Positions 1 through 64,000 of a stretch of 64,000 bases of DNA are shown here, one piece after another. The notes beneath the pieces are model-generated. The model had not been told where the DNA came from, made no database searches, and was given only the letters and a program-made list of their open reading frames with translations. The position numbers were made by a program, and so were the translations under genes. The stretch is from a virus: the IMG/VR virus record IMGVR_UViG_3300021420_000022, positions 28,393 through 92,392 of that record; one strand, given 5' to 3'. Positions within the stretch are counted from its first letter, which is position 1. The number at the start of each line of letters is the position of its first letter.

Positions 1-413
1 TCCGTCTCGCCACGGCCCTCGAAAACTTGCACGCCGGTGCCGTCGCCCAGATCGATCTCTCGACGAACGATATACTCGTTCGGCTCGCCGTCGTCTTCCT
101 CTTCGGTAGGTGTGACAGGTTCATCGACCTTTTCAGATTTCTTAAACCGACCGTGCTCGTCGCGCTCTTGCTCGGTCTTCTCGGCAGCCTCGCGCTCTTC
201 GATCTCTTCCGGAGTCTCTTTCGCTTCGGTCAGAGCCTTCTCGCGAGACGCTGCATCCGCCGCCAAAGTCTCAGCAGCGATTCGGTCCGCTTCTGCCGCT
301 TTCTCTGCAGCGGCCTTCTCTGCGGCTTCCTGCTCTTGCCCTTCCTGTATAGCCAGCTGACGCAATTCCTCTAGGGACAGTGCGTCCAGTTCGGCTTCCG
401 TTTTCGCTACCAT
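1..413 (-). CDS. acidic coiled-coil protein, scaffold-like (partial)
   Basis: The start codon is at 413 and the gene runs off the left edge, leaving 137 codons. The protein is rich in Glu, Ala and Lys with long helical stretches (EKAAAEKAAEADRIAAET) and then a motif DEHGRFKKSEK. Lying directly after the portal cluster, its charge and coiled-coil character fit a head scaffolding protein or a capsid-assembly partner; this is inference from position and composition. It overlaps the preceding gene by 7 bases. Confidence 0.6.
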   Translation of the reverse strand, partial: MVAKTEAELDALSLEELRQLAIQEGQEQEAAEKAAAEKAAEADRIAAETLAADAASREKALTEAKETPEEIEEREAAEKTEQERDEHGRFKKSEKVDEPVTPTEEEDDGEPNEYIVRREIDLGDGTGVQVFEGRGET

Positions 414-784
414 TGCGGTTCTCCTTGATTTTTCTGATCCTGCTCAAATGCGTTTAGTTGTGCGAACCATTCGGCTTCAGCTTCCGTGCCGAACGCTAAC
501 ACCGTTTCGATCACCGTGAAAAGCTGGCCAAAAATCTCTCGGGCGACTCGCGCCTTAACGCGGCACTGCTCGCTCTCGGTCTCGTCGGCAACATTCAATG
601 ATTGCTGCAGAGCCCCCTGAACAATATTATCCGCAATCTTTTTGATGTACGGCCAACCGGGAGTGCTCGAAGTTTGGGTTAGAATTACCTTAAGCGCTCT
701 CAGTCGTTCTTGCTCGGCTTGAAGGCGCGTTTGCTCTTGCTTCTCTAATACCTGTTCCTGCGTCAATACTTTTTCTTCAGCCAT
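407..784 (-). CDS. hypothetical protein in head gene cluster
   Basis: 125 residues beginning MAEEKVLTQEQ. I chose the ATG at 784 over the longer frame because a purine-rich ribosome site (GAGGAAG) sits just upstream and because it overlaps the end of the previous gene by 8 bases, the normal pattern here. The N-terminal 40 residues are a Gln/Glu-rich helix; the rest is helical with no motif I recognise. It lies between the portal and the scaffold-like gene, so a virion or assembly role is likely but unproven. Confidence 0.65.
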   Translation of the reverse strand: MAEEKVLTQEQVLEKQEQTRLQAEQERLRALKVILTQTSSTPGWPYIKKIADNIVQGALQQSLNVADETESEQCRVKARVAREIFGQLFTVIETVLAFGTEAEAEWFAQLNAFEQDQKNQGEPQW

Positions 785-1079
785 TCTTCTTCCTCGACTT
801 CGGGACATATCCCAGACTAATAAGATTTTGAGGACCCTGCTCCGACTCTCTCTGCCAGACGCCCTCGTGCAGAACTTCATAGCATCGGGAGTCTAGATTC
901 CAGCGGCGCAGACCTTCCAGTCTCGTCGACTGATCCAGGCCGAACTGCCGGTTCGAACTCGTGTCTCGACGCTCGTCGGGGCGACGGTACGACGTACCGG
1001 GGTCATAAGTTTGCTCTTGCTCACCGAGAGCCTCGGCGGCGTCAGGTTTCCCTGCAGCCTCAAATTCTTCGTTAGTCAT
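777..1079 (-). CDS. hypothetical protein after portal
   Basis: 100 residues, MTNEEFEAAGKPDAAEAL at the start, Arg- and Asp-rich middle, and a C-terminal segment CYEVLHEGVWQRESEQGP. Its start overlaps the portal stop (TAATG). No recognised domain. Position suggests a small head-assembly or head-completion protein. Confidence 0.65.
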   Translation of the reverse strand: MTNEEFEAAGKPDAAEALGEQEQTYDPGTSYRRPDERRDTSSNRQFGLDQSTRLEGLRRWNLDSRCYEVLHEGVWQRESEQGPQNLISLGYVPKSRKKNG

Positions 1080-3199
1080 TAGACTGTTCCTTGCGGCATT
1101 TCCGAATTTTCACCGTTCTGATTATCCTGCATGTTCTCTAGAGCGTTTTGAGCGACATCGATGTGAGACTCCATCGCTTTCTTTACAGCAGCGACTCCGG
1201 CCTGCACCGTGCCCTTCTCGTTGATCGCTTCCAGATTATTTTGATGCTTCTGGGCCTCGACAGCCTGATCTTGCTGACCTTTCGCGTACGCCGCGTTCTG
1301 CTCCTGCATACGCTTCAGATCGTCTGGCGTCATGTTCTGGAAGTACAGATCAACGTCGAAACCTTGAGCGTCGAGCATATCCGCCGCCCAGTTCGCGTAG
1401 TCAAACTTCTTGGCTTGAATCTGCAGCGAGGTCTGAACTGCCGGAGCGCTCAGCAACTGAATGATCATCGGAGCCAGTTGAGCTGACGCGGCTTTCGCGG
1501 TCAGATCGGCTCCGGCCAACACATCAATATCGATCTTGGCGTTATAGACTTCCTCGATGCTGCCCGACCACTCTTTTCCTTCCTCTTCCGTAAGAATCCG
1601 ATTGATATCTTCCGGCTGGAGGTTCTCCATGCAGAGCAGCATGAACTTCTCCAACGTCGGGAGGTAGATCATGTTGATGAAAATCTCAAGAAAATACTGC
1701 AGACGTTGAATAACGTCGCCCGTCAAAGCCTGCACGCCAGAGCCCGTACGTAGCGCCTGCGTCGGGAGGTTTACGCCGCCTTCCGCGCCAATACGCTTCG
1801 AGGCTCGCGCTTCGGAGTTCGCCATCGCCGCCGTAGCAGCGCCGCTAACATCCGGAGTTACCAGTGGCTTCAGTTCTGAAGTCTCGGTAATAACGCGACC
1901 GGGAGCCAACGGGATGTTCTGGGTGCCCGGGCCAACGCCCTTGAGAGCTTGGAACACAGGATTCAGAACGAGAGCTAGAGAGTCGATCCAGCTATTCGCC
2001 ACGCCGGATTGGAACCTCTGCTCGCCAGCCAGCAATCTCGCTACACCGAATCCCCATGCGCTGCCGAGAACGTCGATGAACGCGCAAGTCCGAGCTGGAG
2101 TTTCGTTGTACTCGTTCTCGCTGAGGCGAATACACAGCTTACGCTGCAAAATGCCGATGACGTGATCTTCGGTCCAATACTCGATGTACTCCAGAGGACG
2201 CATCAGCGGGTCTGCTGACCCGGCTTCGGTGTCTAACTGCGCCTGAAACTCGCGCCACACGGCGCGCTTCTGGCCCGAAAAAGTATCTTCGGTCTGTTCA
2301 CGGTCGGTAGTAAGAACCCGACGCAAAGTCTCGCGATCCGGAATACGGCTAACGCGCTTGCCGGTTTTCTTCCCATCCTCATCCAGTTCGGCGCGGCCAT
2401 ACGTATCCAAATCTTCGCGCCAGCCGTCTAGAGTATTCGCAGTGATCATCACCTGCTTAGCAACCCAGCGTGCGCCCTTCTGAACATCCTGACGCTTGCA
2501 CTGCGCGTCAAAAGAGAAATTCTTCAGGTCGACATTCTCAAATTTCGGCAAATTCAGCAGAATGTCTTTCCACTTTCCCTTTACGTGACCGCTCGCATTT
2601 TTCGTATAAACGCGCTCGCGGACATTCTTCTGTTCCCAGCCCCACCAGCCGCAGCAGAACCCGTAGCTCAGGCACTGCTTCAGCGTCAGGCGCATCTCTT
2701 CTTTGAGCCCGGCCTGCTTGATGGCCCACGCCAATACGGACGCCTTAGCGCGAGCCGCTTCCGCTGAAGTCTTCCCTACTGGGGAAACTACAAACGGGCG
2801 GCGCTTGCCGGTGCCAAACAAGCTCATGTAGAACACGGGCATCAACTTCTCGATGCCCTCCATGACAGCGTAGATCGGCAGATTGGCGCGGGGCTTGCCG
2901 TCGGCCCACACGCGGGGCTTCTGGAGCCCGAAAATCAAATCGTTCGAGGTGTCGACGAGAGCCGGGAGCAACGCTTTCGACTGCAGGAACGCTATGCCTG
3001 CCGAAACGTCAGTGAGCACGAGTCCCAGAGCCGTAGCATCATCATAAGGCTCATCACGGAACGCGGTATGCTCTTCGGTAAAGTTCGCTACCGCTGAGAA
3101 CGCAGCACTCGTATCGACCGACTCAGGTAGCGCGCCAAACCCACCGCTAGAAGCGGCCCCGCCTAAACCCGGGGAATTATCAATCGTGCCGCCAGACAT
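1079..3199 (-). CDS. portal protein
   Basis: 706 residues, the length of podovirus-type portals. I base the call on position directly downstream of the large terminase and on sequence character: an N-terminal basic region, a central part with FIDVLGSAWGFGVARLL and the GPGTQNIPLAPG loop, a helical stem-like region QRLQYFLEIFINMIYLPTLE, and a C-terminal Gln/Lys helical tail. The portal forms the dodecameric ring at one capsid vertex through which DNA is packaged and ejected. Ten bases separate it from the terminase gene. The family assignment was made by eye without a profile search. Confidence 0.8.
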   Translation of the reverse strand: MSGGTIDNSPGLGGAASSGGFGALPESVDTSAAFSAVANFTEEHTAFRDEPYDDATALGLVLTDVSAGIAFLQSKALLPALVDTSNDLIFGLQKPRVWADGKPRANLPIYAVMEGIEKLMPVFYMSLFGTGKRRPFVVSPVGKTSAEAARAKASVLAWAIKQAGLKEEMRLTLKQCLSYGFCCGWWGWEQKNVRERVYTKNASGHVKGKWKDILLNLPKFENVDLKNFSFDAQCKRQDVQKGARWVAKQVMITANTLDGWREDLDTYGRAELDEDGKKTGKRVSRIPDRETLRRVLTTDREQTEDTFSGQKRAVWREFQAQLDTEAGSADPLMRPLEYIEYWTEDHVIGILQRKLCIRLSENEYNETPARTCAFIDVLGSAWGFGVARLLAGEQRFQSGVANSWIDSLALVLNPVFQALKGVGPGTQNIPLAPGRVITETSELKPLVTPDVSGAATAAMANSEARASKRIGAEGGVNLPTQALRTGSGVQALTGDVIQRLQYFLEIFINMIYLPTLEKFMLLCMENLQPEDINRILTEEEGKEWSGSIEEVYNAKIDIDVLAGADLTAKAASAQLAPMIIQLLSAPAVQTSLQIQAKKFDYANWAADMLDAQGFDVDLYFQNMTPDDLKRMQEQNAAYAKGQQDQAVEAQKHQNNLEAINEKGTVQAGVAAVKKAMESHIDVAQNALENMQDNQNGENSEMPQGTV

Positions 3200-3208
3200 T
3201 TAATCTCC

Positions 3209-4855
3209 TCAATCTATAATGCCAAATGATCCTTGCGCTGCAGACCAATCCGAATTGAACGCGTCGAAACCGTCACTCGGGTCCGCTGCTATTTTCTGGC
3301 GTTCGAGAATCTGATCGGCAAGAGTTACCGCTTCCTGCTGACGGACCATCTCAAAAATCGGATTTACTTTCGGCTTTATCGGTTGCGCGATCATCGTGCC
3401 GATCATATGCGTTGCGAACAGCGCGATAGTGTCGATGTAATCGTCGTGCTTGTGCTTGCCGCCAGGGAATATTTCAAACTGCGCCGCAATCTTGTCCCAA
3501 GCTGTGACCGTATCGAAAAACCGAAGACGCCGACCACTCATCAAACCTTGAAGGCTGCCGATGCGCGTGTACTTCGCGTCCTTCCGAACATCGAGCTTCA
3601 AGAATTCGAGCGGGAGAAAAACTTTCTTTTCAGAAGCCACAAGCCGAAGATAATCCATAAAAAAGATAGCACTACTAGATTTCTCAAAGTAGATTGTAAC
3701 CGGCCTGTATTCGAGTGCCGCAAGGATTATCTGCTCGGCGAGCAACGACGAGGGCCACTGTCCGCCGCGAGCCTCCACAACATACTGTGTCATCTGTAGA
3801 TCGTGCGCTCCGATTATTATACAAGAATCGTCTGCCGTGTCGGAGTTGGTGCTAGCGAGATCAACAAAGAAAACTTTCGGACTCAACTTCAAAACGTCGG
3901 CCTTCTTAACTCGGCACGACTCCAGCAAAGCCTTGGTAAACTTCTGACCGCCCTTCTGCATGGGCTGGTTCAGATACTGACTGGCGAACATCTCGGGATC
4001 GCTATCCCGCATGAAATCCAGTTGTGCTTTCGTGAACCCAATCAACTTCTTATCGACTACTGATCCATCTTCCAGTATCGTAGTACGGTTGACTTCTTGC
4101 TGCGGAAATAACGGCGTCAGTTGCTCTGCGTCCGCCCAGCAAGTCCGAAAGCTTACGCGCCACTCGCCCTTGATGTTGGCGCGCATGATGTTCTCGTAAA
4201 CATCGCCGAAAGCATAGCGCGTACCCGTCATGATCGCGTAGAACGGCGCGTCCATCAAAGGCATGCACGCGAAGAAGTCTTGCTGAACCCGAGCCAGCTT
4301 AATCTTCGACCGATAATTCTGGTCGTTTACCAAGTCATCGAAGAAGCCAATGTCATAGTGCGTACCAGTCTTGATCGAATTCGGCGACGCGACCGTAACT
4401 GTAGCTTGCGCTAAACCCATGTTCCGGCGAGCCGGGACTGTGAACGACATCGAGTTCCCGAGGTCGCCTTCGGTACAAAACTCAGGGAAGAAGTCCGCTA
4501 AATGTGAATTCGGATTCGTGCCCGTAAAGTGCGCCCGAATTTCATTCAGCCACGCCTTCGTAATCGCGATGCTACCACGCATGATCAAAATACGGATGTC
4601 GGGGAAGTTCAGAATCGCCTGAATGATGTCGACGACAACAGCCGTAGTCTTGTAGTGACCACGAGGCCACAAGATCAGGACCTTAGCTATGTCCGATTGC
4701 TTTGCCCACGCCTTGTGGTCGTCGTACTGGAAGAACTGACTCCACAACGGCGAGTGTACCGCAGGAACGAAGTCATAGCCCAGAACTTCGGCCAGCTTCT
4801 GCTTGTCCTTCTTCAATTCCCTGCGCATTCTTTCTATTTCTGATTGTAATGCCAC
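3209..4855 (-). CDS. terL: terminase large subunit
   Basis: 548 residues. The ATPase half has a Walker A-like loop WPRGHYKTT at about residues 63-71 and a Walker B strand DIGFFDDLV at about 168-176. The nuclease half shows a first acidic strand KVFFVDLAST near residue 330 and a second acidic motif HKHDDYIDTIAL near 480, as expected for the RNase H-fold packaging nuclease. It translocates DNA into the procapsid through the adjacent portal and cuts it. No small terminase is recognisable next to it; one of the short genes upstream (6484-8371) may fill that role. Confidence 0.92.
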   Translation of the reverse strand: MALQSEIERMRRELKKDKQKLAEVLGYDFVPAVHSPLWSQFFQYDDHKAWAKQSDIAKVLILWPRGHYKTTAVVVDIIQAILNFPDIRILIMRGSIAITKAWLNEIRAHFTGTNPNSHLADFFPEFCTEGDLGNSMSFTVPARRNMGLAQATVTVASPNSIKTGTHYDIGFFDDLVNDQNYRSKIKLARVQQDFFACMPLMDAPFYAIMTGTRYAFGDVYENIMRANIKGEWRVSFRTCWADAEQLTPLFPQQEVNRTTILEDGSVVDKKLIGFTKAQLDFMRDSDPEMFASQYLNQPMQKGGQKFTKALLESCRVKKADVLKLSPKVFFVDLASTNSDTADDSCIIIGAHDLQMTQYVVEARGGQWPSSLLAEQIILAALEYRPVTIYFEKSSSAIFFMDYLRLVASEKKVFLPLEFLKLDVRKDAKYTRIGSLQGLMSGRRLRFFDTVTAWDKIAAQFEIFPGGKHKHDDYIDTIALFATHMIGTMIAQPIKPKVNPIFEMVRQQEAVTLADQILERQKIAADPSDGFDAFNSDWSAAQGSFGIID

Positions 4856-4894
4856 GCTGCCTAACCCACAGTAAAACTAAAACTAAAACAAAAA

Positions 4895-5788
4895 TTATGA
4901 AGATAGCCCGGGGATGAGAGGGTGTTGCTCGCACTCCCGATACTTTCGTGGCAACCGCGTTTGGTCTTTTGGGAGGTGCCCACCGATCCATGCTGACACC
5001 GAGTTCTTCCCGGGATTCAGCAACAGGTCCTCAATTACCGTCTCGGGTTCCGCGATCATCAACCGTGCTTCCCCGACCGACCCAACCATGACACCAATCA
5101 TCTTGTGCGTACGCGAATCAAATAGCGGGCTGCCGCTCGACCCGTGGCCGATAGTGATGTCCACCGGCATCGTGTTCTTCCACTGAGGATAGTCTTGAAG
5201 CATCCGAGAGAAGTGGGGGAACCGACGATCTACGTAAGTCCCGTGAAACTCGACTTTGCCCATATCCAGCGGAAACGAAACGTTCTCGACTGGATCACCC
5301 GGCTGCAAAAAATCCTCGTGTTCTAAAGTCTCAGGAATGATCGGATGCGCCGCTGATAGACCGTTAATGACCTTCAGTACAGCCAAGTCGTCGTCCTGCG
5401 AGATCGAATAAAGCTCCGTCTGGTAATAAGGCCCAGCAAGGTTGCCATTGAATGAGACAAACTCATTCGGAATGAACCCAGGAAGAACGTCGTTCTCCGG
5501 ATCGCCATCTTCCCAAACGCAGTGTTTCGCTGTGACAAACAAGGCCGACGTACCCTCGTATCCGATTACAGAGCCGCTGCAAATCATTGCATAAGGACCG
5601 TCGCCGTTAGCTGAATTCGGATTCGGAATCGAGATCGCGCCGACTGCCGCCACTTCGACATCGTGAGGATCGAACCCTTGGAACGGATCGTACTGCTTAT
5701 GCTTGGCGGCCATTGAGACAGGCAGTGCCAGCAGAAAGGCTAAGAACAATGCGAGAAAAACTTTCACTGGATTGTCCCAACAGCGCAT
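4895..5788 (-). CDS. secreted trypsin-like serine protease
   Basis: 297 residues. Residues 1-28 are a sec signal peptide (hydrophobic FLALFLAFLLALPVSMAA). The chymotrypsin-fold triad is visible: His89 in TAKHC, Asp134 in QDDDLAVLKV and Ser218 in GHGSSGSPLF. Cys70 and Cys90 flank the His as in the classic disulfide of this family, arguing for an oxidising, exported location. It is unlike a head-maturation protease, which would carry no signal peptide. It sits between terminase and small membrane protein genes. Possible roles are digestion of host envelope proteins at lysis or modification of the host surface; the target is unknown. Confidence 0.85.
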   Translation of the reverse strand: MRCWDNPVKVFLALFLAFLLALPVSMAAKHKQYDPFQGFDPHDVEVAAVGAISIPNPNSANGDGPYAMICSGSVIGYEGTSALFVTAKHCVWEDGDPENDVLPGFIPNEFVSFNGNLAGPYYQTELYSISQDDDLAVLKVINGLSAAHPIIPETLEHEDFLQPGDPVENVSFPLDMGKVEFHGTYVDRRFPHFSRMLQDYPQWKNTMPVDITIGHGSSGSPLFDSRTHKMIGVMVGSVGEARLMIAEPETVIEDLLLNPGKNSVSAWIGGHLPKDQTRLPRKYRECEQHPLIPGLSS

Positions 5789-5828
5789 GATTTATCGTCG
5801 CCCGCTCACTGCGGTCCGCTGCTCGACG

Positions 5829-6032
5829 TTAACGCTGATCTTGATCATCATCCTTCCGCGCCGGGCTAAATGCGTGACCGGCTATCCCACCGACTACGAC
5901 GCTAGTGAACGCTACGAAAGTGGGGTCCATGTGATGGAACCACTGAAGCGCCGCGCCGACTCCGAAAATGCTGCCGATAATTGGAAGGTGATAGTCTTTG
6001 ACGTTAGTCAAAATCTTATCTAAACTCATCAT
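5829..6032 (-). CDS. small membrane protein, holin-like
   Basis: 67 residues with two probable membrane segments (IIGSIFGVGAALQWF and FVAFTSVVVGGIAG) and a charged C-terminus ARKDDDQDQR. Two ATGs are in tandem at 6032 and 6029 behind AGGA. Size, two helices and a charged tail are compatible with a holin, and the neighbour is a secreted protease, but several other small membrane proteins in this arm compete for that role. Confidence 0.5.
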   Translation of the reverse strand: MMSLDKILTNVKDYHLPIIGSIFGVGAALQWFHHMDPTFVAFTSVVVGGIAGHAFSPARKDDDQDQR

Positions 6033-6056
6033 TGCTGTTCCTACTGAGATCGCCGA

Positions 6057-6108
6057 GAGGGGAGCCTAGAACTCCCCTCCGGCCTAACCCGGCTTTAACG
6101 GGATGGCC
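6057..6108 (-). terminator. two adjacent stem-loops in a noncoding gap
   Basis: The 150-base gap between two left-arm genes holds a perfect 8-bp stem (6057-6064 with 6072-6079, seven-base loop) and a second stem-loop (6081-6091 with 6099-6108). No long U tract follows on the minus strand, so this may be an attenuator or an RNA-stabilising structure rather than a full terminator. Confidence 0.4.
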
Positions 6109-6184
6109 CTGAGTTTCACAGGAGTTCATTCGAGAGCGTTGCAAATCAATGTGATGCAGACGGCAAAACTCGAATAGAAGTTTT

Positions 6185-6487
6185 TTATTTCAACGACGAC
6201 AAGAGCGCCGCGAGAATGAGGCCAACCTGATACATACTGAAATCAAGAAGACTGCTGCCTCGCTGTGCTGCGTTTTCGTATTTGTAGTCGAACCAAAATT
6301 CTTTTGGAACGGCCCACGCTTCAACTAAGATCACTCCAAACCACAGTGGACTCCCAAAGTACATCGCGGTCAATGCGATGCTGTAACCACCGAGGATGTG
6401 CGCGATCTGAATGAAGATTCTATCGGCTAGTTCTGCTGACGGCCACGGGGTTGCGAGCCAACTAGAAAGTTTCGAGTATAAACTCAT
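6185..6487 (-). CDS. membrane protein
   Basis: 100 residues with two or three hydrophobic stretches (HILGGYSIALTAMYFG, LWFGVILVEAWAV, YQVGLILAALLSSL). Its ATG overlaps the stop of the preceding gene (ATGA). No family recognised. It could belong to the lysis functions or insert in the host membrane. Confidence 0.6.
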   Translation of the reverse strand: MSLYSKLSSWLATPWPSAELADRIFIQIAHILGGYSIALTAMYFGSPLWFGVILVEAWAVPKEFWFDYKYENAAQRGSSLLDFSMYQVGLILAALLSSLK

Positions 6488-6717
6488 TTCTTCCCCATAG
6501 CCATCAAGCCGATGGCTGCGCGAGACTGTCGTGCCGTTTCGCTGTTGCCTTTGCTATGACTGTGAGCGAACCCGCTGGTCGACTGCCCCGCTTTCTGTGC
6601 TTTAGCGCGGAGCGCGCCGGGCTTCGTGATCTTAAAGGACCCTTTCGAGCCCAAGTTGACCACTTTCGTTTTCTTGGCTGACTTGGACTTTCCGGTAAGA
6701 CCGTCATTGTTGAGCAT
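6484..6717 (-). CDS. small basic protein
   Basis: 77 residues, MLNNDGLTGKSKSAKKTK at the start, strongly basic with Ser, Gly and Lys. I prefer the ATG at 6717 over one at 6795 because AGGAAAG precedes it and the longer version would overlap its neighbour by 92 bases. Basic character suggests DNA or virion-interior binding; no motif identified. Confidence 0.55.
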   Translation of the reverse strand: MLNNDGLTGKSKSAKKTKVVNLGSKGSFKITKPGALRAKAQKAGQSTSGFAHSHSKGNSETARQSRAAIGLMAMGKK

Positions 6718-7033
6718 TGCTTTCCTCGCTAGCGGCGAAAGCTTTCTTTTCGCGAGCTTCCTTCCGTAAAAGTTCTCGATGGACACCGGAGCCATTGGGC
6801 ATACGCGGATGCCTCTTCAACTGATCTCGAAGTTCAGCCAACTGATGGCTAAGTGCGAGAAAATATTTAGTAGGCAGCTTCGGGTCGTGCAGCCTCTGTG
6901 AAATAAGTCGAATGTGCTCCCGCAACCCGATGGCCCGCTTCGGCAAGCTAGAAAAATCCGTTCGCGGACGACCGCCGTACGTCTTGCCCGGACTCATCCG
7001 TGCAGGAAGCTCTTGCTGAACCTCGTCGGCCAT
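6704..7033 (-). CDS. hypothetical protein
   Basis: 109 residues. Basic N-terminal segment MSPGKTYGGRPRTDFSS followed by a helical region (REHIRLISQRLHDPKLP) and a Lys/Glu-rich tail. Begins at the stop of the next upstream gene. A small terminase or connector-type protein is possible because it lies upstream of the terminase, but no HTH is evident. Confidence 0.55.
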   Translation of the reverse strand: MADEVQQELPARMSPGKTYGGRPRTDFSSLPKRAIGLREHIRLISQRLHDPKLPTKYFLALSHQLAELRDQLKRHPRMPNGSGVHRELLRKEAREKKAFAASEESNAQQ

Positions 7034-7272
7034 CAGAGTTTTGACTTAATCCGGTCGACGACGGCCTTGACTTCATCGGAGATCGTCTTGCCCTCGGCAC
7101 TTGCCTCGGCCTCGATCTTCGCGACCTCGCCCTTGAGCTCTTCGGTGTACTGCTTGAGCAGGCCGTACAAGCGCTGAATCTCGGCTTGCGCTGCCTCTTG
7201 CTGAACAGTCAGGTAGCCGACTTTCGCGGCCAAGTGATCGACGGTTACGGGTGCTGCTGGTGTTATCTGCAT
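7033..7272 (-). CDS. coiled-coil protein
   Basis: 79 residues, almost entirely helical with heptad-like spacing (VQQEAAQAEIQRLYGLLKQ, then EELKGEVAKIEAEA). No recognised family. Start spaced one base from the previous gene end. Confidence 0.6.
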   Translation of the reverse strand: MQITPAAPVTVDHLAAKVGYLTVQQEAAQAEIQRLYGLLKQYTEELKGEVAKIEAEASAEGKTISDEVKAVVDRIKSKL

Positions 7273-7273
7273 T

Positions 7274-7513
7274 TCATTCTCCTTTTATTTCTTTCCAAGT
7301 TTCAACTTCGGCTAACAACTTCGCGACTGCTGCTTTCGCGACTTGCTGACGAACGACTTGATTAGTTCTCAGGTCTTCTTTCGCGGCTTCGCGAATTGCG
7401 ATGACCAGTTCGTCCTTCAAGGTCTCGATCAAAACTTTATCGAGGAACAGACTGACGGTCGCGGTAAGCGCTAACCGATCAGGATTGGTTGGGTCGACTG
7501 TCAAAGTTATCAT
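7274..7513 (-). CDS. hypothetical protein
   Basis: 79 residues beginning MITLTVDPTNPDRLALT, then helical with Lys, Glu and Ala. It overlaps the preceding gene by 35 bases. Function not recognised; part of the small-gene run between tail and terminase genes. Confidence 0.55.
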   Translation of the reverse strand: MITLTVDPTNPDRLALTATVSLFLDKVLIETLKDELVIAIREAAKEDLRTNQVVRQQVAKAAVAKLLAEVETWKEIKGE

Positions 7514-7862
7514 ACTGTCCTTCCTGTTCTACGAGATCAATTACGTACGGATTTACTACGTCTGACTTTGGTCCAAAGATTCTCAAATCGGTAGCTTTCG
7601 AATCGATCTCCCAACGGAGGCCCGCAAAGAAAAATCTCGGCACCGCGCTATCGTCGATACGCTCGAAGCCCGCGTTCACCGCGTCGGCCTCGCTGAATGC
7701 ATCGATGAGCTTTTGAAACACAGCTGGGCTGAGCGTCACGTGATATCTGCCGTCATTGAAGCGCTGAACGTTCTGCGACATCAGATGGCCAACGCCCTGC
7801 CGAATCGCGGCAAGATGAAGAGGGCTCTTTCCGATCTTAATTACTACCATCGAGGACGACAT
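7479..7862 (-). CDS. hypothetical protein
   Basis: 127 residues, MSSSMVVIKIGKSPLHLA, followed by a mixed alpha/beta sequence with DGRYHVTLSPAVFQKLID. No domain recognised. Likely a small virion or assembly protein from its position. Confidence 0.55.
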   Translation of the reverse strand: MSSSMVVIKIGKSPLHLAAIRQGVGHLMSQNVQRFNDGRYHVTLSPAVFQKLIDAFSEADAVNAGFERIDDSAVPRFFFAGLRWEIDSKATDLRIFGPKSDVVNPYVIDLVEQEGQYDNFDSRPNQS

Positions 7863-7864
7863 GG

Positions 7865-8371
7865 TTACTCCTTCGACTGCCCCGCCTTACTGAACCCGAT
7901 AGCCCGAATCATTGCTTCTTTCGCCGCGCCGGTCTTACCGGTCTTCGTAACGCTCTTCGGAACGTTTTTGTGGACTTCACGCATCGCCGCGCCGAGTTTA
8001 TCCTGCTTCTTCGATTTGAACGTGACGTTCTTCTTCAAGCTCTGGACTTTGAGTTTCTTCCCGCCCGGCATAGTCTTCGGGGCCTTGCCAGTCAGAACTG
8101 CGGGCGACGGGAGGACGATCTCGTCCTTGTGCATCTTGTAAAGGCCGGTCTTTTTGATCAGGCCGCCCTTCTTCATGCTGCCGAGTACGGCCAGCTCGTT
8201 GCGCTTGTTGAAATCGCCTTGCTTCAGTTCTTTAGTTTGATCCATGCCTTTCGATTCCGCCTTACCTTGCGCAGCGATATAGTCGCGCTTCTCAGCGGCA
8301 TCCGGAATGTGCGCGGCGGTAACCCCTCGCGTTTTGGAGAGATCGGCTTTTTCTTGCTCGGTAGCTGGCAT
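7865..8371 (-). CDS. virion-associated protein with KKGGLIKKTGLYKMH motif
   Basis: 168 residues, basic. Residues near 65-90 contain GSMKKGGLIKKTGLYKMH followed by KDEIVLP, a short motif I associate with C-terminal parts of phage tail or tape-measure-like proteins. The remainder is Lys-rich. The gene follows the fibre genes in transcription order. Role inferred only from motif similarity and position. Confidence 0.55.
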   Translation of the reverse strand: MPATEQEKADLSKTRGVTAAHIPDAAEKRDYIAAQGKAESKGMDQTKELKQGDFNKRNELAVLGSMKKGGLIKKTGLYKMHKDEIVLPSPAVLTGKAPKTMPGGKKLKVQSLKKNVTFKSKKQDKLGAAMREVHKNVPKSVTKTGKTGAAKEAMIRAIGFSKAGQSKE

Positions 8372-8390
8372 GTTAGAGCTCCAATCGAAA

Positions 8391-8681
8391 TTACTGCATC
8401 AACGGAATCCACCACGTGGTTCCGCCCAAAATTATCTTTGCGAAATTAACTACAGTGCGCGGCGTTGTAGGTCCACCACCGGTTCCCTTCTGCGGTGCGC
8501 TCACAGTCTGGTTAGCGCCGTTGCCTACGCCTTGCACGCCGCACAGCACGGTCAGATTCCCGAGCGACGAGCCGATGTAGAGTTGCTCTTCGTCGGTTGC
8601 GAAGTACAGCTCCCCGAGGGCCAAGGCGGGAATATGGGCCTTAGCCCCTCGGAGAACTTGCAATGTCAAATTGCGAGCCAT
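8391..8681 (-). CDS. tail appendage protein with GELYFATD repeat
   Basis: 96 residues. The segment ALGELYFATDEEQLYIG matches the short beta-motif common in phage tail fibres and tropism proteins. The C-terminal half is Gly- and Thr-rich. Two related small tail genes lie immediately upstream, and all three overlap or abut. Confidence 0.65.
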   Translation of the reverse strand: MARNLTLQVLRGAKAHIPALALGELYFATDEEQLYIGSSLGNLTVLCGVQGVGNGANQTVSAPQKGTGGGPTTPRTVVNFAKIILGGTTWWIPLMQ

Positions 8682-9190
8682 CAGAACGTCCCTGCGTCGA
8701 TAAGTGTTAACGACGACCCTGCCGCTATAGTAGCCGGAAGTTGCGTCTCTGCTAAAAACCCAGAGATGTCTGCAAAACTCGGTTGAGCCAAATGTTGAAC
8801 CCCATCTGAGCTTATGTAAGTCACAAACTCATGAACGACCGGCGCGCCCAACCATTGAACGTCCGTCATTGCGGGGTTTTGAGGTGTCACGGTGGCGATT
8901 GTGGTCCAATTCGCCGAGTTACTGGCCGGAAACGCCGTCAAAATGTAGGTTACACCATTGCTAGCGGAGACCGCGATATCACCGACGTTGGCCGCTAAAC
9001 CGGTCAACGCGGCGGGGTTCGCCACGTTAAAGACCGTATGTTTCTGTCCAAGTCGCTGAAAAGCTGTTCCGGTATCAATGAAAAGTTCGTTACTGTCCGT
9101 AGTCCACGCCAAAATGCCCGGCTGACCAGTGCTAGAGGGCAAGTTAGCGAGAAGACCGCGATACAGGGCCATCTTTACGTTGAGAGGCAT
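8681..9190 (-). CDS. tail appendage protein
   Basis: 169 residues. An N-terminal motif QPGILAWTTDSNELFIDTG is the same fibre-type beta-motif as in the next gene. The C-terminus TLIDAGTF resembles the end of the 44-residue gene upstream (FVDLGTF), suggesting related trimer-tip or attachment ends. Starts inside the stop of that gene (TGATG). Confidence 0.65.
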   Translation of the reverse strand: MPLNVKMALYRGLLANLPSSTGQPGILAWTTDSNELFIDTGTAFQRLGQKHTVFNVANPAALTGLAANVGDIAVSASNGVTYILTAFPASNSANWTTIATVTPQNPAMTDVQWLGAPVVHEFVTYISSDGVQHLAQPSFADISGFLAETQLPATIAAGSSLTLIDAGTF

Positions 9191-9324
9191 CAGAATGTAC
9201 CCAAGTCAACGAAAATTGGCCGATGAGCTCTCTCGACAAACAGGTCGATGAACCATTGCAACGAGTTCAGGACGTTATCTGTGCGATAGATGTCATCTGC
9301 TTCAAAGGAAAATAGTCTGCTCAT
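9190..9324 (-). CDS. small tail-region protein
   Basis: 44 residues, MSRLFSFEADDIYRTDNVLN at the start and HRPIFVDLGTF at the end. It is translationally coupled by TGATG to the following tail gene. The shared DLGTF ending links it to that gene. Confidence 0.55.
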   Translation of the reverse strand: MSRLFSFEADDIYRTDNVLNSLQWFIDLFVERAHRPIFVDLGTF

Positions 9325-9342
9325 CGTATTTAAAATTGAGAA

Positions 9343-9365
9343 GCTCGGAATTTTTAGTTCCGAGC
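9343..9365 (-). terminator. stem-loop between tail genes
   Basis: A perfect 8-bp stem (9343-9350 with 9358-9365, seven-base AT-rich loop), extended by TTGAGA/TCTCAA arms further out. On the transcribed minus strand it is followed by TTCTCAATTTT, so it may act as a weak terminator or processing hairpin. Confidence 0.45.
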
Positions 9366-9380
9366 CTCACAAATCTCAAA

Positions 9381-10778
9381 TTAGTCCTCGAAAGCAATAC
9401 GAGGATTCGATGGGGCCGCCGGAGGTGCCGGAGGAACGTTAGGCGGCGAGTCCGGTAGGTTCAACAGAATGATTTCAACTTGAACATTCTGCCAAACAAC
9501 TGAGCCGTCCGTCGTGTTTCCGTTCAAAACTGTCGAAAACGGTGGACGTACCGATCCGGAAATGCCCGAAGTCTTCACCAGCTGGAAATTCAGTCCGTCA
9601 AATATAATCTGACCAGCGGTATACTTCGTATTTGGCGTCCAAAGTCCAGCAAACGGGCTGGCGAGCATCATGACGACGGAATCTGTGTCCAACGTCACTG
9701 CGCCAGTGCGAGCCAGAGCTCGACCATTCAGGTCTACGCCTGTCGTAATCGTGATAGACGCCTGCGCGAGGATGTTTCCGGCGAACTGGGTGTTCGTTCC
9801 GAATGTAGCGGAACTCCCAACGATCCAGAAAACGTTATTCGCTTGCGCTCCGCCAACCAAAACGACCGCGCTGTTGTTCGTCGCGGTAGTAAGGGTGGAA
9901 CCGATCTGGAAAATCCAGACCGCGTTCGGATTTCCTTGAGCGTCGAGGGTCAACTGACCTGTGATCGCCAAAGAACTTGCGGAATTATAGACGCCCGGGG
10001 CCAGTCGCTGACCGCCGATGTCACCAGACAAGGTAACAGCGCCGGTGCGCGACATACCGTCAGCAAAAGCATTAGTCAATGCGTTCTGCGCGGCAGCGGC
10101 AACGAAGTCACCGGGATGGAAAACGCCCGAGATCGATGCCGGGAAACCAAATCCGGTGATCGACGTGCCGGGGAAAACGCCAACGTCGCCATTTACGACG
10201 GTAGCGCCCGTGTTCGTGACGGTCGATCCGGCCAAAACACCGAAGCTAGCCAACGCTGACATAGTCAACGGCGCGGGAGTTGGGGCAAACGGAACAGCCG
10301 GAGTGAAGACCTCGACTGAGTCCTTGCTCTCAACACCATTCAAAACAGTTGTTATTTCGTAGACATACGCTTGCCCGGGGACAACCGTGCTGTCGTAGAA
10401 ATACGGATTGAGCTGAGCCAAAGCGCTACTGCCTGTTTCAGCGGCACCGCTAGGATTCGTTACGGTAATCGACGTGGCCGTAGAAGAAATAACCTTAAAC
10501 GAACCGTTGTTTACCGAGTTAGAACAACCAGAAATCGTGATAAGCAAACCGACGTAAGCGTCATCTGACGCGCCGTTCGGAATCGTACCGTTGTAGGTTG
10601 TCTGCGAGCCGTTCAGGACCGCGTTAACCGAGGCCAACGAGAACGGCGGAAGCTGTGTTATCAAGGATGCGTTCAACGGAGTCGCTGACTCGTTGCCTGA
10701 CGCTGTACCTCGATAAATATTCCAGCCGGAGACCGGAGTTACGCTCGGGTCCCAAGTTAGAATGATCTCATTTTGCAT
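9381..10778 (-). CDS. tail protein with DUF3494 ice-binding-like domain
   Basis: 465 residues. Residues 1-40 look like a fibronectin III start (LTWDPSVTPVSGWNIYRG). Residues about 178-372 match the DUF3494 (PF11999) beta-solenoid of ice-binding and adhesin proteins: FGVLAGSTVTNTGATVV, NGDVGVFPG, LAPGVYNSAS, NAVWIFQIGSTL, GGAQANNVFW and LNGRALARTGAVTLD. Residues 378-435 (WTPNTKYTAGQIIFDGLNFQ) look like a small carbohydrate-binding or fibre repeat, and the end is Pro-rich. No signal peptide is seen, in contrast to the fibres at 15.8-20.4 kb. Likely a tail fibre or decoration; whether it binds ice or a cell surface is unknown. Confidence 0.8.
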   Translation of the reverse strand: MQNEIILTWDPSVTPVSGWNIYRGTASGNESATPLNASLITQLPPFSLASVNAVLNGSQTTYNGTIPNGASDDAYVGLLITISGCSNSVNNGSFKVISSTATSITVTNPSGAAETGSSALAQLNPYFYDSTVVPGQAYVYEITTVLNGVESKDSVEVFTPAVPFAPTPAPLTMSALASFGVLAGSTVTNTGATVVNGDVGVFPGTSITGFGFPASISGVFHPGDFVAAAAQNALTNAFADGMSRTGAVTLSGDIGGQRLAPGVYNSASSLAITGQLTLDAQGNPNAVWIFQIGSTLTTATNNSAVVLVGGAQANNVFWIVGSSATFGTNTQFAGNILAQASITITTGVDLNGRALARTGAVTLDTDSVVMMLASPFAGLWTPNTKYTAGQIIFDGLNFQLVKTSGISGSVRPPFSTVLNGNTTDGSVVWQNVQVEIILLNLPDSPPNVPPAPPAAPSNPRIAFED

Positions 10779-10811
10779 CTTATGTCTCCTTTGAATAGGG
10801 CCTCTTTCGTG

Positions 10812-10836
10812 AAAGGTGTCTTCTTTAAGACACCTT
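10812..10836. terminator. strong hairpin in a 200-base gap
   Basis: AAGGTGTCTT (10813-10822) pairs perfectly with AAGACACCTT (10827-10836) around a four-base loop. A 13-base A run lies at 10843-10855. On the minus strand the T run precedes the hairpin rather than following it, so classical Rho-independent termination is not supported; an RNA-end or boundary structure is more likely. The rest of the gap 10779-10980 shows no gene. Confidence 0.45.
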
Positions 10837-10980
10837 CCTCCGAAAAAAAAAAAAATCAGAGGTCTTACTTAATGCCACTTACTTGTAACGCCTGACCGAT
10901 GCGTTCGCCTGACTGATGCGAAAAGTAAATGATTCTTTTCAAAGGAGCCACTGCTTCTCAAATCATGATGCGAAAACAAA

Positions 10981-11709
10981 TTATTGCTCTAAAGCTTTTA
11001 AGTTCGATCCCTGAACAGGATATGAATCCATCGGCAATGTGTACATCTTGCCGTCCTGATCGAGGTGAACTGGAAGAACTCCTCCGTGCGCCAGAATCTT
11101 AAATCCGGCGTCGGTTACTTTCTTACAAAAATACAAGTCGTCGGTGCCTTCACGATGACCGAGAGACATATCCTCAGTGCCAACTCTGATCGTTTGATCG
11201 ATTGGCGTCTCGTGTGGCTCAAAAAACCAAGGCTGCGAGATAGATTTGAACACTTCCGTCTTAATCATCGTGCATCCGAGCCCCAATCCTTGGCACTCGA
11301 ACACATCGCCAATCTTCCACTGCCAGAAAGGTCCTCCGCCTATTTCCTTAAAGACTAACGGGCTCGGCATATCCTCTTTCGTGCAATAGATGCCGCCACA
11401 AATCATCGCGTTCAAATTGTTTGCTAACTGAAAGTGCAAATACTTGAGAGCAAAATTCGGGCAACAAGTATCGTCATCGATGAAACACAGGTACTCAAAA
11501 CCCGCCGAAATCGCTTTCTCGACAACCTTGGTTCGATTGTCTGCGCGATCTACGCCAACCGGCTTGGGGTTGTTTTTATCACTGACCGCAACGATCCAGC
11601 CTATGTTCATACCTACTGGACCATTAATCGAAAGCATTGGCAGCGTCAAGCTCCAACGAATATCTGTTTTTCTACCACTGCTTATAATGCCTACTGCCAA
11701 TCCTGCCAT
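10981..11709 (-). CDS. glycosyltransferase, GT-A fold
   Basis: 242 residues. The start ATG at 11709 has AGGTGA upstream. It has the layout of a family 2-like glycosyltransferase: an N-terminal strand AGLAVGIISSGR, the metal-binding acidic motif FIDDDT after KVVEKAISAGFEYLC, a GLGLGCTMIK acceptor loop and a late TDDLYFCKKV motif. It sits between two tail-fibre genes, so it may glycosylate virion proteins or host surface sugars; modified DNA bases are a further possibility. Substrate not predictable. Confidence 0.75.
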   Translation of the reverse strand: MAGLAVGIISSGRKTDIRWSLTLPMLSINGPVGMNIGWIVAVSDKNNPKPVGVDRADNRTKVVEKAISAGFEYLCFIDDDTCCPNFALKYLHFQLANNLNAMICGGIYCTKEDMPSPLVFKEIGGGPFWQWKIGDVFECQGLGLGCTMIKTEVFKSISQPWFFEPHETPIDQTIRVGTEDMSLGHREGTDDLYFCKKVTDAGFKILAHGGVLPVHLDQDGKMYTLPMDSYPVQGSNLKALEQ

Positions 11710-11719
11710 AATCACCTAC

Positions 11720-14269
11720 TCAGACAAAGAAGACTCCGCCAGTAACTGCGACAGCGGTGGTTCCGTTCTCTACCGTCGTAGCTGCGAATCCGATTCCTGT
11801 AGAAAAGTTCATTAAAGCAAAAGCACCGATAGGTATGGTTAACGTCGCTGAAGCTGGGATTGCAAACGCCATGACGACCGCTGTCGTCCCCAAAACTGGT
11901 GTGCCCGACGTATTAAAAAATTCAGCAAACGTAACTGCGGCTGCGCTGTTCGTTAATACCACGCCGTACAAGTTCCCCGCTGTCGCTTTCAAATTAACAG
12001 CCGCGCCGCTGGCGTTTACAAATTTTGGAGTACAAGCTGCCGCCGCTGGAGACGCGGGAGCATGCTCTGTCCATACGGCATTCGTTGACGCTGCGCCCGT
12101 ATTGATCGCCGAGTCCAACGTCGCTGCTGCGTTGCCAACAATCCCAACGAGCTGCGTGCCAGCTGCCGCCGTATTCATGACGTGCGAGCCGACGAGGGGC
12201 TGGACAACCAACGATGTATCTGTCGCTGCCGCCGCAACTGACGCGGCCTTGACAGTCAGTACTGTAAAATTCGTGCCGCCTGCGACAGAGCCGCCACCAA
12301 CCATCAGACCGTTGGTCGGAACTGCTGAGCCATTAGCCTGATCGAGCGTTGCTGCTGCGTTGCCGACTATGCCGACAAGTTGTGTACCTGCAGCCGCCGT
12401 GTTCATCACGTGACTGCCGACTAGGGGCATCACTACGAGCGCGGTATCTGTGGCCGCTGCCGCTGTGGACGCCGCTTTAACGGTCAGGACAGTAAAGTTT
12501 GTGCCGCCCGCAACAGAACCTCCACCAACCATTAACCCGTTGGTGGGGACTGCGGAACCGTTCGCCTGATCTAAGGTCGCGTTCGCGTTGCCGGTGATAC
12601 CGACTTTCTGAACGCCCGCCGCTGCGGTAACTGTAGCTGTGCCTGCGACCGACGACAAATCCGTTTTCAGTGCGGTCGTTCCGACAATCACTCCAGCTTT
12701 CGTCGTGCCGTCAGTGATCGATGCAAAAAGTCCGTTCGTGACAGAACTCGTGACGCCGAGGACACCGACGACGTTCACATCCTGAACGCCAGCGGCTGTC
12801 GTCGTCTGATTACTGCGCGCCCGAGTTCCGGCAACGTAAATATCTGAACTGGTGCCGATGACAACGCCGGTCGGCGCTGTGCCGAATGACTGCGGAGTTC
12901 CGAGAACTGTGGACGCAACCTGAGTCAGGTTGTCAACCCACGGGCTCGTCGACTGTGTGACCGCTACCGTGCCGGTGATCGTCGTCGACGTTAAAGACAC
13001 AACCCAAGGTGAAGTACTCTGCGTAACTGCTAAGGTCGCGTTCCCAACTGTAACCGTGCCACCAATCGTGACTGTGGATTCGCACGCGGCAGCTTGGGCG
13101 ATGACGCCCACTGCAACTGTGCCAGTGCCTGAAATAACCGTACTCAAACGGACACGAAATTGAACCCAGCCTGAGACATCAAAACTATAGCCTTGATTAA
13201 CGCTCTGCTGTAGCGTGTACGTCGAACCACTAACAAAAGATTGTTCTTGAGCGCCCTGAATCGGATACCAGTTAGTGCCTGCGACCGTGTCACTAACTTC
13301 AAAAGTGACTACGCCGCCCGTGATCGTCGTGCCTTGGTTCAGGCTAACCGCTACAGTGTTATAACCGATGACCGTCAAAGCCAACGCGGTATTTACCGTG
13401 GTCGCGGAAGTCCATGACGCGGTCGTTTCGGCAAGTTGACCGCCAATGACTGGCCATCCTGCAGTAACTGCGGCTGCGGTGCCCTGATTCGCTGTAAGCG
13501 AACCAGAATCAACTATGACGTGCTGCGGAGCCGTGAAACTAATAACCCACGGCGAAGTCTGCTGCGTAACACCGACGTTTGCTGCAATACTAACCGGTTG
13601 CGTTGCCTGAAAGAATGTGCCGGTGACCGCTATCGAAGCATTCGATACGTCCACCAAAAGATTCTGAGAAGGATCAACCTTAAGCGCACGAATTTTTGAG
13701 TTGACGCTGTCCCAGCCGCTGGCGAGCGTGCCCGTGGGGGTTGCCCCGGAGGCCGCGTTGTCTGCGTACTGAACTCCACCGCCGCCACCGCTATCAACGA
13801 TGACGTGCTGGGGCGCTTGAAAGCTGACGACCCACGGAACAGTTCCCTGCGTAACGCTACCACCACCGCCACTGCCACCTGAGCCCTGCGGCATCGAGGA
13901 GGCGATAGAAGCGTAGACGTTAAAGGAGGTTCCGCCAACGAACGACGTGCAGTTCAGCCGGTATTGGCCGGTTGCCGAGCACGGGAAGTAGGTGACCGGA
14001 CTCGTTAACGGGGTCCACGTCCCGACAGTTTGAAACTGCGGCGTGCCGGAGAAAGTGATCGGAGACCACTCTAGATTGATCGCTAGGCCGGTAAAGACGC
14101 CAACAATATCTGTGATCGCGAGCTCGAAGACCGCCGGATACAACTGACCGGGGTAATTGTTCTCTCCTGCCGAGTCGTGCGCGAATGTTGTTGCACTTGC
14201 ACCGACGCCCGTCGAGGAAATTACCAGAATTGGATCGGCGTTGCCGGGAATCTGAACGATGCCTGACAT
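11720..14269 (-). CDS. large tail fibre with internal repeats
   Basis: 849 residues, low in Lys, very rich in Thr, Ala, Gly and Val. Short repeats of the type VTQSTSPWVVS recur through residues 140-440. Near the C-terminus a 76-residue unit (starting ATLDQANGSAVPTNG) occurs twice nearly identically with a third partial copy. The N-terminal 120 residues differ and probably anchor to the tail. The two 76-residue copies are almost the same in protein but differ at most synonymous positions. Function as a receptor-contacting fibre is inferred. Confidence 0.75.
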   Translation of the reverse strand: MSGIVQIPGNADPILVISSTGVGASATTFAHDSAGENNYPGQLYPAVFELAITDIVGVFTGLAINLEWSPITFSGTPQFQTVGTWTPLTSPVTYFPCSATGQYRLNCTSFVGGTSFNVYASIASSMPQGSGGSGGGGSVTQGTVPWVVSFQAPQHVIVDSGGGGGVQYADNAASGATPTGTLASGWDSVNSKIRALKVDPSQNLLVDVSNASIAVTGTFFQATQPVSIAANVGVTQQTSPWVISFTAPQHVIVDSGSLTANQGTAAAVTAGWPVIGGQLAETTASWTSATTVNTALALTVIGYNTVAVSLNQGTTITGGVVTFEVSDTVAGTNWYPIQGAQEQSFVSGSTYTLQQSVNQGYSFDVSGWVQFRVRLSTVISGTGTVAVGVIAQAAACESTVTIGGTVTVGNATLAVTQSTSPWVVSLTSTTITGTVAVTQSTSPWVDNLTQVASTVLGTPQSFGTAPTGVVIGTSSDIYVAGTRARSNQTTTAAGVQDVNVVGVLGVTSSVTNGLFASITDGTTKAGVIVGTTALKTDLSSVAGTATVTAAAGVQKVGITGNANATLDQANGSAVPTNGLMVGGGSVAGGTNFTVLTVKAASTAAAATDTALVVMPLVGSHVMNTAAAGTQLVGIVGNAAATLDQANGSAVPTNGLMVGGGSVAGGTNFTVLTVKAASVAAAATDTSLVVQPLVGSHVMNTAAAGTQLVGIVGNAAATLDSAINTGAASTNAVWTEHAPASPAAAACTPKFVNASGAAVNLKATAGNLYGVVLTNSAAAVTFAEFFNTSGTPVLGTTAVVMAFAIPASATLTIPIGAFALMNFSTGIGFAATTVENGTTAVAVTGGVFFV
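12110..12572 (-). repeat. tandem 228-bp coding repeat, synonymously diverged
   Basis: Two copies in register, 228 bp apart, inside the large fibre gene. Protein identity between copies is nearly complete while many third positions differ, for example the segments coding FTVLTVKAAS around 12240-12270 and 12470-12510. Confidence 0.8.
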
Positions 14270-14272
14270 CGC

Positions 14273-14530
14273 TCACTTCCCCGCTAACTTAGCCCGTAGC
14301 GTACTCGCGTCGTAATGAATCATGTCCCGAAAAACTCGGGCGTCGTGCCGGATCATGATCTCGCTCTTGTTGACCATCTCATCGAGATGAATGATGACCA
14401 TTTTCCGAAGAGCTTGCGCATCTGCCGTCAACGGTAAAAACTTGAACACATTGAACTGACGAACTACGAAGCCGGAAATAAAGAATCCCAGCGCCCCAAT
14501 CGAGGCCATGATGTAGGGGAACATGATCAC
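14273..14530 (-). CDS. membrane protein with cytoplasmic helix
   Basis: 85 residues with one or two N-terminal membrane spans (YIMASIGALGFFISGFVV) then a soluble helical part rich in His, Met and Asp. Overlaps its neighbour. Topology would fit an inner-membrane lysis or anchoring protein; family not recognised. Confidence 0.55.
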   Translation of the reverse strand: MIMFPYIMASIGALGFFISGFVVRQFNVFKFLPLTADAQALRKMVIIHLDEMVNKSEIMIRHDARVFRDMIHYDASTLRAKLAGK

Positions 14531-14778
14531 CCAATTGTTTCTTTGTATTCGTCCAGAACGCCAAGCATAAAATTCAGGGCGTCTTCGCGATTCGAGATCG
14601 AGACCCGAACCAGTTTAATGATTGCTTCCCTCAAATCTGCTTCGGTAGGAAAGACAACGTGGAGTCGATGCGCTGGACAAAAAGCGCCGTCGATCAAGAG
14701 CTCTACCTTCGACCCCAGAAATTTGTTGAGCGTTATTGCGCGGTCAGGATATTCCGCGATGCGGCTGTCTTTGATCAT
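14527..14778 (-). CDS. hypothetical protein
   Basis: 83 residues from the ATG at 14778, which overlaps the stop of the upstream gene (ATGA). Sequence MIKDSRIAEYPDRAITLNKF with two Cys/His-poor alpha/beta halves. No family recognised. Confidence 0.6.
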   Translation of the reverse strand: MIKDSRIAEYPDRAITLNKFLGSKVELLIDGAFCPAHRLHVVFPTEADLREAIIKLVRVSISNREDALNFMLGVLDEYKETIG

Positions 14779-15053
14779 TTGACGAGCTCCGCGAGCGCCG
14801 CTTTCTTCTCGTCGAAAGCTTGCGTCCGTGTGGTCAACTCTACTTTCGCCGCGTTCCAATCTTCTTCGATTTGAGCGATGCGATCTTTCGCCGTATTGAG
14901 CGCCGCTTCAGCGTCGACGAAATTCTTAGACGCGATCAGCATCGGATGAACGGTGGCTCCGATTACGACGGCTTCAGCGACTTTAGAGACGGGACTTGAG
15001 GATCGAAATCCAGCGATAAGACTCTCGACTGCGTCAGATGCGACTGCTGACAT
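14775..15053 (-). CDS. helical protein
   Basis: 92 residues from an ATG preceded by a perfect AGGAGG. The N-terminal half is mildly hydrophobic (EAVVIGATVHPMLIA); the C-terminal half is a coiled coil (RIAQIEEDWNAAKVELTTR). A membrane-tethered or spanin-type role is possible given adjacent holin-like and peptidase genes. Confidence 0.6.
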   Translation of the reverse strand: MSAVASDAVESLIAGFRSSSPVSKVAEAVVIGATVHPMLIASKNFVDAEAALNTAKDRIAQIEEDWNAAKVELTTRTQAFDEKKAALAELVK

Positions 15054-15067
15054 GCTGCCTCCTAACT

Positions 15068-15388
15068 TCAGAAAAATTGTCGTCCGTATTTCGTTTGTGC
15101 TGCTTTGAAAAAGCACTTGTAAAATTTGTCGCCGTGACCATGCGATCCGGAAACCAAATGTGCGATCTCGTGAATCAAACACGCGCCGGTTAGAGTGCGC
15201 GAAAATATCATGCCATTGTGCATGCGCATTGTCGCGCCTTCGGAGCCATACCTGTTGCCGTACGGGCGGACCCAGCCAAGGTCTTTCTTCATGCGCTTAA
15301 AGCGAAGGCGAATGCGTCTTGGCGGAGTCCAGTGAAATGCTTTCTTGCAAATCTCGTCACACAAGCCCCGAAGTTCGTTGTTTTTCAT
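15068..15388 (-). CDS. SprT-like zinc metallopeptidase
   Basis: 106 residues, basic. A zinc site HEIAH followed by LVSGSHGHGDKF gives HExxH plus further His residues, the pattern of SprT-like or related small gluzincins. No signal peptide. It may process phage or host proteins, or act as a lysis endopeptidase; only the metal site is supported. Confidence 0.65.
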   Translation of the reverse strand: MKNNELRGLCDEICKKAFHWTPPRRIRLRFKRMKKDLGWVRPYGNRYGSEGATMRMHNGMIFSRTLTGACLIHEIAHLVSGSHGHGDKFYKCFFKAAQTKYGRQFF

Positions 15389-15512
15389 TAGGCCGCCTCG
15401 GGTGCGCGCCAGCGGCGCAATACTTCACGTGACGCTTGCAAGCCGACCAGTGCGGGAAATCTGTGCGCCCGCAATGCGGACACTTGGGCGCGATGGGCTG
15501 CGGAGGAGTCAT
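15357..15512 (-). CDS. small zinc-finger-like protein
   Basis: 51 residues. CPHCGRTDFPHWSACKRH followed by VKYC gives a C2...H/C zinc site. The start overlaps the stop of the holin-like gene (TAATG), and the C-terminus overlaps the metallopeptidase gene by 32 bases. Supported by coupling and motif; no ribosome site of its own. Confidence 0.5.
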   Translation of the reverse strand: MTPPQPIAPKCPHCGRTDFPHWSACKRHVKYCAAGAHPRRPNEKQRTSGLV

Positions 15513-15739
15513 TAAGCGCCGGGATTTTTCCCAAACATCGTTGAGAATTTATTCACTCCGTACGGACCGAGAATAAATGTCGACGCCCCGCCCATCACAG
15601 TTACGTCGGGCATCGTATGAGTCGGCCAATACGAATGCATCATTAACGATATCACTGCGCCAGCGTGGATGTACGTCAAAATCCGAGCGGAAGAGATCGA
15701 GCCGTCCGTCTCGCTAAACATATTTTTTAGAAAACCCAT
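15512..15739 (-). CDS. holin-like membrane protein
   Basis: 75 residues. Polar start MGFLKNMFSETDGSISSA, then two membrane segments (ILTYIHAGAVISLMMHSYW and VTVMGGASTFILGPYGV). This layout, a short amphipathic N-terminus after which two spans follow, is typical of small phage holin families. GGAG lies upstream of the start. Confidence 0.6.
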   Translation of the reverse strand: MGFLKNMFSETDGSISSARILTYIHAGAVISLMMHSYWPTHTMPDVTVMGGASTFILGPYGVNKFSTMFGKNPGA

Positions 15740-15796
15740 AGCGAACTCCCCGAAGCACGTATCGGATAAGGTGTCGACACGGTCGTCACTTCTGAA

Positions 15797-16213
15797 TCAA
15801 TTTACTGTCGCCACAGGCTCGGTAGCGGAAGCGCCGGGAGGCGTGGGTCCGGCGGCCTCGATGCGGTACACGTTATAGATTGCACCCGGCGTAAGCGAAG
15901 CTATCCAACTAAGCGTGACTGTGTGTATCTTCCCGTCATTTGGGATGTCTGCGGGATTACTCACGAGGGGCGCGGATTCTCCAATGATCGGTTGACCCGA
16001 CGTATTTAACCCGCACGGTCCAGCGGTGGCTGGCGCTACTGGCTGCGCGCAAAACGAGGTAATCTGATATTCGTAGACCGCGCCGTCCGTTACCGCCGTG
16101 TCGATCTGCGAAAGACCGTTGGTGGATGCAATCTTGGTATAGCCTGTGGTGGCTTGCGCGAACACACGCCACGGAAAAAACAGAAGCAGCCCGATAAAGA
16201 GAGCGCGTTTCAT
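15797..16213 (-). CDS. exported fibronectin III-like protein
   Basis: 138 residues with a sec signal peptide (LFIGLLLFFPWRVFAQA) and a beta-rich body with two FN3-like half-motifs (GAVYEYQIT and TLSWIASLTPGAIYNVYR). Its ATG overlaps the stop of the beta-helix gene. The same FN3 phrase occurs in the DUF3494 protein, so it probably belongs to the tail or surface-interaction set. Confidence 0.65.
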   Translation of the reverse strand: MKRALFIGLLLFFPWRVFAQATTGYTKIASTNGLSQIDTAVTDGAVYEYQITSFCAQPVAPATAGPCGLNTSGQPIIGESAPLVSNPADIPNDGKIHTVTLSWIASLTPGAIYNVYRIEAAGPTPPGASATEPVATVN

Positions 16214-18303
16214 CACAGTCTCGGCTGGCGGCCGGGAACCAGACCGTTGCCGCCGCCTGTTACAAACTCTAAAGCTCCGTCGCTGGGAGGGCTGTGGTAC
16301 GGCAGTCCGTTGTAGTCGTTCGTTAGTCCGCCGATGGCAACGCCTGCATATTTGGCGGGACTGCTAGAAGTTATGTTGAAGTTGAAATTATCCAGTAACG
16401 ATTCTTGTAAAAAACTCTGCAACGGCTCGTTTGTGAACAGAGGGTCACTTACAGTCTCACCAGCAAAATCCCCCGCACCACAGGCAACGCCCTCGTTCGA
16501 TTGCGGGGAACATGATGCGGCCGTGAATCCATAATAAACATTATTAGTGCGTGTGGTCCAATAGGAATCGTGAGTCACGCCAAAGCTTAGATTGCACGAC
16601 GTATAGCAAAAGACTCCTATTTGCTGGCCTGCCACGACTGGATTGTTGGGGTCGGTATAGCCCAAGAAAATGTTGTTCCGCATGATGCGCGGACCGCCGT
16701 TGCAGGTGTTCCCAGCTTGGGTAATGTTCACCGTTAGCCCAGTACCGTGCCCTCCACTGGTGGTCTGATTGGTTGTACCGCTAGTGAAAAAGTAATTGCC
16801 TCCAGTTGTCAGCGACAAACCTGTAACAACGCCGCCGCTCACCGAAGTCACCGTGAACGTGTCTCCCAACGCGGCATTGGTGAACAGATAGACCACATCG
16901 TTGACTTGGTAGCCGGTGCCCCCGTTATTAATGGCAACCGTCGCTATTTGATTGCCACAGGAAAAGTCCCCTCCAGTTTTTGTACTAGCCATCACGAAGG
17001 AGTTATTGTCCATCTCTATGGAGCCGGCGACTGGCCAGTAAAACTGCATGGCGGCTCCGTCTGCTCGGCACGGGTCAGCGAAATACTGGTTGTAGTTTGC
17101 TGGCGCTCCAGTGAACGCAACGGCTAGCCGATAGCAGTTGGACATTATCAGGTTGTTCTGCATCAGCACAGAGCCAGAAGGTTGCGATGAAAGTTTGATT
17201 GCCACCCCTCCATTTCCGTACCAAATCGAATTTCTAATCGTGTGAGAGGCAACGTAGGTATGAGGCCCAAGATAGCCATCTTTGGTGTTGTAGCGCACGA
17301 TGCAGTAATTGCAGATGAACGAAGAAAGAGCGGCATCCTGACCGCTCCACGAATCCCCGAATCCACCCGTACTCTGGCTGTAGCAAGACACTGCGGGATA
17401 GGTGTCTACAATGGGATATTCTTCGTTGCAACCATTCCACTCCATTGTGACGTACTCGTTGTCTACACTGGCGCTGGTGTCGTTCAGATGGTTGTCGCCA
17501 TTGTCAAAGTCCCAACCGGCAAAACCGTTGAACGCGATTCGAACACGATTCAGAGTGATATTCGGTCCAACGAATCCTCCAATACCGGTTTCGACCAGGC
17601 CGTGAATGTTCATGTCCTGAAGCAAGATGTCGTGTGGAATGATAACTATGCAACAGCCTTGGCCCAATAGGATGCCTTTAACAGCGTAGTCGTCATAGGG
17701 GATAAAGTTTTGGCAACCCGAAGGGAACGCAGGCGAACCAGTGAGGACGCAATTTGAGTGATCGGTTATCTCGATGCACTCCATGTCCACAAAAGCAGTG
17801 TTTGAAAGACTCCAAACATAATTTTGGCCGAAGCCACCGTAGAGTTGTGTCTCGGCCGAACTATTTGTGCAGTTGGCGTAATTCTCCCCGAGAAAGCGCG
17901 TATGCTGACCAGAGGTTCCGGCTGGAGGGCTTGGGGAATAGCATAGATAGGGCACGCCACCGCCACATCCCCAGTTGTTGAACTTCCCAGTGAGAGTTCC
18001 GTTGGTGGCCCCTGTTCTCCAAGGGCCGCCACGAATGATGACGGTATCTCCGCCCGAAATAGCCCAACTGCCAGCGTCGCTCCCATCCGCCCACAAATAA
18101 CGCACATCGCCAAAGGCGCACGGTTGGTTCGTCCCGCTACCAGGATCGGCGGCGTCGTGTTGACCATCGCATCGTCCGGCAGGTGAGTTCGCGGCGTTGT
18201 AGCGAGAACCTCCGTCGTTGCGAACATACCAAGTGGTTGCGTGCGTCGAGATTGGGATTACAACCAGCAAAGACAGCGAAAGCACTCGCACAATCGTTCT
18301 CAC
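16213..18303 (-). CDS. exported right-handed beta-helix protein, tailspike-like
   Basis: 696 residues. GTG start at 18303 overlapping the previous stop. Signal peptide VLSLSLLVVIPISTHA at residues 7-22. The body shows parallel beta-helix rungs typical of pectate-lyase or tailspike folds (ITLNRVRIAFNGFAGWDFD, NYCIVRYNTKDGYLG, MQNNLIMSNCYRLAVAF, MRNNIFLGYTDPNNP) and many Cys residues consistent with an oxidising location. Probably binds or cleaves polysaccharide. The signal peptide is odd for a virion spike assembled in the cytoplasm. Confidence 0.75.
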   Translation of the reverse strand: MRTIVRVLSLSLLVVIPISTHATTWYVRNDGGSRYNAANSPAGRCDGQHDAADPGSGTNQPCAFGDVRYLWADGSDAGSWAISGGDTVIIRGGPWRTGATNGTLTGKFNNWGCGGGVPYLCYSPSPPAGTSGQHTRFLGENYANCTNSSAETQLYGGFGQNYVWSLSNTAFVDMECIEITDHSNCVLTGSPAFPSGCQNFIPYDDYAVKGILLGQGCCIVIIPHDILLQDMNIHGLVETGIGGFVGPNITLNRVRIAFNGFAGWDFDNGDNHLNDTSASVDNEYVTMEWNGCNEEYPIVDTYPAVSCYSQSTGGFGDSWSGQDAALSSFICNYCIVRYNTKDGYLGPHTYVASHTIRNSIWYGNGGVAIKLSSQPSGSVLMQNNLIMSNCYRLAVAFTGAPANYNQYFADPCRADGAAMQFYWPVAGSIEMDNNSFVMASTKTGGDFSCGNQIATVAINNGGTGYQVNDVVYLFTNAALGDTFTVTSVSGGVVTGLSLTTGGNYFFTSGTTNQTTSGGHGTGLTVNITQAGNTCNGGPRIMRNNIFLGYTDPNNPVVAGQQIGVFCYTSCNLSFGVTHDSYWTTRTNNVYYGFTAASCSPQSNEGVACGAGDFAGETVSDPLFTNEPLQSFLQESLLDNFNFNITSSSPAKYAGVAIGGLTNDYNGLPYHSPPSDGALEFVTGGGNGLVPGRQPRL

Positions 18304-20381
18304 TGGGTTAGCTCCGTGCAGGAACCGGGAATAATGGTGATCGTCCCTGTTCCCGTGGCCGCTGCCTGTAATTGCAGCGTCCCGGCATTCGCTCCGTTGA
18401 TAAGCGTCAATGAAGTTCGTAAAGGCAAATTGGCGGCGATCGTTGGAGTTCCGGTTCCGGCTAAAGACGTAGCGAAGGCAGTTGCGACCGAATCGGTTGC
18501 GCTGGTAGTAGCTGTCAGGTCCGCTTTGAAGTCATAAGTCACCGCTGTCGGTGAGGCTGGGCCTGTCCACTCGATCTTTATGTCTGCCGTGGTCGCACTG
18601 GTTTGGTAATCCAGATCGCAAGTAACCTTATAATTTGTCGTTGCGTTTACGGCAAAGGAAACGCCTGTCACAGGAGTGAATGAAGTCGTTGCGTTCGTAT
18701 AGTTGCCGGTTACATAAACCGTTTGTGGAGGTAGGGCGGCTTGGTATGAAACGGTGTAATAGGTGTAATGTGCTCCATTTACACCAAGCGACCATGTTCC
18801 CGTTCCAGTGAACGACCCGGCGCTGACGTTAAGTTGCTCCTCCATCATGAGGGACGAGTTTGCCATGGCCGAAAAATTAGCTACCATCGTCCAGCCACTT
18901 CCAGCACCCCACACTCCACCACCAAGTTTTTCTCCCGCCCCCGAAAGAACCAGATTCCCGTAGGCGGCGGTGTATGCACCATTCGTCCACGTGTTCGTGT
19001 TCACAGCCCCGCTCGAACCGACCACGGCTGTATTGACCGGGGTAGCTGTAGGGGATACTCCGCGATATTCCGCTGCACACAAACCGACGATAGAACCATT
19101 CGAGCCTGTAAAATTAACGGTCACGGACGACACGCTTCCAGTGTTGGCTAAGCGCATTAACGCTGTGGTGTTGGCACTCCCATCAGTGACCGTTGCGTCC
19201 TGCGTCATGGTTGCACCGCTCGCAGTCGCACTCGTAATAGTTATGGACAGGCCCGCAACTTGTAACACAAGGAAATCACCGCTCGCGGTAGTCCAACCAA
19301 GAGATTGGGTAACGACACCGCCTGAAACATTGAGATTGCCGAAGCAACCTTGATTCACGCGACTAATAGCGCCACCTATAGGCGACGGTACGGCTACGGT
19401 TCCACACGCAGTCGCCTGCGGATTGAGCAACTGAAATTCGGTGCCGTCGTAGAGAATGATCGCGATGGCGGTCGTGGTCAGGTCGTTAGCGACGAGCGCC
19501 GTCGTGCCGCATTTCGTGATGTTCTTCGTGCCTAGCCCACTAATCGCGATGTTCGTCGCCCCGGTATTCGCAACCCCTGGCGTGAAGTTGAACACAGCCC
19601 CAGTGATATAAGCCGTGATCGCCGGGGAGACGGTCAGCGTTTGCGCGTTCGCGGTTCCTGCACTTGTCGGCAATCCGCCTTCGGAGCAGCCAAACTGCAC
19701 CGGATTCTGCAAGACCCATTCGGTGCCGTCATACTGCGCCACAGCCCAAACAGTTGAGAGCAGATCGCCAGCAACCAGAGCGACCGTGCCGCATTTAGTG
19801 ATCGCGGTTGCTGCGGTCGTCCCTGCCGCAAGCGTGGGAGCCGCCGCCGTATTTGCCGCTGTGGGCAGCCAAGTAACGTAAGTGCCAGTGGTCAGCGCGG
19901 TGATATTCGGTGTCGTGGTAACCGTCTGCGCCTGCGCCGTGCCCCCGCCAGTGCCGTAAGGGATACCGGAGCTTGGTCCGCCTCCAGTTGCGGAACTGAC
20001 ATAACCTCTCAGCTGAATATTGACGCCTCCTTGAACGAGCGCGGTGACATTCACTCTGATAAACTTTTTTGTGAAAGAGCCGGAAGCCGACCCGGTATTA
20101 AGGCACGACTGAGGAGCAACAACATCGCCACTCCCCCACGACACATTGTCGTTAGAAGAGTCAACCTGAAAGGTGCAGGACGTGGCGGTCGGAGATTCCC
20201 ATTGAACCCAGAAAAAAGAAATTCCGGTGTTCGTAAAATCACGGCCGGGACCTTGCGTTCCCGGCGAGGTAAATTGATACGAGTTGCTAATATCCTGAGC
20301 AGAAGTCGACAAAGAAAAACTCGTCAACAGCAGAGCACACGCTAGAAAAACTCCAAGAATACATTTGTTTAAGATTCTCAT
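18300..20381 (-). CDS. exported tail-fibre-like protein
   Basis: 693 residues with a signal peptide (ILGVFLACALLLTSFSLSTS). It has two repeats of a fibre-type unit ending in YDGTEWVLQNP and YDGTEFQLLNP, preceded by TKCG motifs, as in many phage fibres and prophage adhesins. The C-terminal half has Gly/Thr/Ser-rich beta sequence. Overlaps the next gene. Role in surface attachment is inferred. Confidence 0.7.
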   Translation of the reverse strand: MRILNKCILGVFLACALLLTSFSLSTSAQDISNSYQFTSPGTQGPGRDFTNTGISFFWVQWESPTATSCTFQVDSSNDNVSWGSGDVVAPQSCLNTGSASGSFTKKFIRVNVTALVQGGVNIQLRGYVSSATGGGPSSGIPYGTGGGTAQAQTVTTTPNITALTTGTYVTWLPTAANTAAAPTLAAGTTAATAITKCGTVALVAGDLLSTVWAVAQYDGTEWVLQNPVQFGCSEGGLPTSAGTANAQTLTVSPAITAYITGAVFNFTPGVANTGATNIAISGLGTKNITKCGTTALVANDLTTTAIAIILYDGTEFQLLNPQATACGTVAVPSPIGGAISRVNQGCFGNLNVSGGVVTQSLGWTTASGDFLVLQVAGLSITITSATASGATMTQDATVTDGSANTTALMRLANTGSVSSVTVNFTGSNGSIVGLCAAEYRGVSPTATPVNTAVVGSSGAVNTNTWTNGAYTAAYGNLVLSGAGEKLGGGVWGAGSGWTMVANFSAMANSSLMMEEQLNVSAGSFTGTGTWSLGVNGAHYTYYTVSYQAALPPQTVYVTGNYTNATTSFTPVTGVSFAVNATTNYKVTCDLDYQTSATTADIKIEWTGPASPTAVTYDFKADLTATTSATDSVATAFATSLAGTGTPTIAANLPLRTSLTLINGANAGTLQLQAAATGTGTITIIPGSCTELTQ

Positions 20382-20836
20382 TGATTTGCCTTAAAAAATT
20401 GAATGAGTGCCTGGACCTCGTTTTTGGCCTGCTCGGCCTTTTGTATTGTATTTCCCAAAACGGCTGCGGTGTCGTGAGCGCCTTTAATCGCTGCGCTCAT
20501 TTCCGCTTCGACTTCTTGCAAAAAATCATAAGTGGATGTGACCGCGTCGCTCTTGCCGAAATCGAAGACCGCTGTTTTAGAAATCGAAATTCCTTCTTTC
20601 GAAGTCACTACAATGTCGAGAACTGGATTGCTAGGCCAAGCGTAGAAAAGTTGAGTGAAAAAATCGGAATGAGGATTTAATTCGTTGGCCCCGTTGACCC
20701 AAATAAGAGGAACGACGTTTACGCCCGCACTCTTAATCTCGATACTCCACGGTTCCCGGCCAGATCGCGCCATCAATTCCCGAAGAACCACAAACAAGCG
20801 GCGCTCAATTACGAGCTTAATTAAATTCGAGATCAT
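20378..20836 (-). CDS. hypothetical protein
   Basis: 152 residues, MISNLIKLVIERRLFVVL at the start, a beta-rich middle (PWSIEIKSAGVNVVPLIWV) and a C-terminal coiled coil. No family recognised. ATGA-coupled to the fibre gene that follows. Confidence 0.6.
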   Translation of the reverse strand: MISNLIKLVIERRLFVVLRELMARSGREPWSIEIKSAGVNVVPLIWVNGANELNPHSDFFTQLFYAWPSNPVLDIVVTSKEGISISKTAVFDFGKSDAVTSTYDFLQEVEAEMSAAIKGAHDTAAVLGNTIQKAEQAKNEVQALIQFFKANQ

Positions 20837-20928
20837 GAGATTCCTTCTTCGGAAAAGATGCTCCTCAAAAATTTTGGTCTAGCTCTGCCCTGCGGCGGCG
20901 GCTCATGGGGGACCCCCCGCCCCGTCAT
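20833..20928 (-). CDS. possible 31-residue peptide
   Basis: MTGRGVPHEPPPQGRARP followed by a short helix, ending TCATGA so that its stop overlaps the next start. The overlap fits local style but there is no clear ribosome site and a G/C run makes structure at the start. Confidence 0.3.
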   Translation of the reverse strand: MTGRGVPHEPPPQGRARPKFLRSIFSEEGIS

Positions 20929-20973
20929 AATCTATTGAAAAGAATGCTTTTAAAGCCGCGCCTTATCTATAGC

Positions 20974-21216
20974 TTACATCGAGCGGCTTATTCTAAAGCA
21001 CTTAAAACTTTCCGATATGGCTGCCGACTTGCGTGGGGGCAGCGGGATATGCGAGGGCTGCGTCGACAAACGCAACAGCTGCAACGGTTTGCAGGAAAGA
21101 TGCAGGCCGACCGTGCTGCGACCGTGCGGATCGACGACGGTAAACTCTTTGGATTCAGTCAGTACAACGAACAGGCTATTGATTGTACTCGCGATAAGTG
21201 CTTTGTTTGCCGGCAT
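20974..21216 (-). CDS. uncertain 80-residue ORF
   Basis: Open frame MPANKALIASTINSLFVVL with a mildly hydrophobic start and Pro/Ser-rich end. There is no strong ribosome site, and long frames exist on the other strand too. The 440-base stretch 20837-21277 holds nothing better supported. Confidence 0.3.
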   Translation of the reverse strand: MPANKALIASTINSLFVVLTESKEFTVVDPHGRSTVGLHLSCKPLQLLRLSTQPSHIPLPPRKSAAISESFKCFRISRSM

Positions 21217-21277
21217 TTATGATTTTTCATATATTTCTATGAGAAATCATAGTGAAATCGTCACGGTCCGTCGCGGG

Positions 21278-21388
21278 CTAGACCTTTCGAAACTCACGAT
21301 GACATTTGAGGCACAAATAATTGTCAGTGTAATACGGATTCAATTTGTGGCCGACGGGAAAGAACAAAAGCTTATGGTTGCATTTCAT
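21278..21388 (-). CDS. small zinc-binding protein
   Basis: 36 residues: MKCNHKLLFFPVGHK, then a CLKCHREF motif. CxH and CxxCH give a plausible zinc site. Its ATG overlaps the stop of the upstream gene (ATGA), which supports it despite the size. Confidence 0.55.
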   Translation of the reverse strand: MKCNHKLLFFPVGHKLNPYYTDNYLCLKCHREFRKV

Positions 21389-21654
21389 TTCGTTCCATTC
21401 TCCCACCAAATTGAACAATACGAATTGATCTCACCGGGAATTTTGTTGCTGCCTGCTGGTTTGTCTGGTCCTTCCCATGCAATGAAACTTTTGTTTCGAC
21501 AAATCTTATTGTCGCGGTCGATCAAGTATTTGCAATTCGCACACATTGATCCACCAATCGGAACGCGCTCACCATACCTATCGTGCGGTGGCATCTCAAC
21601 GTTGTGATCACGCGCCGATCTAATCTCTTCGAGCGTTTGAATCTTCACCATCAT
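21385..21654 (-). CDS. Cys-rich small protein
   Basis: 89 residues. Four Cys in the pattern CANC, IC and YCSIWW around residues 38-83, a type seen in phage hypothetical proteins that may bind iron-sulfur or zinc. ATGATG at 21654/21651 overlaps the stop of the upstream peptidase gene. Confidence 0.6.
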   Translation of the reverse strand: MMVKIQTLEEIRSARDHNVEMPPHDRYGERVPIGGSMCANCKYLIDRDNKICRNKSFIAWEGPDKPAGSNKIPGEINSYCSIWWENGTK

Positions 21655-22070
21655 CGTTCCAATTGATAAGCAATCGCCTCGGCTTTCTCTTCACTCGTGC
21701 AATTACAAATCATGTGACCGGCCTCATGCGCCAACGTGTGGCGAACACGACGATCATCCGCGTACGTCAAATAAAATTCGTTGAGATACGTTTGGTTTTG
21801 CGGCATGAATGTGAAAGCTGAGTCCGTGTCGAGATGGTATCGCCGCTTTGCAATTTCAAATTGCTCAACAGGAATGATGTGAACGCCCCACGTGTCAGGC
21901 ATCGGTTCTTTCGTGAAGTTCAACTGATGTTCAAGTCGCTCAATGCGTGCGCGCTCCCAACTCGTTGAGCCATCAACAAACAATTGCGTTGGTGCAGCGG
22001 CTTGGCCAATCACAATCAAGAAGGCTAGCACAGCCCATAGCAGCAACAAACCTATCACAAACTTTCTCAT
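21651..22070 (-). CDS. exported zinc metallopeptidase
   Basis: 139 residues. Signal peptide or anchor GLLLLWAVLAFLIVIGQAAA, then a catalytic motif HTLAHEAGHMICNC with the downstream acidic EEKAEAIAYQL, i.e. HExxH plus a Glu as third ligand candidate. Second HExxH protein of this arm, this one exported. Substrate unknown; lysis or envelope processing is plausible. Confidence 0.65.
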   Translation of the reverse strand: MRKFVIGLLLLWAVLAFLIVIGQAAAPTQLFVDGSTSWERARIERLEHQLNFTKEPMPDTWGVHIIPVEQFEIAKRRYHLDTDSAFTFMPQNQTYLNEFYLTYADDRRVRHTLAHEAGHMICNCTSEEKAEAIAYQLER

Positions 22071-22073
22071 TGC

Positions 22074-22403
22074 TTACGCAATCGCAAGATTGAATCGATA
22101 GGTCGCGCTATTGACCGCTTGCAACTGATAAAAATTAACAATCAGTTGCAACTGATTCAAAATTCGCTCAGCCATCAACTGATTACCAGCCATAGTGCCG
22201 GTCATCACAGCTTGGATATCCGCTAGCAAACGCGTCGGATTATCCAACACATCAAGCATGCCATACGTGGTCGCACTCTGCGTTCCGTGCGTAAAGCTCG
22301 CGTTTGAAATCGTGCTACCAGCCGGATTCGTCAACCACGTCACTGTAATAGTGATCGCGGCATCGCCGCTGATTGTAAAAGAGGCCGGTGCGTTAAGTGA
22401 CAT
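22074..22403 (-). CDS. hypothetical beta-rich protein
   Basis: 109 residues beginning MSLNAPASFTISGDAAITIT, first half beta-rich like a fibre domain, second half helical (LMAERILNQLQLIVNFYQ). No family recognised. Confidence 0.6.
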   Translation of the reverse strand: MSLNAPASFTISGDAAITITVTWLTNPAGSTISNASFTHGTQSATTYGMLDVLDNPTRLLADIQAVMTGTMAGNQLMAERILNQLQLIVNFYQLQAVNSATYRFNLAIA

Positions 22404-22426
22404 TGGAAAATCTCCTCAAAATTTAT

Positions 22427-22594
22427 TCAGGCCCAGAATGCGCGACGCCGAAGTTCATCTTCGAGCACCGCTTTAAACATGCGCACGTGACGCCGATATG
22501 TGAGATAGCGCTCGATGCGGCATGACACAAACACTAGCGCTGAAAATAACCCCAGCGCTAGCGCGGCACCAATTAAACCCGGAATGAAGACCAT
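22427..22594 (-). CDS. small single-span membrane protein
   Basis: 55 residues: membrane span IPGLIGAALALGLFSALVF then a basic cytoplasmic tail RIERYLTYRRHVR. GAGG lies upstream of the ATG. Size and topology resemble small inner-membrane lysis accessory proteins. Confidence 0.55.
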   Translation of the reverse strand: MVFIPGLIGAALALGLFSALVFVSCRIERYLTYRRHVRMFKAVLEDELRRRAFWA

Positions 22595-22609
22595 CGACTG
22601 GCCTCAATT

Positions 22610-22879
22610 TCAGAAATCGTCAGACTTGTCCGTGTGCATCGCTTCAGAAGGACCCACAGGACCTTCGTGCGCGCTGTGAGTCTGCCTTGCCCCAGACCTC
22701 CGATTCAGCACATCCGCGTCCATCGGATTCAAATCTGTGTACGTCGCCCAGCCACGCGTGATATCAGAATCAGCCGACAACTCTTCCGTTGGTGAACCAT
22801 TCACCAAAAGATCGGATTGCGGCGCGCCCGGAAAATCCCGAACGCCCTGATCGTGCGACTTATGTGTAGTCTTCGACAT
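22610..22879 (-). CDS. hypothetical polar protein
   Basis: 89 residues, MSKTTHKSHDQGVRDFPGAP, Asp-, Ser- and His-rich, no hydrophobic core obvious, probably partly disordered. GGAG upstream of the ATG. Confidence 0.55.
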   Translation of the reverse strand: MSKTTHKSHDQGVRDFPGAPQSDLLVNGSPTEELSADSDITRGWATYTDLNPMDADVLNRRSGARQTHSAHEGPVGPSEAMHTDKSDDF

Positions 22880-22917
22880 TGTGTTTCTCCTAAAAACATT
22901 TTCCGAAAGAAACGAAA

Positions 22918-23181
22918 TTATTCGTCATCTTCCGGAGTCACTACTTTCAAAATCGATCCGCTGTGTTCTGGCAATGTGGCCGGAACACTGGCAACATGAT
23001 ATTCAACGGGCCAGCTCGAAACAAAATCCTCGTGATCGCTAAATTCTTCCTCGATATCCAGCACCGCGTCAACGCCGTCGCCAAATTCTTCTTTCAAATC
23101 GTGAATCACTGCGAGCGCTTCGTCCGAAATTTTGTAATCCGTTTCGACACGGACGGTCCATTCATAAACGAATTGCGCCAT
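22918..23181 (-). CDS. first gene of the leftward operon, acidic protein
   Basis: 87 residues, MAQFVYEWTVRVETDYKISD, strongly acidic. I take the ATG at 23181, preceded by AGGAGA, rather than an upstream in-frame start at 23259. As the first gene of the left arm it may be expressed earliest of the late set. Confidence 0.65.
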   Translation of the reverse strand: MAQFVYEWTVRVETDYKISDEALAVIHDLKEEFGDGVDAVLDIEEEFSDHEDFVSSWPVEYHVASVPATLPEHSGSILKVVTPEDDE

Positions 23182-23352
23182 TTGACTCTCCTGAAATTCA
23201 GAACTGCCTGCGGATTTTAAATTGTGGCTACTCGGTCTACCCGTGGGGCTTCGAGACACCGGCCACAGCGATGTTGTGATCCTTCCGCTTGCGCGCCGGA
23301 TCGCTCTTGTTATGCCGAGATATCACGGAAGAGTACACTACTCCTTCACTCC

Positions 23353-23384
23353 TCCTAATAGATGCCGGAGTTACAACGCGAATT
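23353..23384 (-). repeat. dispersed 32-base element, copy A
   Basis: Minus-strand reading begins AATTCGCGTTGTAACTCC and continues GGCATCTATTAGGA. It matches copy B (31270-31301) over all 32 bases and copy C (48660-48689) with one change. Here it lies in the untranslated leader region of the left arm. Confidence 0.85.
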
Positions 23385-23490
23385 CCAAAAATCATAACCG
23401 TGTAAAAATGGGAGGTGTCTATATTATATAAGTATATAGTTGGTTACATACACTATATCGGCGCGCTGATTCTAAAGGACTTACCTCGGT

Positions 23491-23676
23491 ATGCCGCCAC
23501 AATGTCAGCCTCGACAGAGAATTTCGGAATTGAGGCCATTACACCTAACCTTTTTCTTTAATATTTTAATAGAACCTTAGTCTTTCATGAAGAGAGTATT
23601 TCTCTGCTGAACCCGACATTGTGGCACCATACTTTTATGCCGCCGCAAATGTCTCAGTCATGCCGCCGCAAATGTC
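23491..23676. promoter_or_regulatory. cluster of four operator- or iteron-like sites
   Basis: Site 1 at 23491-23506 (ATGCCGCCACAATGTC), site 2 inverted at 23615-23630 (matches 14 of 16), sites 3 and 4 at 23637-23653 and 23660-23676 (both ATGCCGCCGCAAATGTC), the last two spaced 23 bp start to start. Such a set between divergent arms suggests binding of a phage repressor or replication initiator. Confidence 0.6.
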
Positions 23677-23939
23677 CTCACAGTTACTCCTATGTCACTA
23701 CGAAGTACTATTCTCAGCCTTGACGTTCGCGCTTCGCTCCGCCAGTCAAACCGCACTTTCTACGCCCGCCCACCATCTTACACTGTTACACTCTAATGCT
23801 GTATACTATATAAGGTGTCGACCGCCGCCGTCGCCCGTTCGGGATAGAAGTTACCCAACCTATGAGATTTCATATAATGTCCGAATTTTGAGGTCTTTCG
23901 GACTTTGCCTACAAATTCGAACATATATGTCAATTCCTG

Positions 23940-23968
23940 TTGACAAGCCGGTCGAATTCTGCTAATCT
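23940..23968 (+). promoter_or_regulatory. rightward host-type promoter
   Basis: TTGACA (23940-23945), 17-base spacer, TAATCT (23963-23968). Transcription would start about 10 bases before the GGAGG of the first right-arm gene, giving a very short leader. Confidence 0.85.
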
Positions 23969-23985
23969 CAGGTCCGGAGGCAACC

Positions 23986-24261
23986 ATGTCCTATAAAATC
24001 GAAGTTTCCCCGGTGTCCGCCGATCTCACGCTCCGCGATCTACCAGACGGCGCGCTAGCTATCGTGCTGGACGGCGAATTCAAGGGCGAGCTCTTCTATA
24101 AGAACGTCGCAGGCCTGCACAGCATCTCTGGCAACCGTTACTGGCCGTCAGCGTACGCTGAACGGTCCCAGGGCGGCCTGAACCACTACCAAGGGCCGCT
24201 AGACGCCCGTTGCCGCCAAGTTGTGGCCGGTGACGTTCTGGCGGTGCTGGGTAACGCCTGA
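23986..24261 (+). CDS. hypothetical early protein
   Basis: 91 residues, MSYKIEVSPVSADLTLRDLP. The start has CCGGAGGCAACC before it, the standard leader of this arm. Beta-rich small protein, no family recognised. First early gene, directly behind its own promoter, so probably a host-takeover or anti-defence factor; this is only positional inference. Confidence 0.65.
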   Translation: MSYKIEVSPVSADLTLRDLPDGALAIVLDGEFKGELFYKNVAGLHSISGNRYWPSAYAERSQGGLNHYQGPLDARCRQVVAGDVLAVLGNA

Positions 24262-24268
24262 AAGACTC

Positions 24269-24326
24269 GGGCTGTCAAGTTTTGTATCGAAATTACTTGA
24301 CAGCCCTAACCGTTTTCAGGTAGCAT
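24269..24326 (+). promoter_or_regulatory. palindrome merged with a promoter
   Basis: GGGCTGTCAAGT (24269-24280) and ACTTGACAGCCC (24295-24306) form a perfect 12-bp inverted repeat with a 14-base loop. The right arm contains the -35 box TTGACA (24297-24302), followed after 18 bases by TAGCAT (24321-24326). The hairpin could terminate the upstream transcript or be an operator that hides the promoter. Confidence 0.75.
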
Positions 24327-24344
24327 CTAGATATGGAGGCAACA

Positions 24345-24725
24345 ATGACACCCGAACAGATCGAAAAGCAGGCCATCAACACCGAAGATCGCATCAAGGA
24401 AATTCTCCACAACTGGCATGAGGCTGGCCGGGCCGAATTCGAGCACGACTATCCCGGTCTGGCAGCGTCCCCGAATCTCAATTACGACTCCGCCCAGCAA
24501 GCCAAGCACTATCACATTGGCGCAAAGTACATCCGGCTGGATGTCGGCGGCTCCGGCGCTTTCATGCTCGATTCACACACCGGCCTGATCTACGGAATTA
24601 AGGCCTACGGCGTCCCAGACAAGAAGAAGATCGCTGGCGATGTCTCAGACCCCAACTTCACCGGCGCGTCGCTCCACCCTCTGCGCTTTCGTCGCGGAGC
24701 GTTCAATTTTGCAGGGAGGAACTAA
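24345..24725 (+). CDS. hypothetical early protein
   Basis: 126 residues from the ATG at 24345, preceded by GGAGG (24335-24339). An in-frame ATG at 24333 overlaps that ribosome site and is unlikely to be used. Motif AKHYHIGAKYIRLDVGGSG with a hydrophobic core follows. Not recognised. Confidence 0.65.
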   Translation: MTPEQIEKQAINTEDRIKEILHNWHEAGRAEFEHDYPGLAASPNLNYDSAQQAKHYHIGAKYIRLDVGGSGAFMLDSHTGLIYGIKAYGVPDKKKIAGDVSDPNFTGASLHPLRFRRGAFNFAGRN

Positions 24726-25327
24726 TGAGCAAAGCCAACAAGGCCGTTGCAGCGGGCTCCTGCCAAGCCTGCGGTCGCGTTCAGAAACTCCCGAACGATC
24801 TGCTGGCATTGCACGGCTACTCAGTGCAATGGAATACCTTCGTCGGCCAGTGCCCCGGCTCGAAGCACCTATCATACGAACAATCGTGCACTCTGATCAA
24901 GCGATTCATTGCCAGCGCGAGGGAGAGCCGCGCAGCTATTCAGGCGCGCATCGATGAACTCAACCAACCGGCCACGCAGCCGAAAGCATGGGTTAGCGAA
25001 TACATACCAGCGACCTGGCAGAATCGTCACAGTCGCTATCAGGACCGCGAAGTCTCCCTGTTCTCACATCGCGAGCAATACGTCAATAGCGACGACACCT
25101 ATCTCAACATCTGGTATCTAAATCTCGAAGGCAAACAGGAGCGAATGAGCACGCGTGGAATATATTCCAGCACAGTTCTCGACGCGGCCACTGAACTGAA
25201 CAAAAAGTTTGCCGAACAGCAGCTCGCGCCACGTGTCAAGCAACTCGATGAGTACATCCGCTGGCAACAGAAGCGTGTAATCGACTGGAAACTAAGGCCC
25301 TTACGGGACCTGAAAGAAGTGAGATAG
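24725..25327 (+). CDS. conserved-type phage or plasmid protein with zinc site
   Basis: 200 residues. N-terminal CQACGRVQKLPNDLLALHGY then GQCPGSKHL gives a CxxC...C...H zinc-ribbon-like site; the rest is helical with Gln/Lys-rich C-terminus. I recall the LALHGY...CPGSKHL pattern from phage and plasmid hypothetical proteins, but no function is established. Confidence 0.7.
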   Translation: MSKANKAVAAGSCQACGRVQKLPNDLLALHGYSVQWNTFVGQCPGSKHLSYEQSCTLIKRFIASARESRAAIQARIDELNQPATQPKAWVSEYIPATWQNRHSRYQDREVSLFSHREQYVNSDDTYLNIWYLNLEGKQERMSTRGIYSSTVLDAATELNKKFAEQQLAPRVKQLDEYIRWQQKRVIDWKLRPLRDLKEVR

Positions 25328-25330
25328 GGC

Positions 25331-25361
25331 TTGACAGCTCGGCCTGGTTTCAAGGTATCAT
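25331..25361 (+). promoter_or_regulatory. rightward promoter
   Basis: TTGACA (25331-25336) and TATCAT (25356-25361), spacer 19, followed closely by GGAGG and the next start. A stem AGGCCC/GGGACCT lies just upstream at about 25297-25313. Confidence 0.65.
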
Positions 25362-25379
25362 CTAGGCATGGAGGACACG

Positions 25380-26795
25380 ATGCCAATCTATAAAGTTCCC
25401 GAAGAGAATTTGCCGAAACTCACTGCACAGATCGAGAAGTTGCAAAAGCGCGCCGCGAAGCTGAATGTCGGCGAGATCACTTTCACGTTGCTAGACTACA
25501 AAGAAGTCGAATATATGAAGAACGGCTTTCCGCGAATTCGCCGAATTCATGATGTCGAGATCGATGGCGCAGCACCGAAGATTGCTGGCTGGACTTTCGC
25601 CGCCACGATTCAACCGATGGTCGACGAGGACGGCAATGTCCTCGGCAACATCCTCCGCGTTGTTCCGGGCACCGAATTCACGATTCCCGCGAAGTACCGC
25701 GACGCCGTAAACAACTGCGACCACTGCCACACTGATCGACGCCGCAACGACACTTTCGTGCTGCGTTATGAGTCACGAGACTCTCAGGACCGCTGGCAGT
25801 GGAAGCAGGTAGGCCGGAACTGCCTGCGCGACTTCCTCGGCCACCAGTCGCCGGAAGCGTACGCCACAATGGCGCAAATTCTGATCGACGCGGCGACGCT
25901 GGGCGAGCTGGCCGGAGACGATGGTTATGACGGAGCGGGCAGCGGTCACCGCATCGAACGCTTCGCGGCGGAGGAGTTTTTGACCATAGCTGCCGCGATG
26001 ATTCGCACGTACGGGTTTCGCAGCAACAAGACGGCTCGTGAATTCGGCGGTCAGTCCACCTCTGGTTCTATCGACGAATTCGTGAACTGCGGTCCTGAGG
26101 CACGCAAGAAGAACTTCAAAGCGTACACCGTCACGGATGCCGACAAGCAGCAGGCCGCTGATGTTTACGCGTGGCTGCAAGGCCTCCAGAACGATGCGCG
26201 CATCGAGTCGAACGATTACCTCTACAACCTGTCATTGTTGGGGCGCGGTGCAACGTTCACCACACGCAACTTTGGTCTCGCCACCTCGGCTATCGCAACG
26301 TGGGCGAAAGAGCAAGAGCGCGAGATCAACCGCCGCAAGCGCTTCGAGGACGATGCAAAATCTCAGTATGTCGGAACGATAGGCGAGCGCATCGTGTTCA
26401 CCGCGACCGTGGTCTACACCAACAAATATGAATCGGATTTTGGTATCTCTCACTTCTGCAAATTCAAGACGGACGACGGCAACATCCTCGCCTACTTCGC
26501 GTCTAACGACATGGGCTGGGCGACAGAGCGGAAGGTTACACTCAAGGGCACCGTCAAGAAGCAAGAAGAGCGCAAGGGCGTCAAGACGACCACAGTGACC
26601 CGATGCTCGCTGTTCGTTCCGAAAGACGCGGAGAAAGCAATCAAGAAGTTACAGCACGCGATCTCGAAAGGTATCTGGTATGGCGACGGGCCTCACCGCG
26701 ATGACTACGATGAGTGTCGCGAAGCCGAGAAATTAATTCTGAAGTTGATCGACGAACTAACTCAAAGCGGTCAGCCCCAACTGGAGGTGAAATGA
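25380..26795 (+). CDS. zinc-site protein with OB-like C-terminal domain
   Basis: 471 residues from the ATG at 25380 (GGAGG at 25370-25374). Residues about 110-145 hold CDHCHTDRRRNDTFVLR followed by KQVGRNCLRDFLG, a metal site plus conserved phage motif. Residues about 340-425 (GERIVFTATVVYTNKYE...KVTLKGTVKKQEER) look like an OB-fold strand pattern, suggesting nucleic-acid binding. Such proteins occur in large phages and plasmids without known function. Confidence 0.7.
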   Translation: MPIYKVPEENLPKLTAQIEKLQKRAAKLNVGEITFTLLDYKEVEYMKNGFPRIRRIHDVEIDGAAPKIAGWTFAATIQPMVDEDGNVLGNILRVVPGTEFTIPAKYRDAVNNCDHCHTDRRRNDTFVLRYESRDSQDRWQWKQVGRNCLRDFLGHQSPEAYATMAQILIDAATLGELAGDDGYDGAGSGHRIERFAAEEFLTIAAAMIRTYGFRSNKTAREFGGQSTSGSIDEFVNCGPEARKKNFKAYTVTDADKQQAADVYAWLQGLQNDARIESNDYLYNLSLLGRGATFTTRNFGLATSAIATWAKEQEREINRRKRFEDDAKSQYVGTIGERIVFTATVVYTNKYESDFGISHFCKFKTDDGNILAYFASNDMGWATERKVTLKGTVKKQEERKGVKTTTVTRCSLFVPKDAEKAIKKLQHAISKGIWYGDGPHRDDYDECREAEKLILKLIDELTQSGQPQLEVK

Positions 26796-26998
26796 GAATT
26801 CATCCGAGCATCACGATTGACCAAGTTGTAGAAGCTGTTGAAAGGCGGATGACCAGTTTGGACAATCCCGGCTTCTGCATTGTTTGCGGCGCGGAGGCCG
26901 ACGGCTGCGAGCCTGACGCCCGAAAGTACGAATGCGAATCTTGCGGCAAACGCGGCGTCTATGGTGCTGAAGAACTACTTCTAATAATGGCGGCATAA
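26792..26998 (+). CDS. zinc-ribbon protein
   Basis: 68 residues, start overlapping the previous stop (ATGA). CIVCGAEADGC followed by ECESCGKRGVYGAEELL is a four-Cys zinc ribbon. Confidence 0.7.
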   Translation: MRIHPSITIDQVVEAVERRMTSLDNPGFCIVCGAEADGCEPDARKYECESCGKRGVYGAEELLLIMAA

Positions 26999-27008
26999 TG
27001 GGGGCAAA

Positions 27009-27590
27009 ATGAGAACACTTCTGATCGCTCTATTTCTCTCGACACTAGGTGGCGGTCTTGTAATCTCACAGGCCGCCTATGAGCCCGGCCCACGCTCAAC
27101 CACGAGGCTAGCGCGAGCACAAACACCCGACACTATCAAGTCGGGGATTCGGTCCGAACGTATCGAAAAGTTTCTCAAGCAGCAGGCTCGCGTTGCACGC
27201 ATGCTTTACCTGTCACATGGCTGCAGCGACGCTTACGCGGACCTGACCGCACGCACGGCCTACGAATACGGACTACCAGTTCGACTGGTCGCTAGCGTGG
27301 TGATTGTCGAATCGACCTGCCGCCCACGGGTCGTATCGAGCGAGGGCGCGGTGGGGCTGATGCAGGTCAGCCTGATCTGGCATATTGGCCGCCATCAGCT
27401 GGAGGACCCAGCGTTCAATCTGAGGAAAGGATCGGAGATTTTGGCGCGGTACACTCGGCAGTATGGCCTACGTGAAGGTCTGCATCACTACAATGGCATG
27501 GGAATGGGGTGTCCGGCCTGTGACGCGGGATATACAGACAAGGTGCTGCTAGTCGCTGGCCTTGCGCCCTACAGTGCAGGCACGCGTTAG
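27009..27590 (+). CDS. exported lytic transglycosylase
   Basis: 193 residues. Signal peptide LIALFLSTLGGGLVISQAA. The SLT-type domain has the catalytic Glu in VASVVIVESTCRPRVVS, then SEGAVGLMQV and a late YNGMGMG motif. It cleaves glycan strands of peptidoglycan in the periplasm. Placed in the early arm, far from the GH24 endolysin, it might act in DNA entry or serve as a second lysis enzyme. Confidence 0.85.
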   Translation: MRTLLIALFLSTLGGGLVISQAAYEPGPRSTTRLARAQTPDTIKSGIRSERIEKFLKQQARVARMLYLSHGCSDAYADLTARTAYEYGLPVRLVASVVIVESTCRPRVVSSEGAVGLMQVSLIWHIGRHQLEDPAFNLRKGSEILARYTRQYGLREGLHHYNGMGMGCPACDAGYTDKVLLVAGLAPYSAGTR

Positions 27591-27605
27591 CGCCTATGGA
27601 ACGGT

Positions 27606-27657
27606 GTACCCGAATAGGGTACGCTAGTCCCCGAAAAGGGTACGGCCTAAAAATAGG
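27606..27657 (+). terminator. three small stem-loops in a row
   Basis: GTACCC/GGGTAC (27606-27622, loop GAATA), CCC/GGG (27630-27640, loop GAAAA) and CCTA/TAGG (27646-27657, loop AAAA) fill the gap before the next promoter. Together they may end or slow the upstream transcript. Confidence 0.4.
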
Positions 27658-27659
27658 TG

Positions 27660-27688
27660 TTGACACGGTTTCGGCATTCTGGTAGCAT
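27660..27688 (+). promoter_or_regulatory. rightward promoter
   Basis: TTGACA (27660-27665), 17-base spacer, TAGCAT (27683-27688), then GGAGG (27697-27701) and the ATG at 27707. Confidence 0.85.
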
Positions 27689-27706
27689 TTAGACATGGAG
27701 GCAACC

Positions 27707-27895
27707 ATGCAAAGGATAATAGCTCAGCGCGTAGTCAACACGAAGGCGCATCTTCAAGAAGTTCTCGACCAATTTGTTCAGGACGAGGCAGACGCGATCT
27801 ACATCACGAATGCGGACGGCGAGCCAGTGCTGATCAAGCTGTTTGAGGAGACCCTCACGGACGGCTCGATCGTCTACAATCTGGTGATAAGCTAA
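27707..27895 (+). CDS. small early protein
   Basis: 62 residues, MQRIIAQRVVNTKAHLQE. ATG at 27707 chosen because an upstream in-frame ATG overlaps the ribosome site. Beta-turn-beta C-terminus (EPVLIKLFEETLTDGSIVY). Not recognised. Confidence 0.6.
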   Translation: MQRIIAQRVVNTKAHLQEVLDQFVQDEADAIYITNADGEPVLIKLFEETLTDGSIVYNLVIS

Positions 27896-28134
27896 TGACA
27901 AACCGCGAAACGTTTCTCGCAACCTATCACGAGCAGTTGCGCAACGCCATCCTGACCCACCCGGAAGAGTACGCTTACCCGGTCAGCGAGCTGGAATTCG
28001 TGTTTGCGCGCATGACCGCCGCTATCGAGCGGGGCTCGTTTAGCAAAGACTCTCCGGCCTTCCGGGCGACGTGCAAGGCCCTCGGCATCAACCACACTTA
28101 TAAGGCGATCAAGGCCTACTTGGAGGCACAATGA
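27895..28134 (+). CDS. conserved-type phage hypothetical protein
   Basis: 79 residues, MTNRETFLATYHEQLRNAI, helical, C-terminal FRATCKALGINHTYKAIKAYL which reads like a short HTH-like region. This layout is common among uncharacterised phage early proteins. Starts in the previous stop (TAATG). Confidence 0.65.
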   Translation: MTNRETFLATYHEQLRNAILTHPEEYAYPVSELEFVFARMTAAIERGSFSKDSPAFRATCKALGINHTYKAIKAYLEAQ

Positions 28135-28364
28135 TCGACTTCACGATAGGCGATCTAGTCACGGTACGATTCACTAACTCTCACCGCCAATTCGAGTTTG
28201 TTGGCCGGGTTGTCGGTAAGACCAAAAATTACTGGAAGATCGAGGCGGTCACCTCGCCGTACCCGCAGGAGCAACCCGGGCGGGTCTTCCATATCCCAAC
28301 GTCAGAGTCGCGGACCTACTCTGCTAACAATTGCATCGCAGGGTTCGCGCCGGAGGCACAATGA
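28131..28364 (+). CDS. hypothetical protein
   Basis: 77 residues, MIDFTIGDLVTVRFTNSHRQ, an SH3/Tudor-like small beta protein by appearance (VGRVVGKTKNYWKIEAV). ATGA-coupled on both sides. Confidence 0.6.
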   Translation: MIDFTIGDLVTVRFTNSHRQFEFVGRVVGKTKNYWKIEAVTSPYPQEQPGRVFHIPTSESRTYSANNCIAGFAPEAQ

Positions 28365-28627
28365 AAGTTCGCGCTGGATCGAAGTACATCTTCTACCCGA
28401 ACATGCTCGACCGCATAGACGGTCGCACCGAGCTCGTACCCGGCTCCATCGTGACTGTAGTCCGGATGCCTGGCTGCCCGCCGCCGAACACGATGAATCA
28501 CGCGCATGTGAACTACAACGGCAGGTTCGCTGGGCTCGTCCACACTAACTCGCTCCACTCACTGAAGGACAAACAGCTCGTGATCGACGCTATTAAGCGC
28601 GATCTCGCGAAGGTGAAGCATGAATAG
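28361..28627 (+). CDS. hypothetical protein
   Basis: 88 residues from the ATG at 28361, overlapping the previous stop. Small-beta start GSKYIFYPNMLDRIDGRTE and a VVRMPGCPPPNTMNHAHV motif with conserved Cys/His. Function unknown. Confidence 0.6.
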   Translation: MKVRAGSKYIFYPNMLDRIDGRTELVPGSIVTVVRMPGCPPPNTMNHAHVNYNGRFAGLVHTNSLHSLKDKQLVIDAIKRDLAKVKHE

Positions 28628-29048
28628 GCGAGCGCCATTTCAGTACATCAGCTCGCGGAAGTTGCGAGCGAAAGGCGGACATCCGGACGAGTCCAACGAT
28701 TGCAGCGTTCGTGCGTTAGTGAGTGCCACGGGGTTGCCCTATTCAACAGCGCATGACATTATGACAGCATCCGGACGGCCCCCAAGAAAAGGTTGGCATA
28801 CAGATAAGGGCCTCAAAGTTCTCGCTGAATTGGGCGCAATCAAGTTTTCAGAAATTGATCTGGTTAATCATTGGCCGCTTAAACCCATTACGCTCAGCAC
28901 TCTGTTGCGGCGTTTGCCAGTCGGTCGCTATGTCTGCCATACTTGTGGTCATGCTTTTGCCTTGATTGATGGGGTGGTTCACGATAACCGCGCTCCCGGC
29001 CTTAATACTCGGATTGAGCAATGCTGGAGAATCGAGGAGGTAAAATGA
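28620..29048 (+). CDS. papain-fold cysteine peptidase-like protein
   Basis: 142 residues. ESNDCSVRALVSATGLPYST places a Cys at a helix start, CGHAFALIDGVVHDN supplies the His and a following Asp/Asn, the order seen in papain-like and C39-like peptidases of phages. A deubiquitinase-like or bacteriocin-processing role cannot be told apart. No signal peptide. Confidence 0.6.
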   Translation: MNRRAPFQYISSRKLRAKGGHPDESNDCSVRALVSATGLPYSTAHDIMTASGRPPRKGWHTDKGLKVLAELGAIKFSEIDLVNHWPLKPITLSTLLRRLPVGRYVCHTCGHAFALIDGVVHDNRAPGLNTRIEQCWRIEEVK

Positions 29049-29209
29049 TAGCTTGGCTTTTGTCAAAACTGTTTCCGCCGAAGGAACCGATCTATCACGT
29101 GTACCGGCGCGAGACCAAAAAGATTCCGATCCGCAACCCGTGGGTCGAGGGATTCCACGCCGACGACTTCAAGGACGCGGACTCCTTTGGTCTGGAGTTA
29201 TTCAAATGA
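29045..29209 (+). CDS. small hypothetical protein
   Basis: 54 residues, MIAWLLSKLFPPKEPIYHVY, start overlaps the previous stop. Amphipathic N-terminus, no motif. Confidence 0.55.
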   Translation: MIAWLLSKLFPPKEPIYHVYRRETKKIPIRNPWVEGFHADDFKDADSFGLELFK

Positions 29210-29328
29210 AATGCACAGCGGCGGATATGCGCGGGCAGGAATGCAAGCCGGTCGAAGGTAAGTACGATGGGAAGCCGCAGATGTATTGTGCGCGCTGCGG
29301 GAGGAAGGTAAACGATGCGACGAAGTGA
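29206..29328 (+). CDS. tiny zinc-ribbon protein
   Basis: 40 residues, MKCTAADMRGQECKP then MYCARCGRKVNDATK, four Cys. ATGA-coupled. Confidence 0.6.
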   Translation: MKCTAADMRGQECKPVEGKYDGKPQMYCARCGRKVNDATK

Positions 29329-29521
29329 GCCGTTGCCTGAGTGGCCGGAGCGAAAACATCATCTGAATCGCAAGAAGCACACCGTCCGATGGTGCAAGGG
29401 TGTCGTTGGCCGTGAGCATATCACGAAACAAGTCCCGTGGCCTGCAGCTCCGAGGTCAGGGTGGATTGTTGATCTATGTTTGCGATGCGGTAAGCAGTTA
29501 AATTTACGGAGACCGAAATGA
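29315..29521 (+). CDS. small basic protein with CxxC
   Basis: 68 residues, basic, WIVDLCLRCGKQLNLRRPK near the end. Overlaps both neighbours. Confidence 0.55.
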   Translation: MRRSEPLPEWPERKHHLNRKKHTVRWCKGVVGREHITKQVPWPAAPRSGWIVDLCLRCGKQLNLRRPK

Positions 29522-29709
29522 AGTCGTGGTATAAACCCGAGCGCCGAATATTTTTCTTCTGGCGTCGTTGTTTCTGCGGCGGCCTCATCTGGCCGCTCAC
29601 TAGGTATCACTGGAACTCGCAAGGCGAATTGAAACCAAATAAACCCCGGCCCGATGTCTTCAGCAAGCACGACAGCGGATCGGACCCAAGGAGGCAGTAT
29701 GATTTTTGA
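29518..29709 (+). CDS. small hypothetical protein
   Basis: 63 residues, MKSWYKPERRIFFFWRRCFC, Trp/Arg-rich start and polar end. ATGA-coupled to the previous gene. Confidence 0.5.
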   Translation: MKSWYKPERRIFFFWRRCFCGGLIWPLTRYHWNSQGELKPNKPRPDVFSKHDSGSDPRRQYDF

Positions 29710-29953
29710 TTTGCATCTGACAGAAGGATTTCGTGGCGTCACGGTACGACCTTTAACGAGCAAAGGTTTCTCTTTCGTATTCAACGAAATTGAAACAACG
29801 ATAGTCGGCGCTCGAAATCTGTACGATGAGGCTATCGAACGAGACCTGCACGTCTCATTTGAGACCGCCGCAACGCGAGACTTGATCACTGGAGGTGGGC
29901 GATACAAGCAAGCGTTGCAGGACCCCCACGCTGACCCGGAGGCTGCGGTATGA
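29699..29953 (+). CDS. small hypothetical protein
   Basis: 84 residues from the ATG at 29699, which has AAGGAGG upstream; an earlier in-frame start would overlap the previous gene by 56 bases. Sequence MIFDLHLTEGFRGVTVRPLT. Not recognised. Confidence 0.6.
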   Translation: MIFDLHLTEGFRGVTVRPLTSKGFSFVFNEIETTIVGARNLYDEAIERDLHVSFETAATRDLITGGGRYKQALQDPHADPEAAV

Positions 29954-30159
29954 AACATCTCAAAGCAAAGTCGGTCGACATCACAATCCCGACTTGTAAG
30001 CCTGTCGATTATCAAATTGAGCAGGCCGTTGAAGCAATCGGACAGCTCGCACTTCGAGGTAAACTGGACTACTGCGCGAAGTGCGGGCATCGTCAGGGAT
30101 ACATTTTCTATGCCGCCGAAGTGCGAGAAGTCCTTCGAAAGTTGGTGAGTCATGAGTGA
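29950..30159 (+). CDS. small protein with CxxC
   Basis: 69 residues, LDYCAKCGHRQGYIFYAAE in the C-terminal half. ATGA-coupled at both ends. Confidence 0.6.
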   Translation: MKHLKAKSVDITIPTCKPVDYQIEQAVEAIGQLALRGKLDYCAKCGHRQGYIFYAAEVREVLRKLVSHE

Positions 30160-30319
30160 AGACAGTATCAAGCCGGGCTACAGCGACCACGTCTGCCACT
30201 TCTGCGGTAAGCGTGACGCGGGCTACCTCCGCCCTGTGGATGTCACGAAGCCGCACGGAAAATATTTCGACGCGTGCGAGAAGTGTGCGCGCAAAGCTTT
30301 TGAAGGAGAAAAGAAATGA
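30152..30319 (+). CDS. zinc-ribbon protein
   Basis: 55 residues, HVCHFCGKRDAGYLRP then ACEKCARKAFEG, a two-knuckle zinc ribbon. Confidence 0.6.
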   Translation: MSEDSIKPGYSDHVCHFCGKRDAGYLRPVDVTKPHGKYFDACEKCARKAFEGEKK

Positions 30320-30465
30320 CACGTCCACTGTTTGAAATTTGGCAGGACGGCGAGAACTGGCACGCACAAATGAAGAACTATGTCGCAACATTCGGATCGA
30401 AAGGCATGGCGGAGCGTTACGTCGCCGCCATAAAGAAAATGGCAGAACAGAATAAAAAAGCTTGA
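30316..30465 (+). CDS. small hypothetical protein
   Basis: 49 residues, MTRPLFEIWQDGENWHAQM. Its stop codon lies inside the -35 box of the next promoter. Confidence 0.55.
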   Translation: MTRPLFEIWQDGENWHAQMKNYVATFGSKGMAERYVAAIKKMAEQNKKA

Positions 30466-30490
30466 CAAACTTTTCGGATTCTGATACAGA
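30462..30490 (+). promoter_or_regulatory. promoter of the structured RNA
   Basis: TTGACA (30462-30467), 17-base spacer, TACAGA (30485-30490). Start expected near 30497, at the first paired bases of the RNA below. No ribosome site or ORF follows for 360 bases. Confidence 0.85.
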
Positions 30491-30496
30491 ATCCGG

Positions 30497-30860
30497 TCTC
30501 GGGGTCGCCGCGACCTAATAGGTCGACCGTTTAATCCGAGAAAACCAAGACGCGGCCACGGCGGAGAGCGGTAAGTCGGCAACCAGCGAAAACAATCAGC
30601 TGCTCCCGACACCGTGGATCAAAGCGAAGGGCCGCGCAGAACCGGCGATGAAACCTTAACTGGGGTTAAAAGTCCCTCAGACGTTGCTAGAGGTACCCCG
30701 CTTACGTGGCGGAATGGCGCAACGTTGGATGCAGGTTAGAACCCTGCCTTCGCCTTATTTTTGGCAGTCATGCACTTGCTACGCGAACAGCACCCACGTA
30801 AGTCCGAGCGCGGTGGGGCGCGTAGCGGGCCAAAGGACTAGGGTCTGATCAACCCTTGGT
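30497..30860 (+). ncRNA. structured noncoding RNA with a predicted pseudoknot
   Basis: About 360 bases with its own promoter and no supported ORF. Pairings I can see: CTCGG/CCGAG closing alternating GGTC and GACC segments near 30500-30540; GCGGCC/GGCCGC, ACGG/CCGT and GTCGG/CCGAC nested at 30555-30640; TTAAC/GTTAA at about 30655-30667; a T-arm-like hairpin GCAGG-TTAGAAC-CCTGC (30731-30747); CTTACGTGG (30701-30709) with CCACGTAAG (30794-30802) crossing CTACGCG (30779-30785) with CGCGTAG (30819-30825), a pseudoknot; and AGGGT/ACCCT with CCAA/TTGG near 30830-30860. Large phage RNAs such as GOLLD or ROOL are a class analogy, not an identification. Group I intron signatures were not found. Confidence 0.7.
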
Positions 30861-30862
30861 GC

Positions 30863-31375
30863 GTGATTGCCAAACGATTTGGGCCTAAAAATTCATGGGG
30901 TAAACTGATGGATCGTCGCGCATCGCATCTGAAACTTTATAATCTCACGGTTACTGAGTGGGACCTTATTGACGCCTTCCAGAACCATGTCTGCGCAATC
31001 TGTCATCGGCCTAACAAATCTGGCAAACGCCTCAGTACAGACCATTCTCACATCACCGGCATAATTCGCGGATTGCTGTGTCAACGTTGCAATCGAATTC
31101 TTGGAAAGATCGAAGACCCTCGATTTTGGCGTGAAAATACGATAGCGTTGTTGCGCGCCGCCGCTGACTTTCTGGAGCACTTCCCGGCAGTTCTGGCTCT
31201 GGGCCGAGAAATTTTTACTTACCCCGGTAGGTTGGGGACTAAAACCCACCGAGCTTGGCTGCGAAAGAAAATTCGCGTTGTAACTCCGGCATCTATTAGG
31301 ACGGAGAGGGATGGAAGAAACCTTAAAAGCACTACTTCCCACAGGCGGTCTGCCTTACCCGGGCGAAGACTTTAA
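30863..31375 (+). CDS. endonuclease VII-type HNH protein
   Basis: 170 residues from GTG at 30863; an ATG at 30908 is an alternative. The nuclease core is HVCAICHRPNKSGKRL, then TDHSHITGIIRGLLC and QRCNRILG: two zinc CxxC knuckles around the catalytic DHxH. The domain ends near residue 110; the remaining 60 residues run through the dispersed 32-base element (coding KIRVVTPASI) and into the next gene, so the true C-terminus is uncertain. Endo VII proteins resolve branched DNA or act as homing nucleases. It follows the structured RNA directly. Confidence 0.75.
   Translation: MIAKRFGPKNSWGKLMDRRASHLKLYNLTVTEWDLIDAFQNHVCAICHRPNKSGKRLSTDHSHITGIIRGLLCQRCNRILGKIEDPRFWRENTIALLRAAADFLEHFPAVLALGREIFTYPGRLGTKTHRAWLRKKIRVVTPASIRTERDGRNLKSTTSHRRSALPGRRL
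31270..31301 (+). repeat. dispersed 32-base element, copy B
   Basis: Identical over 32 bases to the minus-strand copy A. It ends 9 bases before the ATG at 31311, so its last bases and the following GGAGAGGG make up that gene's leader. Confidence 0.85.
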
Positions 31376-31481
31376 GGTAAAATGCCCAGATTGTCTACAG
31401 TTACCAGAGGGACGAAAATTGTGTCCTAAGCATTCGGAAGCATTCCGAAAGACGAGGAAGCATGATATTGCCAAGTCTTGA
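31311..31481 (+). CDS. small zinc-binding protein
   Basis: 56 residues, MEETLKALLPTGGLPYPG, then VKCPDCLQLPEGRKLC and H: a CxxC...C...H zinc site. GGAGAGGG precedes the ATG. Overlaps the next start by 20 bases. Confidence 0.6.
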   Translation: MEETLKALLPTGGLPYPGEDFKVKCPDCLQLPEGRKLCPKHSEAFRKTRKHDIAKS

Positions 31482-32163
31482 CAGCTACATCAAATGGGTT
31501 AAGGCCCATGAGAAGTTAGTTATCATTGCTGTTTTAGTTCTTTTCGGTCTCCATGTTTACGACTCAGCGCGCCGAGCGTACGTCGATCACCTCAAACGTC
31601 AGGACGATGTCGCCGCTATGACGGCGCAGGCGTCCAGCCTTCAAAACGTTCAAACCCAAGAACAGCTGGTCGATCTAAAGAAGACGGTCGACGCCCAGAT
31701 AGCCAGCCTGAAAGCCGCTGACGCTCAGCGCGCTATCGATACCCAGAAACAGAAACAAGCCGACGATGTCCTCGGCGGGCAACAACTTGCTGCGCGATTG
31801 CAGTCTTTGCTCAATGTTAATCCCGGTGACGTAACGTGGTCCCCAACTCCGGGCACTGTTGTATTCAGTTTGCCAGCAGCGCACGATGTTGCGGATGTCG
31901 TTGACGACAAGAACAAACTCACTGCGGACGTTCAAAGTTTGCAGACGCAACTGAACGATGAGAATTCGGTGCTTGTGAAGCAGACTGACGCGATAGTTTC
32001 GGCGAATCTCGCTCTCGCTGATGAGAAGAAGTATCACGCTGCCGACGTGAAGTTGTTGAATGAAGAAATGAAAAATAAGTGGCGCAAAGGATTCAAGTGG
32101 GGAGTCATCGCAGGAACGGTAGGGACCGTAGTCGTGGAAAAGATTTTTCACGTCAACCTGTGA
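31462..32163 (+). CDS. membrane-anchored coiled-coil protein, spanin-like
   Basis: 233 residues. An N-terminal membrane span LVIIAVLVLFGLHVY, about 150 residues of coiled coil (TAQASSLQNVQTQEQLVDLK and onward), and a C-terminal Gly-rich span WGVIAGTVGTVVVEKIF. Two membrane ends joined by a long helix could bridge inner and outer membranes, or form a tether. GAGGAAG upstream. A unimolecular spanin is one option. Confidence 0.55.
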   Translation: MILPSLDSYIKWVKAHEKLVIIAVLVLFGLHVYDSARRAYVDHLKRQDDVAAMTAQASSLQNVQTQEQLVDLKKTVDAQIASLKAADAQRAIDTQKQKQADDVLGGQQLAARLQSLLNVNPGDVTWSPTPGTVVFSLPAAHDVADVVDDKNKLTADVQSLQTQLNDENSVLVKQTDAIVSANLALADEKKYHAADVKLLNEEMKNKWRKGFKWGVIAGTVGTVVVEKIFHVNL

Positions 32164-32174
32164 TGGGGGCTCCT

Positions 32175-33800
32175 ATGAGCGCTCGAACGAATGAGGAGCG
32201 AGTCACTCCTGAAGTGATTCTCGCTACCTATGAGAAGAACGCCGGAAACGTGCGTGCGACGGCGAAAGAACTAGGGATAGGTCGGTGGACAGTGTTGAGA
32301 AACGTTCGCAAACTCGGTCAGGGCAAGAAGCCAATCGCAGCGGGTTCGATCACTGGGGTCGAAGCTAAACCTGCCAAGCTCCCAAAGAACGGACAGATCA
32401 AGCGATATATTCTCACCTCTGCACAAAACAATACTTACGTCTATGATAAAGTCTGGGATAACATTCTCGCGCTTGCAAAGTTTTATGATGCCGAGATTCT
32501 CGTCGGCACTTACTCCTACAACCAAAACGCGTTCGGCGAGCTCGCCGTCAAGCGCGGTAAAGCGAAAAAGCAAGAAAAAGAACTCTGGTACGACCCGAAG
32601 TTAAAGGATTATTTTTGTGATCACCGCAAACAACTGGCGAACGGTCTCGTATGGTGTGGGGAGTATAACGCGCTGCCCACAGCAGTCAACCCCCTCGCCG
32701 GTCTCGAATCGTACAGCGGACGCCAGTCAGCCATCTTTCCGCATGCCAAGCTGGCGATGCGGTCTATCGCTACGATGCAAGACGCCGGAACGAAGCTGAA
32801 CTACACCACAGGCACTGTGACCGAGAAGAACTATATTCAGAAACGCGCCGGAACCATTGCAGAGTTTCACCACGTGTACGGCGGTCTCCTAGTCGAAGTC
32901 GATCACGAGGGTCACTGGTGGGTGCGGCAGTTGAACGCTGACACGGACACCGCCGACATTCAGGATTTGGACGTACTTGTTCACGACGGCGTCGTTACGA
33001 CCGGCAATCGAGTCGAAGCCATCACGTGGGGCGACATTCACGCGACGATTATCGATGAGAAGGTTGTGGACGCGTCGCTCAGTATGTTGGACACTCTCAA
33101 GCCAAAGTATCAGTTCTTCCACGACGTTCTTGAGGGCTCCTCGATCAATCACCACGTCAAAGACAATCCGCACTTCAAATTCTATAACTGGCTTCGAGGT
33201 CTCCATCGTGTCGAGGAAGAACTGAAGCGCACGGCAGCGGTGCTCGACCGTTACGCCCGTCCGAATACGAAAGCCGTAGCCGTCGATTCGAACCATGACG
33301 ACCCGTGGATTCAGCGCTGGCTTCGTGATCATGATTTCAGGAAGGACCCAGCGAACGCGGAGTTATATCTTGAGGCGCAGCGGTACATGTACCGGCAGCT
33401 TCGTGAAGGAAAAAATTCTGGAAAGCTGCCTCGCGATATCAACATGGCGGCGTGGGCCTTGCAACATTTCGGCGGGCTCAAGTCTGATATTCAGTTTCTC
33501 ATCGCCGATCAGAGCTTCTTTATTTGCGGTGACAAGATCGAATGTGGTATGCACGGGCACCTCGGGCCGAACGGACGTTATGGTTCGCCTGAGAATTTGT
33601 CGAAGATGGGACGCCGGTCGAATACCGCGCACACTCACTACGCTGGAATCTACGACGGCCTGTATGTGGCCGGAACGTCGACAAAGTTTCGCTGGGACTA
33701 CAATCGAGGGCCGTCGAACTGGACACACAGTCACATAGTAACCTACCCGAACGGTAAGCGAGCGATTGTCACAATTTATGCAGATAAGTGGAGGGCTTAA
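32175..33800 (+). CDS. T5 A1-like phage takeover protein with metallophosphatase core
   Basis: 541 residues from the ATG at 32175 (GGGGGCT upstream); an ATG at 32163 overlaps the previous stop. Residues 1-50 hold a Fis-type HTH (NVRATAKELGIGRWTVLRNV). The body has KRYILTSAQNNTYVYDKVWD, and metal-site motifs GDIH, GSSINHH and VDSNHDD as in calcineurin-like phosphoesterases. The family includes T5 A1, required for degradation of host DNA and completion of DNA entry. Homology is from recalled motifs. Confidence 0.65.
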   Translation: MSARTNEERVTPEVILATYEKNAGNVRATAKELGIGRWTVLRNVRKLGQGKKPIAAGSITGVEAKPAKLPKNGQIKRYILTSAQNNTYVYDKVWDNILALAKFYDAEILVGTYSYNQNAFGELAVKRGKAKKQEKELWYDPKLKDYFCDHRKQLANGLVWCGEYNALPTAVNPLAGLESYSGRQSAIFPHAKLAMRSIATMQDAGTKLNYTTGTVTEKNYIQKRAGTIAEFHHVYGGLLVEVDHEGHWWVRQLNADTDTADIQDLDVLVHDGVVTTGNRVEAITWGDIHATIIDEKVVDASLSMLDTLKPKYQFFHDVLEGSSINHHVKDNPHFKFYNWLRGLHRVEEELKRTAAVLDRYARPNTKAVAVDSNHDDPWIQRWLRDHDFRKDPANAELYLEAQRYMYRQLREGKNSGKLPRDINMAAWALQHFGGLKSDIQFLIADQSFFICGDKIECGMHGHLGPNGRYGSPENLSKMGRRSNTAHTHYAGIYDGLYVAGTSTKFRWDYNRGPSNWTHSHIVTYPNGKRAIVTIYADKWRA

Positions 33801-34285
33801 TGTCTGAGGGAGCGCTGAACCCATATTCTGATATTATTGAGAAGCTACGTAACGTTGCGGCTGATGCGGACGGTGCTGACCTCCGGGCCTTGGCAGCACA
33901 GATCAGAACTCAAGTGCCGGAGAGCAATAATCCGAAGGATCGTATTGGGCAAGCTAAGGTATCTCTCACAAAGATACCGGGTGTAGCGTTACTTCATGAA
34001 GCAAAAGCCATGATGAATGGCGCGAGTCGTTACGGAGCGTTCAATTGGAGGGATCACAGCGTACTTGCTTCAATCTACGTTGACGCTGCGCTTCGTCATT
34101 TGTACTCATGGTTTGAAGGGGAAGAAGAAGCTCAGGACAGCGGAGTCCATCATCTCGGGCATTTGCGGGCGTGTACAGCAATTCTTCTTGACGCGCAGGC
34201 AACGGGAAATCTAGTTGATGATCGCCCGAAAAAAGGAACTTTTATTTCGGTGCTATCGCAGTTGAATGAGCAGGTTAAGAAATGA
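33800..34285 (+). CDS. dATP/dGTP diphosphohydrolase-like protein (DUF5664)
   Basis: 161 residues, start TAATG-coupled. NPKDRIGQAKVSLTKIPGVA, HEAKAMMNGASRYGAFNWRD and ALRHLYSWFEGEEEAQDSG followed by HHLGHLRACTAILLD match the family named dATP/dGTP diphosphohydrolase N-terminal domain (PF18909). Probably adjusts the purine deoxynucleotide pool. Lies among other nucleotide genes. Confidence 0.75.
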   Translation: MSEGALNPYSDIIEKLRNVAADADGADLRALAAQIRTQVPESNNPKDRIGQAKVSLTKIPGVALLHEAKAMMNGASRYGAFNWRDHSVLASIYVDAALRHLYSWFEGEEEAQDSGVHHLGHLRACTAILLDAQATGNLVDDRPKKGTFISVLSQLNEQVKK

Positions 34286-34779
34286 ATCGTTTGCGTCGCT
34301 GTCGGGAATGCAAGAAGAGGAAATCTCTGCGAAGCTTTAGTCTTGATCGTGGGAAGCCGAGACGAATTTGTAAAAAGTGTGCGTCTGACAAACAATCCGA
34401 GCGATACGCTGGTCAGGGCGCTGCTGGGCGAAAAAGAGTTTTGAAAAATTGGAACGCATTTTTTCGGAGAGACCCAGCTCGTGCGCGATTTAATCTTTCA
34501 AAGTCGGCGGCAAAGCAATCTGGTCATCAGTGGCAGTTGACTCTTGAGCAGTACCGTCGTTTGAACGCTCTTCCTTGCTATTATTGCGGCGGTGTTTTAC
34601 CGGAGAAGGGCCGAGGTCTTGATCGGAAGAACAATGCCGAAGGTTATACTTTGAGAAATGTTTTGCCATGCTGTACGGTTTGCAACACCCTTCGTTCGGA
34701 TAACTTTACAGTTGAAGAAACTAAAGTAGCAGTTGACGCTATTCAACAACTGAGGAAACAGAAAGGATTATCAAAGTGA
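34282..34779 (+). CDS. HNH endonuclease
   Basis: 165 residues. N-terminal zinc knuckles RRCRECKKRKSLRSF and ICKKC, then an HNH core CYYCGGVLPEKGRGLDRKNN, followed by NVLPCCTVCN. Start overlaps the previous stop and end overlaps the next start, as for a free-standing homing endonuclease settled between co-transcribed genes. Confidence 0.75.
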   Translation: MNRLRRCRECKKRKSLRSFSLDRGKPRRICKKCASDKQSERYAGQGAAGRKRVLKNWNAFFRRDPARARFNLSKSAAKQSGHQWQLTLEQYRRLNALPCYYCGGVLPEKGRGLDRKNNAEGYTLRNVLPCCTVCNTLRSDNFTVEETKVAVDAIQQLRKQKGLSK

Positions 34780-35294
34780 ACATCTATCTTGCAGCAGCAT
34801 GGTCTCGTCGCGGAGAAATGAAGGACCTCGCTGCAGTTTTGGAGAAGATAATCCCCGATCTGATTGTAAATTGCCGCTGGATCAAAGAAGACCCGACACC
34901 GGCAGGAAATCTTTTGTTTCTTCACAAAAATATGGACGCGATTAGGTCTATTCGAGCGAAGCAAGATCGCGAAGACATCTATGCGTCCGACCTTCTGGTG
35001 AGATTTACGGACGATCTAAGTTCAAAAATGGTGTCGGCTCGCTTGGCGACCGGTTCCCGCATGGCGGAGATGGGGATGGCTCTCACGCGAGGTATTCCGG
35101 TCATCGTGGTAGGCGGCAAGCAATGCATCTTTGACTACTTGCCGGAAGTTCAGCATGTTAAGAACGTGGCCTCCCTGAAGCGACTTCTACGAAAGATTCA
35201 AAAAGCAGACGGAGGTGACGTACGCCATACATCACGCAAACGGCTAGAGAAATTGTTGAGGAAGATGGGCTCATCGAAAATAGTGGTGAACTGA
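34776..35294 (+). CDS. nucleoside 2-deoxyribosyltransferase-like protein
   Basis: 172 residues. NIYLAAAWSRRGEMK at the start, DREDIYASDLLVRFTDD in the middle, ATGSRMAEMGMALTRGIPVI as the substrate-binding segment, then QCIFDYLPEV. This is the Rossmann-like order of phage deoxyribosyltransferase-related proteins that hydrolyse or exchange deoxynucleoside bases. The last 40 residues are basic and overlap the next gene by 73 bases. Confidence 0.75.
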   Translation: MNIYLAAAWSRRGEMKDLAAVLEKIIPDLIVNCRWIKEDPTPAGNLLFLHKNMDAIRSIRAKQDREDIYASDLLVRFTDDLSSKMVSARLATGSRMAEMGMALTRGIPVIVVGGKQCIFDYLPEVQHVKNVASLKRLLRKIQKADGGDVRHTSRKRLEKLLRKMGSSKIVVN

Positions 35295-35464
35295 ACTACG
35301 CGTTCACCCAAGTGATCCGGAAGTACCTTGAGTTACACGGGACGAGTTACAGCCGATTCAATGATGTGATCGGAGCTCTTGAAGGCGCGAAGCTAGAATT
35401 CTATCGTCGTGTGGTAACCCCATACGAAGATGAAAAAATCAAACAAAATGGAGACGTGTACTAA
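35222..35464 (+). CDS. DUF6899-like protein with an ACG start
   Basis: 80 residues: PYITQTAREIVEEDGLIE, LNYAFTQVIRKYLEL, FNDVIGALEGAKLEFYRRVV and PYEDEKIKQNGDVY. It matches a common phage family (DUF6899 as I recall it) that begins MPYI. Here the codon before CCATACATC is ACG, with GGAGG 7 bases upstream; no ATG, GTG or TTG fits and a stop lies before. The stop overlaps the next ATG. Read as ACG initiation. Confidence 0.75.
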   Translation, partial: TPYITQTAREIVEEDGLIENSGELNYAFTQVIRKYLELHGTSYSRFNDVIGALEGAKLEFYRRVVTPYEDEKIKQNGDVY

Positions 35465-35841
35465 TGTCGACACAGAATACAACATTTCAAACGGTAGCGT
35501 GCGACGGGCCGAACTGTAAGAACAGTGCGGTGATCGAAGCCACGGATCAAGCGGCAGTGGCGAAAGCTTTGACGGAGAATCCGTGGTTAAAGGTTCTGCG
35601 CACGGTGATCTCTGCCGAGAAGCGCGGCCCGGACGGCCAGCCGATTCAGTACAACTTCTGCTCCGACGTTTGCATGGTCAACGGCGCGACAGCTCGGATG
35701 TTTGACGAGCAGAAGATTCTGACCCCAGCGGCGGGCAGCGCGAACGCTCAGATCAAAGCAGCGCTCGAAGCGAAAGCGAAAGAGAACGCGGCAGACGCAG
35801 CACTCCGCGCTGGCGCTCCGGTCAACATTAGTCCAAAATGA
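35464..35841 (+). CDS. zinc-binding protein
   Basis: 125 residues. VACDGPNCKNSAVIEA and FCSDVCMVNG give a treble-clef-like metal site; the tail is Ala/Lys-rich. TAATG-coupled start. Confidence 0.65.
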   Translation: MSTQNTTFQTVACDGPNCKNSAVIEATDQAAVAKALTENPWLKVLRTVISAEKRGPDGQPIQYNFCSDVCMVNGATARMFDEQKILTPAAGSANAQIKAALEAKAKENAADAALRAGAPVNISPK

Positions 35842-36221
35842 AGTGGTCGAAAGCCGAAGGGCTAGCCGACTTCGACCGGCCCTGTAAGCGGCAGTTCTAC
35901 GCTTGGAGGAAATCTATGGGTAGGTATGAGGTAATACACAAAATTCTGGCCGACATTCATCTTGAGGTAGAACGAGCCCGTCAAACGTGGGGCGAGGAAT
36001 TTGACCGTAAGAACACGTTGAACGACTGGGTCACCTATGCTATGTCGTTTGCTACAGACGCAACGTTGATGGAGTCAACGACAGAACAGCAAGAAAGATA
36101 TCTTCGTAAGGCAGCCGGACTGCTTGTGTCCGCTATGGTGATGTTGAAGACCGAAGGTTTCGCGCCACGTCATTACGAAGGGCAGACCGGCCCGAAGTCA
36201 TTGCCGGAGATCGATAGTTAA
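35838..36221 (+). CDS. MazG-like NTP pyrophosphatase fold protein
   Basis: 127 residues. Helical; ILADIHLEVERARQTWGEEF and YLRKAAGLLVSAMVMLKTEG resemble the all-alpha NTP-pyrophosphatase pattern of phage proteins (acidic residues after a RQxxWG motif). Would hydrolyse noncanonical or excess NTPs. Moderately sure; metal ligands not confirmed. Confidence 0.5.
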   Translation: MKWSKAEGLADFDRPCKRQFYAWRKSMGRYEVIHKILADIHLEVERARQTWGEEFDRKNTLNDWVTYAMSFATDATLMESTTEQQERYLRKAAGLLVSAMVMLKTEGFAPRHYEGQTGPKSLPEIDS

Positions 36222-36229
36222 GGAGCCTC

Positions 36230-36631
36230 ATGAAATACTTCATCCGTTTCGTTGGACACATCATTCAGCAGCCCGGCCTCAAGCTGCCGCATAAGGTGTA
36301 CCACGACGTAATTTCGGCGTTCGACAAAGAGGATATGGACCCGGTCGAGACTCCGGACGGCGTAAAGATGGGGCTCAAACAGTTTTGCAACATCATGGTG
36401 GCTCACTTGATGGAGCACGGCATGGTGGTCCCGCAAAAGCCGAACAAAATGCAGGACGGCACAAAAATCCGCTTTGATCAACGCATGGGGATTCCGAAAC
36501 ACGTGATCGGAAAGATCACCCTGATCGTTCGAGTGTTGCAAGAGCCGAAGCGGGCGATCCCCGAAATTGAGGCCTTTGATTTGGACGGAGACGCCCCGGC
36601 TATGCCCGGCCTGACCGGATCGGTGAACTAA
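36230..36631 (+). CDS. hypothetical protein
   Basis: 133 residues, MKYFIRFVGHIIQQPGLKLP, with KITLIVRVLQEPKRAIPEIE and an acidic Met/Pro tail. No family recognised; lies just before the replication genes. Confidence 0.6.
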   Translation: MKYFIRFVGHIIQQPGLKLPHKVYHDVISAFDKEDMDPVETPDGVKMGLKQFCNIMVAHLMEHGMVVPQKPNKMQDGTKIRFDQRMGIPKHVIGKITLIVRVLQEPKRAIPEIEAFDLDGDAPAMPGLTGSVN

Positions 36632-37027
36632 TGATTGGAAAGATTTGCGTTCGCTGCCATCGGGAAAAGCAATTACAGAATCGCCGTATCCGAATGGCGT
36701 CGAGCTAACCCCGAAAAGATTCATGCGAAGCAGGCTAAATACCGTCGTCTTCGTCCGAGAGATGAGCTAGAGCATCGGGTCCGTTACGAGTATCAGTTTA
36801 CAGAACCCGAAATCGAATACATTCTTCGTTGGCGGGGCGGAAAGTGTCCTTGTTGCGGAAAAATGATCAAGCGACTGGGCGTAGGACTTTCGGATGGCTG
36901 CATCGAACACGATCATAAAACGAAACGATTTCGAGGAATTGTTTGCGGCTCGTGTAATCGGGCTCTCGGATACGTACAGGATAAAATTTCTGTCTTACGC
37001 GGACTGATTAAATACTTGCGAGGGTAG
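36631..37027 (+). pseudogene. frameshifted endonuclease VII-type HNH gene
   Basis: An ATG at 36631 starts MIGKICVRCHREKQLQNRRI, the usual N-terminal zinc knuckle, but this frame stops at 36711. The next frame continues EWRRANPEKIHAKQAKYRR, the usual following segment, and then an intact core CPCCGKMIKRLG, HDHKTKRFRGIVC and GSCNRALGYVQD. A base change plus loss of about 15 residues between them explains this. The C-terminal domain could still be made from TTG at 36635. Confidence 0.6.
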
Positions 37028-37043
37028 CTATATTATTCTTGGA

Positions 37044-37781
37044 GTGCTGGACTTTGAGACCACGGGTACGGACTTGCTTCAGGACGAAGTCACTGAAGTC
37101 GGTCAGATTACATACAGCACCGGTCAGCGGCGAATTTTCGAGAGCAGCAGTTTTCTTGTTGCTGGTACGCGTCCGATTCCGAAGCTGATTGAAGAGCGAA
37201 CCGGTATCTTGAATGCGGCGCGAAATAAGAAGGGATACGATTCGCACGACTCGTTAGAGACCATACTTAACTGGTTGAAGACGGTTGACGCTGTCGCTGG
37301 TCAGAACATTAATCAGTTCGACTGGGAGCTACTCCGGATTTGGGCTTCGCACTACAGCCAAGTTCTCCCGCCGATGCTACTGATTGACACCATGTGGGAC
37401 CTGCCGGGCGTGCAGGGCCGGAAGCTCCTGCACATGGCGGCAGAGGACGGCTTTCTACCGATGGGGGAGCACGGCGCATTGGTGGACTGTCTGACGACGC
37501 TGAAGCTTATCGAGAATCGGCTAGACAACCTTGACAAGATCGTCGAGCGCTCCAAGTCACCGCTCGTGATCCTCCAGAGTTTACAAGATTTCGATCACAA
37601 CGAACAGGCCAAGGATCGTGACGCGCTATGGAATCAGATTGGCGGCGCGTTTCACTGGAATGGGGATTACAAAATTTGGTGGAAGGCGACAAAGGAATGT
37701 GATGTACCGGAAATCGCGAAAGACGCGCCGTTCGATGTCACGATTCGGCGGGATTTGAATCTCAGGGAGTTGTGGAGCTAG
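37044..37781 (+). CDS. DnaQ-like 3'-5' exonuclease
   Basis: 245 residues. Exo motif I LDFETTGTD, motif II region GQNINQFDWELLR and motif III EHGALVDCLTTLKL define the DEDD exonuclease fold. No ATG: the nearest start is GTG at 37044, and the preceding in-frame codons TAT ATT ATT CTT GGA suggest a native start such as ATT at 37032 placed after GAGGGT. The broken HNH gene directly upstream may have displaced the original start. Proofreading or end-trimming role with the polymerase. Confidence 0.8.
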   Translation: MLDFETTGTDLLQDEVTEVGQITYSTGQRRIFESSSFLVAGTRPIPKLIEERTGILNAARNKKGYDSHDSLETILNWLKTVDAVAGQNINQFDWELLRIWASHYSQVLPPMLLIDTMWDLPGVQGRKLLHMAAEDGFLPMGEHGALVDCLTTLKLIENRLDNLDKIVERSKSPLVILQSLQDFDHNEQAKDRDALWNQIGGAFHWNGDYKIWWKATKECDVPEIAKDAPFDVTIRRDLNLRELWS

Positions 37782-37782
37782 T

Positions 37783-37956
37783 ATGCTGATCTGTAAACTC
37801 GATAGCACCGAATTCGCCGACCCGCAGGACGCCATGAAACACGTTCGCAACAAGCACGGTGAGACGATTTTCGACAATTGGTTGTATAAGTACAGCCCTG
37901 ATCCGCAGAGGGCGGCGGAAGAACGAGCTTTTGAATCTCTAATCAAGGAGGAGTAA
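37783..37956 (+). CDS. small hypothetical protein
   Basis: 57 residues, MLICKLDSTEFADPQDAMKH, short helical protein. Stop overlaps the next ATG. Confidence 0.55.
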   Translation: MLICKLDSTEFADPQDAMKHVRNKHGETIFDNWLYKYSPDPQRAAEERAFESLIKEE

Positions 37957-38273
37957 TGATCACGTTAGGAGCAAAGCAGTCTGAAGCAGCACGGGACGCA
38001 GGTATCGAGTCGGCGGCAGCCGCTAGGGCGAAAGTTCTCGGGTTCGCTCGTGGCGTCGCTCGGGAGTTAGCAGCAACGTACGGCCAGACGGACGCTGACG
38101 CGGTGATAACTTCCCTTGAGTTGCAGGGCTTCGACACCACGGCAGAACTCGGCAACGCAGCGGGAGCGATCTTCCGTGGAGCAGGCTGGACGTTTGTCGG
38201 GTACAAGAAGTCGGTCAGGTTGTCGCGTCACGCCAACAAGATCGGAATTTGGAAGTTCAATCCACAAGCCTAA
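37956..38273 (+). CDS. hypothetical helical protein
   Basis: 105 residues, Ala-rich start then WTFVGYKKSVRLSRHANKI. GGAGGA upstream. Position in the replication block; the basic C-terminus may bind DNA. Confidence 0.6.
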   Translation: MITLGAKQSEAARDAGIESAAAARAKVLGFARGVARELAATYGQTDADAVITSLELQGFDTTAELGNAAGAIFRGAGWTFVGYKKSVRLSRHANKIGIWKFNPQA

Positions 38274-38294
38274 ATTTAGGCAAAGGAATAAATC

Positions 38295-38933
38295 ATGATC
38301 GTTGAATCAGGCGGTAGAAAGTTCGATAAGACTCCGGGCAAGTTCATCGCTCGCATCATTGATGTCGAGAACCTCGGCGTCAAGGCGTCATCGAACCCGT
38401 TGTATAAGCCGGTGAATAAGACGGCCATATACTGGGTTCTGAATGCGGTCGACAAGTACAGCACCACAGGCGAGCTTCGGACGCATCGAGAAGAGATGCC
38501 GACGAAGATGACGCCACAAACAAAATTCAAGCCTTCGCGTATGTACGAGATCGCGGAGCAAGTTTTCGGCGGCGCGCAGAACATCCCGATGCCGTTCGAC
38601 GACGAGTTCTTCATTGGCCGCTGCAACGAGGTGATCCTGATCCCGAACGGCGAATTCCTGAAGGCCGCTGCCTTCTTGCCGGTTCCGGCAGGCGTTACAC
38701 CCCCAGCAGTTCCGGCAACTTACGTTCGTCGACGCAACCGCGCTCAACAGGGCCAAGCGACCACGGTACAAGGTCAGGCGACCACGGTACAAGGTCAGGC
38801 GACCACGGTACAAGGTCAGGCGACCACGGTACAAGGTCAGGCGACCACGACGGCACAACAGACGTACGTTGCTCCCGGTTCGGTCGCTGCTCCGGCTACG
38901 CAGCATATCGACGACGAAGACATTCCGTTTTAG
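38295..38933 (+). CDS. single-stranded DNA-binding-like protein
   Basis: 212 residues. An N-terminal domain of about 135 residues with strand patterns KFIARIIDVENLGVKA and EVILIPNGEFLKA is compatible with an OB fold. Residues 155-190 are a linker of GQATTVQ repeats. The acidic end DDEDIPF is the classic SSB tail that recruits replication partners. It is two genes before the prim-pol protein. Confidence 0.7.
   Translation: MIVESGGRKFDKTPGKFIARIIDVENLGVKASSNPLYKPVNKTAIYWVLNAVDKYSTTGELRTHREEMPTKMTPQTKFKPSRMYEIAEQVFGGAQNIPMPFDDEFFIGRCNEVILIPNGEFLKAAAFLPVPAGVTPPAVPATYVRRRNRAQQGQATTVQGQATTVQGQATTVQGQATTVQGQATTTAQQTYVAPGSVAAPATQHIDDEDIPF
38757..38853 (+). repeat. 21-bp tandem repeat in the SSB linker
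   Basis: Four full copies of GCGACCACGGTACAAGGTCA plus one base, with a fifth partial, coding ATTVQGQ units. Copies are identical in DNA, so expansion is recent. Confidence 0.9.
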
Positions 38934-39043
38934 TCCACTAGCACTGGTGGAAGGAATACTGTAAAGCTAAGGCGAGAAGCTACAGCGTTGTCCGGTGCAA
39001 CGGGCAATGGTGGCAAGCTCGTCATTTTCCTTCGAGGCTAACT

Positions 39044-41122
39044 TTGTCCTTTAAAGATATTGCTCAGCCATTAATCGAACGCGGCGTTCCGGTCTTCCCT
39101 CTAGCGCCTCGTACCAAAATTCCCGTCGATAAATCTATGTCTGAGTGGCCGATCCTAGCCACGACCGACTCTGCACAAATACTGCGCTGGGATTCCGCAT
39201 ACCCAAATGCAAATTGCGCCGCAGTTGCGAAAGCTGAGCCTAACGGAATTTGGATTCTAGACATCGACAGTCCTGCGGCAGCGCGAATCCTCAGTCTTCC
39301 GCACCTGCCTAAAACTTTTCAAGTCCGAAGTTCCCCTAGCAAGGGTCATACGTATTTTCGGCACAATGCGGCCAGCTTGGCTCTCGCTGGTAAGAAGGCT
39401 TACTACAGTATCAAGAACCCGGAAGGCAAAGAGATCGTCTCTGCGCGCTTGAATAACGCGTACGTGGTGGGCGCAGGCTCGATCCATCCGGTTACGCTAG
39501 AGCCTTACGAAGTCATTCGCAACGTGCCGCTGGTCGAGGCTCCGCAGGAACTGCTCGACTGGATTGCGCAGCACGCCGAATCGGACAAGATTCCGGTAAC
39601 GGCTAACCTTGAAGGCCCGAAGATTCCTCGTGGGTCGCACGACAACGAGTTGACACGCATCGCTGGCAAGTTGCGGCAGGCCGGAATGGAACCAGAGACG
39701 ATGGCCGTCGCGTTGATCGAAATCTGCGAGAAGCGCTGTGAGGACTACGGCCCCGACTATCAGGAAATGTGCCAGAAGATCGCGCACTCTATCGGCAAGA
39801 AGCCGATTGTAGACAACCGCGTGTACCACAATGGCGTGCCGGTCGATTTTATGTCACAACAGACGCAGGCCGCGCCAGTAGTTGTTGACCCCAATGCCGT
39901 GCCAGTGAATATCGACGACTCCGGCGTGATCGACTACCCGAAATTCCCTGAGTCCGTGATGTGGGGCACGTCGCTGTACGAGAATTTGGTTAAGCCGGTG
40001 ATCGCGAGCTCAGACAAGTACGCCGAGTTAATCTACATGCCTGCCGTGCTGATGTTAATCAATGCAATAGCCCTTCGCGTTCATTTAAAGTCACAGGCAG
40101 CGAGAGTGCCCAATCTATTTGTTGGTGTGATCGCGCCATACGGGCATTTCTATAAGTCGTCAAGCTGCGAGCTGGCGCAGAACTTTTTCATGCGAATGGG
40201 GATGGCCGTTAAGGACGTTCAGACCGCCGGAGAGAAGACCGTCATCCTATCACCGGGCAGCCCGGAGGGGCTGGGGTTGCGTCTGAAAGACAAGCATGCG
40301 ACGCGAGCCGTACTTTATTACGACGAGCTCGGAAAGTTTGTCGCTAAGGGCAAGATCGATCATTCGTCATTCCTAGAAGATATTTGTTCAATCTATGACA
40401 GCCGCGACTTTGCGAATGAAATTAAGTCCAACAAGGACTCCTATCGGTTCTCCGCTGGAACGTACTGCTTCTCGTGGCTCTGGTGTACGACCGACCGAAA
40501 GTTCCCGCAGCTTTGGGCGAACCTCGCGAATGAGGACTCCGGCCTGAACGACCGCATGTTCTTCTTGCTAGCGCCGCAGAAAGAACGGGAGCACGGGCTA
40601 TATTCCGAGATCGCGGTCGACACCGAGCCCACGCGGCATTTGATTGAGGCAGCGATAACAAAAGCCGAATTCGACTACGAGGATCGTATTGACGCACAAT
40701 CAAAAGTCAAAGGTATCGATCCTCGAAGTATTGCGATGTTTGAGAACCTCGCGCTCTACTTCGCTATTGATTTAGGTTTAGATTGTATCGACAGAGATTG
40801 TTGCGAGAGAGCGAAGCTCCTTGTTGAGTATCGAAATAAGACGCAAGAGTATCTCGATCCAGTGCAAGCGGAAAACAACCAAGCGAAAGATCAAACACTA
40901 ATCGTTCGAGAGCTCCAGAAGCATCAAGGACAGATGGCGACGCGCCTGTTGAAGAAGGCGCTACACGTGAACGAGCTCGGGACTCGACGATGGAACGACG
41001 CTTATCGAGGGTTGCTCGATGAGGGCGTGATCGCGCATCGCGAGGGCGTCGGCGCTTCGGCAGGCCGAAAGCCGGAAGAGCAGCGGCCAGCAATGACATA
41101 TCTATTAAAGCAGGAGGAGTAA
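39044..41122 (+). CDS. prim-pol and DUF3987-like primase/helicase
   Basis: 692 residues from TTG at 39044, six bases after GAGG. Residues 1-190 resemble the bifunctional primase-polymerase domain (ERGVPVFPLAPRTKIP, GIWILDIDSP, and a terminal AGSIHPVTLEPYEV). Residues 280-560 resemble DUF3987 (LFVGVIAPYGHFYKSSSCEL, VLYYDELGKFVAKGK, GLNDRMFFLLAPQ). It probably primes replication and may unwind DNA. The 110-base gap before it holds an open stretch, WWKEYCKAKARSYSVVRC, without a start, a possible remnant. Confidence 0.75.
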   Translation: MSFKDIAQPLIERGVPVFPLAPRTKIPVDKSMSEWPILATTDSAQILRWDSAYPNANCAAVAKAEPNGIWILDIDSPAAARILSLPHLPKTFQVRSSPSKGHTYFRHNAASLALAGKKAYYSIKNPEGKEIVSARLNNAYVVGAGSIHPVTLEPYEVIRNVPLVEAPQELLDWIAQHAESDKIPVTANLEGPKIPRGSHDNELTRIAGKLRQAGMEPETMAVALIEICEKRCEDYGPDYQEMCQKIAHSIGKKPIVDNRVYHNGVPVDFMSQQTQAAPVVVDPNAVPVNIDDSGVIDYPKFPESVMWGTSLYENLVKPVIASSDKYAELIYMPAVLMLINAIALRVHLKSQAARVPNLFVGVIAPYGHFYKSSSCELAQNFFMRMGMAVKDVQTAGEKTVILSPGSPEGLGLRLKDKHATRAVLYYDELGKFVAKGKIDHSSFLEDICSIYDSRDFANEIKSNKDSYRFSAGTYCFSWLWCTTDRKFPQLWANLANEDSGLNDRMFFLLAPQKEREHGLYSEIAVDTEPTRHLIEAAITKAEFDYEDRIDAQSKVKGIDPRSIAMFENLALYFAIDLGLDCIDRDCCERAKLLVEYRNKTQEYLDPVQAENNQAKDQTLIVRELQKHQGQMATRLLKKALHVNELGTRRWNDAYRGLLDEGVIAHREGVGASAGRKPEEQRPAMTYLLKQEE

Positions 41123-41123
41123 A

Positions 41124-41648
41124 ATGGCGCATCCAGATAATACAACATGGCATCCAGGCGCAGTAGTTCCGTGCGGCACCGGACACAGTCAAGACTTGCA
41201 GGTTCATTACTACCCGTTGTTCCATATCGAGCCACTGTTCAAAGTGAAGTTGCTCAACCCGAAAGCCAAGGTGCCGACGAAAGCGTACGAAGGCGACCTC
41301 GGCTGGGATTTGTATTCAGTCGGTCCGTATTGTCTCTGGAAAGGTGTTATCACCATGATCCAGACCGGCATCGCGATTCAACCGCGCACGGGATACGGCT
41401 GGATCGTCAAGGATCGGTCGAGCATGGCGAAAGCCCAAGTGTTCACGCACGGCGGCGTTGGCGACAACGGCTACCGTGGCGAGATCACGGTTGGCCTTAC
41501 ATGCGAGGACCCGCAATATTACATCAACGAGGGCGACAAGATCGCCCAGATCGTTTTCGTTCCGATAGTTGAAGGAAAGCCGGAAGTTGTCGAAGAGCTG
41601 GACCCAAGTGAACGCGGCGCACGTAAGTGGGGATCAAGCGGACGATGA
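41124..41648 (+). CDS. dut: dUTPase
   Basis: 174 residues. Trimeric dUTPase motifs: GDLGWDLYSV (motif 1), DRSSMA (2), GGVGDNGYRGEI (3), GDKIAQIVFVPI (4) and a C-terminal RGARKWGSSGR corresponding to motif 5. It removes dUTP and yields dUMP. The first 50 residues are an extra extension. Confidence 0.9.
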   Translation: MAHPDNTTWHPGAVVPCGTGHSQDLQVHYYPLFHIEPLFKVKLLNPKAKVPTKAYEGDLGWDLYSVGPYCLWKGVITMIQTGIAIQPRTGYGWIVKDRSSMAKAQVFTHGGVGDNGYRGEITVGLTCEDPQYYINEGDKIAQIVFVPIVEGKPEVVEELDPSERGARKWGSSGR

Positions 41649-43918
41649 ATCCTGAGATCATAAAGCAACTCCGGAAGAAGCGTCTCTTCCTAGACTTTGA
41701 GTCACGGAGCTACGCGCCAATCAATGGGAAGTATTCCGTTGGTTTGTACAACTACATGGCGCATCCGACGACCGAGTTGCTGATGTGTGCGTACGCTTAT
41801 GGGGATTGTGACGACAAGCCGTTAGACGTAAAGCTGTGGCGCATGTGGACCGACGAGCCGATGCCCGACGATTTGCACGGCTGGCTCGAAGACGAGGGGG
41901 TAGACCTTGTTTCATTTAATTCTTCCTTTGAGAGATTCGGACTTTCCAAATCTGGCGTTACCTGCCCCACAGCTAGGTTCCAAGACCCCCAACCATCGGC
42001 TCGTATGCTCAGCCTACCAGCAGATTTGGATTTGGTCTCCGATATTCTTGGTCTGGACCGCGATCTGGGTAAAGATAAGCGAGGTGCGGCCTTAATCAAT
42101 CTGTTCTGCAAGCCTGTCATCAAGAAAGCTAAGAAGCCTACCAAGAAGAACCCTGCCGGAATTCCCGAACGAACATACTATAACGATTGGAACTCTCACC
42201 CGAAAGAGTGGGCCGAGTTTGCGGAGTACTGCAAGCAAGACGTGCGGGCCGAGCGTGAGGTTGCGCGCCGCGAGATTTTGTTAGGCGTGTTCCCGCTGCC
42301 CGAATTCGAGCGCGCCGTATGGTTATTCGATCAGAAAGTCAACGATCGTGGCATTCATGTCGACCGGCAGTTTGTTACGAACGGTCTCGCTCTCGGCATT
42401 CGCGCTAAGACTGAAACGAAGCGCGTGATGAATCAGTTGACCGGTCTGGAGAACTCGAATAGCCACGATCAACTTTTGCCGTGGGTGACAGCTCGCGGCT
42501 ATGATGATGATTCGTTGGAGAAGGACGCTGTAAAAACCGCGTTGAAGTTCAACACGAAGTTGACGCCTGAATGTCGAAAAATTCTGGAGCTAAGACTAAA
42601 TGCAAGTTCTACTACGTACACAAAATTGGCTGCTGTACTTCGGCAGCTTTGCGACGATGACAGGCTTCGAGGACAGTTTATTTATATGGGGTCGGCTCGT
42701 TGCGGGAGATGGTCGGGGAATGCTGTACAGATGCACAATATGGCCCGTCCCGAGCCTCTCTTCGAAGATGAGGAGATTGTTGATGAGGCCCGCGCACTCA
42801 TATTTCAGATGGGCTTTGACGGAATCATCAAGCGATTTGGAAAAGTTCTTCCGGGCGAAACAGATTACGGCTCTGTCCTTTCGACGATAAAGAACACGAT
42901 CCGAACGATGTTCGATGCGCCAGTCGGGAAACGCCTGAATGTATGCGATCTGAACGCTATCGAAACGCGTAACGCGGCGTACCTTTGTCAGTGCGAGCCG
43001 TTAAATCAGGTCTTCGTGCCTCGGCCCGGTAAGCCGAACGGCAACTGCCCATACTTGAGTTTCGCGGGCACGATGAACGGCATTCCGTACGACGTGCTTG
43101 AAACGGACTACCATAGCAAGGATAAAGCTATAAAGGCCGAAGCAAAGCGCAAGCGTCAAGTCGCGAAGCCAGCCGTGCTGGGTTGCGTGTATGAACTGGG
43201 TGGCGGGCGCGTCGAAACTGATCCGAAGACTAAGCGATTGCACAAGACCGGCCTGCTTGCTTACGCCGAGAAGATGGGGATCGATCTGAGTGAGAAGTTG
43301 TCTAACGACTCGGTGCGCGCCTTTCGAGAAGTCTACAAAGAGATCAAACAATCTTGGTACGATCTGAACAAAATCATTGAAGAGGTTCTTGCGGAAGGAA
43401 CTACTCGCGTCAAGCGTGAGTGGGGGCCGGGCGGCATCATCAAATTCGACAAGATTGTAATTCGAAAAGAAGGCTCTGTTCCAAAAGTCATTCTTCGCAT
43501 TCAGTTGCCATCTGGGCGCTACCTTCACTACTTCGATGCTCGCATCGAGATAATGAAGAAGCCGTGGAAGAACCACGAGACCGGCGAGGATGTCTACGGC
43601 CCAACGTTTGTGTATTCTGGGACGAATCAGGATACGCATCAATGGGGCAATCACATCACTAGCCACGGCGGAAAGGTTCTGGAGAACATAGATCAGGGCT
43701 GGTCGAGGGACGTTCTAGCCATCAAGTTGCTGTTGTTTGAAGCGTCCAACCTTTTCGTTGTCGGGCACGTACATGACGAGGGTATCGCCGAGACAGAGGA
43801 CGATCCGATAGCGCCCGGTCTGGCCGATATGGACGCGATCATGCGAATGCCGATAGATTGCGCGCCGGGTTTGTTGCTAGGTTGTGACGGATTCGAAGAC
43901 AAGTATTACCACAAATAA
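41645..43918 (+). CDS. family A DNA polymerase
   Basis: 757 residues from the ATG at 41645, overlapping the dUTPase stop. The exonuclease region shows FLDFESRS, DLVSFNSSFERFG and EYCKQDVRAEREV. Polymerase motifs: GSARCGRWSGNAVQMHNMAR, motif A NVCDLNAIETRNAAYL, the O-helix region KPAVLGCVYELGGG and motif C VGHVHDEGIAE. This is the replicative polymerase; motif A reads DLNAIETR rather than the usual DYSQIELR type. Confidence 0.92.
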   Translation: MNPEIIKQLRKKRLFLDFESRSYAPINGKYSVGLYNYMAHPTTELLMCAYAYGDCDDKPLDVKLWRMWTDEPMPDDLHGWLEDEGVDLVSFNSSFERFGLSKSGVTCPTARFQDPQPSARMLSLPADLDLVSDILGLDRDLGKDKRGAALINLFCKPVIKKAKKPTKKNPAGIPERTYYNDWNSHPKEWAEFAEYCKQDVRAEREVARREILLGVFPLPEFERAVWLFDQKVNDRGIHVDRQFVTNGLALGIRAKTETKRVMNQLTGLENSNSHDQLLPWVTARGYDDDSLEKDAVKTALKFNTKLTPECRKILELRLNASSTTYTKLAAVLRQLCDDDRLRGQFIYMGSARCGRWSGNAVQMHNMARPEPLFEDEEIVDEARALIFQMGFDGIIKRFGKVLPGETDYGSVLSTIKNTIRTMFDAPVGKRLNVCDLNAIETRNAAYLCQCEPLNQVFVPRPGKPNGNCPYLSFAGTMNGIPYDVLETDYHSKDKAIKAEAKRKRQVAKPAVLGCVYELGGGRVETDPKTKRLHKTGLLAYAEKMGIDLSEKLSNDSVRAFREVYKEIKQSWYDLNKIIEEVLAEGTTRVKREWGPGGIIKFDKIVIRKEGSVPKVILRIQLPSGRYLHYFDARIEIMKKPWKNHETGEDVYGPTFVYSGTNQDTHQWGNHITSHGGKVLENIDQGWSRDVLAIKLLLFEASNLFVVGHVHDEGIAETEDDPIAPGLADMDAIMRMPIDCAPGLLLGCDGFEDKYYHK

Positions 43919-43929
43919 TTGGAGGGAGT

Positions 43930-45093
43930 ATGTTTAAAAAGGTAAAACCTGTACAGTTGGAGTGGAGCAGCATCCTTGAGCAATTTCCGCACTGTGATCC
44001 GCGTATCTTGCATGCGCCGAGCGAGTGCAAATACTGCGACATGCATCTGGATTGGCAAGCTCTGCGGCAAGCGTGGGGAATTGCTTTCACGAATTACGAA
44101 CCTGAGGGAAATGAACTTCCCTGCCCAGCAAATCATGCTCGTGGGGAGAAAGGTGATTTTTGGCAGGGAAATGTTGCGAAGCCCAATAATTCTTTTGAAT
44201 TTGATATACCCGCTAACGCAACAATCACTGGTGTATCAGTCTCTGCAACAGTAAATCCGACAGAATTCGCAAATCCCGCGCTTGACGCAATCACGACGCA
44301 GCCGGTCGTGCTGCCGAATCCGGAGCCGTCCACGATTCTGCCATGTATCCAGAAGGATGCCCACCCACCGTTAACTGTTAGTCCTGAAACAGTACAGGAG
44401 CTACTAACAACGGAATTGAAATGCTTTCATAAATCTTCGAATGATCTGACTCCGGCCCAGATTTCCGCACAGGCCGCACTTACCGCAGTCAAACCAGCGG
44501 CTCTTGCGAGCGCCGCAAACGAAGCGTTTGTTGATATGGCCGCCCTCGCTGCAACGTTGCCGCCAGAGCATCCGTTAAACGCTATCGTGCCGCCGCCAGC
44601 TGAAGCACCAAAGAAACGCGCACGTAAGCCAAGTGAAGCTCAACAAACGGCGGGTAGCTCAATGGTAGAGCACTCGGTCGATAACCGAGAGGTTGCAGGT
44701 TCGATGCCTGCCCCGCCGACCACTTCTGTGTCGCCGAGCGCCGTCATTCCGGAAAGTCAGCCATCGACGACACTGCCTGCGCAGCCTGTTGAGCCGCCAA
44801 AAGTCGAGAAGTTGTTGAACCCGGAGCAAGAGAAAGAGATAAAGGAACGACTGGCGAAGTACCGCAATGAGATTCTGCCAACCGGGGGGATGGTCCCAGT
44901 TGATCAGGTTGGCGGCGTCGAAATTCAGCTTCGCAAATACGTCGCGCAGTTCTGTCCGGCCAAGCCGAGCAGCAAAACATGGGGATACGATGACTGGAAG
45001 AACTTCGTAGGCTTCTTTGACAACATGGTTGCGACAGTTGGCGCTGCTGGACTCGTGCAGCATATTCAACGGAAGATTGGGATAGCAAAATAA
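43930..45093 (+). CDS. two-domain protein with a tRNA gene in its linker
   Basis: 387 residues. N-terminal zinc-like part (ECKYCDMHLDWQ, CPANH), a long Pro/Ala linker, and a C-terminal helical domain from KVEKLLNPEQEKEIKERL to IGIAK. Residues about 241-265 (GSSMVEHSVDNREVAGSM) are the translation of a complete tRNA gene on the same strand. The tRNA is 75 bases, so it keeps frame, and Pro-rich linker continues on both sides. Located between polymerase and helicase; function unknown. Confidence 0.7.
   Translation: MFKKVKPVQLEWSSILEQFPHCDPRILHAPSECKYCDMHLDWQALRQAWGIAFTNYEPEGNELPCPANHARGEKGDFWQGNVAKPNNSFEFDIPANATITGVSVSATVNPTEFANPALDAITTQPVVLPNPEPSTILPCIQKDAHPPLTVSPETVQELLTTELKCFHKSSNDLTPAQISAQAALTAVKPAALASAANEAFVDMAALAATLPPEHPLNAIVPPPAEAPKKRARKPSEAQQTAGSSMVEHSVDNREVAGSMPAPPTTSVSPSAVIPESQPSTTLPAQPVEPPKVEKLLNPEQEKEIKERLAKYRNEILPTGGMVPVDQVGGVEIQLRKYVAQFCPAKPSSKTWGYDDWKNFVGFFDNMVATVGAAGLVQHIQRKIGIAK
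44648..44722 (+). tRNA. tRNA-Ile(GAT)-like, encoded CCA, inside a CDS
   Basis: Acceptor CGGCGGG pairs perfectly with CCCGCCG; D arm GCTC/GAGC; anticodon stem CTCGG/CCGAG with loop TCGATAA (anticodon GAT); variable AGGTT; T arm GCAGG-TTCGATG-CCTGC; discriminator A and CCA at 44720-44722. All stems are fully paired. Odd: position 33, before the anticodon, is C instead of the near-universal U. Confidence 0.88.
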
Positions 45094-46769
45094 TGGCTAA
45101 CTGCTTCATCGGAAACTACGGCCCGGATGCCGATCAACTCGTCTGCATAAACGCAGTCGAGGGGACTTATAATGTGGTCGCCGGGCCGGGGTCGGGAAAG
45201 ACCGCGACGTTGCTCCAGCGCTGGGTCAACATGCTGATGAATGGCATCGACCCCAAGAATACGCTAAATGTGACGTTCACTCACGAGGCGGCGGAAGAGA
45301 TGGTAAAGCGCCTCGGTTTCGCGGACACGGCGTCGATCTTCCGGACGTTCCACAGTTACGCTCTGGAGATCGTTCGCAAAGAGCGCGCCTGTCTGCCGTT
45401 CAAGACAACCGACGATGTCCTGCCGTTCTCTGGTGAGGACTATCAACTTTTGTTCGAGCTGGTCAAGACCTACCGCGCTGGAGTCAAAAATTTCCGCACC
45501 CTCAAGGACCATATCGTGGAGTGGAAGTGCGCGGACGTTTCCCCAGAGCAGGCTATAGACGAGACCCTTGGCTTAGAGCGATACTATGGGATGGCGTACC
45601 GCGATTACGAACGAAAGTGCCGCGAGCAAGGCTGGCTCGACTTCGACTCGCTGATGCATGAGACCGTTAATTTACTCGAACGCAATGACGACGTGAGGCA
45701 ACGATGGCAACGAGAATACATAGCCGTGGACGAGTGCCAGGACACGAATACCCTTCAATTTCGTTTCTTGCAGCTGTTATTCAAGAAGAACATCTTCGCG
45801 GTCGGCGACGAAAATCAGCTCGTGTACGAGTGGCGAAACGCGCAGGCCGGAAGTCTGTCAAATTTCGAGCAAAAGTTTCCCGGCTCGCAGAAGTTGTACT
45901 TAGGCCGGAATTATCGGAGCACCGGGGCGATAGTAAAATTCTTAAAGCGGATTCTGCCTGTAGACAACGGCCTCGGTTCACGTATGATGACAACGAACCC
46001 GTATGGCGAGGACCCGGTTATCACACGATATAGCGACGAGCTCGAAGAGGCTCAGCAAGTTATCGCATCGATCAAAGAGCCCGGCAAGACGGCGATACTG
46101 GCGCGCACGAACCGTCAGCTTTTCGAGTACCAGAAGATACTGACGAAGCAGGGCCAGAAGTACCGTATTCTCGGGAAGAAAGACTACTGGGAGCAGAACG
46201 AAGTGCGAGCCCTCCTCCGGCTGGCGAAAGACGATCTGAGCCTCCGGCCTGCTCACGAGGTGCTCGCTAGGATCATTGAGCGGGAGAGATTCTTCGATAA
46301 GTATCGCTACGCGCAGAACCCGATGGAGTCGAGCCCGGTCGAGAACCTGAACGACATCGTCAAGATGGCGGCGACCGAATCCCGGTCGAAGACGGGTGAA
46401 GTCAAATGGTCTGGGCGCGGATCGATCAGCGAATTCTTGGCTTATCTACGGCGTCTGACTTACGGGCGCAAAGGTAAGAACGGAGAGGCTGTCACGCTCG
46501 CTACAGTCCATCAGGCCAAAGGCCACGAGTGGGATTACGTCTACGTGATCGGTGTGAATCAGAAGAAAATGCCACACAAAGACGGAGAACTTCCGGAAGA
46601 GCGACGCATCTTCTACGTCGCGGCATCCCGCCCAGCGAAGGAGTTGCATTTCAGCTATACTGGTCAGCGCAGTCAGTTCTGGCCGGAAGAATACCCGAGT
46701 CGGATGTACGTCGGCCCAGCAATGGGGAACACGGAGGAGACAGATGGCGTTTCTCTACATCAACAGTAA
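45093..46769 (+). CDS. UvrD/PcrA-like superfamily 1 helicase
   Basis: 558 residues. Walker A AGPGSGKTA at 30-38, TFTHEAAEEM (Ia), VDECQDTN (II), GDENQLVYEWRNA (III), LGRNYRST (IV), TLATVHQAKGHEWDYVYV (V) and ERRIFYVAASRPAKEL (VI). Acts 3'-5' on DNA in replication or repair. Starts in the stop of the previous gene and overlaps the nuclease gene by 26 bases, so the two are likely to work together. Confidence 0.92.
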   Translation: MANCFIGNYGPDADQLVCINAVEGTYNVVAGPGSGKTATLLQRWVNMLMNGIDPKNTLNVTFTHEAAEEMVKRLGFADTASIFRTFHSYALEIVRKERACLPFKTTDDVLPFSGEDYQLLFELVKTYRAGVKNFRTLKDHIVEWKCADVSPEQAIDETLGLERYYGMAYRDYERKCREQGWLDFDSLMHETVNLLERNDDVRQRWQREYIAVDECQDTNTLQFRFLQLLFKKNIFAVGDENQLVYEWRNAQAGSLSNFEQKFPGSQKLYLGRNYRSTGAIVKFLKRILPVDNGLGSRMMTTNPYGEDPVITRYSDELEEAQQVIASIKEPGKTAILARTNRQLFEYQKILTKQGQKYRILGKKDYWEQNEVRALLRLAKDDLSLRPAHEVLARIIERERFFDKYRYAQNPMESSPVENLNDIVKMAATESRSKTGEVKWSGRGSISEFLAYLRRLTYGRKGKNGEAVTLATVHQAKGHEWDYVYVIGVNQKKMPHKDGELPEERRIFYVAASRPAKELHFSYTGQRSQFWPEEYPSRMYVGPAMGNTEETDGVSLHQQ

Positions 46770-47958
46770 GGGCACACCGTGGCGGAAGCATTCATACAGT
46801 GCAGGCACCGACTTCGATGCGTGCCCCTACAAGTACTTCCTACGTCGTGTGCAAGGTTGGAAAGAGCGGGATAATAAGGCGCGACTGCTATTTGGTAAGG
46901 CTCTTGAACTTGCTGTTCAGTTCTATCACGAGCACGACGGGCAGGGCGCTCGCGATGAGTTTCATCGGCTCTGGTCGATTTTCAAGGAGCGAAATGATAT
47001 CCAATACACAAAAACTGAAAAGGATTGGGCCACGCTCGACATGGATGGGGACGACTTGCTTCGACTGTATGCAATTAAACTTCCCTCCCTGCCGATACCA
47101 CTTAGAGGCCAAATTGTCTTTCAACGAGAAGTCAAAAAAGAAGTCTTCCCTGGCGACCCCAACTACGGCGATATAGTCGACGCCGGAATCTGCGACATGA
47201 TATGCTGGGTCGACCCGCATCATCCGAAGTTGCCGCGTATCGACTGGAAGCCAGAGTACGGCTTGCTACGCCCGTTGATTGTCGACATGAAGACTTCCGG
47301 TCGTCCGTATCCTGAGGAGCAAGGCATGGCGGCGTTCGACGAACAGCTGCGGCGGTATAGCTGGCTCAGCGGGATTCACGATGTGGCCTTCTCAGTCTTC
47401 GTCAAAGCTGGACGAAAGCTGCAGAAAGGTTCGCGCTTGACATTGCTCGAAGATTGTGGTACATTTAAAGCAGGAGATGAGGCTATAGTCGCCAAGACTG
47501 ATGGTGAGCACTGCTGGATCGTGGCGCACGAATTTATGCTCGATCAGATGGACGCCGCGCAAGGCGAGAAAAAGGACAAAAATGGCACGCTCAAAACCGA
47601 TCAAACAAACGCGGCTAAAGACCGTGCAATGGACTGGCTTCAGCATAACGGATGCCGTGTTCCAAATACAGCAACTACTCGACAACGAGTACAATTTAAT
47701 GCAGGATTGGTCACGACTGAATCTCAACTCGATGCTGGGCAAGCATGCGCGAACCAAATCGTCGGAATAGTCAACGCATGGAAGACCAAGAAGTGGCCGA
47801 ACAAGTTTGGCGTGCGGTTCCCTCACGACAACCGGTCCGACCCATATTTTCAGGCTTTTGTTCTGAAGGACGAAGTATTTCGGAATGCGAATTTTGTAAA
47901 AACCGACGAGGAGACAATGGAAGACCTTTTCGCGGACGAAAGTGAGGCCGAGGAATGA
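46744..47958 (+). CDS. Cas4/RecB-like PD-(D/E)XK nuclease
   Basis: 404 residues. YSAGTDFDACPYKYFLRRV is the Cas4/RecB-like N-terminal Cys motif, FGKALELAVQFYHE the His-helix, DAGICDMICWV the D, LIVDMKTSGRPY the DxK pair and DEQLRRYSWL the QxxxY helix. A short insert near 240-260 (GTFKAGDEAIVAKTDG) looks like a small beta domain. Coupled to the SF1 helicase, it recalls AddAB/RecB-type DNA end processing. Confidence 0.85.
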   Translation: MAFLYINSKGTPWRKHSYSAGTDFDACPYKYFLRRVQGWKERDNKARLLFGKALELAVQFYHEHDGQGARDEFHRLWSIFKERNDIQYTKTEKDWATLDMDGDDLLRLYAIKLPSLPIPLRGQIVFQREVKKEVFPGDPNYGDIVDAGICDMICWVDPHHPKLPRIDWKPEYGLLRPLIVDMKTSGRPYPEEQGMAAFDEQLRRYSWLSGIHDVAFSVFVKAGRKLQKGSRLTLLEDCGTFKAGDEAIVAKTDGEHCWIVAHEFMLDQMDAAQGEKKDKNGTLKTDQTNAAKDRAMDWLQHNGCRVPNTATTRQRVQFNAGLVTTESQLDAGQACANQIVGIVNAWKTKKWPNKFGVRFPHDNRSDPYFQAFVLKDEVFRNANFVKTDEETMEDLFADESEAEE

Positions 47959-48215
47959 GTGACTCAATGAGCAATCCGGACGTGACGAATACGAGCAAGG
48001 CATACTGGGAGAAAGTTCTCAGAAACCATAACCTTGACATGAGCCGAGGTCGCCGTCGCATCGATGAAATTGCTGAGCAAGCGTACTGCGCGGAAATGGC
48101 GGATCGACTAAGGGATGAGGGGCGAGAACTGCCTACCATAATTGAACTCCGCAATCGCGACGGTTTTCGTCTTGACAATCTCGACGAAATCGACGGCGTA
48201 GTTGACGATGAGTAA
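47955..48215 (+). CDS. hypothetical protein
   Basis: 86 residues, MSDSMSNPDVTNTSKAYW, helical, acidic end. ATGA-coupled. Not recognised. Confidence 0.55.
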   Translation: MSDSMSNPDVTNTSKAYWEKVLRNHNLDMSRGRRRIDEIAEQAYCAEMADRLRDEGRELPTIIELRNRDGFRLDNLDEIDGVVDDE

Positions 48216-48705
48216 AGACGGCGGAAGCTATAACAAACTCAAAGAAAATCTTCCGGCCATCAATACGAAACTCGCGAAGTTCTTTGATAGTGACGATCCG
48301 ATTCGCATGGGTCTAGCGTATCACGGACTGCCGCGTAGCGGCGGGAAACGAGGGAGCCGTCAACGACCCGCATGGACAAATAGCACTAAGACAATTCAAA
48401 AGGTTATTCGGCAAGCATTTCCGCATTTTGAAACTAACAATGAACAGAGGATACTGGCCGCTCGCTGGGCGCGGGTCATTTACCTTTATTTTTTAGCCGG
48501 GCACACTTACGGTCAAATTTCGGAAGAGATGGGCTTGCATTCAAACTCAAAAACTCGACCGTACGCCATCGTCGAAGGGATTATCGAGCGTATTTATCGC
48601 GTAGGTAACGGATTTAACGGTGAAGGACAATTGAGAAAAAAGCGCGGTCGTCGATTAAAAATTCGCGTTGTAACTCCCGCATCTATTAGTGAGACCAAAC
48701 CATGA
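48208..48705 (+). CDS. HTH protein, sigma region 4-like
   Basis: 165 residues from the ATG at 48208. WARVIYLYFLAGHTYGQISE continuing EEMGLHSNSKTRPYAI reads as a helix-turn-helix like sigma-70 region 4. The C-terminal KIRVVTPASI is produced by the dispersed 30-base element. Might be a transcription factor for late genes. Confidence 0.55.
   Translation: MSKDGGSYNKLKENLPAINTKLAKFFDSDDPIRMGLAYHGLPRSGGKRGSRQRPAWTNSTKTIQKVIRQAFPHFETNNEQRILAARWARVIYLYFLAGHTYGQISEEMGLHSNSKTRPYAIVEGIIERIYRVGNGFNGEGQLRKKRGRRLKIRVVTPASISETKP
48660..48689 (+). repeat. dispersed element, copy C
   Basis: Thirty bases match copies A and B with one change (CCCGC for CCGGC). It ends 12 bases before the ATG of the next gene, as copy B does. 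Confidence 0.8.
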
Positions 48706-49649
48706 TCGATTTGTCCCAGGACGAAGTAAGTCGTGACCAGACGGTCAAGCTGCACTATTGCTTTAAGCAGCACCTCGGGGAGCAGTTAGACCCAGCTAAG
48801 TGCAGCTGCCGCAAGTGGGTTACGTACGAAGAGGCCGAGCAGAAGATTGCTGACGGGGAGGCCGACTGGTTGATCCTTAGTCGAACTCGGGTCGACACCC
48901 CAGAGGACGCGAAGCGGTTCAGCCTCGAACGCGGTCGGTTTAATCCTGACTTGCTCGCCCTTAGCAACAAGAACTTCATGAAAGTCTGCCCGGTTTGCGT
49001 TAAGCTGACCGAGACCGGTCGACAGCTCTGTAAGAACTGCCACGGGCGCGGCCTCGAAGCGGTTGAGGTTTTCTGGGAAGAACTGAGCCGCTGGCAGCTC
49101 CCCGAGCCCGGCGGCACTATCGTCATGGTCGCTAATGCTGACGATGAGGGGAAGTTTAACCTCGCGTTGCACAAGAAGACTCCGCGAGTCGCCACTTTGG
49201 AGGGTCCGAATCCGCGCTCGGGGCCGGATCGGCTAGGTCAGATATTTCGCGCAGCAGCCTCGTGGCATCATGATGCGAAAGGACAATGGGCTCAAAGTTC
49301 GGACAGCTACGACGCGGGCCGTGTTGAGGACTATGGCCTGATCAATCTGCTGGAACTGTTTGGGAAGCCGCAAAATGCAGCTCTGAAAGATAAGACTATC
49401 GAGCTGACTGACTCGAAGACGAAGATTTCGTCAGTCTACAGGCTGGCAGCAACTAAGCAAGGAAAGTGGTACTGGAAAAAAGTTGTCGACGGCGAAGGCC
49501 GAACTTCCGAGCCTGACGTTCATCTAACTGTTCGTGATGACGGAAGGGTGTTTCACAAAGGCGAGCAAGCATGGTGGCTCAAGGGCAGGAGGATTCACGA
49601 TAAGGACTGCCAGTGTCGAGCATGCGACTGGGGATGCGCAATTGTATAG
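48702..49649 (+). CDS. zinc-site protein
   Basis: 315 residues. Metal motifs CSCRKW, VCPVC, CKNCHGRG and a C-terminal CQCRACDWGCAIV. The middle has KIEL-type beta segments and GKWYWKKVVDGEG. DnaJ-type zinc-finger spacing in the middle (CPVC...CKNCHGRG). Function unknown. Confidence 0.6.
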   Translation: MIDLSQDEVSRDQTVKLHYCFKQHLGEQLDPAKCSCRKWVTYEEAEQKIADGEADWLILSRTRVDTPEDAKRFSLERGRFNPDLLALSNKNFMKVCPVCVKLTETGRQLCKNCHGRGLEAVEVFWEELSRWQLPEPGGTIVMVANADDEGKFNLALHKKTPRVATLEGPNPRSGPDRLGQIFRAAASWHHDAKGQWAQSSDSYDAGRVEDYGLINLLELFGKPQNAALKDKTIELTDSKTKISSVYRLAATKQGKWYWKKVVDGEGRTSEPDVHLTVRDDGRVFHKGEQAWWLKGRRIHDKDCQCRACDWGCAIV

Positions 49650-49857
49650 CCAAACGAAATGCCCGTTCACCGGGTTGCGGAAGTTTGAATGCGCCCATTG
49701 CCGTCCGTCAACGTCGCTAGCTGAGGCCGCCGCGTACGACGCCGCCCATCCAGAATTTTTGGATGTTTTAGTTGACGAAGACGGTCAAGAATACGTAGAA
49801 TATTATACGTACGACAATATGTCTGGAATTTCATGCAGCAAGAAAGGATTACAATGA
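49642..49857 (+). CDS. small zinc-site protein
   Basis: 71 residues from TTG at 49642, eight bases into the overlap with the previous stop; GGGGA precedes it. KCPFTGLRKFECAHCRP then an acidic body. A longer upstream frame lies wholly inside the previous gene and is unlikely. Confidence 0.5.
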   Translation: MYSQTKCPFTGLRKFECAHCRPSTSLAEAAAYDAAHPEFLDVLVDEDGQEYVEYYTYDNMSGISCSKKGLQ

Positions 49858-50396
49858 TCGAGACACCATTTGACGATGTCGTGAATGATCAGAATTCTGT
49901 AGCCCCAGAAGCAGTTGAGAAGTTGAACCAACAGTTCGAACTTGCTGAAGCCGCCGAGAGATTTCGGAAGGAATTTGCTGAGCGCAGTTTTAGTGAGCGC
50001 CACGAAGAGTTCGGCAAGATGATCAACTGCCGTTTGTGTGGCCGTCGCCATCGTGAAGACGATCCTCTCTTTAAAGAGAGCACCGCTCACGGTCCGCAGA
50101 AGTTTGTCACCTTTCCGTCGCGCCATATCGCGTTCAAAAAGCAGCGCGTCAACCCCCACCACAATGATCGGATTCGCCGATTCGCATACCTAACTACTAA
50201 AATTTTCACCGAAGATATCGCCCCGTACTTCAACCCGTCGACCGATGAGGAGAAGGACTACTTGGTGCGTCGGGCTCAACGTAAGGCCGCGCACATTCTG
50301 CGCAAATTCTGGATCGCGCCTCGGTTGGCGCGCAAGCATATGCAGGATGTCTCTCGCCGCATCAATCGCGGTCTGCTGCCGGGAGGATCACGATGA
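49854..50396 (+). CDS. hypothetical protein
   Basis: 180 residues from the ATG at 49854 (ATGA with the previous stop). CRLCGRRHREDDPLF gives a CxxC...H site; remainder basic and helical. Not recognised. Confidence 0.6.
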   Translation: MIETPFDDVVNDQNSVAPEAVEKLNQQFELAEAAERFRKEFAERSFSERHEEFGKMINCRLCGRRHREDDPLFKESTAHGPQKFVTFPSRHIAFKKQRVNPHHNDRIRRFAYLTTKIFTEDIAPYFNPSTDEEKDYLVRRAQRKAAHILRKFWIAPRLARKHMQDVSRRINRGLLPGGSR

Positions 50397-50632
50397 ACTG
50401 GATATTGCTCAGCCGTCATTTATTTTTTCTGGCCGTGATCTTGGATGCGGTCGCGTTCGGACTCTGGTACGGGGTCAATTACTACGGACCTCGAATCGCC
50501 AAGAAACAGCTCGCCCGAATGAGCGGCATCGGGAACTGCAAGCGGTGGAGGATCAATCGCGGTAAGGTCTGCGCGTGCGGCAAGCATATTACCGTGCGTT
50601 CTGTCAACGGCGTACCGCTGGGAGAAAACTGA
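50393..50632 (+). CDS. membrane protein with zinc-like tail
   Basis: 79 residues. One membrane span LFFLAVILDAVAFGLWYGV, then NCKRWRINRGKVCACG. ATGA-coupled at both ends. Confidence 0.6.
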   Translation: MNWILLSRHLFFLAVILDAVAFGLWYGVNYYGPRIAKKQLARMSGIGNCKRWRINRGKVCACGKHITVRSVNGVPLGEN

Positions 50633-51603
50633 TGGACTTAATCATTTATCATAACGGTTGCCCTGACGGGTTTTGCGCGGCCTACGTGGCGAAGCAACGC
50701 TATCCCGAAGCGCAGTTGATGGCTCGTGATCACGGCCTAGAGCCGCCCTATGACGAAGTAAAGGGCAAAGATGTTTTGGTTGTAGACTTTAGTTGGAGAA
50801 CTCGTGAACAGAATCTGGAACTTGCTGAACTCTCGAAGTCATTTCGCATTCTAGATCACCACAAAACTGCTCAAGCCACTCTGGAGGGACTCGGTTTTGC
50901 CACGTTCGATATGACGCGCAGCGGTGCCGGTCTCGCGTGGGATTATCTTTTCGGCAAAGACGCGCATGAGAAAATCGGCAGCATGTATATCCCGCCGTCT
51001 CCGCGTCGATGGTTCGTCGATTACGTTGAGGATCGGGACTTGTGGCGGAACAACGGTCAGGGAACTCTGCCGAACAGCAAAGCTGTCAACGCCTACATCA
51101 TGACATTGCCATTCACGCTCGAAGCTTGGGAAGAATTAAAGTGGATAGACACGGAGACCGCAGCTCGCCTTGGAACGGGAGCGTTGGCGCACGTCGCTCA
51201 TTACGTGCGTGAGGGCGTTAAGCAAGCGCAAACAGGCGACTTATTTTTTGTCGACGCCGTCGGATTCGTTCACAAATACACCGTGCGAATTGTGAACGCG
51301 CTCTACATGAACATCAGCGAACTCGCCGGAGCTCTTAGCGAAGAGCAAGGTATCGACATCGGCATGGGTTGGTTTGAACGCGGCGACGGACGGATGCAAT
51401 TCAGTTTGCGGAACCATACCGGCGCGGTCGACGTAAGTCAGATAGCGCAAGCAAAAGGTGGCGGCGGCCATAAAGCAGCAGCCGGGTTTACGCTGAGTAT
51501 TGATGAGGGTCGAATGCTGATCGACGCAATTCTCGGTCGCAAAAGTACGGACTCAGATAAAGTTTTCTATGCACCAATGAAAGTGCTTGACAAACAGAAT
51601 TAA
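50632..51603 (+). CDS. DHH/DHHA1 phosphoesterase
   Basis: 323 residues. DHH-family motifs: YHNGCPDGFCAAYVA (I), VLVVDFSWR (II), ILDHHKTA (III) and GYV-type VDYVEDRDLW (IV); DHHA1 ends with KGGGGHKAAAGF. Such proteins degrade short oligonucleotides or cyclic dinucleotide products (NrnA-like). Could recycle nucleotides or remove host signalling molecules. Confidence 0.85.
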   Translation: MDLIIYHNGCPDGFCAAYVAKQRYPEAQLMARDHGLEPPYDEVKGKDVLVVDFSWRTREQNLELAELSKSFRILDHHKTAQATLEGLGFATFDMTRSGAGLAWDYLFGKDAHEKIGSMYIPPSPRRWFVDYVEDRDLWRNNGQGTLPNSKAVNAYIMTLPFTLEAWEELKWIDTETAARLGTGALAHVAHYVREGVKQAQTGDLFFVDAVGFVHKYTVRIVNALYMNISELAGALSEEQGIDIGMGWFERGDGRMQFSLRNHTGAVDVSQIAQAKGGGGHKAAAGFTLSIDEGRMLIDAILGRKSTDSDKVFYAPMKVLDKQN

Positions 51604-51615
51604 TTATGGTAGGGT
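51587..51615 (+). promoter_or_regulatory. promoter giving a nearly leaderless mRNA
   Basis: TTGACA (51587-51592), 17-base spacer, TAGGGT (51610-51615). The ATG is at 51622, so initiation of transcription would fall at or next to it. Confidence 0.75.
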
Positions 51616-51621
51616 GACGGT

Positions 51622-51798
51622 ATGAAACTTCACATTGATGTTGCGGAGCACGGCACAGCAATTACCGTCAGTGAGATGCGTAAACTCCTCGCCCGTACGC
51701 TCTCGAAACTGAAGGGCGAAAACAACGTGACGTTTTCTTTCCACTGTCAGGTTGAACTCAAAGATCGTGACATCCTTCAACCACCGGTCGAATCATGA
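51622..51798 (+). CDS. small protein, probably leaderless
   Basis: 58 residues, MKLHIDVAEHGTAITVSEM. ATG seven bases after the -10 box, with no ribosome site. Stop overlaps the next start (ATGA). Confidence 0.65.
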   Translation: MKLHIDVAEHGTAITVSEMRKLLARTLSKLKGENNVTFSFHCQVELKDRDILQPPVES

Positions 51799-51980
51799 GA
51801 ATCGCTATCGAAATGCCGAGCGGTGCGCAGTCGAAAGGGTACGAACGTGGTAAAGATTGGGAAGTCTGGTTTGAAAAAGTCTTTGCAGAAGTGAAACGTC
51901 TCGCTCTTTTCGACACTAGCGTTATCGCCGAGGAGATCGGGATCGAGGTACGTCGAGAAATTTACAGAAAGGAAAGTTGA
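51795..51980 (+). CDS. small hypothetical protein
   Basis: 61 residues, MRIAIEMPSGAQSKGYERGK, helical C-terminus. Coupled on both sides. Confidence 0.6.
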   Translation: MRIAIEMPSGAQSKGYERGKDWEVWFEKVFAEVKRLALFDTSVIAEEIGIEVRREIYRKES

Positions 51981-52267
51981 TGAAAACGCATTTGACAGAA
52001 GAGGAAGCACGGCACAGCAAGTTGACGGTCGATCCGCTGAAGTATCGCGGTGTGTTCGACTATCCCCAGAACCAGAGCGCTAACTTGTTGGGCGCGTCTG
52101 GGACGGGCTCTTCGTTGCACGTTACGCGATTCATGGGTTGGACGGGTCGCGGCAGTAGCACACGATATTCCGGCGAACCATCAACGGCAAGTATTCTCGA
52201 TCAGAAAGCAGCATGGATGTCGGAATGGCTGCAGAAGGGACAGTATGCAGGAAGCCGTCAGCAATAA
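51980..52267 (+). CDS. hypothetical protein
   Basis: 95 residues, MKTHLTEEEARHSKLTVDPL, Gly/Ser-rich middle. GGAAAG upstream. Not recognised. Confidence 0.55.
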   Translation: MKTHLTEEEARHSKLTVDPLKYRGVFDYPQNQSANLLGASGTGSSLHVTRFMGWTGRGSSTRYSGEPSTASILDQKAAWMSEWLQKGQYAGSRQQ

Positions 52268-52388
52268 GAAAAAGCGCTCGTACGAACGCAAGAACGAGCG
52301 CAGCGCGGAGCAGCAGCACGAGCAGCGGCACGCGAAAAATGCAGCTAGGCCCAAACAAACGTTTGTGGCCGGAAAGTGGGTGCGGTAA
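52245..52388 (+). CDS. small very basic protein
   Basis: 47 residues, MQEAVSNKKKRSYERKNERS, about a third Lys/Arg. AAGGGA upstream; stop overlaps the next start (TAATG). Possible nucleic-acid binder. Confidence 0.5.
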   Translation: MQEAVSNKKKRSYERKNERSAEQQHEQRHAKNAARPKQTFVAGKWVR

Positions 52389-52612
52389 TGGCAGAACTGA
52401 GCAAGACAGCAAAGCAAAGCATGGTGAAGGAAGTTAAGAAGGCCGAAGTCGAAACTCCCGAAGTGTCTATCCGAAAACTTCGCAATGACTCGGCTGCGGG
52501 TTTGTACGTCCCCAGCCACCGTATCAAAGTGCTGTTGGACGCCTACGATGCGGCGATTGATAAAATTGAACTACTCGAAAACGAATTGCTCGAAGTGGGC
52601 GAAGGAGAATAG
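52388..52612 (+). CDS. small hypothetical protein
   Basis: 74 residues, MAELSKTAKQSMVKEVKKAE, ends in a helix IDKIELLENELLEVGEGE. TAATG-coupled. Confidence 0.55.
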   Translation: MAELSKTAKQSMVKEVKKAEVETPEVSIRKLRNDSAAGLYVPSHRIKVLLDAYDAAIDKIELLENELLEVGEGE

Positions 52613-52613
52613 C

Positions 52614-53000
52614 ATGAGACCTTTCGTAATTGTATTCGCGTTGACGTTGCTCATCGGCGGAACTTTTCAGCTCGGGAGAGCTGCCGGTCGTGAGGATCGG
52701 ACTCAGAACGGCCCGGTTCAGGTAGTTTCTACCGACGAGAGCGATCAGGATATTCAAGCTGCCCTCGATGATTTCGAAAAATTCGTCGAAGAGCATGAAG
52801 AGGACATAGATTACGTCGCTATCGGTCGAGAAACTCCGGATGACCCGTGGTTCGCTCGCCTTTACAAAGTGAAAGATGATAACTCGGCCATCGGCTGGAA
52901 CGACGAGGGGTTCCCGACGGCCACAAGCGTTGTTGCCGCCATCGAGAAGAATTTCCTGACGCATCCGGACGGCCACGACGAGACGTACGACGGAAAGTAA
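52614..53000 (+). CDS. exported or membrane-anchored acidic protein
   Basis: 128 residues. N-terminal signal or anchor FVIVFALTLLIGGTFQLG then an acidic soluble domain (ALDDFEKFVEEHEEDIDYV). GAAGGAG upstream. Confidence 0.6.
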   Translation: MRPFVIVFALTLLIGGTFQLGRAAGREDRTQNGPVQVVSTDESDQDIQAALDDFEKFVEEHEEDIDYVAIGRETPDDPWFARLYKVKDDNSAIGWNDEGFPTATSVVAAIEKNFLTHPDGHDETYDGK

Positions 53001-53001
53001 A

Positions 53002-53151
53002 ATGAAACGGCTCTGTGTGTTCTACAAGAACGCGGCACCTTACGCAGGCAAGCGCATAGACTGGATTGTCTGCAAAAGATGCCGCGCAGAGCTTCTCAAA
53101 GGGTGTCCGCCTCGGGTGTTGATGGCCGAAGGGTGCCCGAAGAAAAAATGA
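53002..53151 (+). CDS. small Cys-rich protein
   Basis: 49 residues, MKRLCVFYKNAAPYAGKRID, then VCKRCRAELLKGC and EGC: zinc site likely. ATGA-coupled to the next gene. Confidence 0.55.
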   Translation: MKRLCVFYKNAAPYAGKRIDWIVCKRCRAELLKGCPPRVLMAEGCPKKK

Positions 53152-53318
53152 AGATTCGGCACAATGACGGCGAGTGCGACGGCGAGATCGTAATGATTAA
53201 CGAAACCTACGGCAAAAGTAAGCCTCAGATCGAATTTGAGTGCTCGAAGTGCCATCAGCATGTCGGCAACTTGCCGGATTGCAAAGCGGAAGACGACTTG
53301 GAGGATTTGTTCGAATGA
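53148..53318 (+). CDS. small zinc-site protein
   Basis: 56 residues, MKIRHNDGECDGEIVMINET, ECSKCHQHVGNLPDC. Coupled at both ends. Confidence 0.6.
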   Translation: MKIRHNDGECDGEIVMINETYGKSKPQIEFECSKCHQHVGNLPDCKAEDDLEDLFE

Positions 53319-53476
53319 GTATTTTTAGTCTTATCTGGCAGGGCATCTGGACCGGCATAGGCGTCGAGCTGACCTTGTTCGTGCTTTGGGTCATCTGGAG
53401 AGCGGCGCACTCGAAGTACATTTCAAAGTTGCACCCGGAGCACTGGCTGCATGCCATAGGGGAGTACTTCGAATGA
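53315..53476 (+). CDS. small membrane protein
   Basis: 53 residues, span SLIWQGIWTGIGVELTLFVL then WRAAHSKYISKLHPEHW. Just upstream of the endolysin, so a holin or pinholin role is possible. Confidence 0.6.
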   Translation: MSIFSLIWQGIWTGIGVELTLFVLWVIWRAAHSKYISKLHPEHWLHAIGEYFE

Positions 53477-53550
53477 GTGCTTATGTTCGGTGGCATGTAA
53501 ATCGAGGAATTGTAAAAGAGGGATGCGCTCTATGCCAACACCAGAAATGA
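53473..53550 (+). CDS. 25-residue peptide
   Basis: MSAYVRWHVNRGIVKEGC followed by ALCQHQK. Coupled by ATGA to the previous gene and overlaps the endolysin start. Supported by packing only. Confidence 0.4.
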   Translation: MSAYVRWHVNRGIVKEGCALCQHQK

Positions 53551-53972
53551 AGTATTCGCAAACCGGCATTGCCTTGACAGAAGATTTCGAGGGTCTTCGG
53601 CTTGTCGCCTATCAAGATCAAGTAGGACGTTGGTCTTTGGGGTATGGGCACACCGCAGGCGTTAAACCCGGTGATTGCTGCACACGAGAGCAAGCCGAAG
53701 CAATGCTCCATGCGGACATCGCGTGGGCTGAGGCTTTCGTCAACCATATCGTGACGGTGACATTGACGCAGGGCGAATTCGACGCGCTGGTCGACTTCAC
53801 GTTTAATCTCGGCTCCGGCAATTTCCAGTCGAGCACGCTGCTGAAGCTGGTCAACGAAGGCGACATGGAAGACGCGGCCAAGCAGTTTGAGCAGTGGGAT
53901 CATGCAGGCGGTCAGGTTGTCGCCGGGCTGTTACGTCGGCGGCAAGCAGAAGAGCAGGAGTTTAAATCGTGA
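53532..53972 (+). CDS. GH24 lysozyme endolysin
   Basis: 146 residues from the ATG at 53532 (GAGGGA upstream). T4-lysozyme family: catalytic Glu20 in TEDFEGLRL, Asp29 in YQD, Ser35 at the usual Thr, GYGHT, then ALVDFTFNLGSGNF and GLLRRRQAEEQ. No signal peptide, so a holin is needed for export. It cuts the glycan backbone of peptidoglycan. Confidence 0.93.
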   Translation: MPTPEMKYSQTGIALTEDFEGLRLVAYQDQVGRWSLGYGHTAGVKPGDCCTREQAEAMLHADIAWAEAFVNHIVTVTLTQGEFDALVDFTFNLGSGNFQSSTLLKLVNEGDMEDAAKQFEQWDHAGGQVVAGLLRRRQAEEQEFKS

Positions 53973-54103
53973 GCTTCGACCCGCAAGAAGTTTTTGACGT
54001 GTTCAACGGGAAGCCGACTCGGCTGCTATTGAGGCATACGGTGAATACGCTCCCGACAAATTTCGATCCCGAATCCGGAGTCGGTCGAATGTTTTGTTTG
54101 TGA
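53969..54103 (+). CDS. small hypothetical protein
   Basis: 44 residues from GTG at 53969 overlapping the endolysin stop (GTGA): VSFDPQEVFDVFNGKPTRLL. Starts like the 36-residue membrane peptide at 63654 (VSHFDPQSF). Confidence 0.5.
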   Translation: MSFDPQEVFDVFNGKPTRLLLRHTVNTLPTNFDPESGVGRMFCL

Positions 54104-54126
54104 AAGTAAAATCAATGCACGATTGA

Positions 54127-54418
54127 TTGTACTCAGACGGAAAACAAAGGAGATACAAAAATGAAGATTCTTACGGTAGTTTCTTTATCGTTTCTGTTAT
54201 TGGGGTGCTCCACTGCTACCCAGAAGGCCATTCGTAAGTCGATAGAGAATTGCACGCCCGGTTTGGTATGCGGAGCACCCGCCCCCAACGTGCCGGATTG
54301 TAAAGCCGAGCCGAATAAACCGCAGTGCAAGCACGGCGATGAGCCGACGAAGACAGGGACGCCGGAGAAATAGTGCAATCAAGAGCGTATTCGTTGTACT
54401 CGGAACGCAAACAAAGGA
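54127..54418 (+). repeat. 25-base direct repeats flanking the lipoprotein gene
   Basis: Copies at 54127-54151 and 54394-54418 share TTGTACTC and CAAAGGA with 21 of 25 positions equal, each just upstream of a start codon. They may be duplicated leaders. Confidence 0.6.
54161..54373 (+). CDS. small outer-membrane lipoprotein, o-spanin candidate
   Basis: 70 residues. Signal MKILTVVSLSFLLLGC with lipobox LLGC; mature part Pro- and Cys-containing and polar. Following the endolysin, it is a good candidate for the outer-membrane spanin or a superinfection-exclusion lipoprotein. AAAGGAG upstream. Confidence 0.6.
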   Translation: MKILTVVSLSFLLLGCSTATQKAIRKSIENCTPGLVCGAPAPNVPDCKAEPNKPQCKHGDEPTKTGTPEK

Positions 54419-54423
54419 TTTAG

Positions 54424-54777
54424 ATGAGCGAGCAAGTTGCGAAGTGGCGGCAGAAACATCCAGAACAAGCGGCCTTGCAAGGAATCCGACAGGGAGCAAA
54501 AGAGCGGGGTCTTTCATACACGATCACGATGAAGAATCTCCCGAAAGTGCCGAAGTTCTGTCCCGTGTTTCCGTGGATTAGGTTAAAATGGCACAAGAAC
54601 GAAGGGAGTAAACAACGACACGATGATTCGCCATCGTTAGATCGCATTCATAATCGGCAGGGCTACAAACCAAGAAATGTGCGATGGGTTTCTTGGAGAG
54701 CAAACTCATTGAGAAATGACGCTTCGTTTCGAGAGCTAGAAGCACTTTTCAAAGATGCAAGGCGGCTCAAAAAGTAA
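54424..54777 (+). CDS. phage HNH endonuclease
   Basis: 117 residues. PSLDRIHNRQGYKPRNVRWV with SWRANSLRNDAS is the conserved stretch of small phage HNH proteins; the first catalytic part lies in the CPVFPWIRLKWHK segment. Start AAGGA-preceded within the second copy of the flanking repeat. Probably a mobile homing gene. Confidence 0.75.
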   Translation: MSEQVAKWRQKHPEQAALQGIRQGAKERGLSYTITMKNLPKVPKFCPVFPWIRLKWHKNEGSKQRHDDSPSLDRIHNRQGYKPRNVRWVSWRANSLRNDASFRELEALFKDARRLKK

Positions 54778-54811
54778 AACGAACACGCAGTTGATTTTAC
54801 CCGGAGGGGAC

Positions 54812-55228
54812 GTGAAGAACGATAAGCAGGCCGCCTTCGATCAGTGGGTGCAAAGGCTAGAGGCCCGTTGCAACTTTCCGTCGCTGCGCCTGACCGTTGA
54901 CTGCTCGTCCGATTTTGAGCGGCCTTTGACGGAGGAGGAGCACCGGATTATTCGGGCCAACATCAAATCGTACGAGACCCAGTTTCGCGGCAAGAAATTG
55001 TGCTCGGCCTGCCGGTATCCTCTGGAGGACGACGCCGGGTTCTGCACTGCCGAGTACGGTCCGTGCTGCTGGTTGTGCCATATAATGGACAACGCGCTGC
55101 GCCAGACTACCCGAGGGCACTTTTTCGGAACGGTCTTCGAGTGGTTTAACACGGCGCACAAGCAGTGGCAGGCCGACGAGGAAAAAGCCAAGAAAATTAA
55201 GGATCACGAGGACGGTAAAATCTGGTAA
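54812..55228 (+). CDS. zinc-site hypothetical protein
   Basis: 138 residues from GTG at 54812, directly after GGAGGGG. KLCSACRYPLEDDAGFC and CCWLCH form a metal site. The upstream in-frame extension lies inside the HNH gene and is unlikely to be used. Confidence 0.6.
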   Translation: MKNDKQAAFDQWVQRLEARCNFPSLRLTVDCSSDFERPLTEEEHRIIRANIKSYETQFRGKKLCSACRYPLEDDAGFCTAEYGPCCWLCHIMDNALRQTTRGHFFGTVFEWFNTAHKQWQADEEKAKKIKDHEDGKIW

Positions 55229-55458
55229 TGGGGGAAGAAATGATCACTACTGGCGAATGCAAGTTGTTTCCGACTAAGCTAGGATTTCCAGACAAGGATG
55301 CGGCGCTGACGTTCGCGTTTCGGCTCATGTTCTCCCCGAGGCCGCCTACGGACACGAACTCGCTGTATGTTTACCGCTGCCCGTCGTGTGGGCTCGTTCA
55401 CTTGACGAAGAAATACCAAGACGCGAATTGTGAGGCAGTCTATGGGATCGCGGGTTAA
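55228..55458 (+). CDS. small zinc-site protein
   Basis: 76 residues, TAATG-coupled; an ATG at 55240 behind GGGGGAAG is an alternative. YRCPSCGLVHLTKKYQD is the recognisable part. Confidence 0.6.
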   Translation: MGEEMITTGECKLFPTKLGFPDKDAALTFAFRLMFSPRPPTDTNSLYVYRCPSCGLVHLTKKYQDANCEAVYGIAG

Positions 55459-55579
55459 GCGATCCGGAGCAGCGCTTTTATTCTGGATTTTGTACATCAA
55501 GGTTCGGAATCTGGTGCTCTACCCGTATTGTTGGTTGATTTGGAAACGAATACATGCGCATCACGTGGAACGAAAATGA
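55442..55579 (+). CDS. small membrane protein
   Basis: 45 residues, hydrophobic stretch ALLFWILYIKVRNLVLYPY with basic ends. Overlaps both neighbours by 17-26 bases. Confidence 0.5.
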   Translation: MGSRVKRSGAALLFWILYIKVRNLVLYPYCWLIWKRIHAHHVERK

Positions 55580-56162
55580 AAACCGCTTCGAAGCGCAGTT
55601 TAGCAAAGGCGACCAGTGGCGAAATGAGCAGCAACTTGCTTCGTCCGCTGGATTCCATACTGACGGCGCTCCGGCGTGGTGCTGGTTCACGGCGAAAGCT
55701 GCAGTTCTCACGAAACTCAAGGATAAAGTTGCAGCCGATAAATTACCAATTTCGCTTAGCGTCACCCGCTCGGCTCTCGACGCCTACAATCGTTTACGAG
55801 AAGCCGAAGAACAAGTCGAAGAACTCAAAAAGTACGCCAAAGAGCAAAAGAAACTTCAAAAGAAAGCGCAGGAACGCGTCCGTATCGAAGCTGACGGCGG
55901 CGATGATTCGGGATATACATCGAGCCATTACCACCCAGTTCCCGCCTATTGGGAGGGGAAGCAAGAAATTACGCGGGCTGATCTGCCCGCCGACGTTATG
56001 GCACGACTTGATAAGCGCGAACCCATTCCCCAACGGAGAGCGGAGCCGATAGGAAAATGCAGAGTCTGTGGAGATGCAACGTATGATCCGGACGAATTTG
56101 ATTTTTGTCTCTGGTGCAGCGGACGCGGTGAAGAACAATTTCTCGATGAATTATTGTCTTGA
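55554..56162 (+). CDS. coiled-coil protein with zinc ribbon
   Basis: 202 residues. The start RITWNENENRFEAQFSKGD resembles the short domain before SNF2-like phage helicases; then a coiled coil REAEEQVEELKKYAKEQK and a C-terminal zinc ribbon GKCRVCGDATYDPDEF with CLWC. No helicase follows, so it may be a stand-alone part. Confidence 0.6.
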   Translation: MRITWNENENRFEAQFSKGDQWRNEQQLASSAGFHTDGAPAWCWFTAKAAVLTKLKDKVAADKLPISLSVTRSALDAYNRLREAEEQVEELKKYAKEQKKLQKKAQERVRIEADGGDDSGYTSSHYHPVPAYWEGKQEITRADLPADVMARLDKREPIPQRRAEPIGKCRVCGDATYDPDEFDFCLWCSGRGEEQFLDELLS

Positions 56163-56187
56163 CAAGCTTTTCGAATTTTGCTAGTCT
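56159..56187 (+). promoter_or_regulatory. promoter upstream of the HNH-tmRNA pair
   Basis: TTGACA (56159-56164), 17-base spacer, TAGTCT (56182-56187). The 50-base leader contains a GTCGG/CCGAC stem around 56209-56231 and then GGAGG. It would transcribe the HNH gene and the tmRNA together. Confidence 0.85.
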
Positions 56188-56242
56188 GAAGTTGTAAGCA
56201 TCTCTTGTCGGGCTCCTATCGGAACCGACTGGTGGAGGCGTA

Positions 56243-56605
56243 ATGCACGGAAAGCTTTATTATGACCAGCGCAAATCACTCGGCTTATGCCCACGATGCG
56301 GAAATTCAGTTGACGGTCGAGTGATTTGCCTTCCGTGTCTTGCAAAGCAAAAGTTGTCTAAGTTAGACCTATCACCCGAGGAAACCGAAAAAGCGAGAAC
56401 CTCCTTTCTGAATTTTGACGGAACATGTCAATGCTGCGGTTCGAGTGATCCCGGTGGAAAGAAGGGTTGGTGTATTGACCACGATCACATTCGAAGAGTT
56501 TTTCGAGGAATCATATGCCAACACTGTAACATAATGCTAGGTCGGGCTCACGATCAAATTGAATGGCTCTTCGCGGGCATCAAATATTTGAGAAAATTTT
56601 TATGA
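56243..56605 (+). CDS. endonuclease VII-type HNH protein
   Basis: 120 residues. Two zinc knuckles (LCPRCGNSVDGRVIC and CQCCGSSD) and the core IDHDHIRRVFRGIICQHC with LGRAHDQIEW. Intact. It ends 5 bases before the first paired base of the tmRNA acceptor piece, an arrangement suggestive of a homing gene that travels with the RNA gene. Confidence 0.8.
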   Translation: MHGKLYYDQRKSLGLCPRCGNSVDGRVICLPCLAKQKLSKLDLSPEETEKARTSFLNFDGTCQCCGSSDPGGKKGWCIDHDHIRRVFRGIICQHCNIMLGRAHDQIEWLFAGIKYLRKFL

Positions 56606-56610
56606 GTTAC

Positions 56611-56932
56611 GCACGTCAATGTCTCATGGTCACTCACGCGGACGCGGGTTCGATCCCCGCTAGGTCCACCAATCCTATCACGGCCTTGTTAATTCACATG
56701 GCCGAGATAACTTCTGCGGGCCTAAATTGGTTTCGACGGGTGAGATTGATGGTGGGAAGCTCGTGCCGTAAGTGGACACTGTCGATATCAGTGTACCAAA
56801 CTAAAAATGCCATGCGAATGCTGGCGAAGGCTGTAAGCTTTGTGAAGTCGCTGTTCACCATGCCGAATTTTGGTATGGAAGCAGCCGCTTCCATGGCCTA
56901 GAGCCGGGAGGGGCTGTCCGAAAGATGGCCCC
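56611..56932 (+). ncRNA. ssrA: circularly permuted (two-piece) tmRNA
   Basis: Order is 3' half, spacer, 5' half. Acceptor piece: GGACGCGGGTTCGATCCCCG (T arm 56644-56660), acceptor strand TAGGTCC (56661-56667), A, CCA (56669-56671). Spacer 56672-56717. Coding piece: GGGCCTA (56718-56724) pairs with TAGGTCC over 7 bp, then the tmRNA hallmark GGTTTCGACGG (56729-56739). P2 pairings between pieces: GTGAG (56740-56744) with CTCAC (56633-56637), TTGA with TCAA (56616-56619), CGTGC (56762-56766) with GCACG (56611-56615). Hairpin ACACTG/CAGTGT (56776-56794). Tag frame starts at GCC 56809 and stops TAG 56901; about 30 residues, AMRMLAKAVSFVKSLF to AAASMA. Final 9-bp hairpin 56910-56932 with CGAAA loop. 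Tags elsewhere are usually 8-15 residues and end in LAA or VAA, so the long cationic tag is odd. Confidence 0.87.
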
Positions 56933-56958
56933 TTCACTTTCAAAAATAGGAGACGACA

Positions 56959-57339
56959 ATGGCAGTGAAAAAGAAGGGCAAGAAAAAGAGCAGGAAATCA
57001 CCGAAGAAAGTAACAGGAGAGAAAATGATCAAGCTGACTGACAAGAACGGCGAGGCACTCAACCTGCTCGCGACTCGGGCGTCTGATGAATCGCATTACG
57101 CTACGCGGAGTGCGATCCGTAAGGCCCTGGACGAAACCGTAGAGTACAACGGCGGCGGATATTCTCAGATTACCCGCGAGCCGCTTGTCGAACTTCAGAT
57201 CCGACGAAATGACCGCGACGATGTCACCTACACTGAGTCGCTGACGGTCGGCGTCATATTCAAGCGCGGGATTCTTCAGTTCGGCTGCCACACTTTCAAC
57301 CGGGCGACCTCGAAGCAGATCGTTCAATGGGCGCGATGA
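56959..57339 (+). CDS. basic-tailed hypothetical protein
   Basis: 126 residues. Lys-rich start MAVKKKGKKKSRKSPKKVTG, then a compact domain (EKMIKLTDKNGEALNLLATR). GGAGACGAC upstream. Lies between the tmRNA and its partial copy. Confidence 0.65.
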   Translation: MAVKKKGKKKSRKSPKKVTGEKMIKLTDKNGEALNLLATRASDESHYATRSAIRKALDETVEYNGGGYSQITREPLVELQIRRNDRDDVTYTESLTVGVIFKRGILQFGCHTFNRATSKQIVQWAR

Positions 57340-57503
57340 TCGGCAAGACACAGGAAGACATCATTCGCGTTCGGGAATTGCTGGGACCGGTCAACGATCT
57401 TGTGCCGGACTCGGTAATTATTGATGGTGGGAAGCTCGTGCCGAGAATGGACACCTCGTATAAAAGCGTACCAAACCACAAAAGCCAAGTCTATTCTGGC
57501 TAA
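57336..57503 (+). CDS. small protein overlapping the tmRNA-like copy
   Basis: 55 residues, MIGKTQEDIIRVRELLGPVN then IIDGGKLVP. ATGA-coupled to the previous gene. From 57420 on, its codons are the tmRNA-like repeat read in a different frame; the tmRNA itself would read IDGGKLVP and stop there. It may be the source or the victim of the duplication. Confidence 0.5.
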   Translation: MIGKTQEDIIRVRELLGPVNDLVPDSVIIDGGKLVPRMDTSYKSVPNHKSQVYSG

Positions 57504-57607
57504 GGTGGCTAGCTTCTTGAAGTCGCTGGTTCCTGCTCTCCCGAGCATGGACTTCGCGCCTCAGGCGGCCTAGTCGCTGGGTGGGGTCGCCCGAAAGGTG
57601 GCCCCAC
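57420..57607 (+). other. diverged tandem copy of the tmRNA coding segment
   Basis: Matches the tmRNA from ATTGATGGTGGGAAGCTCGT onward: conserved 24-base block, TGGACAC, GTACCAAAC, an equivalent tag frame (GCC at 57484, TAG at 57571-57573; AKSILAKVASFLKSLVPALP then MDFAPQAA) and a terminal hairpin of 11 bp (57581-57607) with the same CGAAA loop and compensatory changes. It lacks the tRNA-like domain and the GGTTTCGAC box. Confidence 0.7.
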
Positions 57608-57629
57608 TTATTTCAAAAAGGAGAACTAG

Positions 57630-57857
57630 ATGAGCGCAAAAGTTATGGGGTCGACGCCACGCGAACATGTTACGCCGAGAGAAATGCGATGCGGTCAGAT
57701 CGGAACGTTCAGATATGACGGTCAACAAATTCTCGCGCTACGGACTTTCTCCGAGATCGTTGATCTGAACGATGCCGCGTCAACATGGGGCCTTGACGCG
57801 TCCTATGATATCGAGTTGCTTCCGGCGGGGACCAAAATCGAAGTTGAGGCCGAGTAG
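57630..57857 (+). CDS. hypothetical protein
   Basis: 75 residues, MSAKVMGSTPREHVTPREMR, small beta-type. GGAG upstream. Not recognised. Confidence 0.6.
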   Translation: MSAKVMGSTPREHVTPREMRCGQIGTFRYDGQQILALRTFSEIVDLNDAASTWGLDASYDIELLPAGTKIEVEAE

Positions 57858-57884
57858 AAGTAAAATCATGACGGGAGGAAACAA

Positions 57885-58439
57885 ATGAAGGGCAGAATCA
57901 AAGCAGTAGTTTTGGGGCTCGTGCTTGCTCTTGCAGTACTCGTCGCAGTTCCGTCGTACGCGCAGACCGTTGCGTTGTCCGCCGCATTTACATTCAACAG
58001 CAGTTCGCAAATCGTGTCATGGAATGGGAGTGACCCGTCTAACCCGCCATTTCCGTATGAAATGGGCGCGATTAGCCTCAACTCCAGCTTCGGTGGCGGC
58101 TACGGTTCCGGACTTGACGTTCCGTTTCAACTCGGGTTCCTGAACAACGGATTTCTCTCACCGTGTAATCCGATAGCGTTCGGAGCCAAAGTTTGGACTA
58201 ACGGCACCGGTACTCGCACCGGAGACACGTTCACAGTATCGGGCAGCACGACGTGCCCATACTTCACGGGCGAATGGGGCACCTATGAGAACAGCAACAA
58301 TCGGTTGGACGGCTTTAGCGTGACGGCCAGCTACGTTCGCACTTCGCACACGGCGTGCCGCTACGGTCGTTGCACCACGTACTACACCGATACGCTGCAA
58401 GGCGGCAGCGGGGTGGTTACAGACAGCACGATCAACTAA
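57885..58439 (+). CDS. exported beta-rich protein
   Basis: 184 residues. Signal peptide KAVVLGLVLALAVLVAVPSY, then Ser/Thr/Gly/Asn-rich beta sequence with Cys pairs (PCNPI, TCPYF, HTACRYGRCTTYYTD). Looks like an extracellular or periplasmic beta-sandwich protein of the kind seen in environmental bacteria (PEP-CTERM style without the anchor). GGGAGG upstream. Confidence 0.65.
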   Translation: MKGRIKAVVLGLVLALAVLVAVPSYAQTVALSAAFTFNSSSQIVSWNGSDPSNPPFPYEMGAISLNSSFGGGYGSGLDVPFQLGFLNNGFLSPCNPIAFGAKVWTNGTGTRTGDTFTVSGSTTCPYFTGEWGTYENSNNRLDGFSVTASYVRTSHTACRYGRCTTYYTDTLQGGSGVVTDSTIN

Positions 58440-58448
58440 CTTGGATCG

Positions 58449-58474
58449 GCCCGGCCCTCCGCATGGGGCTGGGC
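58449..58474 (+). terminator. GC-rich hairpin
   Basis: GCCCGGCCC (58449-58457) pairs with GGGCTGGGC (58466-58474) over 9 bp with one G-U. No U tract follows. It resembles the hairpins after the tmRNA and its copy, so one hairpin type may bound genes here. Confidence 0.45.
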
Positions 58475-58496
58475 TAACCTTAAAAAGGAGACGAAC

Positions 58497-58748
58497 ATGG
58501 CAGCGAAAACTAAGAAGGCTAAGAAGGCCACGAAAACGAAAGTAAAGAAAGCAAAGACTGTGAAGAAGACCTCGGCGGTCGATCCGATCTCAGAAGTTTC
58601 GGACACGGCATTCGTCAGTGACTACGAGGATCGACAGCTGGAGCAACAGTTCATCGAAGGCCTCGACGACCTTGATTTGAACGACGAGACCGATCCCTAT
58701 GATCATGAATATGATTATGAGATCAATGAAGATGAGGACGAGCTCTAA
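58497..58748 (+). CDS. charge-segregated protein
   Basis: 83 residues: residues 1-25 are Lys-rich (KTKKAKKATKTKVKKAKTVK), residues 45-83 nearly all acidic (DPYDHEYDYEINEDEDEL). Could bind nucleic acid or basic host protein. AAAGGAGA upstream. Confidence 0.6.
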   Translation: MAAKTKKAKKATKTKVKKAKTVKKTSAVDPISEVSDTAFVSDYEDRQLEQQFIEGLDDLDLNDETDPYDHEYDYEINEDEDEL

Positions 58749-59188
58749 TGTGCGACGCGTGCAGACGGTCTAACTCGTCATCGATTGAGCAGCCGGAGCC
58801 AGCGATAACGAAACTTATTGTTGACTCCGTAGCCATCGAAAAGGATCGCGACCGCTGGCGGCGAGCCCTGAACGATTGCACTCCGGGCGGCAGTGAGTTT
58901 GCCCGAGACCCGGACTATTGCAAGAAGTACGTTCAAGAGCGCCGCGATTCTCTGTGGAAGTTAAACGTGAAGTTCGTTATGGAGAACCGCGATCTCCGCG
59001 AGGCTCTTGACGACGCGATCAAGACTTTGCGGCTCGTGCGCAACGGTGCCGAAGGGAAAGAGATTCAGACTCTAGCCCGAGACGTGGTCGACAAATTGGA
59101 GGAAATTCGTGTCGGAAGAGCAAAGCAAACGGAAGACCCCGGACCCGGGGAAGCATTTAATGCTATCGCTAGGAAAGAGTGTCTTTAG
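58748..59188 (+). CDS. hypothetical helical protein
   Basis: 146 residues, MCDACRRSNSSSIEQPEP start with CxxC, then helical (DRWRRALNDCTPGGSEFARD). Coupled by TAATG. Confidence 0.6.
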   Translation: MCDACRRSNSSSIEQPEPAITKLIVDSVAIEKDRDRWRRALNDCTPGGSEFARDPDYCKKYVQERRDSLWKLNVKFVMENRDLREALDDAIKTLRLVRNGAEGKEIQTLARDVVDKLEEIRVGRAKQTEDPGPGEAFNAIARKECL

Positions 59189-59285
59189 AATTGTTGGGTG
59201 CAGCTTGCTTCCGTTCAGTTTACCTGCGGCGGCTGCGCTGCTTGTTGAGGCGGAAATTCTCGGCATCGTGGAGGAGTTAGTTTAA
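59109..59285 (+). CDS. small hydrophobic protein
   Basis: 58 residues from GTG at 59109, inside the end of the previous gene. Basic start and a hydrophobic segment PFSLPAAAALLVEAEILGIV. Stop overlaps the next start (TAATG), which supports it. Confidence 0.5.
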   Translation: MSEEQSKRKTPDPGKHLMLSLGKSVFRIVGCSLLPFSLPAAAALLVEAEILGIVEELV

Positions 59286-59683
59286 TGAAGCCAACGGTCA
59301 TTCAGATTCGTAAGCACGCTCGCGTCTATATCGTCGAAGACAACGAGGAGCGCCTGAAGTGGTTCTTCGCTAAACTTCCCAGCGCGCTAATCTGGTACGA
59401 GAAGGACCCGAAGCTAGCGGTCGAGCAACTTTCATGGTTGATGCCCGAAAGCATGGACTGCATCTTTCTCGACTTCGACCTCGGGCCGGGGAATGTCAAG
59501 CATTCGACAATCAATGCGATACCGGTTGTCGATTTTTTGAACAGTAAGCTCACGTCGCGACGTGCGCAACGTAACATCGTGATTCACAGTCAGAACGCTC
59601 CGGGCGCATTCTGGATGAACACGATGCTACCCGGCGCAGCACGGTTGCCGTTCGGCGAATTTGATATTCAAGAGGTGCCCTGA
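59285..59683 (+). CDS. receiver-like protein, cyclic-phosphate type
   Basis: 132 residues. VYIVEDNEERLKWFFAKL, CIFLDFDLGPG and NIVIHSQNAPGAFWM follow the order of the receiver-like domain described for cyclic-phosphate processing (LDxDLG, then HSxNAxG). No output domain. If so, it may act on cyclic nucleotides, including defence signals; the match was made from memory. Confidence 0.55.
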   Translation: MKPTVIQIRKHARVYIVEDNEERLKWFFAKLPSALIWYEKDPKLAVEQLSWLMPESMDCIFLDFDLGPGNVKHSTINAIPVVDFLNSKLTSRRAQRNIVIHSQNAPGAFWMNTMLPGAARLPFGEFDIQEVP

Positions 59684-59868
59684 TGGCCGATCTTAGCTGG
59701 CCGTACGTCAAGGATGTCCATCCGACGCCAGACGAACGCGCTGAACGAGCGCTCAATTTGATTTTTGGACGGGATATGTGGAGTCCGTTCGCTAAATCTG
59801 TTATCGCAACCGAGATTCGCAACGCGATTCATGAAACTTTGAAACCGTACACGAAGGAGGAAGTATGA
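59683..59868 (+). CDS. small hypothetical protein
   Basis: 61 residues, MADLSWPYVKDVHPTPDERA, helical. Coupled at both ends. Confidence 0.55.
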   Translation: MADLSWPYVKDVHPTPDERAERALNLIFGRDMWSPFAKSVIATEIRNAIHETLKPYTKEEV

Positions 59869-60086
59869 AGAACTTGAAAATACTGTTGTTGAAAGTTGGC
59901 GCAAATGTCGGCTCGGCGGATTCTGTGGTCAACGAAGAGCAGTATGAGGCGGCCATAAAGGAGTTTGACGCTCTTGAGGCCGCAGGCATCGAAGTGAAGA
60001 TCGAGCAGGTTGAAACGGTCACTGTCGTCAAACCGAAGTCGAAGCGTGGACGCAAAGCAAAGAAAGCATTAAAGGAGCAATCATGA
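59865..60086 (+). CDS. small protein with basic tail
   Basis: 73 residues, KNLKILLLKVGANVGSADS and a C-terminal KPKSKRGRKAKKALK. A small alpha/beta protein with a possible DNA-binding tail. Confidence 0.55.
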   Translation: MKNLKILLLKVGANVGSADSVVNEEQYEAAIKEFDALEAAGIEVKIEQVETVTVVKPKSKRGRKAKKALKEQS

Positions 60087-60472
60087 GACGTAAGAAAACA
60101 GAAGTAGACGTAACAAAACAGACGTTGGCAGCAGAAGAGCAGGGTATAACTCTTACTCCAAAGCACGGCGGCGCGGAGCCTACGCATTTCGATGACACAT
60201 CGCGCCACACTGACGGCGTGATCGATCTGGACCCGGTGCAGCGTACGCAGTTCATTGCCGAGACATTGACCGACAAACCGAAGCGCAAGTACACGAAGCG
60301 CGCCAAGAAAGTCGTTGTCACGCCAACTTTCATTGACGGCGAAGCGATTCTCAGTGCTCGCATTCAGGAATTCACCAACTACGCTCTCGGGAAAGTGACG
60401 TTTGAGGACTTTTCGAAGCGTGACGACAAGTTCCGGCAGCTTGCGGAGCTCGCCGCCGAGATCAACAAATAG
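60083..60472 (+). CDS. hypothetical protein with basic patch
   Basis: 129 residues. KPKRKYTKRAKKVVVTPTF at about residues 75-93 resembles an AT-hook-type basic patch; the end is helical. ATGA-coupled. Confidence 0.55.
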   Translation: MRRKKTEVDVTKQTLAAEEQGITLTPKHGGAEPTHFDDTSRHTDGVIDLDPVQRTQFIAETLTDKPKRKYTKRAKKVVVTPTFIDGEAILSARIQEFTNYALGKVTFEDFSKRDDKFRQLAELAAEINK

Positions 60473-60473
60473 C

Positions 60474-60502
60474 TTGACAAGCGCCTCGCGTTCTGATAAG
60501 GT
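60474..60502 (+). promoter_or_regulatory. promoter of the integrase segment
   Basis: TTGACA (60474-60479), 17-base spacer, TAAGGT (60497-60502), with the ATG of a small gene at 60509. Confidence 0.85.
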
Positions 60503-60508
60503 TGGAGC

Positions 60509-60628
60509 ATGAAAATCGTACACGCACTAGCGATCATCGCCGTTCTCACGATACTGGCGTGGTCTAAAGCGCACGGACAAACGGTCATGCTCCCCTATCT
60601 TCCGCGAAGGAGTCGATCATGCAAATAA
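60509..60628 (+). CDS. 39-residue exported or membrane peptide
   Basis: MKIVHALAIIAVLTILAW then a polar basic tail. A signal peptide-like start. It overlaps the integrase start by 10 bases, so it may couple integrase translation. Confidence 0.5.
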   Translation: MKIVHALAIIAVLTILAWSKAHGQTVMLPYLPRRSRSCK

Positions 60629-61524
60629 CTTTCGCCGATCAGAGCGTCGAGTACATCCGGCAGCTTCGGACAAGCCGCAATCCGGCCAGCCCGAACACCC
60701 TGAAGCGCTACCAGAGCTACCTAGACGCCCGTTTGGTTCCCCAGATCGGTTCTAGGCAGCTTTCCGAGCTGACTGGGGCCGCCTGCAAGGCGTTTTTCGA
60801 CCCGATAGCCGATAAACTCAGCGCGTCCTCCCTGAACGGTATCTATAACGTTCTTATAGGGGTTATCGACTCCGCCGTGGACGCCAACGGCAACCAACTC
60901 TACCCCCGACTCTGGAAAAAGTCGTTTTTGGACCTCCCTGAGCTGGTTCCAGGCGAGCAAAACACCCCTGAGATACCCCAAAAAACGCTAACGGAGGCGA
61001 TTCTAGGGGGGTCTCCTGAGGATAAGCGCCTGTGGGCCTTCCTCGCAGGCTCCGGCCTCAGGATCGCGGAATGCTTGGCAGTACGGACCACGCCAGACGG
61101 ACTCGGTAACTACTGGGATCGAGCTGCCGCGACCGTTACGGTCGAGGTTCAGCGCGATCTACGGGACCCCGACGCGCATCGGACGACAAAGACCGCCGCA
61201 GGGCGTCGCATCGTCGACCTGCCCCGCGACCTGAACGCGTTCCTCATTCGGACGACTCCGGAGGGAGCGTTTCTGTTCACCAGCAAGTACGACGGCCTCT
61301 ACAAACGTCTCAAGAAGGCGATACCTGACGCCGGGTTTCACTCTTTCCGCCGTTTTCGGCTGACCCAGATCGCTGCCAAGAATGCGCCGATCACTTTGGA
61401 GCACTTCTGGTCCGGGCACGCGGCGGACGGCGTTCACGAGCGTTACGCCAAGTGGGCCACGAAGAACGAAGAGCGCCGTGAGTGGGCCGACAAGATTGGT
61501 CTCGGATTCGAGCTGCCGCAATGA
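60619..61524 (+). CDS. int: tyrosine recombinase (integrase)
   Basis: 301 residues. Core-binding N-terminal domain (TLKRYQSYLDARLVPQIG) and a catalytic domain with Arg148 in GS-GLRIAEC, Lys191 in TTKTAAGRR, His241 and Arg244 in HSFRRFR, His267 in SGHAADG and Tyr276 in ERYAKW. Integrates or resolves phage DNA. GAAGGAG upstream. An attachment site was not identified; the tRNA and tmRNA are possible targets but 4 kb or more away. Confidence 0.9.
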   Translation: MQITFADQSVEYIRQLRTSRNPASPNTLKRYQSYLDARLVPQIGSRQLSELTGAACKAFFDPIADKLSASSLNGIYNVLIGVIDSAVDANGNQLYPRLWKKSFLDLPELVPGEQNTPEIPQKTLTEAILGGSPEDKRLWAFLAGSGLRIAECLAVRTTPDGLGNYWDRAAATVTVEVQRDLRDPDAHRTTKTAAGRRIVDLPRDLNAFLIRTTPEGAFLFTSKYDGLYKRLKKAIPDAGFHSFRRFRLTQIAAKNAPITLEHFWSGHAADGVHERYAKWATKNEERREWADKIGLGFELPQ

Positions 61525-61601
61525 TAGGTACGATTGGCGCGCTCATCGTAATCGTGATTCTGGTTTTCCTGATCGTGACCGGGCCGGTTCGAAAAGACTA
61601 G
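61521..61601 (+). CDS. 26-residue membrane peptide
   Basis: MIGTIGALIVIVILVFLI plus VTGPVRKD. One membrane span. ATGA-coupled to the integrase stop. Confidence 0.5.
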   Translation: MIGTIGALIVIVILVFLIVTGPVRKD

Positions 61602-61609
61602 GAGGAGCA

Positions 61610-61906
61610 ATGACCGAAGACGAAAAGTGGTACGCTCAGCAGTACCCGTGGGAACTGGCCGATTGCGGGATGTGCCTCACCATGCATGCCGACTTTCAGT
61701 GCGAACATCACCCAGACTTATCGACGGCGGCGAGCACCGCTGAAATCCCGTATCCTGCTGAAAAAGTGTGGGGCAAACCAACGTTGGAAGACAAACGCGA
61801 GGAAGCTGTCGTGATCCGCGAGCAGTTCGCGCAGTACTACACGAAGACGAAAGCGAAGGAGCCGAAAGTCGTATTCGGGGAACTCGCAGAGCCGTCTAAC
61901 GATTAA
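61610..61906 (+). CDS. hypothetical protein
   Basis: 98 residues from the ATG at 61610 behind GGAGGAG. DCGMCLTMHADFQCEHHP is a Cys/His-rich part. Not recognised. Confidence 0.6.
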   Translation: MTEDEKWYAQQYPWELADCGMCLTMHADFQCEHHPDLSTAASTAEIPYPAEKVWGKPTLEDKREEAVVIREQFAQYYTKTKAKEPKVVFGELAEPSND

Positions 61907-61915
61907 GGAGGACTG

Positions 61916-62137
61916 ATGCTCAACCCAGCGCAAGCTAAACGACTGGCCGATCTTGAGAAGGAGTCCGTCAGGATCAGTTTTGAGCGGACTAAATATTCGT
62001 TCGCGAGCGACCCCAAAGGTTCCGCAGAGTGGGACCGACTCTGGACGGAGAGGATCGTTCTTGAGAAAGAGATCGAGCAGCTTCGAGCACTCAATACCGT
62101 TCGAACTGTATTTCCGACGATACCGTTAGAGATTTAA
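61916..62137 (+). CDS. helical protein
   Basis: 73 residues, MLNPAQAKRLADLEKESVRI, coiled-coil-like. GGAGG upstream. Confidence 0.55.
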   Translation: MLNPAQAKRLADLEKESVRISFERTKYSFASDPKGSAEWDRLWTERIVLEKEIEQLRALNTVRTVFPTIPLEI

Positions 62138-62146
62138 GGAGGAAGT

Positions 62147-62305
62147 ATGAAGGAGAAAATCCGAGACGCGGTCGCCGACATTGCCGCCGATCTTGCGGAT
62201 CGAAGGGGCCTCGGCGACGAATGGGATCAACTTGACGCCCAAATGCAGCACGACATCATGGATGAATGGGTCGAAATCATCGAGAGAGCTTTGGAGGAAC
62301 AATGA
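62147..62305 (+). CDS. small acidic helical protein
   Basis: 52 residues, MKEKIRDAVADIAADLADRR. AAGGAGG upstream; ends ATGA-coupled. Confidence 0.55.
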   Translation: MKEKIRDAVADIAADLADRRGLGDEWDQLDAQMQHDIMDEWVEIIERALEEQ

Positions 62306-62466
62306 AAGTCAAAATAACGTTTGAACCCGAAACTGTAGCCGAGTCCGCTGCCCTAAAACTTTTCAGCGGCATTCACGCTGGCGATATCTTCGAAAGCAAC
62401 CTTGACCGGGCGCACAGACTGCTTGAAGCGCTCATCGGGGTTCTGAAACTGGCTATCGTACCATGA
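62302..62466 (+). CDS. small hypothetical protein
   Basis: 54 residues, MKVKITFEPETVAESAALKL. Coupled at both ends. Not recognised. Confidence 0.55.
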   Translation: MKVKITFEPETVAESAALKLFSGIHAGDIFESNLDRAHRLLEALIGVLKLAIVP

Positions 62467-62654
62467 AAAACTGGTACAAACTTCGATACTCGTTGTCCGT
62501 TACAGGCTACGGCGTCATCGTCAGAGCGATAGATGTCGATGTTCTTGGCGACGATCTTGAGGACGCTATCTTTAACGCTCGGTTCCAACTGACGAAAATG
62601 TTTCAACTCGCCGAAACCAAACACGAACTCACACTTACCGGCGTCCGCCAATAG
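62463..62654 (+). CDS. small beta-rich protein
   Basis: 63 residues, MKNWYKLRYSLSVTGYGVIV then a helix and a final strand. Ferredoxin-like layout possible. Confidence 0.55.
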   Translation: MKNWYKLRYSLSVTGYGVIVRAIDVDVLGDDLEDAIFNARFQLTKMFQLAETKHELTLTGVRQ

Positions 62655-62662
62655 GAGGCGAC

Positions 62663-62902
62663 ATGGCAGTAAAATACGAATGCGACCGTTGTAAAAAGCT
62701 TCAAAACCAGCCCTTGCACCCACTCAGTCCTCGGGGCATCGATTACGAGGACGACTTCAGCGACTGGCGGCTTAACCAAATGTCGTGCCGCTACGATCTT
62801 TGCGAAAGTTGTCTCGTTCTGATTGCGGAAATTCTCAGCAACCCGAAGGCTATCGTGACGGTGCCGTCAATCGTCAAAACTGGAAATGACTACGACATAT
62901 GA
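62663..62902 (+). CDS. zinc-site protein
   Basis: 79 residues. YECDRCKKLQNQPLH and CRYDLCESCLVL give two CxxC pairs. GGAGG upstream; ATGA-coupled to the phosphatase. Confidence 0.6.
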   Translation: MAVKYECDRCKKLQNQPLHPLSPRGIDYEDDFSDWRLNQMSCRYDLCESCLVLIAEILSNPKAIVTVPSIVKTGNDYDI

Positions 62903-63657
62903 TCACAACTACTAGCGCGACGGCCCAAGGAAACCGCACGTATCAAGAAGACCGTATCGTCATTGCCAAAGTTCCGTTCGGGACTCTTCTGGCCGTCGCG
63001 GACGGGCATGGCGGGTCTGAGACCAGCCATCATTTGGCGGATATTCTTGCTTCGACATGGACCGGCCTGTACACAAAGTGGGCCGGTGACCCTGTCGAAA
63101 TGTTCCTCAAGAAAGTTTTCGTCGACCTCGATGCGGAAACTCGGTTTCGAGACGCGGGGTCGACCCTCAGCGTAGTGTTTGTTGACGAGATCGGTTCCAA
63201 GGCGGCTGTAGCGGTTTTAGGCGATAGCCCGGTGATAATTCGACAGACCCGTGTTCCGGACCCTCATAAAACTTGGGTTTCACCGGAGCATAATGTCCGC
63301 ACCAACATGGTCGAGAGAGCAGCAGTACAACAGCGCGGTGGCTTCTGTTCAGGAGGGTATTGTTTCGCTCACTATTCCGAAAAAGGGCTGCAAATGACCC
63401 GCGCTTTCGGCGACATTGAGCTCGGCGGCATCCTAAGTCGCGAACCGGAGATTTTCGTTCACGAACTGAACAAACCGGCTTGTATTTTGGTCGCTAGCGA
63501 CGGGTTGATCGACCCGACTCACGTCAACGGTGAACTTAATTACGAAACAATCGTGGATATGCTCGACGCCGGTGCGGAAGCTAAAGAACTGGTGAGCCGC
63601 GCAGTCAAAATGCAAACTAACGACAACGCATCGGCTATCGTTTGGAGAAATAAGTGA
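62899..63657 (+). CDS. PP2C-type serine/threonine phosphatase
   Basis: 252 residues. PPM/PP2C motifs in order: NRTYQEDRIV, LLAVADGHGGS, AVLGDSPVII, TRAFGDIELGGILSREPEI, LVASDGLID and TNDNASAIVW, with metal-binding Asp in DGHGG, DG and DN. It would remove phosphates from host or phage proteins. No kinase is visible in this window. Confidence 0.88.
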   Translation: MITTTSATAQGNRTYQEDRIVIAKVPFGTLLAVADGHGGSETSHHLADILASTWTGLYTKWAGDPVEMFLKKVFVDLDAETRFRDAGSTLSVVFVDEIGSKAAVAVLGDSPVIIRQTRVPDPHKTWVSPEHNVRTNMVERAAVQQRGGFCSGGYCFAHYSEKGLQMTRAFGDIELGGILSREPEIFVHELNKPACILVASDGLIDPTHVNGELNYETIVDMLDAGAEAKELVSRAVKMQTNDNASAIVWRNK

Positions 63658-63764
63658 GCCACTTCGATCCACAATCGTTTGTCACAGGGCTGCTGCTGGG
63701 CGCAGGCGCGTTCGCTCTGCTCTCGGTTTACTTCACACTGGTGGGACCGCCGGAGATAAAATGA
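63654..63764 (+). CDS. 36-residue membrane peptide
   Basis: From GTG at 63654 overlapping the phosphatase stop: VSHFDPQSFVTGLLLGAGAF with one membrane span, then PPEIK. ATGA-coupled to the next gene. Confidence 0.5.
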   Translation: MSHFDPQSFVTGLLLGAGAFALLSVYFTLVGPPEIK

Positions 63765-64000
63765 GATTACCGAACGGAAAAGAGACAATGTCAGTCGGCG
63801 ACCTTCAAAAAGTTATGGAGGGCCTAGACGACTCTCTGCCTGTCGAAATTTTCCCGGTCGAGTGCAACGGCGACGAGCCCCACGGCGACGAGCCCCACGG
63901 CGACGAGCCCCACGGCGACGAGCCCCACGGCGACGAGCCCCACGGCGACGAGCCCCACGGCGACGAGCCCCACGGCGACGACCCCCACGGCGATTACGGG
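63761..64000 (+). CDS. partial protein with GDEPH repeats
   Basis: The frame is open to the right edge. MRLPNGKETMSVGDLQKVME, then VEIFPVECNG and a run of GDEPH units. The first 45 residues look like a small regular domain; the rest is the repeat. Confidence 0.55.
   Translation, partial: MRLPNGKETMSVGDLQKVMEGLDDSLPVEIFPVECNGDEPHGDEPHGDEPHGDEPHGDEPHGDEPHGDEPHGDDPHGDYG
63869..63988 (+). repeat. 15-bp tandem repeat at the window edge
   Basis: Eight copies of GGCGACGAGCCCCAC, the last changed to GGCGACGACCCCCAC. It codes GDEPH pentapeptides and continues as GDYG to the edge. Confidence 0.9.

Follow-up and report, generated by a model that had tools for sequence, protein, structure and literature searches.

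Two-piece tmRNAs are produced by cutting a precursor. The two pieces then pair, alanyl-tRNA synthetase charges the acceptor, and SmpB delivers the RNA to a stalled ribosome, where a tag is added. Tag ends of the ALAA, AMAA or MLAA type (-AA) are the classic degradation ending. In Rfam, the alpha, beta and cyano clades of permuted, two-piece, tmRNA are merged as family RF04321 (tmRNA_permuted). Permuted tmRNAs are already known in phages, and are little studied. Among 18,146 phage genomes, 53 two-piece calls have been published, including isolate Melnitz (PMC9004378). Our general pattern scan for permuted tmRNAs, in IMG/VR, adds at least 119 contigs. These counts do not support the view, in an earlier note on the locus described here, that a phage-borne permuted tmRNA would be unusual. 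The most frequent tag length is given as 10 (PMC11915505).

Here, we describe a permuted tmRNA gene in a window of 64,000 nucleotides (positions 28,393 to 92,392 of IMG/VR virus record IMGVR_UViG_3300021420_000022); by ‘window’ we mean this whole stretch. What stands out is the predicted tag, which is unusually long and conserved in this phage and its relatives. At about three times the usual length, it raises the question of how a phage benefits from having a ribosome-rescue RNA of its own. We think it likely that the locus encodes a working two-piece tmRNA, which would use host SmpB and add a long tag of the degradation type, and that the locus has been rebuilt, leaving an older copy as a headless remnant.

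A complete, permuted tmRNA gene in a phage record

The source record spans 92,392 bases and contains genes for terminase, DNA polymerase and a portal-like protein; as the earlier note proposed, the tmRNA gene is indeed carried by a phage. Rfam searches, direct reading and folding identify positions 56607-56935 (+) as a complete circularly permuted tmRNA gene (Table 1). The match to RF04321, at 56611-56812 (+), scored 66.7 bits (E 1.2e-10; gathering score 47). ARAGORN also called a permuted gene at this place, although with an unsupported tag (DDNGSEKEG...). We rejected that tag, which maps to the first part of the protein gene that follows.

Note that RF04321 also gives 40-65 bits to tmRNAs of many Pseudomonadota genomes, some of which are probably standard. 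Hence, the order of the two halves was read directly from the sequence. The 3' tRNA half is encoded upstream of the 5' half. Furthermore, CCACCA is absent from positions 56701-58000, so the T-arm/CCA half is present solely upstream of the D-box. With the score and the ARAGORN call, this order confirms the permuted gene that the earlier note had recognized. The note had also pointed to Rfam's covariance models. While the merged model exceeded its cut-off, the clade models did not: alpha_tmRNA (RF01849) scored 31.5 bits (cut-off 50), cyano_tmRNA (RF01851) 39.8 bits (cut-off 70) and beta_tmRNA (RF01850) 46.3 bits, or 59.2 bits in the related contig G005 (cut-off 84).

Table 1. Features of the tmRNA locus, in window coordinates. 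Copy 1 is the complete gene and copy 2 the headless repeat; G005 and G013 are related phage contigs.
Feature	Position	Strand	Basis or remark
Endonuclease VII gene	56243-56605	+	PF02945, 56.5 bits; directly upstream; absent there in relatives
Acceptor piece (3' half of tRNA-like domain)	56607-56671	+	RF04321 alignment, fold, T-arm/P2 covariation
P2, 5' strand	56607-56641	+	Part of acceptor piece
T-arm	56644-56660	+	Part of acceptor piece
Acceptor 3' strand, TAGGTCC	56661-56667	+	Part of acceptor piece
ACCA	56668-56671	+	CCA end at 56671
Intervening segment with own stem, removal expected	56672-56717	+	RF04321 insert; fold
5' half	56718-56739	+	Direct reading, RF04321, fold
Acceptor 5' strand, GGGCCTA, G3-U70	56718-56724	+	In 5' half
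D-box, GGTTTCGACGG	56729-56739	+	In 5' half
P2, 3' strand	56738-56771	+	Pairing with acceptor piece survives changes on both sides
Pre-tag hairpin, at the place of pseudoknot PK1	56773-56798	+	Compensatory change relative to G013
Tag frame of 30 codons plus TAG stop, AMRMLAKAVSFVKSLFTMPNFGMEAAASMA	56809-56901	+	Frame common to copy 2, G013 and G005
3' hairpin of coding piece (AGGGGCTGTCCGAAAGATGGCCCCT and flanks)	56907-56935	+	Fold; kept in relatives and copy 2
Gene of unknown function between both copies	56959-57339	+	No Pfam or PHROG match
Copy 2, second coding piece without tRNA half	57420-57619	+	Direct repeat

By direct reading, the acceptor strands form a stem of 7 bp with G3-U70. The T-arm, ACCA and D-box of a tRNA-like domain are also present, and the two pieces are joined by P2 (fold and three compensated pairs). 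A model-free fold of positions 56600-56950 recovered the acceptor stem, T-arm, P2, pre-tag hairpin and 3' hairpin. The z score was -7.0 and none of 100 shuffles equalled it.

For comparison, related contigs G005 and G006 were reached via terminase relatives. Each has one full permuted tmRNA, and their tmRNA regions do not differ. The general pattern scan and DNA polymerase relatives gave a third contig, G013 (loci L039 and L163). Among the window, G013 and G005, which are few sequences and the same alignment from which the structure was predicted, 15 of 92 predicted pairs are maintained with both sides changed. These include pairs in the T-arm, P2, the pre-tag hairpin (ACACUG..CAGUGU in the window, ACGCUG..CAGCGU in G013) and the 3' hairpin. 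The acceptor stem is invariant in these three sequences. Relative to Tunturiibacter phage Tunturi_3, described below, two of its pairs are changed, each with compensation. Covariation, which the earlier note had looked to in the acceptor and P2 pairings, is found in P2 and, relative to Tunturi_3, in the acceptor stem. The intervening segment varies in length and sequence among relatives.

In sum, the window gene matches RF04321 members in its gene order, its acceptor stem (G3-U70 included), its T-arm and D-box, P2, the pre-tag hairpin and the tag frame. It differs in scoring under each clade model's cut-off, and in its tag of 30 residues instead of 10-13. The marine two-piece tmRNAs of Melnitz and others are likewise phage-borne, permuted and complete with a tag (PMC9004378). 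Unlike these, the window gene belongs to a soil phage lineage, has a second copy that is headless, and is one of a family with long, conserved tags. A glutamine riboswitch match, associated with the marine genes, was not found in the window by Rfam search.

The predicted tag is long and its frame is conserved

The tag frame opens with a G-starting resume codon, GCC at 56809, and stays open to the TAG stop at 56899-56901. Its 30 codons agree with the earlier note, which predicted about 30 residues and a length well beyond that of common tags. The same frame specifies AKSILAKVASFLKSLVPALPSMDFAPQAA in copy 2, AKNILAKVAGFLKSLVPDFSFGEFAPAAMAA in G013 and VNTMLAKVIGFLKSLVPTFESFDTFAPAALAA in G005. 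The family can be written A...LAKVxxFLKSLVP...FAPAAxAA. Tags of this lineage, from three related soil phage contigs and Tunturi_3, have 29-33 residues.

In the tag frame, synonymous exceeded replacement difference in all six pairwise comparisons, about 2-4 fold, over the first 17 codons of four sequences, one being the headless copy. In the other two frames, any synonymous excess was inconsistent, and the tag frame alone is open across the whole set of four sequences. These comparisons indicate purifying selection on the family tag in this frame and not in the others. Such conservation bears on whether the RNA might be a decoy, holding SmpB and blocking host trans-translation, as proposed for the tag-less RNA of phage DS6A. 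There is precedent, since tmRNA is inhibited by a tRNA-like domain that resembles the DS6A RNA (PMC4131195; PMC11915505). Like the window RNA, that of DS6A is phage-borne and tmRNA-derived. However, a decoy would need no tag. The DS6A RNA has no tag frame, whereas the window gene has one conserved as peptide. We therefore give the decoy very little credence.

How unusual is the length? A simple extraction rule, applied to the phage contigs listed, gave tags in two groups, of 9-15 and 22-33 residues. The long group makes up 14 of the 41 distinct tags among those contigs. Cellular permuted tmRNAs, at 31 loci that are the best-scoring of a Pseudomonadota draw rather than a fair survey of all bacteria, have tags of 10-13 residues by reading, with one of 22. 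We found no work on long tags in the phage tmRNA literature searched, which mostly excludes subscription journals; such work could exist elsewhere. Eight further phage contigs (L046, L066, L093, L111, L112, L034, L036 and L053) have permuted tmRNAs with tags of 22-29 residues that differ strongly in sequence, for example AEKADTFDFTAMSFTGNTVSGKSKVALAA. Others, from soil or other viral contigs L102 and L035, have long cationic tags such as ANTVVSFARKAKVLAFPAMRPVNAGTVGLAMAA. In the tmRNA tree, L102 is not close to the window gene and L035 is weakly so.

The tag of a working tmRNA could have a second job. Besides its degradation ending, the LAKVxxFLKSLVP module could send stalled chains to a membrane or to a particular protease. 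The N-terminal part is the best conserved across the family, and conserved as peptide. It is also amphipathic and mildly cationic, with a hydrophobic moment of 0.47-0.62 over 11 residues, compared to 0.08 for the E. coli tag, and long tags recur in several phage groups. Against this, relatives keep the usual degradation ending, and searching IMG/VR for the tag motif returned the same family only. Furthermore, the tag-region RNA folds more stably than shuffles in three of five sequences, so part of the tag length may serve RNA structure. On balance, we regard a second job as unlikely. It is similarly doubtful that a soil phage lineage, including an Acidobacteriota phage, adds a long conserved module via its own permuted tmRNA for a role beyond degradation marking. 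No more probable is the example of a module that changes which protease or membrane the proteins of stalled ribosomes meet.

For the reading we prefer, degradation, the tag ends matter. Those of the closest relatives, ALAA, AMAA or MLAA, fit degradation, judging by their sequence. They weaken the earlier note's suggestion that the tag could redirect proteins from stalled ribosomes rather than simply degrade them. In the window phage, however, the end has drifted to AAASMA, and degradation via SMA may be weaker.

An isolated Acidobacteriota phage has a related, unannotated tmRNA

Tunturi_3 (PP885686) is an isolated Acidobacteriota phage. It has a permuted tmRNA at 88172-88396 (63.3 bits), where no feature is annotated, and the paper on Tunturi_3 does not mention a tmRNA. 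Ten distant proteins are common to this phage and the window phage. In a tree of tRNA halves, the window groups with G013 (100/96), then with G005 and Tunturi_3 (98/95). The placement of Tunturi_3 is less sure because of its long branch. Its tmRNA falls in the same clade, and its tag is also long (29 or 33 residues, since the start is uncertain, ending MLAA) but clearly diverged in sequence. Because Tunturi_3 is an isolated phage with a culturable host, and its member is unannotated, the family is directly testable. Should that host's own tmRNA be of the one-piece form, two different forms would operate side by side in the infected cell. Tunturi_3 also encodes an RF-1 domain protein at 82469-82807 (annotated gp125), possibly a second ribosome-rescue factor. 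No such protein was found in the window phage.

The same neighbours flank the tmRNA gene in G006 and G013. Such retention in related phages is relevant to the idea that a host tmRNA gene was acquired by integration or imprecise excision, as an attachment-site remnant. An integrase gene does lie 4 kb away, and tmRNA genes are common integration sites (PMC11915505). Yet the gene is represented by both of its halves and the complete tag, rather than by one end, and none of the sampled cellular tags corresponds to this one. Of the explanations considered, we find this one the least credible. An exact-word scan with GATGGTGGGAAGCTCGTG gave no matches, and neighbour protein 55554, used as bait, found no relatives. 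At loci L014 and L039, a shared leader, AAAAGTC..GTGGTGGAGGCG followed by a hairpin-like stretch, precedes the acceptor piece; the window has the endonuclease VII gene instead.

A headless second copy and a proposed rearrangement of the locus

The earlier description did not include a second copy, 0.7 kb downstream of the first. Copy 2 is a direct repeat of 56745-56853 and 56903-56946, with 75-76% identity. It contains a P2-like strand, a pre-tag region, a tag-like frame at 57484-57573 and the 3' hairpin. No D-box or acceptor strand was found before it, and the RF04321 match to copy 1 is the only one in the whole record. Copy 2 lacks the tRNA-like domain of a complete tmRNA and, by its sequence, is probably a headless remnant. 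We dismissed matches to GP20-b and the Molybdenum riboswitch over copy 2, which are under their cut-offs. We did not accept as a gene a 55-residue open reading frame (57336-57503) that reaches into copy 2, since no relative of its first half occurs in the loci compared.

By its pre-tag region, copy 2 is of the G005 kind and copy 1 of the G013 kind. The G013 locus runs from a 55554-like gene through the tmRNA to a 57630-like gene and a 58748-like gene. Lying in between in the window are the endonuclease VII gene, the complete copy 1 and gene 56959, which has a 31% homologue elsewhere in G006. The simplest account, drawn from few contigs, is that these three came in and cut the resident tmRNA gene. 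The older, resident, tmRNA would have been left as the headless remnant. Two more endonuclease VII-like stretches occur in the window, at 30983-31156 and 36839-37021, which fits a mobile gene.

Two observations stand against a working tmRNA: the window tag ends SMA, not AA, and copy 2 shows that tmRNA sequence at this locus can be damaged. Both would suit a decaying passenger, no longer used in the window phage, as would the copy 1 tag being the most diverged in the family. However, every helix is intact, and the tag frame is open, with replacement below synonymous differences in every pair. We consider a decaying passenger improbable, and favour a working tmRNA.

Proposed function and host

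Processing, charging, tagging, degradation and the time of action, like the order of rearrangement, are matters we infer. Host tRNA-processing enzymes would cut one transcript into the acceptor and coding pieces, and pairing in the acceptor stem and P2 would hold the two together. The alanyl-tRNA synthetase of the host would recognize G3-U70 and charge the RNA. The phage record does not encode SmpB, so host SmpB must be used; it would bring the tmRNA to ribosomes stalled on broken mRNAs. The ribosome would then add alanine and the tag of about 30 residues, marking the product for proteolysis.

Our guess, taken from Tunturi_3 only, is that the host is an Acidobacteriota species. In a survey of this phylum, smpB was present in 45 of 46 genomes and ssrA in 45 (PMC11633108). 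A terminase profile search of GTDB genomes found no prophage relative, and hence gave no host. Cupriavidus was the sole genome match to the acceptor pattern. We rejected it as host evidence; the T-arm, pre-tag region and tag differ. Cupriavidus pinatubonensis HN-2 (L168, genome G025) has several permuted tmRNA genes, one of 157.9 bits and four more of 129-134 bits, on a plasmid and two chromosomes; the tags that were read are ANDEKFALAA. Similar extra permuted copies occur in other Cupriavidus.

Elsewhere in the window, genes at 62899-63657 and 59285-59683 resemble a PP2C protein phosphatase and a cyclic-phosphate processing receiver domain. Near the contig end, an open reading frame on the minus strand (63824-63988) reads VAVGLVAVGLVAVGL..., a short tandem repeat.
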